From: Bauldia sp.
GTDB taxonomy: Bacteria > Pseudomonadota > Alphaproteobacteria > Rhizobiales > Kaistiaceae
DNA length: 41,076 nt
Assembly (NCBI GenBank): GCA_020849325.1
Contig: JADLGL010000115.1
Coordinates: 1 to 41,076, forward strand
Direction of reading: 5' to 3'
Shown: positions 1 through 41,076 of the stretch, in pieces
Position numbering within the stretch: position 1 is the first letter of the stretch
Layout of the letters: each line of letters starts with the position of its first letter
Program-made: the position numbers and the translations under genes
The notes under the pieces: model-generated
Database searches by the model: none
Told to the model about the DNA's origin: nothing
Seen by the model: the letters and a program-made list of their open reading frames with translations, nothing else

Positions 1-181
1 ACCAGGTCGTCGCCGGCGGCGTCGAAATCCGCATGTGGGGCAACACCTTCAAGGCGATCGAGGTTGGCGAGGGCGGCCCGATGGAAGTGAACGTCTTCTT
101 CGTGCCCGTCCGCCCCGGCGAGCACGCTTTCACGTTCACCGGCGATGCGCCGGACGGGACCGGCGGAACGTTCGTCATCCG

Positions 182-185
<4 letters not shown>
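1..185 (+). CDS. C-terminal end of an unidentified protein
   Basis: An open frame (codons starting at position 3) enters from the left edge and ends at a TAG at 183-185, giving about 60 residues. The visible part is rich in Val, Phe and Gly with alternating hydrophobic residues (for example VNVFFVPVRPGEHAFTF), as expected for the last strands of a beta-sandwich, possibly cupredoxin-like. No metal-binding or catalytic residue can be assigned, so no function is given. Its stop codon overlaps the stop codon of the convergent minus-strand gene by two bases. Confidence 0.55.
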
Positions 186-2192
<2,007 letters not shown>

Positions 2193-2194
<2 letters not shown>

Positions 2195-3560
2195 GGGCGT
2201 CTTTCACGATGCGGACACGTCCGGCGATGCCGGCGACGGGGACACGATCTATGCGCTGTCGAGTGGCGCGCCGCCAGCGGGCGTCGCGGTGGTGCGGGTG
2301 AGCGGACCACGCGCCGACGCCGCGCTCGAGGCGATAGCGGGAAAGCTCCCGCCGTATCGGCAGGCGTCCCTCCGCTCGCTCGTCGATCCGGAGCGGGGCG
2401 AAGCGATCGACGAGGCGCTGGTGTTGCGGTTCGCGCCGGGTGCGAGCGCAACGGGCGAAAGCGTTGCCGAGTTCCACGTCCACGGCGGCCGGGCGGTCGT
2501 CGAAGCGCTGTTTGCGGCGCTGGACGCCGTCGGAGGGTTGCGGCCGGCGGAACGGGGCGAGTTCACCCGCCGGGCGTTCCTGTCCGGGCGGCTCGACCTC
2601 ACCGAGGCGGAGGGGATCGCCGATCTCGTGGCCGCCGAGACCGAGGCGCAGCGGCGGTTCGCGCTGGGGCAGATGGGCGGATCGATTCGGGTCCAATACG
2701 AATTCTGGCGGGAACGCATCATTCGCGCCCGCGGGCTGATCGAGGCGGAGATCGATTTCTCCGATGAGGAGGGGGTCACCGGCGCGTGGAGCGACCGGGC
2801 GAGACTCGATGTCCGGGGGCTTGCGGTCGAAATGCAGTCGGCCATGGCCGATCTGAGGCGGGCAGACCGGATTCGCGAGGGCGCCGAGGTCGTGATCCTT
2901 GGGGCGGTGAACGCCGGAAAGTCGAGCCTCATCAATGCGCTGGCGCGGCGCGACGTGGCCATCGTGTCGCCGGAAGCCGGGACGACGCGGGATCTCATCG
3001 AGGCCGTTCTCGACATCGGAGGCTATCGCGTGACGCTGGTCGACACCGCGGGGTTGAGGGACGCGGAGGGTTCGGTAGAACGGGAAGGCATTCGGCGTGC
3101 CCGCGCACGGGCTGACGGGGCCGATTTGGTACTGTGGCTCAGCGACAGCCGCGAGAGTGTCTATCCCGACGAACTCCTGGAGCGGCGCGTACCCGTCTGG
3201 CACGTCGCCACGAAGGCCGACATCGCTGATGAGGGCGACCTCCAATGCGTGGAGCAGATTTCGCGTCACATCATCTCCACGGTGACGGGCGAGGGAATGG
3301 ATGCGCTCCTGTCCGATCTGGGGGCGTTCCTCGACAGCACGCTGCGCGGCAGGGAACCGCCGCTGATAGCGCGGGCGCGGCATCGATCGGCTCTTGCGGA
3401 AGCCGTCGCGGCGTTGGACAAGGCGCTGGCGGCCGAGGCGCCGGAACTCGCGGCCGAGCACCTTCGTATCGCGGCGGACCGGGTTGGAACCGTGACCGGG
3501 CGGGTCAGCGTCGAGGATGTGCTGGACGTGGTGTTCCGCGAGTTCTGCATCGGCAAATGA
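2193..3560 (+). CDS. mnmE: tRNA uridine-5-carboxymethylaminomethyl(34) synthesis GTPase MnmE
   Basis: MnmE works with MnmG to modify U34 in the wobble position of certain tRNAs. The 455-residue protein shows the N-terminal tetrahydrofolate-binding domain ([30 protein letters not shown]), the G domain with P-loop GAVNAGKSS, switch motif GTTRD and DTAGLRD, and the C-terminal FCIGK motif with the conserved Cys. ATG at 2193 is chosen because no other start codon lies in frame before the first conserved segment (DTIYALSSG); a TTG at 2184 is the only alternative. The first about 18 residues are an extension relative to most MnmE proteins. mnmG follows immediately. The start codon overlaps that of the divergent thioredoxin-domain gene. 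Confidence 0.96.
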
Positions 3561-3564
3561 GGCG

Positions 3565-5448
3565 GTGTTTCACGTGAAACAGGAAGAGTCCTTCGACGTC
3601 ATCGTGGTCGGTGGCGGCCATGCCGGCACCGAGGCCGCGGCGGCGGCCGCACGGATGGGTGCGCGGACCGGGCTCGTCACGCATCGCTTCGCGACGGTCG
3701 GCGCGATGTCCTGCAATCCGGCCATCGGTGGCCTCGGCAAGGGCCATCTCGTCCGCGAGATCGACGCGCTCGACGGACTGATGGCGCGGGTGGCGGATGC
3801 CGCCGGCATTCAGTTCCGCGTCCTCAACCGGAGCAAGGGAGCGGCCGTGCGCGGGCCGCGGGCCCAGGCCGACCGGAAGCTGTACGCCGCGGCGATGCAG
3901 GCAGCCGTCCGGGAACAGCCGAACCTTTGGGTCGTGGAGGGCGAAGTCGACGACCTCGTGCTCGAAGACGGCGCTGCGGCCGGGGTGATCCTGAAGGAGG
4001 GCCGCGTGCTGTGGTCTGGTGCCGTGGTGCTGACCACGGGCACCTTCCTGCGCGGCCTGATCCATATCGGCGAGAAGCAGATTCCGGCGGGTCGCGTCGG
4101 GGAGGCGCCGGCGCTCGGCCTTTCGGCGACGCTCGCGCGCGCCGGCTTCTCGCTCGGCCGGCTCAAGACCGGGACGCCGCCGCGTCTCGACGGGACCACG
4201 ATCGACTGGCCCAGTCTCGACATGCAGCAGGGCGACGATCCGCCCGAGCCGTTCGCGACGCTGACGGAGCGGATCGCCACGCCGCAGATCGAATGCGGCA
4301 TCACGCGGACGACGGCGGCGACGCACGGGATCATCCGGGCGAACCTGTCGCGGTCGCCGCTCTATGGCGGTGCGATCGTCGGCGTCGGGCCGCGCTACTG
4401 CCCGTCGATCGAGGACAAGGTGGTGCGGTTCGGCGAGCGCGACGGCCACCAGATTTTTCTGGAGCCCGAGGGGCTGGACGACAGCACGGTCTATCCCAAC
4501 GGCATCTCGACATCGTTGCCCGAGGACGTTCAGGCGGCCATCGTGGCGTCGATCCCCGGCCTCGAGCGGGCCCGGATCGTCCGGCCGGGCTACGCGATCG
4601 AATACGACCACGTCGACCCGCGCGAACTGCTGCATTCGCTCGAGACGAAGCGCGTGCGCGGCCTGTTCCTCGCCGGCCAGATCAACGGGACCACCGGTTA
4701 TGAGGAGGCCGCCGCGCAGGGGCTTCTGGCCGGGATCAACGCCGCCCGGCGCGCGGGGGCGGGCGAGGCGTGGGTGCCCGGTCGGGACGAGGCCTATATC
4801 GGCGTCATGGTGGACGACCTCGTCACGCGCGGGGTGACCGAGCCTTACCGGATGTTCACCTCGCGGGCCGAGTTCCGCCTGTCGCTCCGGGCCGACAATG
4901 CCGATCAGCGGCTGACGCCGGCTGGCGTCGCGCTGGGGGTCGTCGGGTCGGTGCGGGCGACGGTGCATGACCGGCGCGCGTTGGCACTCGCGGCGCTCAG
5001 GACGGCACTCGAGGGTTTCGACCTGACGCCGGACGAAGCGGCGAGCGAGGGGCTCGCGGTCAACCGGGATGGTGTTCGGCGGACCGGCTACGACCTCCTG
5101 GCGTTCCCGGGCGTGACCGTCGAGCGGCTTGCGGAGGCCCGCCCGGAACTCCGCGGCCATGCGGCGGGTGCGGTCGCCCAGATCGAGATCGAGGCGGGCT
5201 ATGCTGCCTATGTCCGGCGCCAGGAGCGGGACGTGCGGGCGTTGCGGCGCGACGAGGCGGCGGCGCTGCCGCCGCTCGACGTCGATGCCATTCCGGGCCT
5301 CTCCAACGAGGTGCGCGATCGACTGCGGCGGGTTCAGCCGCGGTCGGTCGGGCAGGCGGCGCGGATCGAGGGGGTGACGCCCGCGGCGCTGGGCCTCCTG
5401 CTGGCGTGGTCGCGAAAGGCCGATCGTGACGGTCGCGGCGCTGCGTAA
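3565..5448 (+). CDS. mnmG: tRNA uridine-5-carboxymethylaminomethyl(34) synthesis enzyme MnmG (GidA)
   Basis: This is the FAD-dependent partner of MnmE. The 627-residue protein begins with a Rossmann dinucleotide-binding motif ([15 protein letters not shown]), followed by the GidA signatures [15 protein letters not shown] and [16 protein letters not shown], and the C-terminal MnmE-binding helical domain. The start is GTG at 3565 or GTG at 3574; the Shine-Dalgarno-like TGAGG at 3558-3562 is very close to the first and 11 bases from the second, so the exact start is open. Whichever is used, the first codons coincide with a perfect parS site (3566-3581). The gene lies 4 bases after mnmE and overlaps rsmG by 23 bases, consistent with one transcript. 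Confidence 0.96.
3566..3581. promoter_or_regulatory. parS: parS centromere site 1 (ParB binding)
   Basis: The sequence TGTTTCACGTGAAACA is a perfect 16-bp palindrome identical to the widely conserved bacterial parS consensus. It overlaps the first codons of mnmG, where it encodes FHVK. The cognate ParB gene lies about 3.4 kb downstream. ParB spreading from such sites organises origin segregation; in alphaproteobacteria, parS sites are often near or inside this gene block. Confidence 0.95.
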
Positions 5449-6091
5449 CGCGGCGATCGCGGCGGCGGGACTGCCCCCTGTTTCACGTGAAACAGGGGAG
5501 CGGCTCGACCGGTTCATCGCGACGCTATCCGAATGGCAAACCCGCCAGAGCCTCGTGTCCCGCACGGCCGACACCGCGGAGATCTGGACCCGGCACGTGG
5601 CCGACTCGGCGCAGCTGCTTGCGGTCGCGCCGGCCGCGACGCGCTGGCTCGATCTCGGCAGCGGCGGCGGGTTTCCCGGCCTCGTGCTCGCGGCGCTGCT
5701 CGCCGACCGACCGGGCGCGGCGGTCCACCTCGTCGAGAGCAACCAGCGCAAAATCGCCTTCCTCCGCGCCGCAAATCGCGCCGCGGGAGCGCACGCGATC
5801 GTCCATGCCGGGCGGATCGAGGACGTCATCGCGGATTGGTCGGAGCCGATCGATGCCGTCTCTGCGCGCGCGCTCGCGCCGTTCGAAACGCTGTGCGGAT
5901 GGGTGCAGCCGCTCGTGTCGCGCGGCATACGGGCCTACTTCCACAAGGGCGAGGAGTTCGCGCGCGAGAAGCACGAGGCCTCTCTGCGCTGGACTCTCGA
6001 TCTGGTAGAACATCCAAGCCGAATCGGTTCCGGCGTCATCGTCGAGGTGTTGGCGATCGAGCGCCGCGACCCACCCCGGGTGCTGCCATGA
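5426..6091 (+). CDS. rsmG: 16S rRNA (guanine(527)-N7)-methyltransferase RsmG (GidB)
   Basis: RsmG methylates G527 of 16S rRNA using S-adenosylmethionine. The 221-residue protein has the N-terminal LVSRTADT segment, the methyltransferase motif I ([16 protein letters not shown]) and motif II region ([16 protein letters not shown]), and VSARALAPF. The GTG start at 5426 overlaps the end of mnmG by 23 bases; no better start lies before the conserved [13 protein letters not shown] segment. That VSRET segment is encoded by the second parS site, a typical arrangement for alphaproteobacteria. The stop overlaps the parA start (ATGA), implying translational coupling with the partition genes. Confidence 0.95.
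5475..5498. promoter_or_regulatory. parS: parS centromere site 2 (ParB binding), extended palindrome
   Basis: A second exact copy of TGTTTCACGTGAAACA occupies 5479-5494 and is extended by CCCC on the left and GGGG on the right into a perfect 24-bp palindrome. It lies inside the rsmG coding region and encodes VSRET. It is about 1.9 kb from the first site and about 0.6 kb before parA, so the two sites can form one ParB nucleation cluster. Confidence 0.96.
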
Positions 6092-6894
6092 GCCTTGCCA
6101 AGCGGCCACGCGTCATCGCCCTCGCCAACCAGAAGGGCGGCGTCGGCAAGACGACCACCGCGATCAACCTCGGTACCGCCCTCGCCGCCATCGGCGAGGA
6201 AGTGCTGATCGTCGACCTCGATCCGCAGGGCAACGCCTCGACGGGCCTCGGCGTCGACCGGAAGCAGCGTAAGCGCTCGACCTACGATGTCATGGTGGGT
6301 GAGGCGGGTCTGCATGACGTCGTGGTGCCGACCGCGGTGCCGCGCATGTCGGTCGCCCCGTCGACGCTCGATCTCCTCGGCGTGGAACTCGAGATCGCCG
6401 CCGACCCGAACCGCGCCTATCACCTCCGGAATGCGGTGGCGGGCCTCGATTCGATTCGGGAGCGAAACTTCACCTATCTTCTGGTCGACTGCCCGCCGTC
6501 GCTGAATCTCCTGACCATAAACGCGATGACCGCGGCGCATTCGGTGCTGGTGCCGCTGCAGTGCGAGTTCTTTGCGCTCGAAGGCCTCAGCCAGCTCCTG
6601 AAGACGGTCGAGCAGGTCCGGAAATCGCTCAATCCGGAGCTGTCGATCCACGGGATCGTGCTGACCATGTACGACAGCCGCAACAACCTCTCCGGCCAGG
6701 TTGCCGCCGACGTCCGCGCCCACATGGGCGACAAGGTCTATGAAACGGTGATTCCCCGGAACGTGCGGATTTCGGAGGCGCCGTCGCACGGGAAGCCGGT
6801 GATGCTCTACGACTTCCATTCGTCCGGCAGCCAGGCGTATCTCCGGCTGGCGCGCGAAATCATCAACCGCGAACGGCAGCTGACTGCCGCCTGA
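6088..6894 (+). CDS. parA: Chromosome-partitioning ATPase ParA
   Basis: This is a 268-residue ParA/Soj ATPase that drives segregation of the ParB-parS complex. It has the deviant Walker A motif KGGVGKTTT near the N-terminus, the A' motif (LIVDLDPQGNASTGLG) and the Walker B region (LLVDCPPSLNLLTINA). There is no N-terminal DNA-binding extension, as expected for a chromosomal ParA. The ATG at 6088 overlaps the rsmG stop, and upstream in-frame sequence belongs to a non-coding frame of rsmG. parB follows after 29 bases. Confidence 0.97.
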   Translation: MSLAKRPRVIALANQKGGVGKTTTAINLGTALAAIGEEVLIVDLDPQGNASTGLGVDRKQRKRSTYDVMVGEAGLHDVVVPTAVPRMSVAPSTLDLLGVELEIAADPNRAYHLRNAVAGLDSIRERNFTYLLVDCPPSLNLLTINAMTAAHSVLVPLQCEFFALEGLSQLLKTVEQVRKSLNPELSIHGIVLTMYDSRNNLSGQVAADVRAHMGDKVYETVIPRNVRISEAPSHGKPVMLYDFHSSGSQAYLRLAREIINRERQLTAA

Positions 6895-6923
6895 TCGATT
6901 CAGGTCCGAAACGAGGGACTGGC

Positions 6924-7799
<876 letters not shown>

Positions 7800-7808
7800 G
7801 GCAGGTGG

Positions 7809-7918
7809 GCGAGTAGCGAGTAGCGAAGTAGCGAATAGCAGTGAAAGCGGGCGAGCGGCGCTCGATGGCGCGTGCGGGCCATGCTCCTGCCACCCATTCG
7901 CTACTCACTATTCGCTCC
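7809..7918. repeat. Short tandem GCGARTAG repeats with an inverted partner
   Basis: Just after parB, 7809-7839 contains tandem variants of the unit GCGAGTAG/GCGAATAG. A reverse-oriented partner (ATTCGCTACT and following) lies at 7896-7918. AGTAGCGAAT (7827-7836) and ATTCGCTACT (7896-7905) are perfectly complementary, so the transcript could fold into a 10-bp stem with a loop of about 59 bases. There is no T tract, so a terminator function is not supported. Such AGCGAATAG-type repeats may be dispersed in the genome. Confidence 0.6.
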
Positions 7919-7994
7919 TGCGATGGCTAGATTGGCACGGGTCGACCGGCCGATGATTCGGACGGGCGCGGGGGCGCAGCGGAGTTTCGGACGG

Positions 7995-9734
7995 ATGGCG
8001 GAAGCGGCCTCGGTGCGGAGGCGTCTGTGGGCTTTCGCCATGAGCGAAACGCTGCGCCGGGGCTGGCTCCGCTATCACCGGAGCCTGGTCTACCGGCCGC
8101 GCTATACCGGTCCCGTGCCGGAGCGCCTTCTCATCGCGCCGACCGACATCCGCACCTCCGATGCGACGCTCGCGCAGGACATCTACGCCGGGCGGTTCAT
8201 CTTCGCCGGCACGGCCGTGGACGCCTCGGGCGTTCCGGTGTTCGCGATCAACCCGCCGAGCGATGCCTGGGAGCGCGAGCTGCAGGGATTTGCCTGGCTC
8301 CGCCATCTCCGCGCCTCGGAGCTGAAGGCGTCGCGGGCGAACGCCCGGTCGCTCGTCCGCGACTGGATCAGGCAGGGGGCGCGCAATCACCCGATCGCCT
8401 TCGAGCCCGACGTGATGGCGCGGCGCGTCCTCTCCTGGCTCGCGCAGTCGCCCCTCGTCCTCGATGGCTGCGACCATGCCTTCTACCGCCGCTTCATGCG
8501 GTCGCTCACCTCGCAGGTCCGCATGCTGCGGCGGATCGCGCTCGATTCGCCGCCGGGCCTGCCGCGGCTCAACATCGTCATCGCCATCACCGCGGCGGCC
8601 GTCGCCTCGCCCGACCAGGATCGCTTCCTCAAGCACGCCGGCCGGCTGCTCGAGACGGAGTTGCAGCGGCAGATCCTCTCCGATGGCGGCCATGTCAGCC
8701 GCAGCCCCGGCGCGCTGCTCGACCTCCTCGCCGATCTCCTGCCGCTCCGGCAGGCTTATGCGGCGCGGGGTCTCCAGCCTCCGCAGGGGCTCCTGACGGC
8801 GATCGACCGGATGATGCCGATGATCCGGTTCTTCCGGCATGGCGACGGCGCGCTCGCGCGCTTCAACGGCACCTGCGACACGCCCGTCGACCTCATCGCC
8901 ACGGTCCTCGCCTATGACGACGTCCGCGGCGCGCCGGTCAGCACCGCGACGCACACCGGCTTCCAGCGCCTCACCGGCGGCGACACGGTGGTGCTGTTCG
9001 ACAGCGGCCCGCCGCCGCCGATCGAACTGTCGGGGGAGGCCCATGCCGGGTGTCTCTCGTTCGAACTGTCGATCGGGCGGCAGCGGCTGATCGTGAATTG
9101 CGGCGCCGCCGGAATGCCGGGCTCGCGTCTCCGGCGCCTCTCCCGCACCACGGCGGCGCACACCACGGCGACGGTCAACGACGCGTCGTCGAGCCGCTTT
9201 CTCATCGGCACCGCGATGGCCCGCCGTTTCGGGGAGGTGATCGCCGAGGGGCCTTCGGAGGTGAAGGTCGAGCACGTCGACGACGAGGGCACGCCCGTCG
9301 TCGTCGCCAGCCATGACGGCTACGCCGAACGGTTCGGGCTCATCCACGAGCGGCGGCTGAAGCTGTCCGACACGGGGCACCGGCTCGACGGCATCGATCA
9401 TTTCCGCCCGGTCAGCGGCGGCCGTGTCTCGCGCGGCTCGGGCAAGGATGCCTTTGCGATCCGCTTCCACCTCCACCCGGCGGTGGCGGTCGAGGTGCTC
9501 GACGAGCCGGGGCACGTCGTCCTCACCTTCCCCGACGGGGAGAGCTGGCAGTTCGCGGCCGACCACCCGGTGGAAGTCGAGGAGAGCATCTTCTTCTCGG
9601 AGACGACCGGCCACCGGCGGACGCAGCAGCTGGTGCTCCACGGCCGGCCGCAGCTTCGCGATACCGCGACGTGGTGGCTGCAGCGGGTCGGCCTCTCCGC
9701 CCGGCTCCGCAAGGAGAAGATCGAGCCGCGTTAG
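7995..9734 (+). CDS. Heparinase II/III family protein
   Basis: This 579-residue protein belongs to the heparinase II/III-like family common upstream of purH in Rhizobiales. It has a helical toroid domain (residues about 40-330, including [12 protein letters not shown] and [15 protein letters not shown]) and a C-terminal beta-sandwich domain with [12 protein letters not shown] and the [12 protein letters not shown] segment typical of the family. No signal peptide is evident, and the substrate is unknown; heparin-like activity should not be assumed. The start at 7995 was chosen because it matches the usual distance to the first conserved segment ([15 protein letters not shown]); in-frame ATG codons at 7923, 7953 and 8040 are alternatives. 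Its own promoter is probably between the repeats and the start. Confidence 0.88.
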
Positions 9735-9970
9735 GCAGGATCGGGAGAAGCCGCTGCGGTGCCTCGGGAAGCGACCATGCCCCGATCAGGGAACGGGGGA
9801 CGAGCCTGATCCGACCTGAATGGATCACGCCGGGGGAGCCGCCGTTCGCGCGGTGTTCCCGTACATGCTGCGGCCCGATCGCCGGGAGCGCAATTCAGAC
9901 CCGATCAGCGGATTTGAACCGGCGCCGATCTGTGGTATCGGGCCGCGTCTCCGCACAGGCAAAGGTTCGA

Positions 9971-11587
9971 ATGGTCGCCCTCGGCAAGAGCTATCCCGTT
10001 CCCGAACTAGTGCCGGTGAAGCGGGCCCTCCTGTCGGTGTCCGACAAGACGGGCCTCGTCGAGTTCGCGAAAGGCCTTGCCGGAGCCGGCGTCGAGCTCG
10101 TGTCGACCGGCGGCAGCCACAAGACGCTCGCCGCGGCGGGCCTTGCCGTCACCGAGGTGGCGAGCCTCACCGGCTTCCCCGAAATGCTCGGCGGCCGGGT
10201 GAAGACCCTCCACCCGATGGTGCATGGCGGCATTCTCGGCGTCCGCGACGACCCGGAGCACCAGGCAGCGATGGCCGAGCACGGCATCCGCGACATAGAC
10301 CTCGTGGTGGTCAACCTCTACCCGTTCGAAGAGACGGTGAAGTCGAGCACCGACGCCGCGCTGATCGTCGAGAACATCGACATCGGCGGTCCGGCGCTGA
10401 TCCGCGCTGCCGCCAAGAACCACGCCTATGTGACGGTGATCGTCGATCCGGCGGACTACGTAGCGGTGCTCCAGGCGCTCGCCGCCAACAACGCGTCGAT
10501 CCCGGTGGCTCTCCGGCGCAGCCTTGCCGGCAAGGCGTTTGCGCGCACGTCGGCCTATGACGCGGCGATCGCCACCTGGTTCGCCGCGGCGACGGGCGAC
10601 CGGGACCCGCAGCGCCGCATCTTCGCCGGAACGCTCCGGGAGACGCTCCGCTACGGCGAGAACCCGCACCAGCACGCCGCCTTCTACGTGACCGGCGACG
10701 GCCGGCCGGGCGTCGCGACGGCCCGGCAGCTCCAGGGCAAGGAGCTCTCCTACAACAACATCGCCGACACGGACGCTGCGTACGAGCTCGTCGCCGAGTT
10801 CGACCCGAAGGAGACCGCGGCGGTCGCGATCATCAAGCACGCCAATCCGTGCGGCGTCGCCGTCGGCGCTTCCCTCGCCGAGGCCTATCGCCTCGCCTTC
10901 CGCTGCGACACGGTCTCGGCCTTTGGCGGTATCGTCGCGCTCAACCGGCCGATCGACGCCGAGGTCGCGAACGAGATCGTGAAGGTGTTCACGGAGGTGA
11001 TCATCGCGCCGGACGCGTCGCCGGAGGCGATCGCGATCATCGCCGCGAAGAAGAACCTTCGCCTTCTCCTCGCCGGCGGCCTGCCGGATCCGAAGGCGGA
11101 GGGGCTGACGGTGAAGTCGGTGGCGGGCGGGCTCCTGGTGCAGAACCGCGATGCCGGCGCGGTGGGTGCGGCAGAGCTCAGCACGATCTCGACGCGGGCG
11201 CCGTCGGCGACCGAGACCGCCGATCTCCTCTTTGCCTTCAAGGTCGCCAAGCACGTGAAATCGAATGCGATCGTGCTGGCGAAAGACGGCGCTACGGTCG
11301 GCATCGGCGCGGGCCAGATGAGTCGCGTCGATTCCGCCTTCGTGGCGGCGCGGAAGGCCGCGGAAGCGGGACGCACGGCCGGCCTGCCCCACAGCCTGGC
11401 GGAGGGATCGGTGGTGGCGTCGGACGCGTTCTTCCCCTTCCCGGATGCGATGCTGGTCGCCGCCGACGCGGGGGCTACCGCTGTCATTCATCCGGGAGGA
11501 TCCATGCGGGATGATGAGGTCGTGGCGGCTGCGAACGCGCGGGGGCTCGCCATGGTAGTGACGGGAATGCGCCATTTCCGTCACTAG
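9971..11587 (+). CDS. purH: Bifunctional AICAR transformylase/IMP cyclohydrolase PurH
   Basis: PurH catalyses the last two steps of IMP synthesis. The 538-residue protein has an N-terminal IMP cyclohydrolase domain ([32 protein letters not shown]) and a C-terminal formyltransferase domain with the catalytic [10 protein letters not shown] segment (Lys-His) and the C-terminal FFPFPD and HPGGS motifs. The ATG at 9971 fits the family N-terminus, and an AAGG lies just upstream. The 236 bases between the heparinase gene and this start hold no supported gene; I looked for a ZTP-type riboswitch there and could not find its conserved core. Confidence 0.97.
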
Positions 11588-11708
11588 CCCCGGTTCAGCG
11601 AGTGTTCAGGACACGGATTCTACGGTTTCGGGTAAATCGCGACTTGGCAGGTGGCATTTGCGCAGGCAAATTCAGCTAAGCGTTCGGGCGCCGAGAAGGG
11701 GCGGTGAC

Positions 11709-12521
11709 GTGCTCGAAGTAGTACAGAGGGTTGCACAGGGTGGCCGGGGCCTCGAATGGCTCAGCGGCCCGCCGATCGCCCATCGGGGCCTCCACGACGC
11801 CTCCTCGGGCGCGCCGGAGAACACGATCCGCGCCTTCGGTGCCGCGATCGCCCGCGGCCTTCCGATCGAGTGCGACGTCATGCTCACCTCGGACAACGAG
11901 GTGATCGTGTTCCATGATCACAAGCTCGCCCGTCTCACCGGCATCGCCGGCGACGTGAACCGGATGACGCTGCGCGACCTGCAGCGCCTCCGCATCAAAT
12001 CCACCGACGAGCGCGCGCCGTCCCTCGTCGAGACGCTCGATTTCGTCGGCGGACGCGTGCCGCTGCTCGTCGAGCTGAAGTCGCAGCGCCGTCCGGGCGC
12101 GCTCGAGGTCGGCGTCCTCCGTGCCCTCCGCGCCTATCAGGGCCCTGTCGCCGTCCAGTCGTTCTCGCCGCATTCGATGCAGTGGTTCCGCGAGAACGCG
12201 CCCGAGATTCCGCGCGGCCAGCTGTCGGGCTCGTACCGATGGGAGCGCCATCCCGGCGCGATCACGCGCTGGGCCTACCGGCACCTCCTGATGCTCGGCA
12301 TCAGCCGGCCGGATTTCGTGGCGCACGAGGTCTCGTGCCTTGAGCTGCCTGCCGTCCGGCTGTGGCGACGCTTCGGTGGCCCGCTCGTCGCCTGGACGGC
12401 GAAAACCGCCACCGCCTATGCCGCCGCGAAACGCGTCGCGGACGGCGTCATCTTCGAAGGCTTCGACCCGCTTCCGTCCTTCGCGATGCCCGACGCGAGC
12501 CCGCTCCTCCGCACCGCGTAG
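11709..12521 (+). CDS. Glycerophosphodiester phosphodiesterase family protein
   Basis: The GDPD family hydrolyses glycerophosphodiesters to glycerol 3-phosphate and an alcohol. In this 270-residue protein the catalytic and metal-binding residues are visible: His25-Arg26 (IAHRGLHD), Glu37 (PENT), Glu54 and Asp56 (ECDVM), and His69 (VFHD), followed by LLVELKS. No signal peptide is seen, so it is likely cytoplasmic. GTG at 11709 is preferred because AAGGGG lies 8 bases upstream; a TTG at 11658 is an in-frame alternative adding 17 residues. A strong terminator follows at 12561. Confidence 0.9.
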   Translation: MLEVVQRVAQGGRGLEWLSGPPIAHRGLHDASSGAPENTIRAFGAAIARGLPIECDVMLTSDNEVIVFHDHKLARLTGIAGDVNRMTLRDLQRLRIKSTDERAPSLVETLDFVGGRVPLLVELKSQRRPGALEVGVLRALRAYQGPVAVQSFSPHSMQWFRENAPEIPRGQLSGSYRWERHPGAITRWAYRHLLMLGISRPDFVAHEVSCLELPAVRLWRRFGGPLVAWTAKTATAYAAAKRVADGVIFEGFDPLPSFAMPDASPLLRTA

Positions 12522-12560
12522 GGGCCGGCCCGCCCCGGGCGTCCACGGAAGCTTCAACGA

Positions 12561-12589
12561 AAAAGGCCGCGCCCGAAGCGCGGCCTTTT
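12561..12589. terminator. Bidirectional intrinsic terminator
   Basis: AAAAGGCCGCGC and GCGCGGCCTTTT form a perfect 12-bp stem around the loop CCGAA. The A tract on one side and the T tract on the other let it terminate both the plus-strand phosphodiesterase gene and the convergent minus-strand dioxygenase operon. Confidence 0.93.
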
Positions 12590-12614
12590 CGTTCGGCCTC
12601 CGTTTTGTCGGTTG

Positions 12615-12646
12615 GAGCGCGATCCGTTGTCAGTCGGATCACGCTC
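12615..12646. repeat. Imperfect palindromic intergenic repeat
   Basis: GAGCG.GATCCG (12615-12626) pairs with CGGATC.CGCTC (12635-12646) around an 8-base loop, with one mismatch. It is followed by GGATCATGCTC. There is no T tract on either side. The GATCATGCTC-type ends resemble the short palindromic elements dispersed in Rhizobiales genomes, and a related element lies at 30301. Confidence 0.6.
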
Positions 12647-12661
12647 GGATCATGCTCGACG

Positions 12662-13546
12662 TCAGGCCGCCGGCTGCATCAGCACGTAGGGCTGCATCGG
12701 CGTGAAATCGATCAGAAGAATCTTGCGCGACCCGGCGGTCGAACCGTCGGCGAGGCGGACGCCGGCGACGTGGTGGGCGACGCGGTCGTCGCGCACGATG
12801 TAGCCGTCGAGCGGATTCACGAGGACGAAGGCCGAGCGGATCGCCGCCGCCGGAACGTCGGCGATCTCACGGTCGGCGAAGGCGGGGTCGACGATGTGGT
12901 TCTCGCCGCCGACGATGCCGTCACGGCTGATGAGGTGGGCGCAGGTGTAGTGCTCGCCGTCGCGGTGGACCCGGTTCGGCGACGCCACCGCCTCGACGCC
13001 GGGGCTCGGGCGCATCTCGACGACATGGACGCCGACCTGGATCGGGCTGTTCATCTCGTCTGCGGTGAAGCGGAGCTGGGCGAAGTCGAAGCGGATGATG
13101 TGCTCCATCCAGTCGCTCGCCAGCACCGACTGCGGCACCGCCGGGAATTTCCGGGCGCTGCCGGCTTCTTCCGAGTTGAGCGCGGCGGGCTGCTGGTAGG
13201 TGAAGACCGGCTGCCGCCGGTCGGCCGACCATTCGAGCGGCGCGGAGACGAGCGTGTCCGACCACGGCATCAGGAACAGCCGGGCGTAGCGGCGGTAGCG
13301 GTAGCCACCCTTGCAGTAGGGGTCGGCCGGGAGGTCGGCGGCGAGATCGCGGAGGCCGCGCGTCGCGCGGGCGACCATCGCCGGGGAGCCGAGGCTTGCC
13401 GCCGCCATCGCGACGAATCCGTCACGATGCAGTTGGTCGCGGAAACGGTCGTGCGGCGGGGTCGCTCCGTCATTGCTGGCGACGAGGGCAAGACCGCGCC
13501 GACCCTCGGCTGCGGCATCGATGGTCCGAATGCTCTGAGCTGGCAT
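12662..13546 (-). CDS. 2OG-Fe(II) dioxygenase family protein (free amino-acid hydroxylase type)
   Basis: This 294-residue protein matches the 2OG-Fe dioxygenase group that includes L-isoleucine 4-hydroxylase (IDO) and BsmA. The iron ligands are visible as His194-X-Asp196 (NRVHRDGEHYTCAH) and a distal His at 258 or 259 (RVAHHVAGVRL), with an Arg (264 or 274) nearby for 2-oxoglutarate. The N-terminal PYCKGGYRYRRYARLF segment is also typical. Known relatives hydroxylate free amino acids or small peptides; the substrate here is unknown. AAAGGGGA lies about 7 bases before the ATG. It is the last gene of the operon running down from 15764, and ends at the two-way terminator at 12561. Confidence 0.85.
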   Translation of the reverse strand: MPAQSIRTIDAAAEGRRGLALVASNDGATPPHDRFRDQLHRDGFVAMAAASLGSPAMVARATRGLRDLAADLPADPYCKGGYRYRRYARLFLMPWSDTLVSAPLEWSADRRQPVFTYQQPAALNSEEAGSARKFPAVPQSVLASDWMEHIIRFDFAQLRFTADEMNSPIQVGVHVVEMRPSPGVEAVASPNRVHRDGEHYTCAHLISRDGIVGGENHIVDPAFADREIADVPAAAIRSAFVLVNPLDGYIVRDDRVAHHVAGVRLADGSTAGSRKILLIDFTPMQPYVLMQPAA

Positions 13547-13559
13547 GAGAGGTCCCCTT

Positions 13560-13688
13560 TCAGTCCGTGCGAAGGCGTGCGGCGACGGGTGCCGGCCGGT
13601 GAGGCCAATGGTCGGGCATCCCGATGCGGAAAGCGTCCGGCCCGCCCCGTGCGGCGTCGTCGATCAGCGGGGCGGGACGGAAGGTCAT
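13560..13688 (-). CDS. Possible 42-residue peptide
   Basis: An ATG at 13688 lies two bases after the stop of the 83-residue gene, and its frame ends 13 bases before the dioxygenase start, so it fills the only real gap in the operon. The peptide begins MTFRPAPLIDDAARGG and is rich in Pro, Arg and Ala with one Trp. Third codon positions are mostly G or C like the neighbours. No clear ribosome binding site of its own is visible, so translation would depend on coupling. It could be a real small gene, a substrate peptide, or chance in GC-rich DNA. Confidence 0.35.
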   Translation of the reverse strand: MTFRPAPLIDDAARGGPDAFRIGMPDHWPHRPAPVAARLRTD

Positions 13689-13690
13689 GG

Positions 13691-13942
13691 CTAGTCGAGC
13701 CGCGGGGCGAGCCGGGACCCGACGGACCAGCCGTTTTCGAGGTCGTCCACCTGTTCGGCCAGCGCTCCCATGGCCAGCGACAGGCAATAGGCGACGAACG
13801 GCAGATTGTTCTCGCGGGCCTCAGTCTCGCAGTACTTGACCATGCGGGCGAGGGCGAGCCGATTGTCGGCCCGCTCCCGGTTCGACCCCTCGCCCATCGC
13901 GATCTCTAGCTCGCTATCCCAACCTGTTCCTTGCTCAGCCAT
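13691..13942 (-). CDS. Hypothetical 83-residue protein
   Basis: This short acidic, mostly helical protein (begins MAEQGTGWDSELEIAMGEG; ends GSRLAPRLD) was not recognised. The central part (ADNRLALARMVKYCETEARENNL and SLAMGALAEQVDDLE) looks like two amphipathic helices. There is no signal peptide or membrane segment. An AAAGGGG sequence about 9 bases upstream supports the ATG at 13942, and the gene overlaps the end of the cysteine hydrolase gene by 37 bases, so it is very likely co-translated. A partner or carrier role in the operon is possible but not shown. Confidence 0.7.
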   Translation of the reverse strand: MAEQGTGWDSELEIAMGEGSNRERADNRLALARMVKYCETEARENNLPFVAYCLSLAMGALAEQVDDLENGWSVGSRLAPRLD

Positions 13943-14496
13943 TCGAGTAGCCCCTTTATGTTTGTTACGTCCGAGTATTGCCGGATCAGCTCGGTCGCGA
14001 AGACGTTCGATTCTTCCTCGCTCGCTCCGCCGATCGCCGGGCTCCAGCTGGCGTCCGCCACGAACAGGCTGGTGTGCTGCCGGTGGTAGGCATCGAGTGC
14101 CGTGGCCAGGCACGCGCCCGTCGACGTCAGACCGGCGATGACGAAGACGGGGTGATCCATGTTCTGCGTCACGGCCGCGAAAGCCTGGGCGGCGTAGCAG
14201 GACGGCATCGAGCGCTCGAAGATCATCTCCGACGGCCGCGGCCGGAACTCGTCGATCCACGACGCGTAGTCGGTGGCGGCGTTGAGATACGCCTCGCGGC
14301 GCAGCTGGCGGAAATGGGCGATCGGCAGGCGGTGCTCGCGGGCGAAAGCGAGCAATCTCCGGCAATTGCCCATCCAGGGCTCGTTCGCGTCGACCGCGAG
14401 GGGGCGGCCCTTCGCGATGTACTCGACCTGGAGATCGACGAAGCACACGATGGGCAGCGGTCGCTGGCGCTGCAGCGGGAGGCGGATGATGTTCAT
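13906..14496 (-). CDS. Isochorismatase-like cysteine hydrolase
   Basis: This 196-residue protein has the cysteine hydrolase fold of the isochorismatase/nicotinamidase superfamily. The catalytic Asp is Asp21 (CFVDLQVEYIA) and the nucleophile is Cys129 (AGLTSTGACLATALDA). The Lys of the usual Asp-Lys-Cys triad is not obvious: the expected position carries Arg95 (IFERSMPSC), so activity may differ from classical members. Family reactions cleave amide or vinyl-ether bonds of small molecules. Its ATG overlaps the stop of the upstream acyltransferase gene (ATGA), and the next gene overlaps its end. Confidence 0.82.
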   Translation of the reverse strand: MNIIRLPLQRQRPLPIVCFVDLQVEYIAKGRPLAVDANEPWMGNCRRLLAFAREHRLPIAHFRQLRREAYLNAATDYASWIDEFRPRPSEMIFERSMPSCYAAQAFAAVTQNMDHPVFVIAGLTSTGACLATALDAYHRQHTSLFVADASWSPAIGGASEEESNVFATELIRQYSDVTNIKGLLEWLSKEQVGIAS

Positions 14497-15158
14497 GCCG
14501 CGGTCTTGGCCTCGGGCTGCTTCTCGCGCCGGCCGTTGAGCGGCGAGGTGGCGGGACGCCCGGCCGATTCGTCGAGGACGCCGCGATCCTCCCAGTCACC
14601 CTCCGGGCGGATGATGAGATAGGGGTCGCTCGCCATCGTGATCGGATCGGGATGCGGCTCGAGCTCGATCACCATCTCGGTGTAGGAGAAGTCCGAGAAG
14701 ACGAGATCGCGCTTCTTCTCGCCGATCGGCTTCGCGCCGAAATGGGCCCAGAAGTCCACGAGCCGGTCCTGCGCGTGACCGTAGATGCGGCGGAACCCCT
14801 TCTTGCGGGCGTGCTCGATGCCGGCCTGGACGATCTGGAAGGCGATACGGCTGCGGCGGTAGTCCTGCCGCACCGCAAGGCGCTCGAGCTTGCAGAAATC
14901 GGCGAAGTAGCGGGCCCGGAGGGCCGCGACCGGCTCGCGGCCGACCATCGCGATGAAGTGCAGCGAGCAGAAGTCGTTGCCGTCGAACTCCTCCTCGTAG
15001 GGGCAGGCCTGGTCGGTGAGGAACACCGCGGAGCGGACGGCGACGACCTGCATGAGGTCTTCCATCGAGCGGGCGATCTTGATCGTCGCCCGCCGTGTCG
15101 TCGCGGGCCCCGTCGGGCGGGTTCGCTTCCAGCGGTCGGAGTAGATCGGCGCATTCAT
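14493..15158 (-). CDS. GNAT-family N-acyltransferase
   Basis: The 221-residue protein has a GNAT fold pattern: VRSAVFLTDQACPYEEEFDG at the start of the domain, beta-4 and the acyl-CoA-binding loop at CKLERLAVRQDYRRSRIAFQIV, and the beta-5 to alpha-4 segment RRIYGHAQDRLVDFWAHFGA. The pyrophosphate-binding loop is RRSRIA rather than the usual RGxGxG, so acyl donor use may be atypical. A C-terminal tail of about 60 residues is extra and low in complexity. GNAT enzymes acylate amines; in this operon, an amino acid derivative is a plausible acceptor, which is inference. The gene sits 12 bases after the preceding gene and overlaps the hydrolase gene. Confidence 0.82.
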   Translation of the reverse strand: MNAPIYSDRWKRTRPTGPATTRRATIKIARSMEDLMQVVAVRSAVFLTDQACPYEEEFDGNDFCSLHFIAMVGREPVAALRARYFADFCKLERLAVRQDYRRSRIAFQIVQAGIEHARKKGFRRIYGHAQDRLVDFWAHFGAKPIGEKKRDLVFSDFSYTEMVIELEPHPDPITMASDPYLIIRPEGDWEDRGVLDESAGRPATSPLNGRREKQPEAKTAA

Positions 15159-15170
15159 GACGTGCGTTCC

Positions 15171-15764
15171 CTAGGCTGCGAGAATCCGGCGGGTCCGGTT
15201 CGCTTGCCGGACGTAGCCGAGAAGGAGCGGGTCGATTTCGGGCATCGCCTCGAAGCCGATGTTGAGCATCAGCTTCGTCGCGGCAGGCGTCGTCGCGCGG
15301 GCGTAGAGGTTGGCCGTGGCATAGCGCGGGCCGCGGAGATGGCGGCTGACGAGCCGGATGCCCTCGGCCGCGAGGCGAGGGGCGACGACGGCCCATTTGT
15401 AGATGGCGGCGACCGGCTGCCGCGGCGTCGCGAGCCAGGCGAGCGAGGGGTCGGCCGCGTCGAAGCTGCCCGACATCAGCCGCCGAAGGCCGGTGGCGTT
15501 GAGGTGGAGCATCGCGTAGGCGCCGACGACCTCGCCGTTGCGGCGGAAGGCCCAGATGGCGTCGCGATCATGGCTGCGGACGCGTTCGACCACCGGGCCC
15601 GCCGCGGCGAGCGCCGGTATCTGCGTCACCGCGAGGTCCATGAGGGCGCCGAGTTCGCCCCAGCCCGCGGGGGAAGCGGCGATCCGCCGGGCCGGCATAT
15701 CCGCCAGGTCGTCGAAGTCGGCGCGCTGCGCCAGCGCAGCGGGGCCGGAAACCGGACGCGACAT
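15171..15764 (-). CDS. Putative acyltransferase-like protein (weak GNAT resemblance)
   Basis: This 197-residue protein is the first gene of the minus-strand operon. Its middle (AIWAFRRNGEVVGAYAMLHL) and end (ATPAATKLMLNIGFEAM) resemble beta strands and the last helix of a GNAT fold, but the acyl-CoA binding loop is not clear, so the assignment is tentative. GAGGGAAGG lies about 3-10 bases before the ATG at 15764 and decides this start. The divergent LysR gene begins 77 bases away, suggesting control by that regulator. Confidence 0.6.
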   Translation of the reverse strand: MSRPVSGPAALAQRADFDDLADMPARRIAASPAGWGELGALMDLAVTQIPALAAAGPVVERVRSHDRDAIWAFRRNGEVVGAYAMLHLNATGLRRLMSGSFDAADPSLAWLATPRQPVAAIYKWAVVAPRLAAEGIRLVSRHLRGPRYATANLYARATTPAATKLMLNIGFEAMPEIDPLLLGYVRQANRTRRILAA

Positions 15765-15785
15765 GAGCCTTCCCTCGGTTGCCGT

Positions 15786-15802
15786 GGACGGCCTCGCCGT
15801 CC
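15786..15802. promoter_or_regulatory. Candidate LysR-type operator in the divergent promoter
   Basis: GGACGG and CCGTCC form a perfect 6-bp inverted repeat with a 5-base spacer in the 77-base gap between the divergent operon and the LysR gene. The spacing is right for a LysR-type site, but the motif does not match the T-N11-A form exactly and could be chance in GC-rich DNA. Confidence 0.35.
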
Positions 15803-15841
15803 CGTGGTTAACCTGACGGTGGCGGATATCCGGGGGTTTGT

Positions 15842-16888
15842 ATGCGTCGCCTCGTGCAAGGGGGTGCTGCGCTCGCGCAGCACGCACAGCCGGCCTCACC
15901 CGACCTCGCCTGGGACGACGTGCGCGTCTTCCTGGCGTGCGTCGACGGCGGCAGTTTCCGGAAGGCCGGGGACATCCTCGGCGTGAATGCCTCGACCGTG
16001 GCCCGGCGCATCGAGGGATTCGAGCGCCAGCTCGGCTATGTTCTGTTCGGACGCCTGACCGACGGTCTCGTCGCCACGGCCGAGGGCGAGGCGCTCATAC
16101 CCGGCGCCCGGCAGATGGAGGCATCGTACCGCGATCTCGTCCGCCGGATGAATGCCCCGAAGGTCGACCATCGCGGCGTGGTGAAGATTTCGATTACCGA
16201 CGGTCTCGGCACGTTCTGGATGATGCCGCTGCTCGTCGAGTTCTCACGGGCCAACCCGAACCTGATCCTTCAGGTCGATTGCGCGGTCGACAGCGCCGAC
16301 GTTCTCCGCTTCGAGGCCGACCTGTCGATCCAGTTCTCGCGGCCGGACGCGCCGGAGCAGATCGTCACCCGCCTCGGCTCGCTCCACGCCTATCCCTACG
16401 CCTCGCAGGGCTATGCCGACCGTTTCGGGCTGCCGAAAACCCTCGAGGAGATGAAGAACCACCGCCTCGTCGACCAGGTGAGCCCGCGCTACCCCGAGGG
16501 AACCTGGTCGCGCTATCTCGGCATTCCGATCGAAGGCATCGTCGGCATCCGGTCGAACGCCTCCACGAGCGTGTTCTACGCCATCGAGAAGGGCGCGGGC
16601 ATCGGCGCGCTGCCCACCTTCGCCTGCGCGCTCGACGCCCCCGTGGTTCCCGTCGACCTCGGCATCCATCACCGGATGGACATCTGGCTCACCTGCTCGC
16701 GCACGACGCGGCAGACGAAGCGGGTCGGCCACGTCGTCGAATGGGTGAAGTCGATCTTCGACCCGGCGCGCTATCCGTGGTTCCGCGACGACTTCATCCA
16801 CCCGTACGAGCTGGTGAAGATGGCGCCCGCCGGCACCGAACTGCAGTCGGTGAAAGGCTCGTTCGCGGCGACGCCGTTCCGGCCCTGA
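15842..16888 (+). CDS. LysR-family transcriptional regulator
   Basis: The 348-residue protein has an N-terminal winged helix-turn-helix (DVRVFLACVDGGSFRKAGD... NASTVARRIEGFERQLG, residues about 24-70) and a LysR substrate-binding domain. The N-terminus is about 20 residues longer than usual. GGGGGT lies 5 bases before the ATG. It is divergent from the acyltransferase/hydrolase/dioxygenase operon with a 77-base shared promoter region, the classical arrangement of a LysR regulator with its target. The effector is likely a small molecule of that pathway, which is inference. Confidence 0.92.
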   Translation: MRRLVQGGAALAQHAQPASPDLAWDDVRVFLACVDGGSFRKAGDILGVNASTVARRIEGFERQLGYVLFGRLTDGLVATAEGEALIPGARQMEASYRDLVRRMNAPKVDHRGVVKISITDGLGTFWMMPLLVEFSRANPNLILQVDCAVDSADVLRFEADLSIQFSRPDAPEQIVTRLGSLHAYPYASQGYADRFGLPKTLEEMKNHRLVDQVSPRYPEGTWSRYLGIPIEGIVGIRSNASTSVFYAIEKGAGIGALPTFACALDAPVVPVDLGIHHRMDIWLTCSRTTRQTKRVGHVVEWVKSIFDPARYPWFRDDFIHPYELVKMAPAGTELQSVKGSFAATPFRP

Positions 16889-16934
16889 CCGGCGCCAGGG
16901 TCAGGGCGCGGAAGGCGCGGTCCCGCGCCTCGCC

Positions 16935-17492
16935 CTACGCCGCGTCCTTCCACTTCAACGAGCAGCCGATCGACGGAATCTGGTCGGCCGGGCCTTTTCC
17001 GGTCCGGGCGACGAGCCGCATCGCCTCGAGGAGCTCGCGGCGGGTGCCGGCCGGCGGCGGGTCCTTCCGGCCTTCGTCGAGGCGGCCGCGGTACTGCACG
17101 GAGCCTTCGGCGTCGAGGCCGAAATAGTCGGGCGTGCATTCCGCCCGGTAGGCGCGGGCGACGGCCTGGCTCTCGTCGTAGAGATAGGGGAAGGGGAAGG
17201 CGTGCCTCGCGGCGAAGGCCTTCATGTTGTCGAACGAATCCTCGGGGTACGCCGCGACGTCGTTCGAGCTGATCGCGACGAAGGCGACGCCGTCCTCGGC
17301 GAGCGCCTTCGCATCCGCGACCAGCCGGTCGATCACGCCCTTCACATAGGGGCAGTGATTGCAGATGAAGACCACCACCGTGCCGTTCCGGCCTTTTGCC
17401 TCGGCGAGGCTCCAGGTCCGTCCGTCGACGCCGGGCAGGACGAAACCGGGCGCCTTGATGCCCATTTCGACGGGCGGCGGGCTGACGGCCAT
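16935..17492 (-). CDS. Thioredoxin-like (AhpC/TSA-type redoxin) protein
   Basis: The 185-residue protein has a thioredoxin fold with the motif CNHC (Cys44, Cys47) in VVVFICNHCPYVKG, preceded by PGVDGRTWSLAEAKG, and the cis-Pro loop near CTPDYFGLD. This form occurs in a peroxiredoxin-like family in which the first Cys is probably reactive. No signal peptide is seen. GAGG 8-9 bases upstream supports the ATG at 17492. The reading frame remains open further upstream without a good start. Its physiological substrate is unknown. Confidence 0.88.
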   Translation of the reverse strand: MAVSPPPVEMGIKAPGFVLPGVDGRTWSLAEAKGRNGTVVVFICNHCPYVKGVIDRLVADAKALAEDGVAFVAISSNDVAAYPEDSFDNMKAFAARHAFPFPYLYDESQAVARAYRAECTPDYFGLDAEGSVQYRGRLDEGRKDPPPAGTRRELLEAMRLVARTGKGPADQIPSIGCSLKWKDAA

Positions 17493-17643
17493 TGCAGAGA
17501 TCCTCGTTCGGAAAGCTGTTGATCCGGCACGCAATCTAGGGAGTCCGCGATCGGCGCGAAACCCGCGTGCCGTGCGGCTTCGTCGCTTTACGGGCTGCCG
17601 CCGAAGGGGAATAGTCGAAGCAATCATCGTCACGGGGAATCCC

Positions 17644-18930
17644 ATGCGCCTCACCAACCTGCTGTCGGCCACTTCGGTGGCAGTTCTCGCCATGGCTGCG
17701 GCCAGTGCCGCGCGGGCCGATATCGGCGGCCAGTACACCGGCTATGGCGAGGGCGCCGGTACGACGATCGACCTCGTGCAGACCGGCACGGCGCTCAACG
17801 GCGTCATCGGCGGGGATGTCGACGGCGTCCTTCTCGGCACCGCCACCGGCGACACCGCAACCGGGGTCGTTCTTCTCTTCGACGTCGCAAAATTCCCGTT
17901 CACCGCCGTCTTCACCGGGAGCGAACTCCGCATCACCATCACCGGCGTCAACGGTCAGCAGACGCTGATCCCGTTCACCCTCGACGGCGCGGCGGCGCCG
18001 ACGACGCTTCCGACCGCCCCGACCAAGCCGGCGCCGCAGCCTCCGCAGGCGCCGCCCGTCCTCGATCATGCCGCGGTAACCGAGGCGCTGCGGGCGCTCC
18101 TCACGGGTCTCGTCGCCATCGAGTTCGACGATCAGCCGCCTGCCGCGCAGGCGGGGTTCGTCGAGTGCCTCATCGGCGTCACCGCGCCGCTGTCGGCGGA
18201 GGAGCTGCAGATGCTGGTCGATACGGGCTTCAACCCCGACGACGCCATGATCGTGCGGTTCGACCGCACCGTGCCGGGGATCGATGCGGCGGTCGCAGCC
18301 TGCTTCACGGCGGCCGACGTTCCGGCGGAGACGCCGCCGCCCGTTCCGACCAAGCCCGGCCCGGCCCCGGCCACGGCCCCCGCGCCCGATCCGGCCGCGA
18401 CCCCGCCGCCGGTCGCGCTCGACGACGCGGTGGTGGACGGGAACCTCCGGACGGTCCTCGTCGGCGTGGTTGCCGCCGAGCTGCCGGACGCCACGGACGA
18501 ACAGCGCACCGCGGTCGTCGCGTGCCTGATGGCCGCCGTCGCACCTCTTCCGGCGGCCGACCGCCAACACCTCGCCGACATCGGCTTCGAGCCCGACGAC
18601 CGCGAGGCGGCACGGCTCGAGGCGCTCGTTCCGGGCATCTCGATGGCGGTGCAGGATTGCCTCCTCGCCTACGAGCCGGTGCGGACCTCGGTGACCCTTT
18701 CGAACGGCGCGACCGTCACCGTCGAAGGCGGCGTCAACCACATGTTCGAAGCGATCGACGGCGGCTACCGGATCGCGGTCGATGCGACCGACATCGTCGT
18801 CACCGCCACGGAACTCGTCGTCTCCGGCGCCACGACGCCGCTTCCGGCCAGCTTCACGGAGCTCGTGGTCGCGATCACCGACACGGGCTTCGCCATCACC
18901 GTCGACGGCGCGCCGCTTCCGGCCAACTGA
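17644..18930 (+). CDS. Secreted protein with a duplicated Cys-pair domain
   Basis: This 428-residue protein was not recognised. A signal peptide is clear (MRLTNLLSATSVAVLAM..., predicted cleavage after ASAARA). Residues about 26-115 form a beta-rich domain. Two homologous domains follow at about 139-221 and 258-340, each with a Cys pair exactly 45 residues apart (175/220 and 294/339) and matching APL.A...L.D.GF.PDD segments, joined by Pro/Ala/Thr-rich linkers (122-138, 230-257). The last 85 residues are again beta-rich. It is probably periplasmic, with one disulfide per repeat. GGGGA about 6 bases upstream supports the ATG at 17644. Confidence 0.85.
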   Translation: MRLTNLLSATSVAVLAMAAASAARADIGGQYTGYGEGAGTTIDLVQTGTALNGVIGGDVDGVLLGTATGDTATGVVLLFDVAKFPFTAVFTGSELRITITGVNGQQTLIPFTLDGAAAPTTLPTAPTKPAPQPPQAPPVLDHAAVTEALRALLTGLVAIEFDDQPPAAQAGFVECLIGVTAPLSAEELQMLVDTGFNPDDAMIVRFDRTVPGIDAAVAACFTAADVPAETPPPVPTKPGPAPATAPAPDPAATPPPVALDDAVVDGNLRTVLVGVVAAELPDATDEQRTAVVACLMAAVAPLPAADRQHLADIGFEPDDREAARLEALVPGISMAVQDCLLAYEPVRTSVTLSNGATVTVEGGVNHMFEAIDGGYRIAVDATDIVVTATELVVSGATTPLPASFTELVVAITDTGFAITVDGAPLPAN

Positions 18931-18964
18931 GCCCGGCCGGCCGGGGCGATTCGCCCGCCGGAAC

Positions 18965-18994
18965 GAAAAGACCCCCGCGCGAGGCGCGGGGGTC
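18965..18994 (-). terminator. Intrinsic terminator of the PQQ dehydrogenase operon
   Basis: GACCCCCGCGC and GCGCGGGGGTC form a perfect 11-bp stem with a 3-base loop (18970-18994). Read on the minus strand the stem is followed by TTTT, so it fits as the terminator about 110 bases after the dehydrogenase stop. On the plus strand there is no T tract. Confidence 0.85.
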
Positions 18995-19101
18995 GAGGGG
19001 GAGGAAGAGGTTTCCGGTCACGGCAGGAGGGGCGCCGTGCCGGTGATGACTGCGGAAAAAGATGCGGGAACGGGGAGGGGGATCGCCCCTCCCCAAAGCC
19101 G

Positions 19102-21021
19102 CTAGTTCGCGGCGGTCGCCTCGGGGAGACCGAAGACGTACAGCGTCGAGCCCGACCGGCGGTAGCGGTCGGCGGCATCGGCGGCGGCGTCGTAGGCAAC
19201 CGGGTTGTTGTTGGCTGCAGACGACGCGATGATCGCCACGTACTGGCGGCCATCCGGCCCGAGATAGGTGATCGGGCTCTGGTTGAAGTTCGAGCCCGTC
19301 CGGAAGGTCCAGACGATCTCGCCATTGGTGGCATCGATGGCCCGCATGAGGCCGTCCTGCGGCGCGCCCTGGAACAGGAGGTCCGTGGCGGTCGCGAGGA
19401 TCGGCGCATGGTTGCCGCGGGGCGCGTTCAGCTGCCAGACGGTCTGGCCCGTGACCGGGTCGTTCGCCTGGAGTTCGCCCTGGTGGTCCGACCGCTGGCC
19501 GTCATTGTCGACGAACGGGTTGGTCGCGGGACCGCCGAACTGCAGCAGCGTGTAGCCTTCGCCCGGCGTGTACTCGCCCTCGATGACATGGAAGCTGAAG
19601 CAGCCATTGAGGGTCGAGGTGTAGAGGAGGCCGGTGCGCGGCGACCAGGCGTCGTTCTGCCAGTTGCGGGCGAAGATGCCGGGGCAGATGTCGGTGACCT
19701 CGGTGCCGGTGTAGTCGAGGACGGTGGTCCCGTCCGCGAGGCGGCCGGGGTCGGCCTGGGTGTAGTTGCGGCGGTCCTCGACGCGCGAGAACATCCACTT
19801 GTCCATGTTGTAGAGCGCACGGCCGGTCGCCATGTCGACGCCGACGGTGGTGTTCGAGAACACGAACTGCCACGGCTGGACGAGCATCTCGCCGGTGTTG
19901 CGGTCCCACACATAGAAGTAGCCGGTGCGGGCCGCCTTGATGGCGGTCTGGCGCATCTCGCCGTTGATCATGAGGTCGACGAGCGGGGTCTGGAGCGGCT
20001 CGTCATAGTCCCACGGATCGGCCGGGGTGATGTTGTAGGCCCAGATCAGTTCGCCGGTCGTGGCGTCGCGCGCCATCTCCGAGGCGCACCAGTTGTTGCG
20101 GTAGTCGACGAGACCGCCGTTGGCGTCGAGCGTGACGACGCCCCACTCACGGCGATAGTCCGGGTTCCACGGACCGCAATTGCCGGTCGAGTAGTGGAAG
20201 ATGTTCGCGGCTTCGTCGTAGGTGAAGTAGCCCCACACCGTGCCGCCGCCACGACGCCAGCTGTCGCCGTACCAGGTGGCGAGCGAGCCGACCTTGTCGT
20301 CGGCGTAGAACGGGTTGAACCGCGGGCCGATGCCGACCTCGTTGTCCGGACCCATCGAGTACATCACCCACTGCAGATTGCCGGTGTTGATGTCGAAGGC
20401 CTGGACCTTGCCGCGGACGCCGCGCTCGCCGCCGGCATTGCCGGAGATGAGGAGGTCGCCGACGACGATCATGTTGCCGACGGTCGTCTCACCGATCGAC
20501 AGGTCCGCGCCCACGGTGCGCCAGAGCGCTTCGCCGGTGGCGGCGTCGAGGGCGAAGTGCTGGCCGTCGAGGGTGTTGAAGAAGATCTTCCCTTCGGCGT
20601 AGTTGAGGCCGCGGGTCTGGGCGCCGCAGCAACCCTGACGGGTCGCTTCCTCGACGTTCATGTCGGGGCGGAATTCCCACTTGATGACGCCGTCGCGCGT
20701 GAGGTCGAGCGCGTAGACGTAGTTCGGCTTCGGCGAGACGATGTACATCGTGTCGCCAACGACGAGCGGCGAAGCCTCATGGCTGTCGAGAATGCCGATC
20801 TGCCACGTCCAGGCGATCCGGAGATCGGCGACGTTGTCGAGCGTGATCTGATCGAGCAGCGAATAGTTCCAGCCGGCGTAGTTGATGTTCGGCATCACTA
20901 CGTTGCCGGGGTTTGCGACGAGGGCGTCCACATCGTCATTCGCTGATGCGCCCGTCGCGAGGCCGGCTCCGGCCGCCAGTGCGGCTGCGGACGCGGACCA
21001 CTTGAAAACAACACCCTTCAC
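19102..21021 (-). CDS. PQQ-dependent methanol/ethanol-type dehydrogenase with lanthanide signature
   Basis: This is an eight-bladed quinoprotein alcohol dehydrogenase of 639 residues, exported by a signal peptide (MKGVVFKWSASAAALAAG, cleavage near GASA). It oxidises an alcohol in the periplasm with PQQ. The vicinal Cys pair (131-132, QGCCGAQTRG) is present. Metal ligands match the family: Glu199 (GGERGVRG), Asn281 (STGNCGPWNP) and catalytic Asp338, with an additional Asp340 two residues later (PWDYDEP), the signature of lanthanide-dependent XoxF/ExaF-type enzymes instead of Ala in calcium enzymes. GTG at 21021 is chosen because GGGAGGA lies 5 bases upstream; ATG at 21045 is the alternative. 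It follows a cytochrome c fusion gene in the same operon. The substrate is unknown. Confidence 0.92.
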   Translation of the reverse strand: MKGVVFKWSASAAALAAGAGLATGASANDDVDALVANPGNVVMPNINYAGWNYSLLDQITLDNVADLRIAWTWQIGILDSHEASPLVVGDTMYIVSPKPNYVYALDLTRDGVIKWEFRPDMNVEEATRQGCCGAQTRGLNYAEGKIFFNTLDGQHFALDAATGEALWRTVGADLSIGETTVGNMIVVGDLLISGNAGGERGVRGKVQAFDINTGNLQWVMYSMGPDNEVGIGPRFNPFYADDKVGSLATWYGDSWRRGGGTVWGYFTYDEAANIFHYSTGNCGPWNPDYRREWGVVTLDANGGLVDYRNNWCASEMARDATTGELIWAYNITPADPWDYDEPLQTPLVDLMINGEMRQTAIKAARTGYFYVWDRNTGEMLVQPWQFVFSNTTVGVDMATGRALYNMDKWMFSRVEDRRNYTQADPGRLADGTTVLDYTGTEVTDICPGIFARNWQNDAWSPRTGLLYTSTLNGCFSFHVIEGEYTPGEGYTLLQFGGPATNPFVDNDGQRSDHQGELQANDPVTGQTVWQLNAPRGNHAPILATATDLLFQGAPQDGLMRAIDATNGEIVWTFRTGSNFNQSPITYLGPDGRQYVAIIASSAANNNPVAYDAAADAADRYRRSGSTLYVFGLPEATAAN

Positions 21022-21188
21022 GGTATTCCTCCCGTTGTTCGGCATAAAGATTCTTGCAGGCAGTTTCTTGCAGGGAACGTGTCGTCTCGAACTGTGCCGG
21101 ACCTCCTTTCGTCAGAGTGCTTCCATGCCTCCTGATGGAACCCCGCCGGATCGCGCCAACGATCCGGCGGGTGGAGGCTCGACGCGGG

Positions 21189-22472
21189 CTACTGCGGGCG
21201 AACCTGGCCCACCATTGCCGCGGTAACCACGCCGTAGGCGTTGCCCCACGAGTTCCGGATGTAGGTGGAAATCGCAGCGATCTGCGGGTTGGTCAGACGG
21301 CTGCCGAACTCCGGCATGCCGTGGTTCGGGTAGCCCTGGATGATCTGGTTGATCGTGGCGCCGGCGCGCGAGACGACCGGCGAATTGACGAGGGCGAAGC
21401 CGATGCCGCCCTGGCCCTGGTCACCGTGGCAGGCCAGGCAGTTGGTGGCGTAAAGGCGCTGGCCCTCGGTCATGAGGGCCGCCATCACTGCCGCCGCGTC
21501 CTCGACGGGGGCGGCGGCCGCTGCCGGAGCGGGAGCGGTGGCCGGTGCCGCGGCGGGCGCGGCCGCGAGCGGCACGGCCTTGGCCGAGAAGACCCCGACC
21601 GGCGTCGCGCCGGGGGTCATGAGCACGTCGAAGCGCGCCTCGACGACGTAGGCGACGTCGCCGATCTGGGCGACGGCGGTCGCCTGCGTGAAGCCGTCGG
21701 CGATCGTCTCGACCGTCGCGGCGTCCCCGTCGATGGTGATGCGGTCGAGCGTGCCGCCGGCATTCTCGGTGAGGAGAAGGGCCGTGCCGTCGACGGTCGT
21801 CCGCATGCCGTCGGGGCCCTGGAGCGGCCGCGACAGCGTCAGCGTGGTGTACGTGCCGCCGGCGACGTCGATGCGATAGAGGTCACCCGTCTGGACGTTG
21901 TTGGCGTAGAGATCGTCGCCGATAAAGGCGATGCCGTCGATGCCGGTGATGGCGGCGTCCGACAGGACGACGGCGAGTTCGGTGGCTCCGGGCGCGAGCG
22001 CGAGGACGCGGCCGACCGGCGAGGTGTCGGCGACATAGGCGGTGCCGTCGGCACCGACCGCGATGTCGTTGCAGAACCCGCCGCCGGGGAACTCGTAGCG
22101 GCCCGTCTCGGCCGCGGTGGCGAGGTCGAAGGTGAGGAGGAAGGCGACATTGGAGCCGAAGGCGCCGTCGGCGCAGACATATGCGGTGTCACCCGCGGCG
22201 AAGACGCCGAGGACGAGGCCGCCATCGATGAGGCCGGTGGTGATCCACGGCTCGGCGGTCGTGGCGCCGGGTGCGGCGCGGTACACGCTGTTCAGCGCGA
22301 CGCTGCCGATCAGGAGGCCGCCGTCGGGGGTCGCGGCGATGCTTTCCGGGTGGAAGCCTTCGCCGAGCACGACGTCGGCCGCATTCTGCGCGCTGGCGAA
22401 ACCGGCCGCCGCCGCCAGTACACCTCCAGCGAGCGCGATCGACGCGCCGGAGATCAACGTACGCTTGGTCAT
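21189..22472 (-). CDS. Beta-propeller (SMP-30/NHL-like) and cytochrome c fusion protein
   Basis: This 427-residue secreted protein (signal peptide MTKRTLISGASIALAGG..., cleavage near ASA-Q) has an N-terminal propeller-like region of about 260 residues with repeated GI/GDDLYANN..TGDLYRID blocks. An Ala/Pro-rich linker (about 295-325) leads to a class I cytochrome c domain with heme motif CLACH (Cys345, Cys348, His349) and the axial ligand candidate Met386 (NHGMPEFG). It lies directly upstream of the PQQ dehydrogenase in the same operon, so the likely role is electron acceptor for that enzyme, with the propeller perhaps docking a partner or substrate. The combined architecture was not recognised as a known family. 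Confidence 0.85.
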   Translation of the reverse strand: MTKRTLISGASIALAGGVLAAAAGFASAQNAADVVLGEGFHPESIAATPDGGLLIGSVALNSVYRAAPGATTAEPWITTGLIDGGLVLGVFAAGDTAYVCADGAFGSNVAFLLTFDLATAAETGRYEFPGGGFCNDIAVGADGTAYVADTSPVGRVLALAPGATELAVVLSDAAITGIDGIAFIGDDLYANNVQTGDLYRIDVAGGTYTTLTLSRPLQGPDGMRTTVDGTALLLTENAGGTLDRITIDGDAATVETIADGFTQATAVAQIGDVAYVVEARFDVLMTPGATPVGVFSAKAVPLAAAPAAAPATAPAPAAAAAPVEDAAAVMAALMTEGQRLYATNCLACHGDQGQGGIGFALVNSPVVSRAGATINQIIQGYPNHGMPEFGSRLTNPQIAAISTYIRNSWGNAYGVVTAAMVGQVRPQ

Positions 22473-22564
22473 ATGCTCGCTATCCTTCCCTGCGTCAGGT
22501 TTCGGGCGTGGCTGCCCGTCGACCGAAGAAAAGGCTTTGCCGCCCTCCTTCAGCCCACTATCAT

Positions 22565-22580
22565 GACAACTGAGTTCAAC
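22565..22580. promoter_or_regulatory. Candidate MarR operator, dehydrogenase side
   Basis: GACAACTGAGTTCAAC is an imperfect inverted repeat that shares GACAAC and TGAGTT with the perfect site at 22705. It lies about 93 bases upstream of the propeller-cytochrome start, where the promoter of that minus-strand operon is expected. Confidence 0.45.
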
Positions 22581-22641
22581 TTTCGCCCGCGCGTCTTTCC
22601 CCTGGACGCAACGGGGGATTCCCTCTGGCAGCCGAATATTA

Positions 22642-22672
22642 TTGACAGTTGTGCTATCGGCCGATGTTTAAT
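22642..22672 (+). promoter_or_regulatory. Candidate sigma-70-type promoter of the MarR gene
   Basis: TTGACA at 22642-22647 is a consensus -35 hexamer. A weak -10 follows, either TGTTTA (17-base spacer) or TTTAAT (19-base spacer). It points toward the MarR gene about 80 bases downstream and lies upstream of the perfect inverted repeat at 22705. Confidence 0.45.
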
Positions 22673-22704
22673 CACGATACTTTGAGTCGTGACACTATGT
22701 CAAC

Positions 22705-22720
22705 GACAACGTGAGTTGTC
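22705..22720. promoter_or_regulatory. Candidate MarR operator, regulator side
   Basis: GACAAC-GTGA-GTTGTC is a perfect 6-bp inverted repeat, 16 bp in all, lying 33 bases before the MarR ATG and downstream of the predicted promoter. Its size fits a MarR dimer, and binding there would give autorepression. A related sequence lies on the other side of the intergenic region at 22565. Confidence 0.55.
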
Positions 22721-22752
22721 TCACAATCCCATCCGTCAGGAAACCAACCAGA

Positions 22753-23220
22753 ATGGCTCCCAGCCGGGATCCTGAATTCGAGGCCTTGATCGACAAGGCG
22801 CACGGGTTCACGCAGATGTATGAGCGCTGGCTGGCCCGCCGGCTCGGCGGCGGCGATGGCGTGACCCTCGCCCGCCTGAAGGTTCTCTTCATTCTCCACG
22901 ATCTCGGACCGCAGAAGATGAGCGTCCTCGCCCGCGACGCGAAGGTTGCGCCGCGGACGCTGACGACGCTCGTCGACGCGCTCGAACGCGAGGGCCTCGC
23001 TCGCCGCATTCCGCATTCGGTCGACCGTCGCGCGACCATCATCGAGATGACGCCGGCCGGCATGAAAGCCGTCGAGAGCAAGTCCGGACCCTACTGGGCG
23101 GCGAAGAATTTCCTGTTCGTCGGGCTCACGGCCGACGAACGCAACACGATGGGCCGCATCTACGATCGCTGGTCGCAGATGGTCGAAGAGGATCTCCTCC
23201 GCATGGGCGAGGAGGTCTGA
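22753..23220 (+). CDS. MarR-family transcriptional regulator
   Basis: The 155-residue protein has the MarR winged helix: VTLARLKVLFILHDLGPQKMSVLARDAKVAPRTLTTLVDALEREGLARRIPH, with the wing at HSVDRRATIIEMT. ATG at 22753 gives a normal MarR length; a GTG at 22711 is an in-frame alternative but would place the perfect operator inside the gene. It is divergent from the PQQ dehydrogenase operon (280 bases between starts), which it may repress. Confidence 0.9.
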   Translation: MAPSRDPEFEALIDKAHGFTQMYERWLARRLGGGDGVTLARLKVLFILHDLGPQKMSVLARDAKVAPRTLTTLVDALEREGLARRIPHSVDRRATIIEMTPAGMKAVESKSGPYWAAKNFLFVGLTADERNTMGRIYDRWSQMVEEDLLRMGEEV

Positions 23221-23450
23221 CGCGATCCAACCGGCTGGAGGAAATCGCCGGAGCTCGACGGAGACGCTTGCCTGGCGGCGAGAACGCAGTCCGGGGGGAA
23301 GCGCGGCGTGCCGGCCGGGGCGGATTGGCTTTGCCCGGCGGATCGTGCAACCGTACCGAAGTCCCGCCGCCCGCCGGTCCACTGCCGCCGCCTGCGCCGT
23401 CGGCGACCAGCCACGGCCTTCCTGCCCGCCAGCACCTCGCCAGGACGACA

Positions 23451-23876
23451 ATGACCGAGCGCCTCGTTCCGAATTCAGCGCGGTTCCCCGATCAGACGAT
23501 CGACGACGAGACGCTCCTGTTCGACGCCGACACGGGCAATCTCGTCCTTCTGACGGGTTTTGGCTCGGTGGTGTGGACGCATCTTCTGGCGGGGGCGGAT
23601 GCGGCGGCGATCGCCGCAGGGGTCGCGGAGCGGTTCGGGAGCGAGGCGGCGGAGGCGACGCGGGCGTTCATCGGCGAACTGCGGACCGCGGAGATGATCG
23701 TCCCGTCGGCGGCGCCGCCCGAAGCGATCGTGGCCGTAGTGGCATGGCCGGCCGCGTTCACCGCGCCGGCGATCGAACGCTATGACGACATCGCGAAGAT
23801 CATCGCGATGGACCCGATCCACGACGTCGACGCCACCACCGGCTGGCCGCGCGCGGCGCCGGACGGCGAGGTGTAG
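23451..23876 (+). CDS. PqqD-like protein (possible RiPP recognition element)
   Basis: The 141-residue protein begins with a PqqD-type winged-helix pattern: DDETLLFDADTGNLVLLTGFGSVVWTHLL, then IAAGVAERFG and a last helix ending FIGELRTAEMIV (residues about 15-85). PqqD domains bind leader peptides in PQQ and many RiPP pathways, and also occur next to HprK-related kinases. About 55 C-terminal residues are extra and unrecognised. AGGA 5 bases before the ATG sets the start. It is the first gene of a six-gene operon that includes a kinase and an asparagine synthase. No precursor peptide gene was found in the 230 bases upstream. Confidence 0.72.
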   Translation: MTERLVPNSARFPDQTIDDETLLFDADTGNLVLLTGFGSVVWTHLLAGADAAAIAAGVAERFGSEAAEATRAFIGELRTAEMIVPSAAPPEAIVAVVAWPAAFTAPAIERYDDIAKIIAMDPIHDVDATTGWPRAAPDGEV

Positions 23877-23884
23877 GCGCGGCG

Positions 23885-24880
23885 TTGCTCCTCGCTCTCG
23901 CCGGACGGACGGTTCGCGTCGAGACGGCGAGCGACCGCGCGCTCGGCGCCATTGCCCCGGCATTCTCGCATCTCGCCGGATCGGCTCCGGGCGCAGTCGC
24001 CGGCGCGCCGATCCGCTGGAGGATAGCGGAGGAGGATGACGCCTGGCGGCCCGAAGGATACGGGCCGAACGGCGCCTACCGCATGAGCGGCGGTGGTTTT
24101 GCGGTCGTGCAGGGCGAGCCGGCGGCGCTCGAATCGTACCTGCCGGGGGAAGGCATCACGCTCCGCGCCGGCCGACGGGCGCTGGGCGCCGGCGATTTCC
24201 GTGCCCATCCCGGCAGTTTCGCGCTGGCCGCCGCGCTGTCGGGACCGGGCGCGCAGGTGCTCCACGCCGGCGCCATCGCCCATGACGGCGCCGCGGTGCT
24301 CCTCGTCGGCGTCGGCGGCGTCGGGAAATCGACGACGGCGCTCGCCTGCGCGCTCGGCGGGGCGGATTTCCTCGGCGACGATCTCGTTCTGGTCGAGGCA
24401 GGCCGGGGCGCGGCAGCGCCGCGCGTGCACTGCCTGTTCGCGACCGCGAAGCTGAACGACGACAGCGCCCGCGCCCTTGGCGTCGGGAACTGGCGGCCGA
24501 TCGGCATCACGCCGAAGAACAAGACCGTGGTCGCGGTCGGCGACCGCGTGGCGATCAGACGATCGGCGCCGATCGCGGCGGTGGTCCTCCTCGCGCCGCC
24601 GGCCAATGGCGAACCACGGCCCGAGCGGATCGCGCCGGCGGCGGCCATGGCGCTGGTGATGCCGACCGCGCTCCCCGTCGCGTGCCGCACGGGGTCGCCG
24701 GCCGACCTTCTCGGCGTCGTCGCCGACCTCGCGCGCCGCGTTCCGGCGTTTCGCCTCCCGGTGACCTGGGATCTCGATGCGCTCCGCTCGGCCGTCCGCA
24801 GCGTCCTGCCGCGGGGCGCAGAAGCCAGCGGAAGCATCGCCCGTCCGGGGCGTCTCGCGCTGCCGGATGGCGTGTCGTGA
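23885..24880 (+). CDS. HprK-related kinase
   Basis: The 331-residue protein resembles the C-terminal catalytic domain of HPr kinase/phosphorylase: P-loop GVGGVGKST (residues 142-150) after HAGAIAHDGAAVLLV, and the acidic DFLGDDLVLVEAG motif (Asp165, Asp166). The N-terminal 110 residues are unlike HPr kinase and may bind another substrate. Related kinases occur in lasso-peptide clusters, where they phosphorylate the peptide, and beside PqqD-like proteins of unknown role. The start is TTG at 23885, nine bases after the PqqD-like gene; no better start was found. Its stop overlaps the next GTG start. Confidence 0.78.
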   Translation: MLLALAGRTVRVETASDRALGAIAPAFSHLAGSAPGAVAGAPIRWRIAEEDDAWRPEGYGPNGAYRMSGGGFAVVQGEPAALESYLPGEGITLRAGRRALGAGDFRAHPGSFALAAALSGPGAQVLHAGAIAHDGAAVLLVGVGGVGKSTTALACALGGADFLGDDLVLVEAGRGAAAPRVHCLFATAKLNDDSARALGVGNWRPIGITPKNKTVVAVGDRVAIRRSAPIAAVVLLAPPANGEPRPERIAPAAAMALVMPTALPVACRTGSPADLLGVVADLARRVPAFRLPVTWDLDALRSAVRSVLPRGAEASGSIARPGRLALPDGVS

Positions 24881-25986
24881 CCGTTGCCGTGCCCGTCGTC
24901 CTGTTCCTCTTCAACCGTCCTGCGACGCTGTCGCGGGTGATCGACGCCGTTCTTGCGGCACGACCGGAAACGGTGGTGGCCATCGCCGACGGGCCGCGCG
25001 CGAACTGGCCGGACGACGGCCCGCGCTGCGCCGCGGCGCGGGCGCTGGTCGATCGCCTCGAGGGGCAATGCGCGGTCGTCCGGCACTACTCCGAAACGAA
25101 TCTCGGCTGCGACGCGCGGATCCGGTCCGGGCTCGACTGGGTGTTCGAGCGCTACCCGGAGGCGATCGTCCTCGAGGACGACGTCCTGCCCGATCCGTCC
25201 TTCCTCCCATGGGCGGAACGGATGCTTCACCGCTACCGCGACCGGCCGGAGGTGATGCACGTTTCCGGCCGCAACCATCTCGGCCGGTGGACGCTATCGG
25301 GCGACGGCCACGCGCTGACCCGCCGCGCCAGCGCGTGGGGCTGGGCGACGTGGCGGCGGGCGTGGCAGTGCCCCGTCGAAACGCCCGGCAACGCGGCGGC
25401 CCTCGCGAACGCGCCGGGCGCGGCGTCGGTCGACCCGCTCGTCGCCGAGCAGTTCCTGATGCTCCAGGAGGCTGCCTCGAACGCCGGCCCGGTGGCGTGG
25501 GACTGCGCGTGGGAGCTGAAGAAGGCGCTCGCCGGAGGCCTGTCGGTCGTGCCGGCCGTGAACCTCACCGCGCATATCGGCTACGGTCCCGGCGCCACCC
25601 ACAATCGCTACGCCGCCGACATCGGCGCGAGCGTGCCCGTGTTCTCGGTCGCGGGCCGGCCCGATGCCGTCGACCGGTGCGAAGACGATTCGCGGCTCGA
25701 TCGCTGGCAGATGATGATCGAGCTGATGGCGACCTATCGCGCGCCGGAGATGGTACGGCGGCTCGCGCGAATGGCGCAGTTCCCGGCCGCCGCAGGCTGG
25801 GCCGGGGACAGGCGCCTCCGGCAGCATCTCGCCCCGTTCCGCCACGCGGAAGAAACGCTGGCCGTTCTCGAGCACTTCTGCGCCTCCGGCGCGCCGCGCG
25901 AGCCGCTGGCGGACCTCTTCGGGGCGTTGCGGGGTGTCGCCGGCCGACCGGCGGCGGCCCGGCCCGCGGTCGGGGGCGTAGCCTGA
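24877..25986 (+). CDS. Glycosyltransferase, GT-A fold
   Basis: The 369-residue protein has a GT-A nucleotide-sugar fold: VVLFLFNRPATLSRVIDAV at the N-terminus, NLGCDARIRSGLDWVF, and a metal-binding acidic motif in AIVLEDDVLPDPSFLPWAE (about residues 104-122). This type of transferase is common in glycan assembly clusters; donor and acceptor are unknown. The GTG start overlaps the kinase stop as GTGA, and its end overlaps the asparagine synthase start, so the operon is translationally coupled. The C-terminal about 100 residues are helical and less conserved. Confidence 0.85.
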   Translation: MTVAVPVVLFLFNRPATLSRVIDAVLAARPETVVAIADGPRANWPDDGPRCAAARALVDRLEGQCAVVRHYSETNLGCDARIRSGLDWVFERYPEAIVLEDDVLPDPSFLPWAERMLHRYRDRPEVMHVSGRNHLGRWTLSGDGHALTRRASAWGWATWRRAWQCPVETPGNAAALANAPGAASVDPLVAEQFLMLQEAASNAGPVAWDCAWELKKALAGGLSVVPAVNLTAHIGYGPGATHNRYAADIGASVPVFSVAGRPDAVDRCEDDSRLDRWQMMIELMATYRAPEMVRRLARMAQFPAAAGWAGDRRLRQHLAPFRHAEETLAVLEHFCASGAPREPLADLFGALRGVAGRPAAARPAVGGVA

Positions 25987-27785
25987 TGTGCGGCATCGCC
26001 GGACTCATCGGGCGCCGCGATCCGGACTTTGCGGCGATCGCCGATGCGCGCCTCCGCCACCGCGGGCCGGACGGCGCCGGCAGCTTCGCCGAGGACGACG
26101 TCACGCTCGTCAGCCGGAGGCTCGCCCTCCTCGATCCGTCCGATGCCGGGCGTCAGCCGATGATTTCCGCCAGCGGCCGCCACGTCATCGTCTTCAACGG
26201 CGAGATCTACAATTTCCGCGACCTCCGCGAGCCGCTCCAGCGCGCGGGCGTGGCGTTCCGCTCGGGGACCGACACCGAACTGGTGCTGGAACTCTTCGCC
26301 GCCGAAGGATGGCGCTGCCTGCCGCTTCTGCGGGGCATGTTCGCGTTCTGCATCTACGACCGCGCCGAACGCACCGCATTCCTCGCCCGCGATCCGCTGG
26401 GGATAAAACCGCTCTATCGCCGGCACGGACCCGGCGGCGAGCTCGCCTTCGCCTCGGAGGTGCGGACGCTGCTCGCGACCGGGCCGGCGCGGCCGGAACT
26501 CGATCCCGCCGCGCTCGCCCACTATCTCGCCTTCGGCACGCTTCCCTCCGGCCGCACGCTCGTCGCCGGCGTCACGCCGCTTCCGCCGGGGCATTTCGGC
26601 GTGTGGAAGGGAGGACGATGGACCGAGGAGCGGTTCTGGCGCCCCGATTTCGCGCCGCGGATCGGCGATGCGGCGGAAGCGGTGCGGGTTGCGCGGGCGG
26701 CGCTCGGGGCGAGCGTCGGGGCTCACCTCGTCAGCGACGAGCCGGTGGGCCTCCTTCTCAGCGGCGGGATCGATTCGGCCGCGATCATGGCGCTGGCCGG
26801 AGGCGGCGTGCCGGCCGTGACGATCGGCGTTGCCGACCCGGCGCTCGACGAATCCGCCTTCGCGCGACGCGTCGCGCGGCATTTCGGGGCGGACTGCCAC
26901 GCGTTCGAACTGTCCGCCGACCAGGCCGCAGCACGCGTGCCGGAATTCGTCGCCGGGATGGACCAGCCGAGCCTCGACGGCTTCAACATTTTTTGCGCTG
27001 CCCGCGCGGCGCACGAACGCGGCTTCAAGGCGGTGCTCGCCGGCTCGGGCGGCGACGAATTGTTTGCCGGCTATCCATCCTTCACTGAAATCCCGCAGCT
27101 TCTTGCGGTGCGGCGGCGCGTGCAGCCCGCGGCGCGCCGGTTCGGCGCGGCGCTCGCCGGGCGGAGCGATGCCGGCAGCCGGCGGATGGCGGCCCTCCTC
27201 GACGGTGCGGCCACGGTCGATGCGGTGTACGGGGGCTATCGGTCGCTGTTCACGCCGCGCGAGGTGCAGTCGATCCTCGCCGGATGGGGCATTGCGCCGA
27301 TGGCGGCAGCGGCCGGCGACGACCGGGGGATCGGTCCGGCCGCCTTCCCCAACGACCTCGACCGGCTCGGTTGGCTCGAAACGACGAATTTCCTCGGCAA
27401 CCGGCTCCTCCGCGACGCCGACGATTTCGGCATGGCGGCAGGCGTCGAAATCCGCGTTCCGTTCGCGGACGCGGCGCTCCTCGACGCGATCGCGCCGATC
27501 GCCGCGCCGATCCGGCTCGCGCCCGGCAAGGCGCTCCTGAAGCGCGCGGTGCCGGAACTCCCGGATTGGCTGACGGCGTTGCCGAAGCGCGGCTTCACCT
27601 TCCCGTTCAGGGCGTGGTTCGACGGCGCGAGCGCGGGCGGGTTCCTCGCGGGCTGGCGGCTCCCCGCGCTCCCGGCGAACCTCGACGTGCGCGACGAAAC
27701 CCGGCGCTGGGCGCTCCTCGTCCTCGGCGAGTGGCTCGAGCGCCATATCGGCGTGTCGTTCTACGAGCGATCGGGCGCGGCATGA
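25986..27785 (+). CDS. asnB: Asparagine synthase (glutamine-hydrolysing), class B
   Basis: This 599-residue protein has an intact N-terminal glutaminase domain with Cys2 as nucleophile (MCGIAGLIGRRD, RHRGPDG, FNGEIYNFRDLR) and a C-terminal synthetase domain with the ATP-binding SGGIDS motif (259-264) and GSGGDELFAGY (353-363). It forms an amide from a carboxylate, ATP and glutamine-derived ammonia. Inside a cluster with a PqqD-like protein, a kinase and glycosyltransferases, it more likely amidates a cluster product than makes free asparagine; lasso-peptide cyclases are related but lack glutaminase activity. ATG at 25986 overlaps the preceding stop, and its own stop overlaps the next ATG. Confidence 0.9.
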   Translation: MCGIAGLIGRRDPDFAAIADARLRHRGPDGAGSFAEDDVTLVSRRLALLDPSDAGRQPMISASGRHVIVFNGEIYNFRDLREPLQRAGVAFRSGTDTELVLELFAAEGWRCLPLLRGMFAFCIYDRAERTAFLARDPLGIKPLYRRHGPGGELAFASEVRTLLATGPARPELDPAALAHYLAFGTLPSGRTLVAGVTPLPPGHFGVWKGGRWTEERFWRPDFAPRIGDAAEAVRVARAALGASVGAHLVSDEPVGLLLSGGIDSAAIMALAGGGVPAVTIGVADPALDESAFARRVARHFGADCHAFELSADQAAARVPEFVAGMDQPSLDGFNIFCAARAAHERGFKAVLAGSGGDELFAGYPSFTEIPQLLAVRRRVQPAARRFGAALAGRSDAGSRRMAALLDGAATVDAVYGGYRSLFTPREVQSILAGWGIAPMAAAAGDDRGIGPAAFPNDLDRLGWLETTNFLGNRLLRDADDFGMAAGVEIRVPFADAALLDAIAPIAAPIRLAPGKALLKRAVPELPDWLTALPKRGFTFPFRAWFDGASAGGFLAGWRLPALPANLDVRDETRRWALLVLGEWLERHIGVSFYERSGAA

Positions 27786-28468
27786 CGGGTTCGCTCCCGA
27801 CGGTCGGCGTGGTGATGCCGGTCCGGAACGGCGCGAAGACGCTCGCCGCGGCGATCGCGAGCGTGCTCGCGCAATCGCCGCGGCCGGACGACGTGCTTGT
27901 CGTCGACGGCGGCTCGGAGGACGGGAGCGCGGCAATCGCGGCGGCCTTCGCCGGCGTTCGGGTCATTTCGCAGGCCGGCGGCGGGCTCGGCGCCGCGCGG
28001 AACGAGGGCATCGCGGGCGTCGAAGGCGATGTCGTCGCCTTCTGCGATGCGGACGATCGCTGGACGCCGGGTTCCCTCGCCCTGCGCCTCGCGCGCTTCA
28101 CCGCGCAGCCGGCCTGCGGCGCCGTCATCGGGCACATCGAACGGACTCTCGCCGACGGGGAGACCGCCACGCCGCAGCAGGCATCGCGCCTCGGGCAGGT
28201 CGAACCCGGCTACACGCCGGGCGCCCTCCTCGTGCGGCGCGAGGCATTCCACGCCGTGGGGCCCTTCGATGAAGCGCTCACGCTCGGCAGCGACAGCGAC
28301 TGGTTCGTGCGGCTCGTCCAGTCGGGCGTGCGGTTCGACGTCCTGCCTGACACGGTTCTCCTCAAGGGTGTCCGCGGCAGCAGCCTCTCGACGGACGTCG
28401 CCACCTACCGCCGCGAGCTCCTCGAAGTGGCGCGCCGCTTCATCGACCGCCGGCGGGGCACGTCGTGA
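27782..28468 (+). CDS. Glycosyltransferase family 2 protein
   Basis: The 228-residue protein is a classic GT2 enzyme: VGVVMPVRNGAKTLAAAIASVL, VVDGGSEDGSA, GLGAARNEGIA and the DxD-type motif FCDADDRW, with a later GSDSDWFVRL acceptor segment. It transfers a sugar from a nucleotide donor to an unknown acceptor at the cytoplasmic face. ATG at 27782 overlaps the asparagine synthase stop (ATGA), and its end overlaps the next GTG. Confidence 0.92.
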   Translation: MTGSLPTVGVVMPVRNGAKTLAAAIASVLAQSPRPDDVLVVDGGSEDGSAAIAAAFAGVRVISQAGGGLGAARNEGIAGVEGDVVAFCDADDRWTPGSLALRLARFTAQPACGAVIGHIERTLADGETATPQQASRLGQVEPGYTPGALLVRREAFHAVGPFDEALTLGSDSDWFVRLVQSGVRFDVLPDTVLLKGVRGSSLSTDVATYRRELLEVARRFIDRRRGTS

Positions 28469-29802
28469 CGGCGTCGCCCGCGGCACTGAAACTGCTCCAC
28501 GTCATCCCCCGCTTCGTCGGCGGCGGGCCGGAGCGATCGCTGCTCGCCTATGCGGCCGAGGAGCGGCGGGCGGGCATCGCGAACCGGCATACGGTTGCGG
28601 TTCTCGATCCGCCGATCTCGGTCCAGATGCTCCTTGCGGCACGAAAGCTCGGCATGGCGCTCGTCGGCCGCCCGACGCACGACGCCCTGTCGCGCCTGAT
28701 CGAGGACGCCGACATCGTTCTGGTCCATTTCTGGAACCACCCCGTGCTCGCCGACCTCCTCCGGACGCTGCCCTTTCCGCCGGCGCGCGTCGTCCTCTGG
28801 TCGCGCGTCCTCGGCCTTCGTGCGCCGCAGGTGCTGACGGAGGACGTCGCCGGGTTCGGCGACCGGCTGGTGGTGACGGCGCGGCGGACACTGGAGAGCG
28901 CCGGGGCGCGCCGCGCGATCGCGCAGGGCGCGGCGGTGACGTACGTTCCGGGAATTGCCGACATGACCCGCCTCGACGGCTACGCGCCCCGGCCGCATGA
29001 GGGCGTCGTCGTCGGCTATATCGGCGTCGTCGCGGACACGAAGATGCATCCGCGCTTTGCCGAGATGAGCGCCGCGGTGCGCGCCGGCGTGCGCTTCGTG
29101 GTCTGCGGCGGAGGGGGCGGGGAAGCGGCGCTCGCGGCGCGGTTTGCGGCACTCGGGCTTGCCGACCGGCTGGCGATGCGCGGCCCGGTGGACGACATCC
29201 GCACCGAGCTCGAGGGTTTCGACGTGTTCGGCTATCCGCTGGCGGAAGACACCTACGCCACGAGCGAGAAGGCGCTGCAGGAGGCGATGTGGGTCGGCGT
29301 TCCGCCGGTGGTGTTTCCGCACGGCGGCGTGCGCGATCTCGTGGCGGATGGCGAGACCGGCCTCGTGGCGACGGGCGAGAACGGGTACGCGGCGGCGGTG
29401 GACCGCATCGCCGGTGACGCCGCGCTCCGGCGCCGCCTCGGCGAAAACGCCCGCGTCTTCGCCCGCGCCGAATTCGCGCCGGCGCGCCGGGCGCGGGAGC
29501 TGCAGCAGCTGCTCCGCGAGGTGATGGAGGGCGAGCGCCGCACGCGGGCCGTCCTGCCGGGAGCCGGAGAGAGTGCGGCTGCCGGCTTCGTGCGGATGCT
29601 CGGGGATCAGGCGGGGGCGTTCGCGGCGGCGCTGGGCGCGGCAGCCGGCGGAAGCGCCGCTGCCGCCTCCGATGCGCGGATCGCCTCCGCGTCCGCGCTC
29701 CTGGCGCGCGGCGAGGGCGGTGTCGTCCAGCATCGCAACGCCCACCCGGATGATCCGCACCTTCGGCACTGGGCGGATCTCGTCACCGGGCGAGGCGGCT
29801 GA
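28465..29802 (+). CDS. Glycosyltransferase, GT-B fold (GT4-like)
   Basis: The 445-residue protein has a GT-B architecture: N-terminal KLLHVIPRFVGGGPERSLLAYAAEE, then VVVGYIGVVADTKMHPRFAEM opening the C-terminal domain, and the family signature ALQEAMWVGVPPVVFPHGGVRDLVADGETG. It is the last gene of the six-gene operon. About 85 residues at the C-terminus (from about 360) are Ala/Gly-rich and outside the usual fold. The GTG start overlaps the preceding stop as GTGA. Substrates are unknown. Confidence 0.88.
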   Translation: MTASPAALKLLHVIPRFVGGGPERSLLAYAAEERRAGIANRHTVAVLDPPISVQMLLAARKLGMALVGRPTHDALSRLIEDADIVLVHFWNHPVLADLLRTLPFPPARVVLWSRVLGLRAPQVLTEDVAGFGDRLVVTARRTLESAGARRAIAQGAAVTYVPGIADMTRLDGYAPRPHEGVVVGYIGVVADTKMHPRFAEMSAAVRAGVRFVVCGGGGGEAALAARFAALGLADRLAMRGPVDDIRTELEGFDVFGYPLAEDTYATSEKALQEAMWVGVPPVVFPHGGVRDLVADGETGLVATGENGYAAAVDRIAGDAALRRRLGENARVFARAEFAPARRARELQQLLREVMEGERRTRAVLPGAGESAAAGFVRMLGDQAGAFAAALGAAAGGSAAAASDARIASASALLARGEGGVVQHRNAHPDDPHLRHWADLVTGRGG

Positions 29803-29876
29803 GCCGCGCGTCACAAGTGGACTACGCGCACCGTTGGCCTCACAATGCCCCGCGGGGCTCCGCGGGAGATCGGTCC

Positions 29877-30287
29877 ATGAATTCCGCCCGTCGCCTGTTC
29901 TTCGCCTTCGCTGCCGTCATCGCGGCCGTTCCGGCTGCCGCGCAGCCCAATCGCCTCCCGGACTTTCAGCTCGCCAACCGGCTCTCGCTCGGCTGCGCCA
30001 TCGAGAACGAGAAGGTGTTCGCCGTCACCAACACGACCCCGAACGCGATCGTCGAGGGGACGCCCGTCTTCGTCGAGATCGTCCGCATGCCCGATGGCCA
30101 GCGCGACGTCCTCGCCTGGCACGGCGCGACCATCCCGGTCGGCGGCACCATCCGCGAGGGCATCTACCAGGCGAGCGCCTGCGCCGCATGGATCGAGGTG
30201 GAGCTCATGCTGGCGCCCTCGGTGCTGACGCCGGCTCCGCCCGGTCCCGCCGCGCCCTTGGGAGGTCCGCCGACGCGGGCTCCCTAG
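29877..30287 (+). CDS. Small secreted hypothetical protein
   Basis: The 136-residue protein has a signal peptide (MNSARRLFFAFAAVIAAV, cleavage near AAA-Q) and a compact beta-rich body with two Cys residues (LGCAIENEK and ASACAAWIE) that may form a disulfide, ending in a Pro-rich tail. It was not recognised. GGGAG lies about 9 bases upstream of the ATG, and the CCCGCGG/CCGCGGG hairpin (29849-29866) just before could mask it. It begins 74 bases after the glycosyltransferase operon; whether it shares that transcript is not clear. Confidence 0.7.
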   Translation: MNSARRLFFAFAAVIAAVPAAAQPNRLPDFQLANRLSLGCAIENEKVFAVTNTTPNAIVEGTPVFVEIVRMPDGQRDVLAWHGATIPVGGTIREGIYQASACAAWIEVELMLAPSVLTPAPPGPAAPLGGPPTRAP

Positions 30288-30300
30288 CCGATTCCTTGAT

Positions 30301-30352
30301 GGAGCATGATCTTTGTCGAAGAACCGGCAGCCACTTCTTCGGATCGTGCTCC
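30301..30352. repeat. Rhizobiales-type interspersed palindromic repeat
   Basis: GGAGCATGATC (30301-30311) pairs with GATCGTGCTCC (30342-30352) with one mismatch, and inside it CGAAGAA (30317-30323) pairs with TTCTTCG (30335-30341) around ACCGGC. The arrangement GAGCATGATC...ACCGG...CACTT...GATC.TGCTC is that of a very common dispersed intergenic palindrome in Rhizobiales genomes, known to me from memory only. It lies between the small secreted protein and the binding-protein gene. Confidence 0.7.
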
Positions 30353-30465
30353 AGGGGCTGCCAGCCGGCCCCGATGACTCTGCCGCCCCGGTTGTGGCAG
30401 TGTTCCGGCCAATGCGGCGCACGGCGTTGGGGCCGAACGCGCGAATGTCAGGGATGGAGTGGAAC

Positions 30466-31677
30466 ATGAAGTTGAGCACCCGCCTCGTGGCGGCAACGTC
30501 CGCCATCGTCGCGGTGACCGCGACGGTCGCCTGGGCGCAGGGGACGAACGTGACGATCGGTTTCCTCGGCGGCTTCACCGGGCCGATCGAGAACATGACG
30601 CCGGCGCTGCCGTCGGCGATCAACATCGCCCTTGGCGAGATCAACGGCCAGGGCGGCATCCTCGGCGGCGGCACGCTGTCGCTCGTCACCGCCGACGGCG
30701 GCTGTGACGCCACCATGGCCGGCAACGCCGGCGACCGCCTCGTCAACACCGAGCGCGTCGTCGCCATCGTCGGCGGCATGTGCTCGGGCGAGACGATCGC
30801 CGCCGCCAACGGCGCCGGCATTCCCGGCAACGTCGTGATGATCTCGCCGGCGTCGACCGCGCCGACGCTCACCGCGCTCGCCGACAACGACCTCGTCTAC
30901 CGCCTCGTCCCGTCGGACGCCTATCAGGGCCAGGTCCTCGCCCGCCTCGTGATGTCGAAGGGCATCGACGAAGTGGTCGTCACCTACGTCAACAACGACT
31001 ACGGCAACGGCTTTGCCCAGGCCTTCGAGGAAGCCTTCGAGGCGGCCGGCGGCACGGTGGCGGCGTCCGCGCCGCACAATGAGGGCGGCAACGACTACCG
31101 CGCCGAACTCGGCACGCTGTCGTCCACCGGCGTCGAGACGCTGGTGATCCTCGCCTACGGCAACGGCTCGGGCCAGACCGTCCTTCGCCAGGCGATCGAG
31201 AGCGGCGCCTTCACCACCTATGCCGGCGGTGACGGCATGGTCATCGACGAGCTCCTCACGGGCATCAATCCGGCCGCGGTCGAGGGCATGATCCTCACCA
31301 AGCCGGCCGAGTCCGAGGCGCCGGGCGCGGCGATCTTCGCCGCCGCCGCGACCGCCGCCGGCCTCGACCCGACGGCGATCTTCGCCGCCCAGGCCTACGA
31401 CGCCGCCTTCCTCCTCGCGCTCGCGATCGAGAAGAACGGCAATGCCGACCGCGCCGGCCTCTCGACCGCGCTCCGCGACGTCGCCAACGCCCCCGGCGAG
31501 GTCATCCTCCCCGGCGAATGGGAAAAGGCCCGCACGCTGATCGCCGCCGGTACCGACATCAACTACGAGGGTGCCACCGGCCCCGTGGAATTCGATGCGG
31601 CCGGCGACGTCCCCGGCAACTTCATCGAGGTGACGCTCAACGGCGGCGCCTTCGTCGAGGTCGGCCCGGCGCAGTAA
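30466..31677 (+). CDS. ABC transporter substrate-binding protein, branched-chain amino-acid type
   Basis: The 403-residue protein is a periplasmic binding protein of the Leu/Ile/Val type with a signal peptide (MKLSTRLVAATSAIVAV, cleavage at AWA-Q) and the typical start NVTIGFLGGFTGP, SAINIALGEINGQGGI, and YGNGFAQAFEEAFEAAGG. It binds an amino acid or related small molecule for the transporter encoded by livG-livF-livH-livM at 32782-36600, which is convergent with it. GGAGTGG lies 5 bases before the ATG. A terminator follows at 31714. The island between it and the permease genes separates what is usually one unit. Confidence 0.9.
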   Translation: MKLSTRLVAATSAIVAVTATVAWAQGTNVTIGFLGGFTGPIENMTPALPSAINIALGEINGQGGILGGGTLSLVTADGGCDATMAGNAGDRLVNTERVVAIVGGMCSGETIAAANGAGIPGNVVMISPASTAPTLTALADNDLVYRLVPSDAYQGQVLARLVMSKGIDEVVVTYVNNDYGNGFAQAFEEAFEAAGGTVAASAPHNEGGNDYRAELGTLSSTGVETLVILAYGNGSGQTVLRQAIESGAFTTYAGGDGMVIDELLTGINPAAVEGMILTKPAESEAPGAAIFAAAATAAGLDPTAIFAAQAYDAAFLLALAIEKNGNADRAGLSTALRDVANAPGEVILPGEWEKARTLIAAGTDINYEGATGPVEFDAAGDVPGNFIEVTLNGGAFVEVGPAQ

Positions 31678-31713
31678 GCCGCGGGCGGCGTGAGCCGCCA
31701 GGCCTGAGACTTG

Positions 31714-31744
31714 GGAGCCCGGATCGTGAGGTCCGGGCTCCTTT
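31714..31744 (+). terminator. Intrinsic terminator after the binding-protein gene
   Basis: GGAGCCCGGA and TCCGGGCTCC form a perfect 10-bp stem (31714-31723 and 31732-31741) followed by TTTCGTTCTT. It lies 36 bases after the stop of the binding-protein gene. Confidence 0.9.
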
Positions 31745-31790
31745 CGTTCTTGAAGCTGCCATTCCGAGGCGGGCCGGCGCGGCTAGGATT

Positions 31791-31830
31791 CGACATTCCT
31801 GACAACCTGACCTACATGTCAGGAATGTCG
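31791..31830. promoter_or_regulatory. Perfect 14-bp inverted repeat spanning a start codon
   Basis: CGACATTCCTGACA (31791-31804) and TGTCAGGAATGTCG (31817-31830) are exact reverse complements separated by 12 bases. The ATG at 31816 and the in-frame ATG at 31825 both lie in or at the right arm. A repressor dimer could bind it for autoregulation, or the mRNA hairpin could block initiation. Confidence 0.8.
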
Positions 31831-32337
31831 ATCGGAACAGGCAGCGAACCGAGGAAGGATTCAGGGAGCGAGGAGGCCGCGCGTCGTGTTGTGAGCCGGT
31901 GGCTCCATCGCTTCGACGATGCTCGCCAGCAGCGGGACGCGGCGGAAACTACCATGAAGGAGGCGGTGGAGCTTATCGGCGTCGCGATGGCTTTGCTGCC
32001 GCCGGCCGAGCAACTGGATGTACAGCGGCGGCTCGATGTGGCCAGAAGTGCGAGCGTGCCCGCTCGGGCGACAAGACTGCACGCCAATGTTATCGAGTTG
32101 TTTCGACAGGACAACCGGCGCGAATGGGCGATCCCTGAGATCAGTCGGGCGTTGACCGATCGAGATGGAGCGGCGCCGGACCCCAAGGCGCTGAGCAACA
32201 TACTCAACTACTTGGAGCGGTCAGGCCGTTTGAAGCGTGTCGATCGCGGACGTTACCTGATCCGGGATTACGGAGCAGAGATTGATTTCGACGATCGGGA
32301 GGATGGTGTCCGTCGCGGCACGGAACACGAAGTGTGA
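31816..32337 (+). CDS. Putative winged-helix DNA-binding protein
   Basis: The 173-residue protein was not recognised. Residues about 20-80 are helical and may form a coiled coil (AARRVVSRWLHRFDDARQQR...). Residues about 88-152 fit a winged helix: NVIELFRQ, WAIPEISRALTD, ALSNILNYLERSGRLKRV, GRYLIRDY. Its start (ATG 31816 or 31825) is embedded in a perfect inverted repeat, suggesting autoregulation. The codon use is less G/C-biased than its neighbours, and it sits beside two tRNA genes, consistent with an acquired island. It could be a phage- or element-derived regulator. Confidence 0.65.
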   Translation: MSGMSIGTGSEPRKDSGSEEAARRVVSRWLHRFDDARQQRDAAETTMKEAVELIGVAMALLPPAEQLDVQRRLDVARSASVPARATRLHANVIELFRQDNRREWAIPEISRALTDRDGAAPDPKALSNILNYLERSGRLKRVDRGRYLIRDYGAEIDFDDREDGVRRGTEHEV

Positions 32338-32384
32338 GACTGATCGCCCCGCCAAGGGTTACCTCAACGGGGCGACCGATCAAT

Positions 32385-32460
32385 GCGAACGTAGCTCAAC
32401 TGGATAGAGCAAGGTCCTGCTAAGTCCCACGTGCCCGTTCGAGTCGGGTCGTTCGCGCCA
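32385..32460 (+). tRNA. tRNA gene, Arg-like body with GCT anticodon
   Basis: A 76-base cloverleaf with encoded CCA: acceptor stem GCGAACG/CGTTCGC (7 perfect pairs), D arm GCTC...GAGC, and T arm GCCCG-TTCGAGT-CGGGT. The anticodon loop is CTGCTAA, anticodon GCT (Ser AGY codons), but the body is short like tRNA-Arg (no long variable arm, A in the D loop, C35, U36, G73). The anticodon stem AGGTC/GTCCC has two mismatches. So either the gene is decaying or it is an unusual tRNA. Upstream, TCGCCCCG/CGGGGCGA (32344-32375) forms a hairpin. Confidence 0.75.
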
Positions 32461-32463
32461 GTC

Positions 32464-32539
32464 GGCCGGATGGCAGAATGGTCATGCATCAGAGCTTGCA
32501 CCTCTGAGCACACCAGTTCGATTCTGGTTCCGGCCTCCA
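32464..32539 (+). tRNA. tRNA gene, Cys-like body with altered anticodon arm
   Basis: A 76-base cloverleaf with encoded CCA, three bases after the first tRNA: acceptor GGCCGGA/TCCGGCC (7 perfect pairs), short 3-bp D stem GCA/TGC, T arm ACCAG-TTCGATT-CTGGT (5 perfect pairs). U73 and the D arm resemble tRNA-Cys. However, the anticodon stem TCAGAG/CTCTGA has six pairs, and the seven-base loop CTTGCAC puts TGC, not GCA, at the anticodon position by geometry. G3:U70 of tRNA-Ala is absent. A strong terminator follows immediately, so it is probably transcribed. Confidence 0.75.
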
Positions 32540-32540
32540 C

Positions 32541-32574
32541 ATTGGGCGGTCCCGTGAGGGACCGCCCAATTTCT
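32541..32574 (+). terminator. Intrinsic terminator of the tRNA pair
   Basis: ATTGGGCGGTCCC and GGGACCGCCCAAT form a perfect 13-bp stem around a GTGA loop (32541-32570), followed by TTCTTGAT. It starts two bases after the CCA of the second tRNA. Confidence 0.93.
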
Positions 32575-32632
32575 TGATATGGTCACAAGGACAAGGGTTG
32601 TCCAAGTCCTCGAACAGAAACTAGCTAACGAA

Positions 32633-32683
32633 TACAACCGCAGAGGAGTCGCAGCAAGACTCTTTTGGCGTGTGGCGGTTGTA
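32633..32683. repeat. Nested inverted repeat between the tRNA pair and livM
   Basis: TACAACCGC (32633-32641) is perfectly complementary to GCGGTTGTA (32675-32683). Directly inside, AGAGGAGTC (32642-32650) pairs with GACTCTTTT (32658-32666), including two G-U pairs. Together they could make an 18-bp stem with an eight-base bulge. No protein gene was supported in the 211 bases between the terminator and livM. It could be a small RNA, an element end, or a terminator (T tract at 32663-32666). Confidence 0.5.
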
Positions 32684-32781
32684 ACTCTCGCGTGTTGGTC
32701 TGGCTCGCCCATCAAGCAAACAGCGGCTGGGGCGCAAAGGCACCTAGCCAAGGTCGGTCCCCGCGGCAAGGACATCCGCGC

Positions 32782-34113
32782 CTACTGCACCGCCTCGTCC
32801 GGGCTTTCCTGCTTCGGCTGGTCCTGCGGCCTTCGCCCCGCGCCGATTTCCGGGATCAGCCCGCGCGGCGCGAAGCGGAGCGCGAGGACGATCACGAGGC
32901 CGAGCACGAAGACCCGCATCTGCACCGAGCGGCTCGTGATGTCGGGGATGGCGCCCCAGCCGATCGCTTCCGTCCAGCCGGAGATCGTCGTGAAGAGCCA
33001 CTGCGAGACTGGCTCGGACAGGATCCACACGATGTAGATCAGGAACGCGCCGAGGAGGGCGCCGAGATTGTTGCCGGCGCCGCCGACGATCACCATCACC
33101 CAGATGATGAAGGTGTGGTTGACCGTGGAATAGCTCGAGGGATCGTAGATCTGGGCGAACGAGATCAGGATCGATCCGCCGATGCCCATCAGCGCCGAGC
33201 CGAGGACGAAGAGCTGCAGCTGGCGGGCGCGTACGTCCTTGCCCATCGCGTCGGCGGCGATGTGGTTGTCGCGGATCGCCCGCATCATCCGGCCCCACGG
33301 GCTCCCATAGGCGCGCTGGATGAGGAAGAAGACCGCGCCGAGGATGGCGAGGACGAGAAGGAGGTAGCCGGCGCGGGCGTAGATGAAGCTCTCGTCGATG
33401 GTGCTGCCCCACGCCTGGTATTGCTGCGGCAGCGGCACCGGCCACGGTACGGGCGAGACGGTGAGCGTGCCGCGGGTCAGCCAGTCCATGTTTTTGAGGA
33501 GCGCGAAAATGATCTCGGCGATGCCGATGGTGGCGATCGCGAGGTAATCCGAACGGAGGCCGAGGCAGGCTTTGCCGATCAGCCAGGCAACGCCGGCAGC
33601 GAGGAGGCCGCCCAGCACCCAGCCGAGCCACACCGGCAGGCCGAGGCCGCCGACCCAGCCGATCTCGCGGCTCTCGATGACCGCGATCGCGGGGTCGATC
33701 TGCGTCCGGAAGAAGATGTAGGCCGCGATCCAGGCGATCACCTGAAGGGTGCGCTGGAGCGGTTTCGGGAAGCCGATGCGGTGGAGGCGGTTGGCGCCGA
33801 GGATGACGAGCGCGCCGGCGCCGGCGGCGAGGAGCGCCTTGCCGAGCATCCACGGGCCGTCGGAGTCCCAGAACGGTGCGCTCACCGGCATGGCCATGAA
33901 GACCGCAGCGAAGCCGCCGATCATCATGAAACCCATGATGCCGAAGTTGAAGAGGCCGCCGAAACCCCACTGGATGTTGAGGCCGAGCGCGATGAGCGCG
34001 TAGGCCGCCGCCTCGACGAGGAGGCGCACCGTGAACGGCGCGCCCATCGCAAAGCCCACCGCGACGATCAGCGCGAAGAGGCCGAGATAGAGGAGGAGCG
34101 CGCGCCGGATCAT
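32782..34113 (-). CDS. livM: Branched-chain amino-acid-type ABC transporter permease (LivM)
   Basis: The 443-residue inner-membrane protein has the LivM pattern of about nine to ten hydrophobic helices, starting RRALLLYLGLFALIVAVG, with LGLNIQWGFGGLFNFGIMGF, the conserved LRSDYLAIATIGIAEI segment, and GAGNNLGALLGAF. A long cytoplasmic or periplasmic insertion is present at about residues 80-150. The C-terminal tail (PRGLIPEIG) is typical. Its ATG overlaps the livH stop (ATGA). It is the last gene of the livGFHM operon. Confidence 0.93.
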   Translation of the reverse strand: MIRRALLLYLGLFALIVAVGFAMGAPFTVRLLVEAAAYALIALGLNIQWGFGGLFNFGIMGFMMIGGFAAVFMAMPVSAPFWDSDGPWMLGKALLAAGAGALVILGANRLHRIGFPKPLQRTLQVIAWIAAYIFFRTQIDPAIAVIESREIGWVGGLGLPVWLGWVLGGLLAAGVAWLIGKACLGLRSDYLAIATIGIAEIIFALLKNMDWLTRGTLTVSPVPWPVPLPQQYQAWGSTIDESFIYARAGYLLLVLAILGAVFFLIQRAYGSPWGRMMRAIRDNHIAADAMGKDVRARQLQLFVLGSALMGIGGSILISFAQIYDPSSYSTVNHTFIIWVMVIVGGAGNNLGALLGAFLIYIVWILSEPVSQWLFTTISGWTEAIGWGAIPDITSRSVQMRVFVLGLVIVLALRFAPRGLIPEIGAGRRPQDQPKQESPDEAVQ

Positions 34114-35105
34114 GTCGACGACGCCCCGCGGAAGATGCCGGTCGGGCGGAGGAGGAGCGTGACGACGAGGATCACGAAGGCGACCGTGACCTTGTACTCG
34201 GTCGGCACGATAGCGAGCTGCGCCGGCACCCATTCGGGCAGGGAATCCCGGAACGGCCGGAGGAGGACGCCCCAGTTGAACACCGCCAGCACCTCGGCGA
34301 AGCCGATGAGATAGCCGGCGACGATCGCGCCATAGACCTGCCCGACGCCGCCGACGATCGCCGCGGCGAAGATCGGCAGGAGGATGTTGAAGGCAAGGTC
34401 CGGCTTCACCGTCACGTCGAGCGCGAGGAAGGTGCCGGCAAGGCAGGCGAGGCCCGCGCCGATGATCCACGTCAGCCGGACGATCTTTCTGATGTTGATG
34501 CCGGAGACCTGCGCGAGGTCGGGGTTGTCGGCGACGGCGCGCATCGCCTTCCCGTTCCGCGACCGCTTCAGGAAGAGATGGAGCGCCACCACGGCGATGA
34601 TGGTGACGATGACGCCGATCGCCTGCGGCTGGGTGAAGGTGATGTCGCGCGTGGAACCTTCGACGGGGATGCGGTGGATCACCTTCGGCACGGTATCGAA
34701 CAGACTGTACGTGCCGGTGCCGAAGAGAAGGCGGATCAGGCCCTGCAGCATCATCGTGACGCCGATCGAGGCGATCAGGAGCGTCACCGGTTTCGCGCCT
34801 TTCGCCCGGAGCGGCGCGTAGAAGAGGCGATCGAGGCCGAGGGCGGCGACGATGGTGATCGCGACGGCGAGCGGCACGACGAAATAGGCGAGCGGGAGAC
34901 CGCTCGAGACCCCCATCCCGGCGAGCACCCAGCTCAGCACCAGGGTGATGAAGGCGCCGAGAGTCATCATGTCGCCATGGGCGAAATGGGCGAAGCGGAG
35001 GATGCCGAAGATCAGCGTCACGCCGACGGCGCCGAGGGCGTAGATCGAGCCGGCGACGAGGCCCGACACGATGACGTTGTTGATGAAGAAGACGAACTCG
35101 CTCAC
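34110..35105 (-). CDS. livH: Branched-chain amino-acid-type ABC transporter permease (LivH)
   Basis: The 331-residue inner-membrane protein shows the LivH signatures: INNVIVSGLVAGSIYALGAVG at the N-terminus, GILRFAHFAHGDMMTLGAF, AMRAVADNPDLAQVSGIN (the loop contacting the ATPase) and GGVGQVYGAIVAGYLIG. It pairs with LivM. Its start overlaps the livF stop by four bases, and its end overlaps the livM start. Confidence 0.94.
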   Translation of the reverse strand: MSEFVFFINNVIVSGLVAGSIYALGAVGVTLIFGILRFAHFAHGDMMTLGAFITLVLSWVLAGMGVSSGLPLAYFVVPLAVAITIVAALGLDRLFYAPLRAKGAKPVTLLIASIGVTMMLQGLIRLLFGTGTYSLFDTVPKVIHRIPVEGSTRDITFTQPQAIGVIVTIIAVVALHLFLKRSRNGKAMRAVADNPDLAQVSGINIRKIVRLTWIIGAGLACLAGTFLALDVTVKPDLAFNILLPIFAAAIVGGVGQVYGAIVAGYLIGFAEVLAVFNWGVLLRPFRDSLPEWVPAQLAIVPTEYKVTVAFVILVVTLLLRPTGIFRGASST

Positions 35106-35818
35106 GCCGCGGGGCCTCCGCCGAGAAAACTCCGCGCGACTTCCGGATCGGCGAGGAGTTCGCGGCCCGTGCCAGTGAACAGGTTGCGGCCGCCGGCGAG
35201 GACGAAGCCCCGGCTCGCGATCGCGAGCGCCTGCCGGGCGTTCTGCTCCACCATCAGGATGCCGACGCCGCCCCGGTTGATGGCAACGATGCGCTCGAAG
35301 ATCTCGAGGACGTATTTCGGGCTGAGGCCAGCCGACGGCTCGTCCAGCATCAGGAGCTTCGGCTTCCCCATCAGCGCCCGGCCCATCGCCACCATCTGGC
35401 GCTGGCCGCCCGAAAGTTCGCCGGCCTTCTGGCGGCGCTTCTCCTTGAGCGGCGGGAACATCTCGAACACCGAGGCGAGGGTGTCGCCGTAGGCGTCGGC
35501 GCGGATGAAGGCGCCCATTTCGAGGTTTTCCTGCACCGTCAGCGAGGGGAAGACGTTCTTCTCCTGCGGCACGTAGCCGAGCCCCATCGGCACCAGCGCG
35601 TCCGGCCGCGCATTGGCGATGTCCCGGCCCTCGAACCGGATCGCGCCGGCGGTCACCTTCACGAGGCCGAACACCGCCTTCAGCGTCGTCGATTTGCCCG
35701 CGCCGTTCGGCCCGACGATGACGCCGATATCGGAGGCCGCGATGGCGATGTCGACGCCGTTGAGGATCGGCACCCCGCCATAGCCGCCGACGACGGCGTC
35801 GAGGCTGATGAGGCTCAC
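35102..35818 (-). CDS. livF: ABC transporter ATP-binding protein (LivF)
   Basis: The 238-residue ATPase has Walker A GPNGAGKST, the Q-loop region PQEKNVFPSLTVQENLEMG, signature LSGGQRQ, Walker B LLMLDEPSAGLSP and the H-loop replaced by MVEQNAR as usual for LivF. Its ATG overlaps the livG stop by four bases. Confidence 0.95.
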   Translation of the reverse strand: MSLISLDAVVGGYGGVPILNGVDIAIAASDIGVIVGPNGAGKSTTLKAVFGLVKVTAGAIRFEGRDIANARPDALVPMGLGYVPQEKNVFPSLTVQENLEMGAFIRADAYGDTLASVFEMFPPLKEKRRQKAGELSGGQRQMVAMGRALMGKPKLLMLDEPSAGLSPKYVLEIFERIVAINRGGVGILMVEQNARQALAIASRGFVLAGGRNLFTGTGRELLADPEVARSFLGGGPAA

Positions 35819-36600
35819 GCCGGCTCCTCCAGCGGCGTGCCGAAATAGGCCTCCACGATGCGCGGATCCTGCCGGAGCGCGGCGAGCGGGCCCTCGGCCA
35901 GCACGGTCCCCTGCGCCATAACGATCACCGGGTCGCAGAGCCGCGCGATCAGGTCCATGTCGTGCTCGATGACGAAGAAGGTGTAGCCGAGCTCGCGGTT
36001 CATCCGCTCGACGTTCCCCGCCAGCGCATGAAGGAGCGTTCGGTTCACGCCGGCGGCGACCTCATCGAGAAGAACCGCCTTCGCATCGACCATCATCGTC
36101 CGGCCGAGCTCGAGGAGTTTCTTCTGGCCGCCGGAGAGATTGCCGGCGAGTTCGTCGCGCACCTTCGCAAGGCCGAGGAAGTCGATCACCTCCAGCGCGC
36201 GCCGCCGGGTTTCGACCTCGCCCGCAACCACCTCGCGGCGGCGGACCCAGGTCTTCCAGAGGCTCTCGCCCGGCTGCCGCGGCGGAACCATCATGAGGTT
36301 CTCGACCGCGGTGAGATGGCTGAATTCGTGGGCGATCTGGAACGTCCGGAGAAGGCCTTTCCCGAACAGTTCGTGCGGCGGAAGGCCGGTGACGTCCTCG
36401 CCGTCGAAGATCACCGAACCCGTGTCGGGCTTCAGGAGGCCGGCGACGATGTTGAAGAGCGTCGATTTTCCCGCGCCGTTCGGCCCGATCAGCCCGGTGA
36501 TCGAGCCGCGCGCCACGGACAGTGAACAGTCACTGACCGCGGCAAGCCCGCCGAAGCTCTTGCCGACCGCGCGAACGTCGATGACCAGGTCTGCAGCCAA
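35815..36600 (-). CDS. livG: ABC transporter ATP-binding protein (LivG)
   Basis: The 261-residue ATPase has Walker A GPNGAGKST, the LivG-type RTFQIAHEFSHLTAVENLM segment, signature LSGGQKK, a Walker B region (KAVLLDEVAAGVN) and FFVIEHDMDLI. In Walker B the usual Glu-Pro is Glu-Val, which is a common LivG variant. The start is TTG at 36600, supported by GAGGGGG about 8 bases upstream. It is the first gene of the livGFHM operon and is divergent from the methyltransferase/molybdate operon. Confidence 0.93.
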   Translation of the reverse strand: MAADLVIDVRAVGKSFGGLAAVSDCSLSVARGSITGLIGPNGAGKSTLFNIVAGLLKPDTGSVIFDGEDVTGLPPHELFGKGLLRTFQIAHEFSHLTAVENLMMVPPRQPGESLWKTWVRRREVVAGEVETRRRALEVIDFLGLAKVRDELAGNLSGGQKKLLELGRTMMVDAKAVLLDEVAAGVNRTLLHALAGNVERMNRELGYTFFVIEHDMDLIARLCDPVIVMAQGTVLAEGPLAALRQDPRIVEAYFGTPLEEPA

Positions 36601-36839
36601 CCACGAGCCCCCTCACGGTGGCGAGGCGCCCCCGCCATAACTGCCGGCCCCACCGCATCAGGCCACGCCGTGGCGCGGCGGTCAACGGAGAGCGCCGCCG
36701 GGGCATGACCCGAAGCAGAGATGCCGGCCGTCGGAAGAACATGCTCCGCTGTCGTCCCGGTTCACGCCGGATCCGAGACCCTTCGTCGTTTGCTCGCCGG
36801 CAACAGCGCGACAACACGCCCCTTGCGCCTGACGGCGAT

Positions 36840-36863
36840 CGATATTCCCATACGTACATATCG
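36840..36863. promoter_or_regulatory. Candidate molybdate-responsive (ModE/Mop-type) operator
   Basis: CGATAT (36840-36845) and ATATCG (36858-36863) form a perfect inverted repeat with a 12-base spacer, 17 bases before the first gene of the putative molybdate operon. The A+T-rich half sites flanked by CG resemble the Mo-box bound by ModE-type regulators. No ModE gene is in the window. Confidence 0.45.
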
Positions 36864-36879
36864 GGTCGTGGAGGACGGC

Positions 36880-37365
36880 ATGACCGGTAAGGCCTCTGCA
36901 AGCAGCGAATTGTCCGACGTCCGGCCGGGCGAGGTCGTCGTGGATCTGCCGTCCGAAGCGGACGCCCACATCTACTTCATCGGCAGGATCGCGACGCCAT
37001 GGACGCGGCGGGCCGACTGCCCCCGCAAAGGCGATCCGGACAACGGGCCGCCCTGCCGCGTCGCGATCGATCCGCGCTGGGCCGACGCTTTGGCGGGCCT
37101 CGAAGGCACCGAGAGGGTCCAGGTGCTCTACTGGATGGACCGCGCCCGGCGGGATCTCGTGCTGCAGAGCCCGGCGCATGACGGCACCACGCGCGGGACT
37201 TTTGCCCTCCGCTCGCCGAACCGACCCAACCCGATCGCCTCGTCCATCGTGCGGCTCATCGCCATCGAGGGAACGACGCTCGTCGTGCGCGGGCTCGACT
37301 GCCTCGACGGCACGCCGGTCGTCGACGTGAAGCCCGAGCACTGCGTCGGCGCGGAGCCACAATAG
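36880..37365 (+). CDS. TrmO/TsaA-family SAM-dependent tRNA methyltransferase
   Basis: The 161-residue protein matches the TsaA/TrmO family, whose studied member N6-methylates t6A37 in tRNA-Thr using a beta-barrel SAM site. Seen here: IGRIATPW, the signature FALRSPNRPNPIASSIV and LDCLDGTPVVDVKP. It lacks the C-terminal extension of E. coli TrmO, so the substrate may differ; such short members are often found beside metal transport genes. GGAGG is 5 bases before the ATG. The transporter genes follow after 14 bases, suggesting an operon with them. Confidence 0.85.
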   Translation: MTGKASASSELSDVRPGEVVVDLPSEADAHIYFIGRIATPWTRRADCPRKGDPDNGPPCRVAIDPRWADALAGLEGTERVQVLYWMDRARRDLVLQSPAHDGTTRGTFALRSPNRPNPIASSIVRLIAIEGTTLVVRGLDCLDGTPVVDVKPEHCVGAEPQ

Positions 37366-37379
37366 GAAAGGATCAGAAG

Positions 37380-38411
37380 ATGACGTTCACCCGACGCATC
37401 CTGTTGCGCCTCGCCGGCGCGCTCGTCGCAGTACCGCTGGCCCTCGGCGCCGCGGCCGAAGCGCGAACCGTCACGGATTCCGCCGGCCGCGCGGTCGAGA
37501 TACCGGACGTCGTCACCCGCGTCTTCGCCGCCGGTCCGCCCGCCGCCGTCCTCCTTTACGCCGTGAAGCCCGAAGCCATGATCGGCTGGGTGCGCCAGCC
37601 GCGGCCGCAGGACCTGCCCTTCCTCATCGAGGCCGTCCGCAACCTGCCGACGCTCGGCCAGATCACGGGGGCCGGCGACGTCGTCAATGTCGAGACCATC
37701 GTCGCCGAGCGGCCGGACCTCATCCTCGACTTCGGGACCATCAATGACGGCTATGTCGACCTCGCCAACCGGGTGCAGGCGCAGACCGGGGTGCCGTACA
37801 TCCTGATCGACGGCAGCTTCGCCGCGACGCCCGAAGCGCTGCGCCTCGTCGGCGACATTCTCGGCGTCCCCGCCCAGGGCGAGGCGCTGGCCGCCTATTT
37901 CGAGGCGGCGCTCGCCGAAGTGGACCGGGTGCTCGCGACGGTGCCCGCCGAGGCGCGGCCGCGAATCTACATGGCGCGCGGCGCGACCGGGCTCCAGAGC
38001 GGCACCCGCGGCTCGATCAACATGGCGATCATCGAGCGGGTCGGCGCGGTCAACGTAGTCGACAGCACCGGCGGCGGGCTCGTCACCGTGTCGCCCGAAC
38101 AGGTGATCGCCTGGGCGCCGGACACCATCCTGACGCTCGACGCCACCTTCGCCGGCGAGGTTGCGGGACGGCCCGAATGGCAGACGGTCCCGGCCGTTGC
38201 GAACGGGCGGGTGCTGCTGGCGCCGGACACTCCGTTCGGCTTCCTCGACATACCGCCGTCGCTCAACCGGATCGTCGGTCTCTACTGGTCGCTGACCAAG
38301 CTCTATCCGGATGCCGCCTCGTTCGATCTCCGCGCGAAGATCCGCGAGTTCTACGAGCTCTTCTATCACGTGACCCCGACCGACGGGCAGCTCGACGTCC
38401 TTGTCCGCTGA
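37380..38411 (+). CDS. ABC transporter substrate-binding protein, BtuF/FecB type (probable molybdate/tungstate)
   Basis: The 343-residue periplasmic protein has a signal peptide (MTFTRRILLRLAGALVAV, cleavage near AEA-R) and the two-lobed helical-backbone binding protein pattern: RTVTDSAGRAVEIPDVVTRVFA, VNVETIVAERPDLILDFG and VSPEQVIAWAPDTIL. Members of this class bind siderophores, haem, cobalamin or, in the MolBCA systems, molybdate or tungstate. The last choice is favoured because a molbindin gene closes the operon; this is inference from context. AGGAAAGGA lies about 8 bases before the ATG. Confidence 0.9.
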   Translation: MTFTRRILLRLAGALVAVPLALGAAAEARTVTDSAGRAVEIPDVVTRVFAAGPPAAVLLYAVKPEAMIGWVRQPRPQDLPFLIEAVRNLPTLGQITGAGDVVNVETIVAERPDLILDFGTINDGYVDLANRVQAQTGVPYILIDGSFAATPEALRLVGDILGVPAQGEALAAYFEAALAEVDRVLATVPAEARPRIYMARGATGLQSGTRGSINMAIIERVGAVNVVDSTGGGLVTVSPEQVIAWAPDTILTLDATFAGEVAGRPEWQTVPAVANGRVLLAPDTPFGFLDIPPSLNRIVGLYWSLTKLYPDAASFDLRAKIREFYELFYHVTPTDGQLDVLVR

Positions 38412-39474
38412 GACGTCCGGGGCGCTGGGGGCGGCGACCGCCCCCGGCGCCGCGGCAAGGGATGCGGGCACGGCACGCTATCTCGCCGTTCTCGGTGTTC
38501 TGGCGGCCGTCCTCGTCGTCGTCCTGATCGGGGCGGCGACGCTCGGGCCCTACAGGCTGTCGCCGGCCGAGGTGGTCGGCGCGGTCTGGCGCCGCCTCGC
38601 CGGCCAGCCGGTGGAGCGCGTCGTCGAGACGGTACTGTTCAACATCCGCCTGCCGCGCATCGCGACGGCCGCCCTCGTCGGCGCGAGCCTCGCCGCCGCC
38701 GGCGCGGCCTACCAGTCGCTGTTCCGCAATCCGCTGGTGTCGCCCGACATCCTCGGCGTCTCGACCGGCGCCGGGCTCGGTGCGGTGACGGCGATCCTCC
38801 TGTCGCTGCCGGTGTTCGCGATCCAGCTCTTCGGCTTCGTCGGCGGCGTCGCCACGGTGCTGGTGGTGATGGCGCTGACCGGGTCGCTCCGCGGCGGCAA
38901 CCGGCTTCTGACGCTGGTGCTTTCCGGCATCGTCGTCGGGGCGCTGGCCAGCGCCGCGATCTCGCTGGTGAAGGTTCTGGCCGACCCCTACGACCAGCTT
39001 CCGACCATCACGTTCTGGCTGCTGGGGAGCCTCGCCCGCATCACATCGGCCGATCTCCGGGCGGTGCTGCCGGCGGTCGCGGTCGGCCTCGTGCCGCTCG
39101 TGCTGCTGCGCTGGCGGATCGGGGTGCTATCGCTGGGCGACGACGAAGCGCGGGCGCTCGGCATCGAGCCGTCGCGGCTGCGGCTGATCGTGATCGGCGC
39201 CGCGACGATGGTGACGGCGGCCGTGGTCGCGATCTCCGGCGTCGTCGGCTGGGTCGGGCTGATGGTGCCGCATATGGGCCGCTTCCTCGTCGGCCCGCGC
39301 TTCGACCGGCTGCTGCCGGTCTCCCTTCTGGCCGGCGCGGTCTTCATGGTCGCCGTCGACACGCTCGCCCGTACCATGGCGGCCGTGGAGGTGCCGCTCG
39401 GCATCCTCACCGCGGCACTCGGCGCGCCGCTGTTCGTGGCGCTGCTCGCACGCGGCCGCCGGGTGTGGTCGTGA
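38401..39474 (+). CDS. ABC transporter permease, FecCD/BtuC type
   Basis: The 357-residue inner-membrane protein has about ten hydrophobic helices and FecCD/BtuC signatures: FNIRLPRIATAALVGASLAAAGAAYQSLFRNPLVSPDILGVS, LVLSGIVVGAL, and ISGVVGWVGLMVPHMGRFL. It forms the membrane channel with the ATPase encoded next. The TTG start at 38401 overlaps the binding-protein stop by 11 bases. Its end overlaps the ATPase start (GTGA). Confidence 0.93.
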   Translation: MSAETSGALGAATAPGAAARDAGTARYLAVLGVLAAVLVVVLIGAATLGPYRLSPAEVVGAVWRRLAGQPVERVVETVLFNIRLPRIATAALVGASLAAAGAAYQSLFRNPLVSPDILGVSTGAGLGAVTAILLSLPVFAIQLFGFVGGVATVLVVMALTGSLRGGNRLLTLVLSGIVVGALASAAISLVKVLADPYDQLPTITFWLLGSLARITSADLRAVLPAVAVGLVPLVLLRWRIGVLSLGDDEARALGIEPSRLRLIVIGAATMVTAAVVAISGVVGWVGLMVPHMGRFLVGPRFDRLLPVSLLAGAVFMVAVDTLARTMAAVEVPLGILTAALGAPLFVALLARGRRVWS

Positions 39475-40334
39475 ACGCGCCGGCGCGCCGACCGCCGGTC
39501 GCGCCCGCCACCCCGCCGGCCAAAGTCCTGATCGCGGAACGGCTTGCCATCGGCCATGGGCGGACCGTCATAGCCGCCGACATCGACGTGGCAATTGCCC
39601 GCGGCGAGGTGCTCTGCCTCATCGGCCCGAATGGCAGCGGCAAGACCACGCTGTTCCGGACGCTGCTCGGCCTCCTCCCGGCGCTGTCCGGCGCGGTGAT
39701 GCTCGACGGACGCCCGCTCGCCGCCTTCGGCCGCGCTGCCCTCGCGCGCCGCGTCGCGCACGTGCCGCAGGCCGAGACGAGCGCCTTCGCCTACACCGTG
39801 CTCGACCTCGTGCTGATGGGACGCACGGCCCATCTCGGCCTCTTCGCCACGCCCCGGCCCGCCGACATGGACGCGGCGCTGGCGGCACTCGGGACGCTCG
39901 GCATCGCCGACCTCGCGGGGCGCGACGCCGCGCTCATCTCCGGCGGGCAGCGACAATTGATGCTGATCGCCCGCGCGCTGGCGCAGGATGCCGGCATCCT
40001 GGTCCTCGACGAGCCGACCGCCAGCCTCGACCTCGGCAACCGCGTCCGCGTGCTGACGGAAATCCGCCGGCTTGCCGACCGGGGCATCGCCGTGATCCTC
40101 TCGACCCACGAGCCGGAGCAGGCGCTCGCGATCGCCGATACGGCGGCGATCCTCGCCGGGGGTCGGCTCGTGGCCTCCGGTCGCGTGGCCGAAATCGTCA
40201 CGGCCGAGGCCCTGACCGCCGCCTACGGGACGGCGGTCAGCGTCGAGCATACCGCGGGCGGCCGGCTCGTCGTGGTGCCGGAACTGCCGCCGCGCGGAAC
40301 GGACAGAAGGTCCAGACCGGAGGAAGATCCATGA
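39471..40334 (+). CDS. ABC transporter ATP-binding protein, BtuD/FecE type
   Basis: The 287-residue ATPase has Walker A GPNGSGKTT, VPQAETSAFAYTVLDLVLMGR (Q-loop), signature ISGGQRQ, Walker B ILVLDEPTASLD and the H-loop STHEPEQAL. It drives the FecCD-type permease. GTG at 39471 overlaps the permease stop and fits the family N-terminus; a GTG at 39465 would add two residues. The end overlaps the molbindin ATG (ATGA). Confidence 0.94.
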   Translation: MNAPARRPPVAPATPPAKVLIAERLAIGHGRTVIAADIDVAIARGEVLCLIGPNGSGKTTLFRTLLGLLPALSGAVMLDGRPLAAFGRAALARRVAHVPQAETSAFAYTVLDLVLMGRTAHLGLFATPRPADMDAALAALGTLGIADLAGRDAALISGGQRQLMLIARALAQDAGILVLDEPTASLDLGNRVRVLTEIRRLADRGIAVILSTHEPEQALAIADTAAILAGGRLVASGRVAEIVTAEALTAAYGTAVSVEHTAGGRLVVVPELPPRGTDRRSRPEEDP

Positions 40335-40537
40335 AGATCAGCGCCCGCAACAATCTCAGGGGCCGCATCGTCGACGTCGTGAAGGGCGCCACCACCGCCC
40401 ATGTCCGCATCGACATCGGTGGCGCCGTCGTCACCGCCGCGATCACCAACGAGGCCGTCGACGACCTGAAGCTGAAGGTCGGCGACACCGCCGCGGCGGT
40501 CATCAAGGCCTCGGACGTGATGATCGCCGTCGACTGA
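40331..40537 (+). CDS. mop: Molbindin (Mop-type molybdate-binding protein)
   Basis: The 68-residue protein is a single Mop/TOBE domain: KISARNNLRGRIVDVVKGATTAHVRIDIGG, AAITNEAVDDLKLKVGD and AVIKASDVMIAVD. Molbindins are cytoplasmic oligomers that bind molybdate or tungstate and buffer it. Its overlap with the ATPase gene makes it part of the transporter operon and is the best evidence for the transporter's substrate. AGGAAGA lies a few bases upstream. Confidence 0.94.
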   Translation: MKISARNNLRGRIVDVVKGATTAHVRIDIGGAVVTAAITNEAVDDLKLKVGDTAAAVIKASDVMIAVD

Positions 40538-40600
40538 TGCCCGGAGGGGCCGTTCGCCGCGCAACGCGACGGAACCGGCGCCGATCATGATCGGCCCGGG

Positions 40601-41076
40601 TCAGCCGGCGGCTTGCACGCCGGCGGTGTCGGCGATTCCGGTGTCCACAGAGGACGGCAGGCGGACGGTCACGGCAAGGCCGCCGTCGGGCCGCGGGGCG
40701 AGGGCGAGCGTCCCGTCATGCGCCTCCGCGATGCCCTTCACGATGGCAAGGCCAAGGCCGACGCCGGCGTGGTCGCCGCGGATGCGCCCGGTGCCGCGAC
40801 GGAACGGCTCGGCGAGGGTCGCGACCAGCTGTGGCGTCAGTCTCTCGCCGGTGTTCTCGGCCGTGAGGATCGCGGTGCCGTCGCGGACCCCGGTCCGGAC
40901 CAGGACGGTGCCGCGGTCGGGAAGGTTGTGGACGATCGCGTTGTGGACGAGGTTCGACGTCATCTGGAACAGAAGCGTCGGCGAACCCAGCGTCGGCGCG
41001 GGCTCGCCGGCGGTCTCGATCGTGACGCCGCGCTTGTCGGCCAGCGGCAGGAGCGTCTCGGCGGCCTCCTCGGCGA
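40601..41076 (-). CDS. Sensor histidine kinase, C-terminal part (runs off the window)
   Basis: The visible 157 residues are the end of a histidine kinase ATP-binding (HATPase) domain. The N box is LVHNAIVHNLP, the G1 box is AENTG instead of the usual DNG, and the G2 box is GVGLGLAIVKGIAEAHDG. The phospho-acceptor His lies beyond position 41076, so the sensor part is not visible. The frame continues to the edge without a stop. A perfect 16-bp palindrome (40580-40595) lies between it and the molbindin gene, without a T tract. Confidence 0.9.
   Translation of the reverse strand, partial: AEEAAETLLPLADKRGVTIETAGEPAPTLGSPTLLFQMTSNLVHNAIVHNLPDRGTVLVRTGVRDGTAILTAENTGERLTPQLVATLAEPFRRGTGRIRGDHAGVGLGLAIVKGIAEAHDGTLALAPRPDGGLAVTVRLPSSVDTGIADTAGVQAAG

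Follow-up and report, generated by a model that had tools for sequence, protein, structure and literature searches.

A PqqD-like protein that combines a leader-like motif with a conserved C-terminal peptide, encoded beside an HprK-like kinase and glycosyltransferases in Bauldia sp.

The first gene of a six-gene operon in Bauldia sp. encodes a PqqD-like protein in which a predicted lasso-type recognition domain (RRE) shares one chain with a leader-like motif and a conserved peptide. The leader-like segment may dock in cis, and the protein may in this way present its peptide to the HprK-like kinase and the glycosyltransferases of the operon instead of a separate precursor; we give this reading a probability of about 0.45. 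We read the module as related to the lasso and linear polyphosphorylated peptide (LPP) clusters and as working with glycan assembly, and the product of the operon is likely a phosphorylated surface sugar or peptide.

The window, which is the whole stretch of 41,076 nucleotides that was analysed, was examined by its open reading frames and by family searches. All six genes of the predicted operon (23451-29802) were present on the + strand and form one tight operon (Table 1). Its junctions had been described as a 9-base gap followed by four ATGA/GTGA-type overlaps. The PqqD/HprK spacing is in fact 8 bases (stop ending at 23876, TTG start at 23885), and three of the overlaps are of 4 bases as described (GTGA at 24877, ATGA at 27782 and GTGA at 28465), but the fourth is a 1-base overlap, TGATG, with the ATG of the asparagine synthase at 25986. 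The GT2 and GT4 assignments are clear from the Pfam matches. The first glycosyltransferase (GTx) as a single sequence gave no family match among the curated family models, and its 12-row profile gave a weak match to GNT-I structures in the PDB (E 0.0025). The GNT-I Pfam model was matched in 2 of the 12 GTx members; D101 and D102 are invariant in these rows, and E100 is conserved in at least 90% of them.

Table 1. Position of the operon genes and of the two segments of the PqqD-like protein in the window.
Feature	Coordinates	Strand	Basis or remark
PqqD-like protein, 141 aa	23451..23876	+	PF05402, 30.0 bits (Pfam cut-off 23.4)
Leader-like motif F103-x-x-P106-x-I108	23757..23774	+	[FYW]xxPx[LIVFAM] in PqqD-like protein
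Conserved block DPIHDVDATTGWP, residues 121-133	23811..23849	+	8 residues short of C-terminus
HprK-like kinase, 331 aa, TTG start	23885..24880	+	Profile matches PDB HPr kinases
Putative GT-A glycosyltransferase (GTx), distant GNT-I likeness	24877..25986	+	12-row profile
Class-B asparagine synthase-like amidotransferase (AsnB)	25986..27785	+	TIGR01536, 341.9 bits (cut-off 267.1)
Family-2 glycosyltransferase (GT2), 228 aa	27782..28468	+	PF00535, 99.1 bits
Family-4 glycosyltransferase (GT4), 445 aa	28465..29802	+	PF13692, 60.1 bits; PF00534, 58.7 bits

The PqqD-like protein consists of a predicted RRE (residues about 3-87), a linker, a leader-like segment and a C-terminal tail. The RRE is of the discrete type, and the protein with its 141 residues is longer than a plain discrete RRE. 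A winged-helix fold, on which the original prediction had made its assignment depend, was predicted by AF2 (pLDDT 87.6) with Foldseek and VIA, and the closest solved structures among the top matches were lasso B1 proteins bound to leaders. The leader-like motif is close to the one recognised by lasso RREs. Among 60 tail-bearing relatives (58 of them distinct), it starts exactly 18 residues ahead of the DPIH block in 47 and is off this position in 13. Furthermore, the AF2 model predicted a confident extra strand at residues 107-111, with a mean pLDDT of 97 for residues 101-110, and the confidence of the conserved block itself was low (pLDDT about 58-60).

The block follows the leader-like motif near the C-terminus with the pattern DP[IV]H..-GWP, and D121, P122, H124, G131, W132 and P133 are invariant in 57 rows, all of which had been selected for having the block. 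It is carried by 60 of 70 PqqD-type matches, and the tail-bearing proteins were found in genomes with eleven phylum labels. Three tails (L037, L045 and L049) lack both His and GWP and finish in DPPMP/DPPLP. The tail-letter motif was not found in the open-access library searched, nor did the accessible portions of that literature yield a report of an RRE with a built-in leader.

Among the tail-bearing relatives, no conserved Ser, Thr or Tyr was found in the block, and 11 of the 60 tails had neither Ser nor Thr from DPIH onwards. Thus, the peptide that would be presented lacks the residues on which such kinases usually act, and a general role of the tail as Ser/Thr phosphoacceptor was unsupported. 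An invariant set of D, P, H, G, W and P without a hydroxyl favours a second explanation, which we consider a serious possibility: the tail may be only a conserved plug through which the kinase or the nucleotidyltransferase is tied to the RRE, the substrate being a sugar or a lipid-linked glycan made by the glycosyltransferases and no peptide being modified. The tail is absent from the PqqD-HprK fusions L077, L080 and L083, as expected for a mere tether, but these fusions may simply be another branch. The kinase also weakly resembles a FomB-type model for small-molecule kinases (17 bits; cut-off 400). Such an adaptor alone leaves unexplained the lasso-type motif at fixed spacing and the block at the position of a core peptide.

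The HprK-like kinase as a single sequence was under every curated cut-off (PF07475, 18.5 against 33.3; TIGR04352, 32.3 against 200), and its 26-row profile ranked the solved HPr kinases first in the PDB (1jb1, E 7.1e-6). H127, K148 and D166 are invariant and D165 is conserved in at least 90% of 49 rows, and these residues correspond by their order to the published His-Lys-Asp-Asp catalytic set. A PEPCK-type fold was predicted by AF2 (pLDDT 93.4). The 50 fold matches listed were all phosphoenolpyruvate carboxykinases with no HprK structure among them, which is no argument against kinship because the sequence profile finds HprK first. Judged from model names, the NCBIfam HPr-rel-A system (TIGR04352 kinase and TIGR04353 PqqD) has the same protein pair; membership in it was rejected, TIGR04353 also being under its cut-off (25.4 against 35). 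No close relative of the kinase was confirmed in viral contigs.

The clustering of PqqD, HprK-like and glycosyltransferase genes is beyond chance. The search for co-occurrence that the original prediction had proposed tied the PqqD/HprK-like genes to glycosyltransferases far past near relatives, over 54 kinase loci with many phylum labels. Within 7 kb of the kinase, GT2 was found in 51 of these loci, tail-bearing PqqD in 43, an NTP_transf_5-type nucleotidyltransferase in 40 and ABC-domain matches in 18, the last two by profiles made in this analysis; not all of the ABC-domain matches were checked as exporters. PqqD was absent from this range in 9/54 loci, several of which are cut contigs. In addition, L116 has a tail-bearing PqqD without a kinase within about 9 kb, and L152 has GT2 and nucleotidyltransferase without a kinase, its PqqD matching the tail only in part (19.6 bits). 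In loci sampled within the same order, the tail and the lasso leader peptidase (B2) never occurred in one kinase locus (0/24 against 8/16). In the Bauldia genome itself, the sole PF14907 match lies on another contig (C66) inside a polysaccharide locus, and no NTP transferase is present in the operon cluster. The ABC-domain matches of the window (35243-36582 and 39540-40118) are more than 5 kb off, and no MsbA-like exporter was found in the cluster.

The asparagine synthase is a local, lineage-specific addition outside the conserved set. Apart from the window, the Bauldia MAG L003 is the one locus with this gene in line with the others, and 4 of the 54 kinase loci have a match for it no further than 7 kb from the kinase. 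Its translation has the SGGIDS motif and, as had been noted, keeps the glutaminase Cys2; the best PDB match was 1ct9 (AsnB). The XrtA/PEP-CTERM amidotransferase (TIGR03108), which belongs to a glycan setting, is likewise asparagine-synthase-like, and this identity was rejected on its score (304 bits; cut-off 816.9).

The operon had been seen as a RiPP-like set lacking a leader protease and a precursor. Neither was found, but the asparagine synthase counted in that set does not belong to its conserved part. The Transglut_core3 leader peptidase (PF13471) gave 0 matches in the own genome and in a sister genome (G000 and G297; E 1e-5). Among 32 ORFs of 30-120 aa in 22700-30400, three lay mostly outside genes, none of them with [YWF]xxPx[LIVFA]; the sensitivity of this search is limited, since a stricter pattern found a precursor-like ORF in the lasso locus L147 and none in L146 and L148. 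Two ways out had been offered, a precursor encoded elsewhere or an undescribed glycan pathway. The link to glycosyltransferases holds, but a third option had been missed: the motif and peptide built into the PqqD-like protein are the likely answer to the missing precursor gene.

Under the fused-leader reading, the leader-like segment would dock on its own RRE, and the kinase may be recruited to the self-loaded protein by analogy with BsfB1, which helps BsfK. The kinase would phosphorylate the chain presented to it or a glycan carried by that chain, and the glycosyltransferases, together with an NTP_transf_5 nucleotidyltransferase whose gene lies in another part of the genome, may add sugars to give a cell-surface product, a carboxyl group of which could be amidated by the asparagine synthase. 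With no part to be removed, a leader protease would be unneeded. It is rather unlikely that the protein is a self-contained carrier, with RRE, leader and acceptor peptide in one never-cut chain that serves the kinase and glycosyltransferases as the base for assembling a phosphorylated glycan, making this a protein-primed glycan system spread over at least eleven phylum labels.

It is improbable that a separate precursor encoded elsewhere is bound in trans, with the cis segment serving as an autoinhibitory placeholder. The related lasso and LPP systems do use separate precursors, according to the accessible text of their descriptions (PMC13381572, PMC10368454), and missing neighbours do exist elsewhere in this genome, as the PF14907 gene shows. 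Against this, the operon gaps hold no candidate ORF, and a search of the genome with the tail block at E 0.1 matched two proteins, both PqqD-like, and nothing outside PqqD-like proteins.

As far as the accessible sections of the LPP report go (LppA/B/K/N/D/S of Bacillota; PMC13381572), the LPP clusters and the operon both have a discrete RRE beside an HprK-like kinase and no cyclase, and LPP-like features, namely an NTP transferase and an exporter, occur in part of the related loci. A YxxPx leader motif is a further shared trait. In LPP, LppK attaches phosphates to residue S3; a signal-peptidase-like protease (archaeal-type signal peptidase, SpI) accompanies a precursor that is encoded separately, varies at its C-terminus and has the motif YxxPxVLxHQxIxFETxxS. 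In the Bauldia operon the RRE chain itself contains the leader-like motif together with a conserved peptide. The operon gaps yielded no separate precursor, the ORF search of limited sensitivity giving no YxxP-type motif in small ORFs there, and, unlike LPP, the operon includes glycosyltransferases. The phosphorylated lasso peptides paeninodin, pseudomycoidin and Bsf likewise have an RRE and an HprK-like kinase with the His-Lys-Asp-Asp set in the published portions available (PMC9266682, PMC10368454), where PsmN nucleotidyltransferase is linked to a hexose on phospho-Ser and glycosyltransferase genes may be nearby (also PMC7533575). Unlike those clusters as described there, the operon has no B2 peptidase, no cyclase over its cut-off and no precursor found, and its RRE is tail-bearing.

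The accessible part of one survey assigns 21% of the PF05402 family to proteins that exceed the plain RRE length without other Pfam annotation, and flags them as a study opportunity (PMC12710340). One widespread group of these long proteins now gains an anatomy (RRE, leader-like strand and conserved tail) and partner genes. If the fused-leader reading is true, the fusion of a leader with its own recognition domain has redirected peptide-maturation machinery to glycan assembly, and genome mining based on precursor genes would miss such systems. LPP clusters are reported within capsular polysaccharide loci, and why these and paeninodin clusters occur there is left open in the sections available (PMC13381572); the fused leader, if real, would bear on this question.

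An ordinary or decayed lasso-peptide cluster is very improbable. The RRE, HprK-like kinase and asparagine-synthase-like protein do occur together, and the association of HPr kinase, PqqD, nucleotidyltransferase and family-2 glycosyltransferase genes is partly published already for ruminal Butyrivibrio lasso clusters, going by the accessible text (PMC7533575). Against it stand the missing Transglut_core3 in both genomes, the operon gaps without a precursor, the mutual exclusion of tail and B2 in the sample of the same order, and the score of AsnB on the lasso cyclase model NF033535 (129.8 against a cut-off of 525). A role in PQQ biosynthesis is hardly credible: a PF01011 PQQ-dependent dehydrogenase lies 2.4 kb upstream (19102-21045) and also in the sister locus L003, but the dehydrogenase cluster c7 counts 5 members, from 4 of the compared loci, and contig C87 of this genome carries a separate PqqD-PqqE pair (PqqE 597.5 bits, cut-off 381).

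The six genes of the operon run from the PqqD-like gene to a GT4 gene, with a first gap of 8 bases, 4-base overlaps at three junctions and a 1-base overlap at one. The window (G000:C115) belongs to an assembly of 2.97 Mb that is 98.8% complete, and Bauldia is placed in Kaistiaceae, Hyphomicrobiales by the NCBI taxonomy. The sister genome G297 was assigned to the same genus by the tool used, and its tail-bearing PqqD-like protein lies at the coordinates of L003, a Bauldia sp. TGS_PRO15 contig. Upstream of the operon (19102–22472), a PQQ-dependent dehydrogenase and a cytochrome-c-domain protein are encoded, both with counterparts in L003; the PqqD/PqqE pair of the window genome sits on C87.

Coordinates of the operon and of the compared features
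Feature	Location	Strand	Content
Six-gene run	23451–29802	+	PqqD-like, HprK-like, GTx (putative GT-A glycosyltransferase), class-B asparagine synthase (AsnB), GT2, GT4, head to tail
Second tail-bearing unit of the window genome	L105:8409–11331 (G000:C92)		PqqD-HprK-GT2-GT2, without AsnB
Polysaccharide locus	L141:1–18630 (G000:C66)		sole PF14907 match of the window genome
Probable lasso precursor	L147:12882–13046	minus	YETPSL leader, C-terminal Ser; HprK-bearing lasso locus

The surroundings of the kinase were surveyed with two short kinase patterns blind to PqqD, which gave 64 matches and 54 confirmed loci. When neighbours were counted with their own profiles up to 7 kb from the kinase, on contigs that were often cut, PqqD was found in 45/54 loci (tail-bearing in 43), GT2 in 51, two or more glycosyltransferases of any kind in 49, a nucleotidyltransferase in 40, an ABC domain in 18, GT4 in 15, GTx in 8 and AsnB in 4. 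No PqqD was detected by these profiles within 7 kb in nine loci, several of them on cut contigs. The 32 loci with 5 kb on both sides contained PqqD in 29, the tail in 27, GT2 in 31 and the nucleotidyltransferase in 27. The order PqqD-HprK-GTx-GT2-GT4, with one or two GTx, recurred in L004, L005, L007, L009 and L119 and, with AsnB added, in L003, and L006 has a window-like gene set in a different order. Only the window and L003 have AsnB in line, in both cases after GTx; the matches near L022, L033 and L045 are otherwise placed. The fusions of PqqD and HprK in L077, L080 and L083 adjoin a nucleotidyltransferase and have neither tail nor GT2 in these loci.

The tail, a C-terminal block following the predicted winged-helix recognition domain (RRE), matched DP[IVP][HM].{2,9}GWP in 60 of the 70 PqqD-type matches (69 loci), 2–20 residues from the C-terminus; the ten without it include lasso-type and fused proteins. 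Fifty-eight of the 60 proteins are distinct; a stricter pattern, DP[IV]H[DE]V-x(3,4)-GWP, is matched by 55 of the 60. In an alignment of 57 rows (L023, L058 and L072 left out), D121, P122, H124, G131, W132 and P133 are invariant, which is partly built in as the rows were chosen by that pattern; their identity with the PqqD-like protein of the window goes down to 20%, and the linker preceding the block is variable in both length and sequence. Grouped from record titles, mostly MAG labels, the loci with the tail fall under eleven labels at phylum level (Pseudomonadota, Cyanobacteria, Actinobacteria, Acidobacteria, Planctomycetes, Chloroflexi, deltaproteobacterial groups, Balneolaceae, Gemmatimonadetes, Nitrospirae and Eremiobacterota). 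At least one label looks unreliable: L027, titled 'Klebsiella pneumoniae isolate LH-02apr19-159', resembles an environmental MAG. The PqqD-like proteins at L037:7441–7872, L045:9388–9834 and L049:2777–3133 form a variant class ending in DPPMP/DPPLP, without His and GWP.

A leader-like motif, [FYW]xxPx[LIVFAM], which played no part in choosing the 60 proteins, starts at −18 from the block in 47 of them and at other positions between −40 and −1 in just two. Lasso RREs recognise [Y/W]xxPx[L/V/I/F/A] (PMC13381572); Phe, the commonest first residue here (35/60), is not among the residues named at that position in the published motif. YxxPxL of lasso precursors occupies −17 to −12 (PMC10368454), and by this ruler the tail block begins at core +2, close to Ser3, the residue phosphorylated by the peptide kinase BsfK in the same paper; the target of LppK, the kinase of linear polyphosphorylated peptide (LPP) systems, is likewise named S3 (PMC13381572).

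In the order sample of 297 genomes, the kinase was detected at E 1e-10 in 28 genomes (40 loci), and the tail and B2 searches covered these and G297. The lasso leader peptidase B2 occurred within 6 kb in 0/24 loci having the tail within 6 kb vs 8/16 tail-less loci (Fisher p 0.00017, related loci being counted as independent). PF14907, the NTP_transf_5-type nucleotidyltransferase, was within 6 kb in 22/24 tail loci and 9/16 others; the two tail loci without it are that of the window and the second copy of the same genome. A tail-only search of 398 genomes of the phylum gave seven tails in six genomes (E 1e-5), each with the kinase within 6 kb, and 61 relatives gave 16 strong tails, 15 of them with the kinase within about 4 kb, and two weak matches. 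The remaining strong tail belongs to the PqqD at G307 L116:9421–9732, around which neither kinase nor glycosyltransferase was found in the 20 kb examined; a partial-tail PqqD (G135 L152:9776–10126) has a GT2 and a nucleotidyltransferase nearby and no kinase.

As a control, lasso loci were searched for ORFs of 35–75 aa that combine the motif with a lasso-like core. L147, which carries an HprK gene and B2, contains such a separate ORF of 54 aa, and the tail was not found in its genome at E 0.01. The search has limited sensitivity because it found no ORF in two other lasso loci. A looser search of the window, by motif alone in ORFs mostly outside genes, gave no precursor candidate.

These parts agree with a phosphopeptide-type module whose leader and presented peptide have been absorbed into the RRE chain, a reading to which we give a probability of about 0.45. 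With both incorporated into the PqqD-like protein, a precursor gene and B2 would be dispensable, matching their observed absence. Ser and Thr are absent from 11/60 tails, and therefore the acceptor would be either an invariant residue that has no hydroxyl group, one lying outside the tail, or a glycan. Ranking close behind is the somewhat less probable alternative that the tail only docks the RRE to the kinase or nucleotidyltransferase, the substrate being a sugar or glycan and no peptide being modified. The ingredients of the module are already known, and ruminal lasso clusters are reported to combine an HPr kinase gene with genes for PqqD, a nucleotidyltransferase and GT2 (PMC7533575). Among the open-access papers examined, we found none describing an RRE that has a leader-like motif in cis together with a conserved tail, nor any giving the tail letters as text.

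The second unit on C92 is also present in the sister genome (L106). On C66, the PF14907 gene is surrounded by GT4 and GT2 genes, a carbamoyltransferase and a GDP-mannose dehydratase, with a weak Wzy-like match below cut-off. Capsular polysaccharide loci are also reported to house LPP and paeninodin clusters (PMC13381572), and the C66 block has counterparts in G297 (L142).
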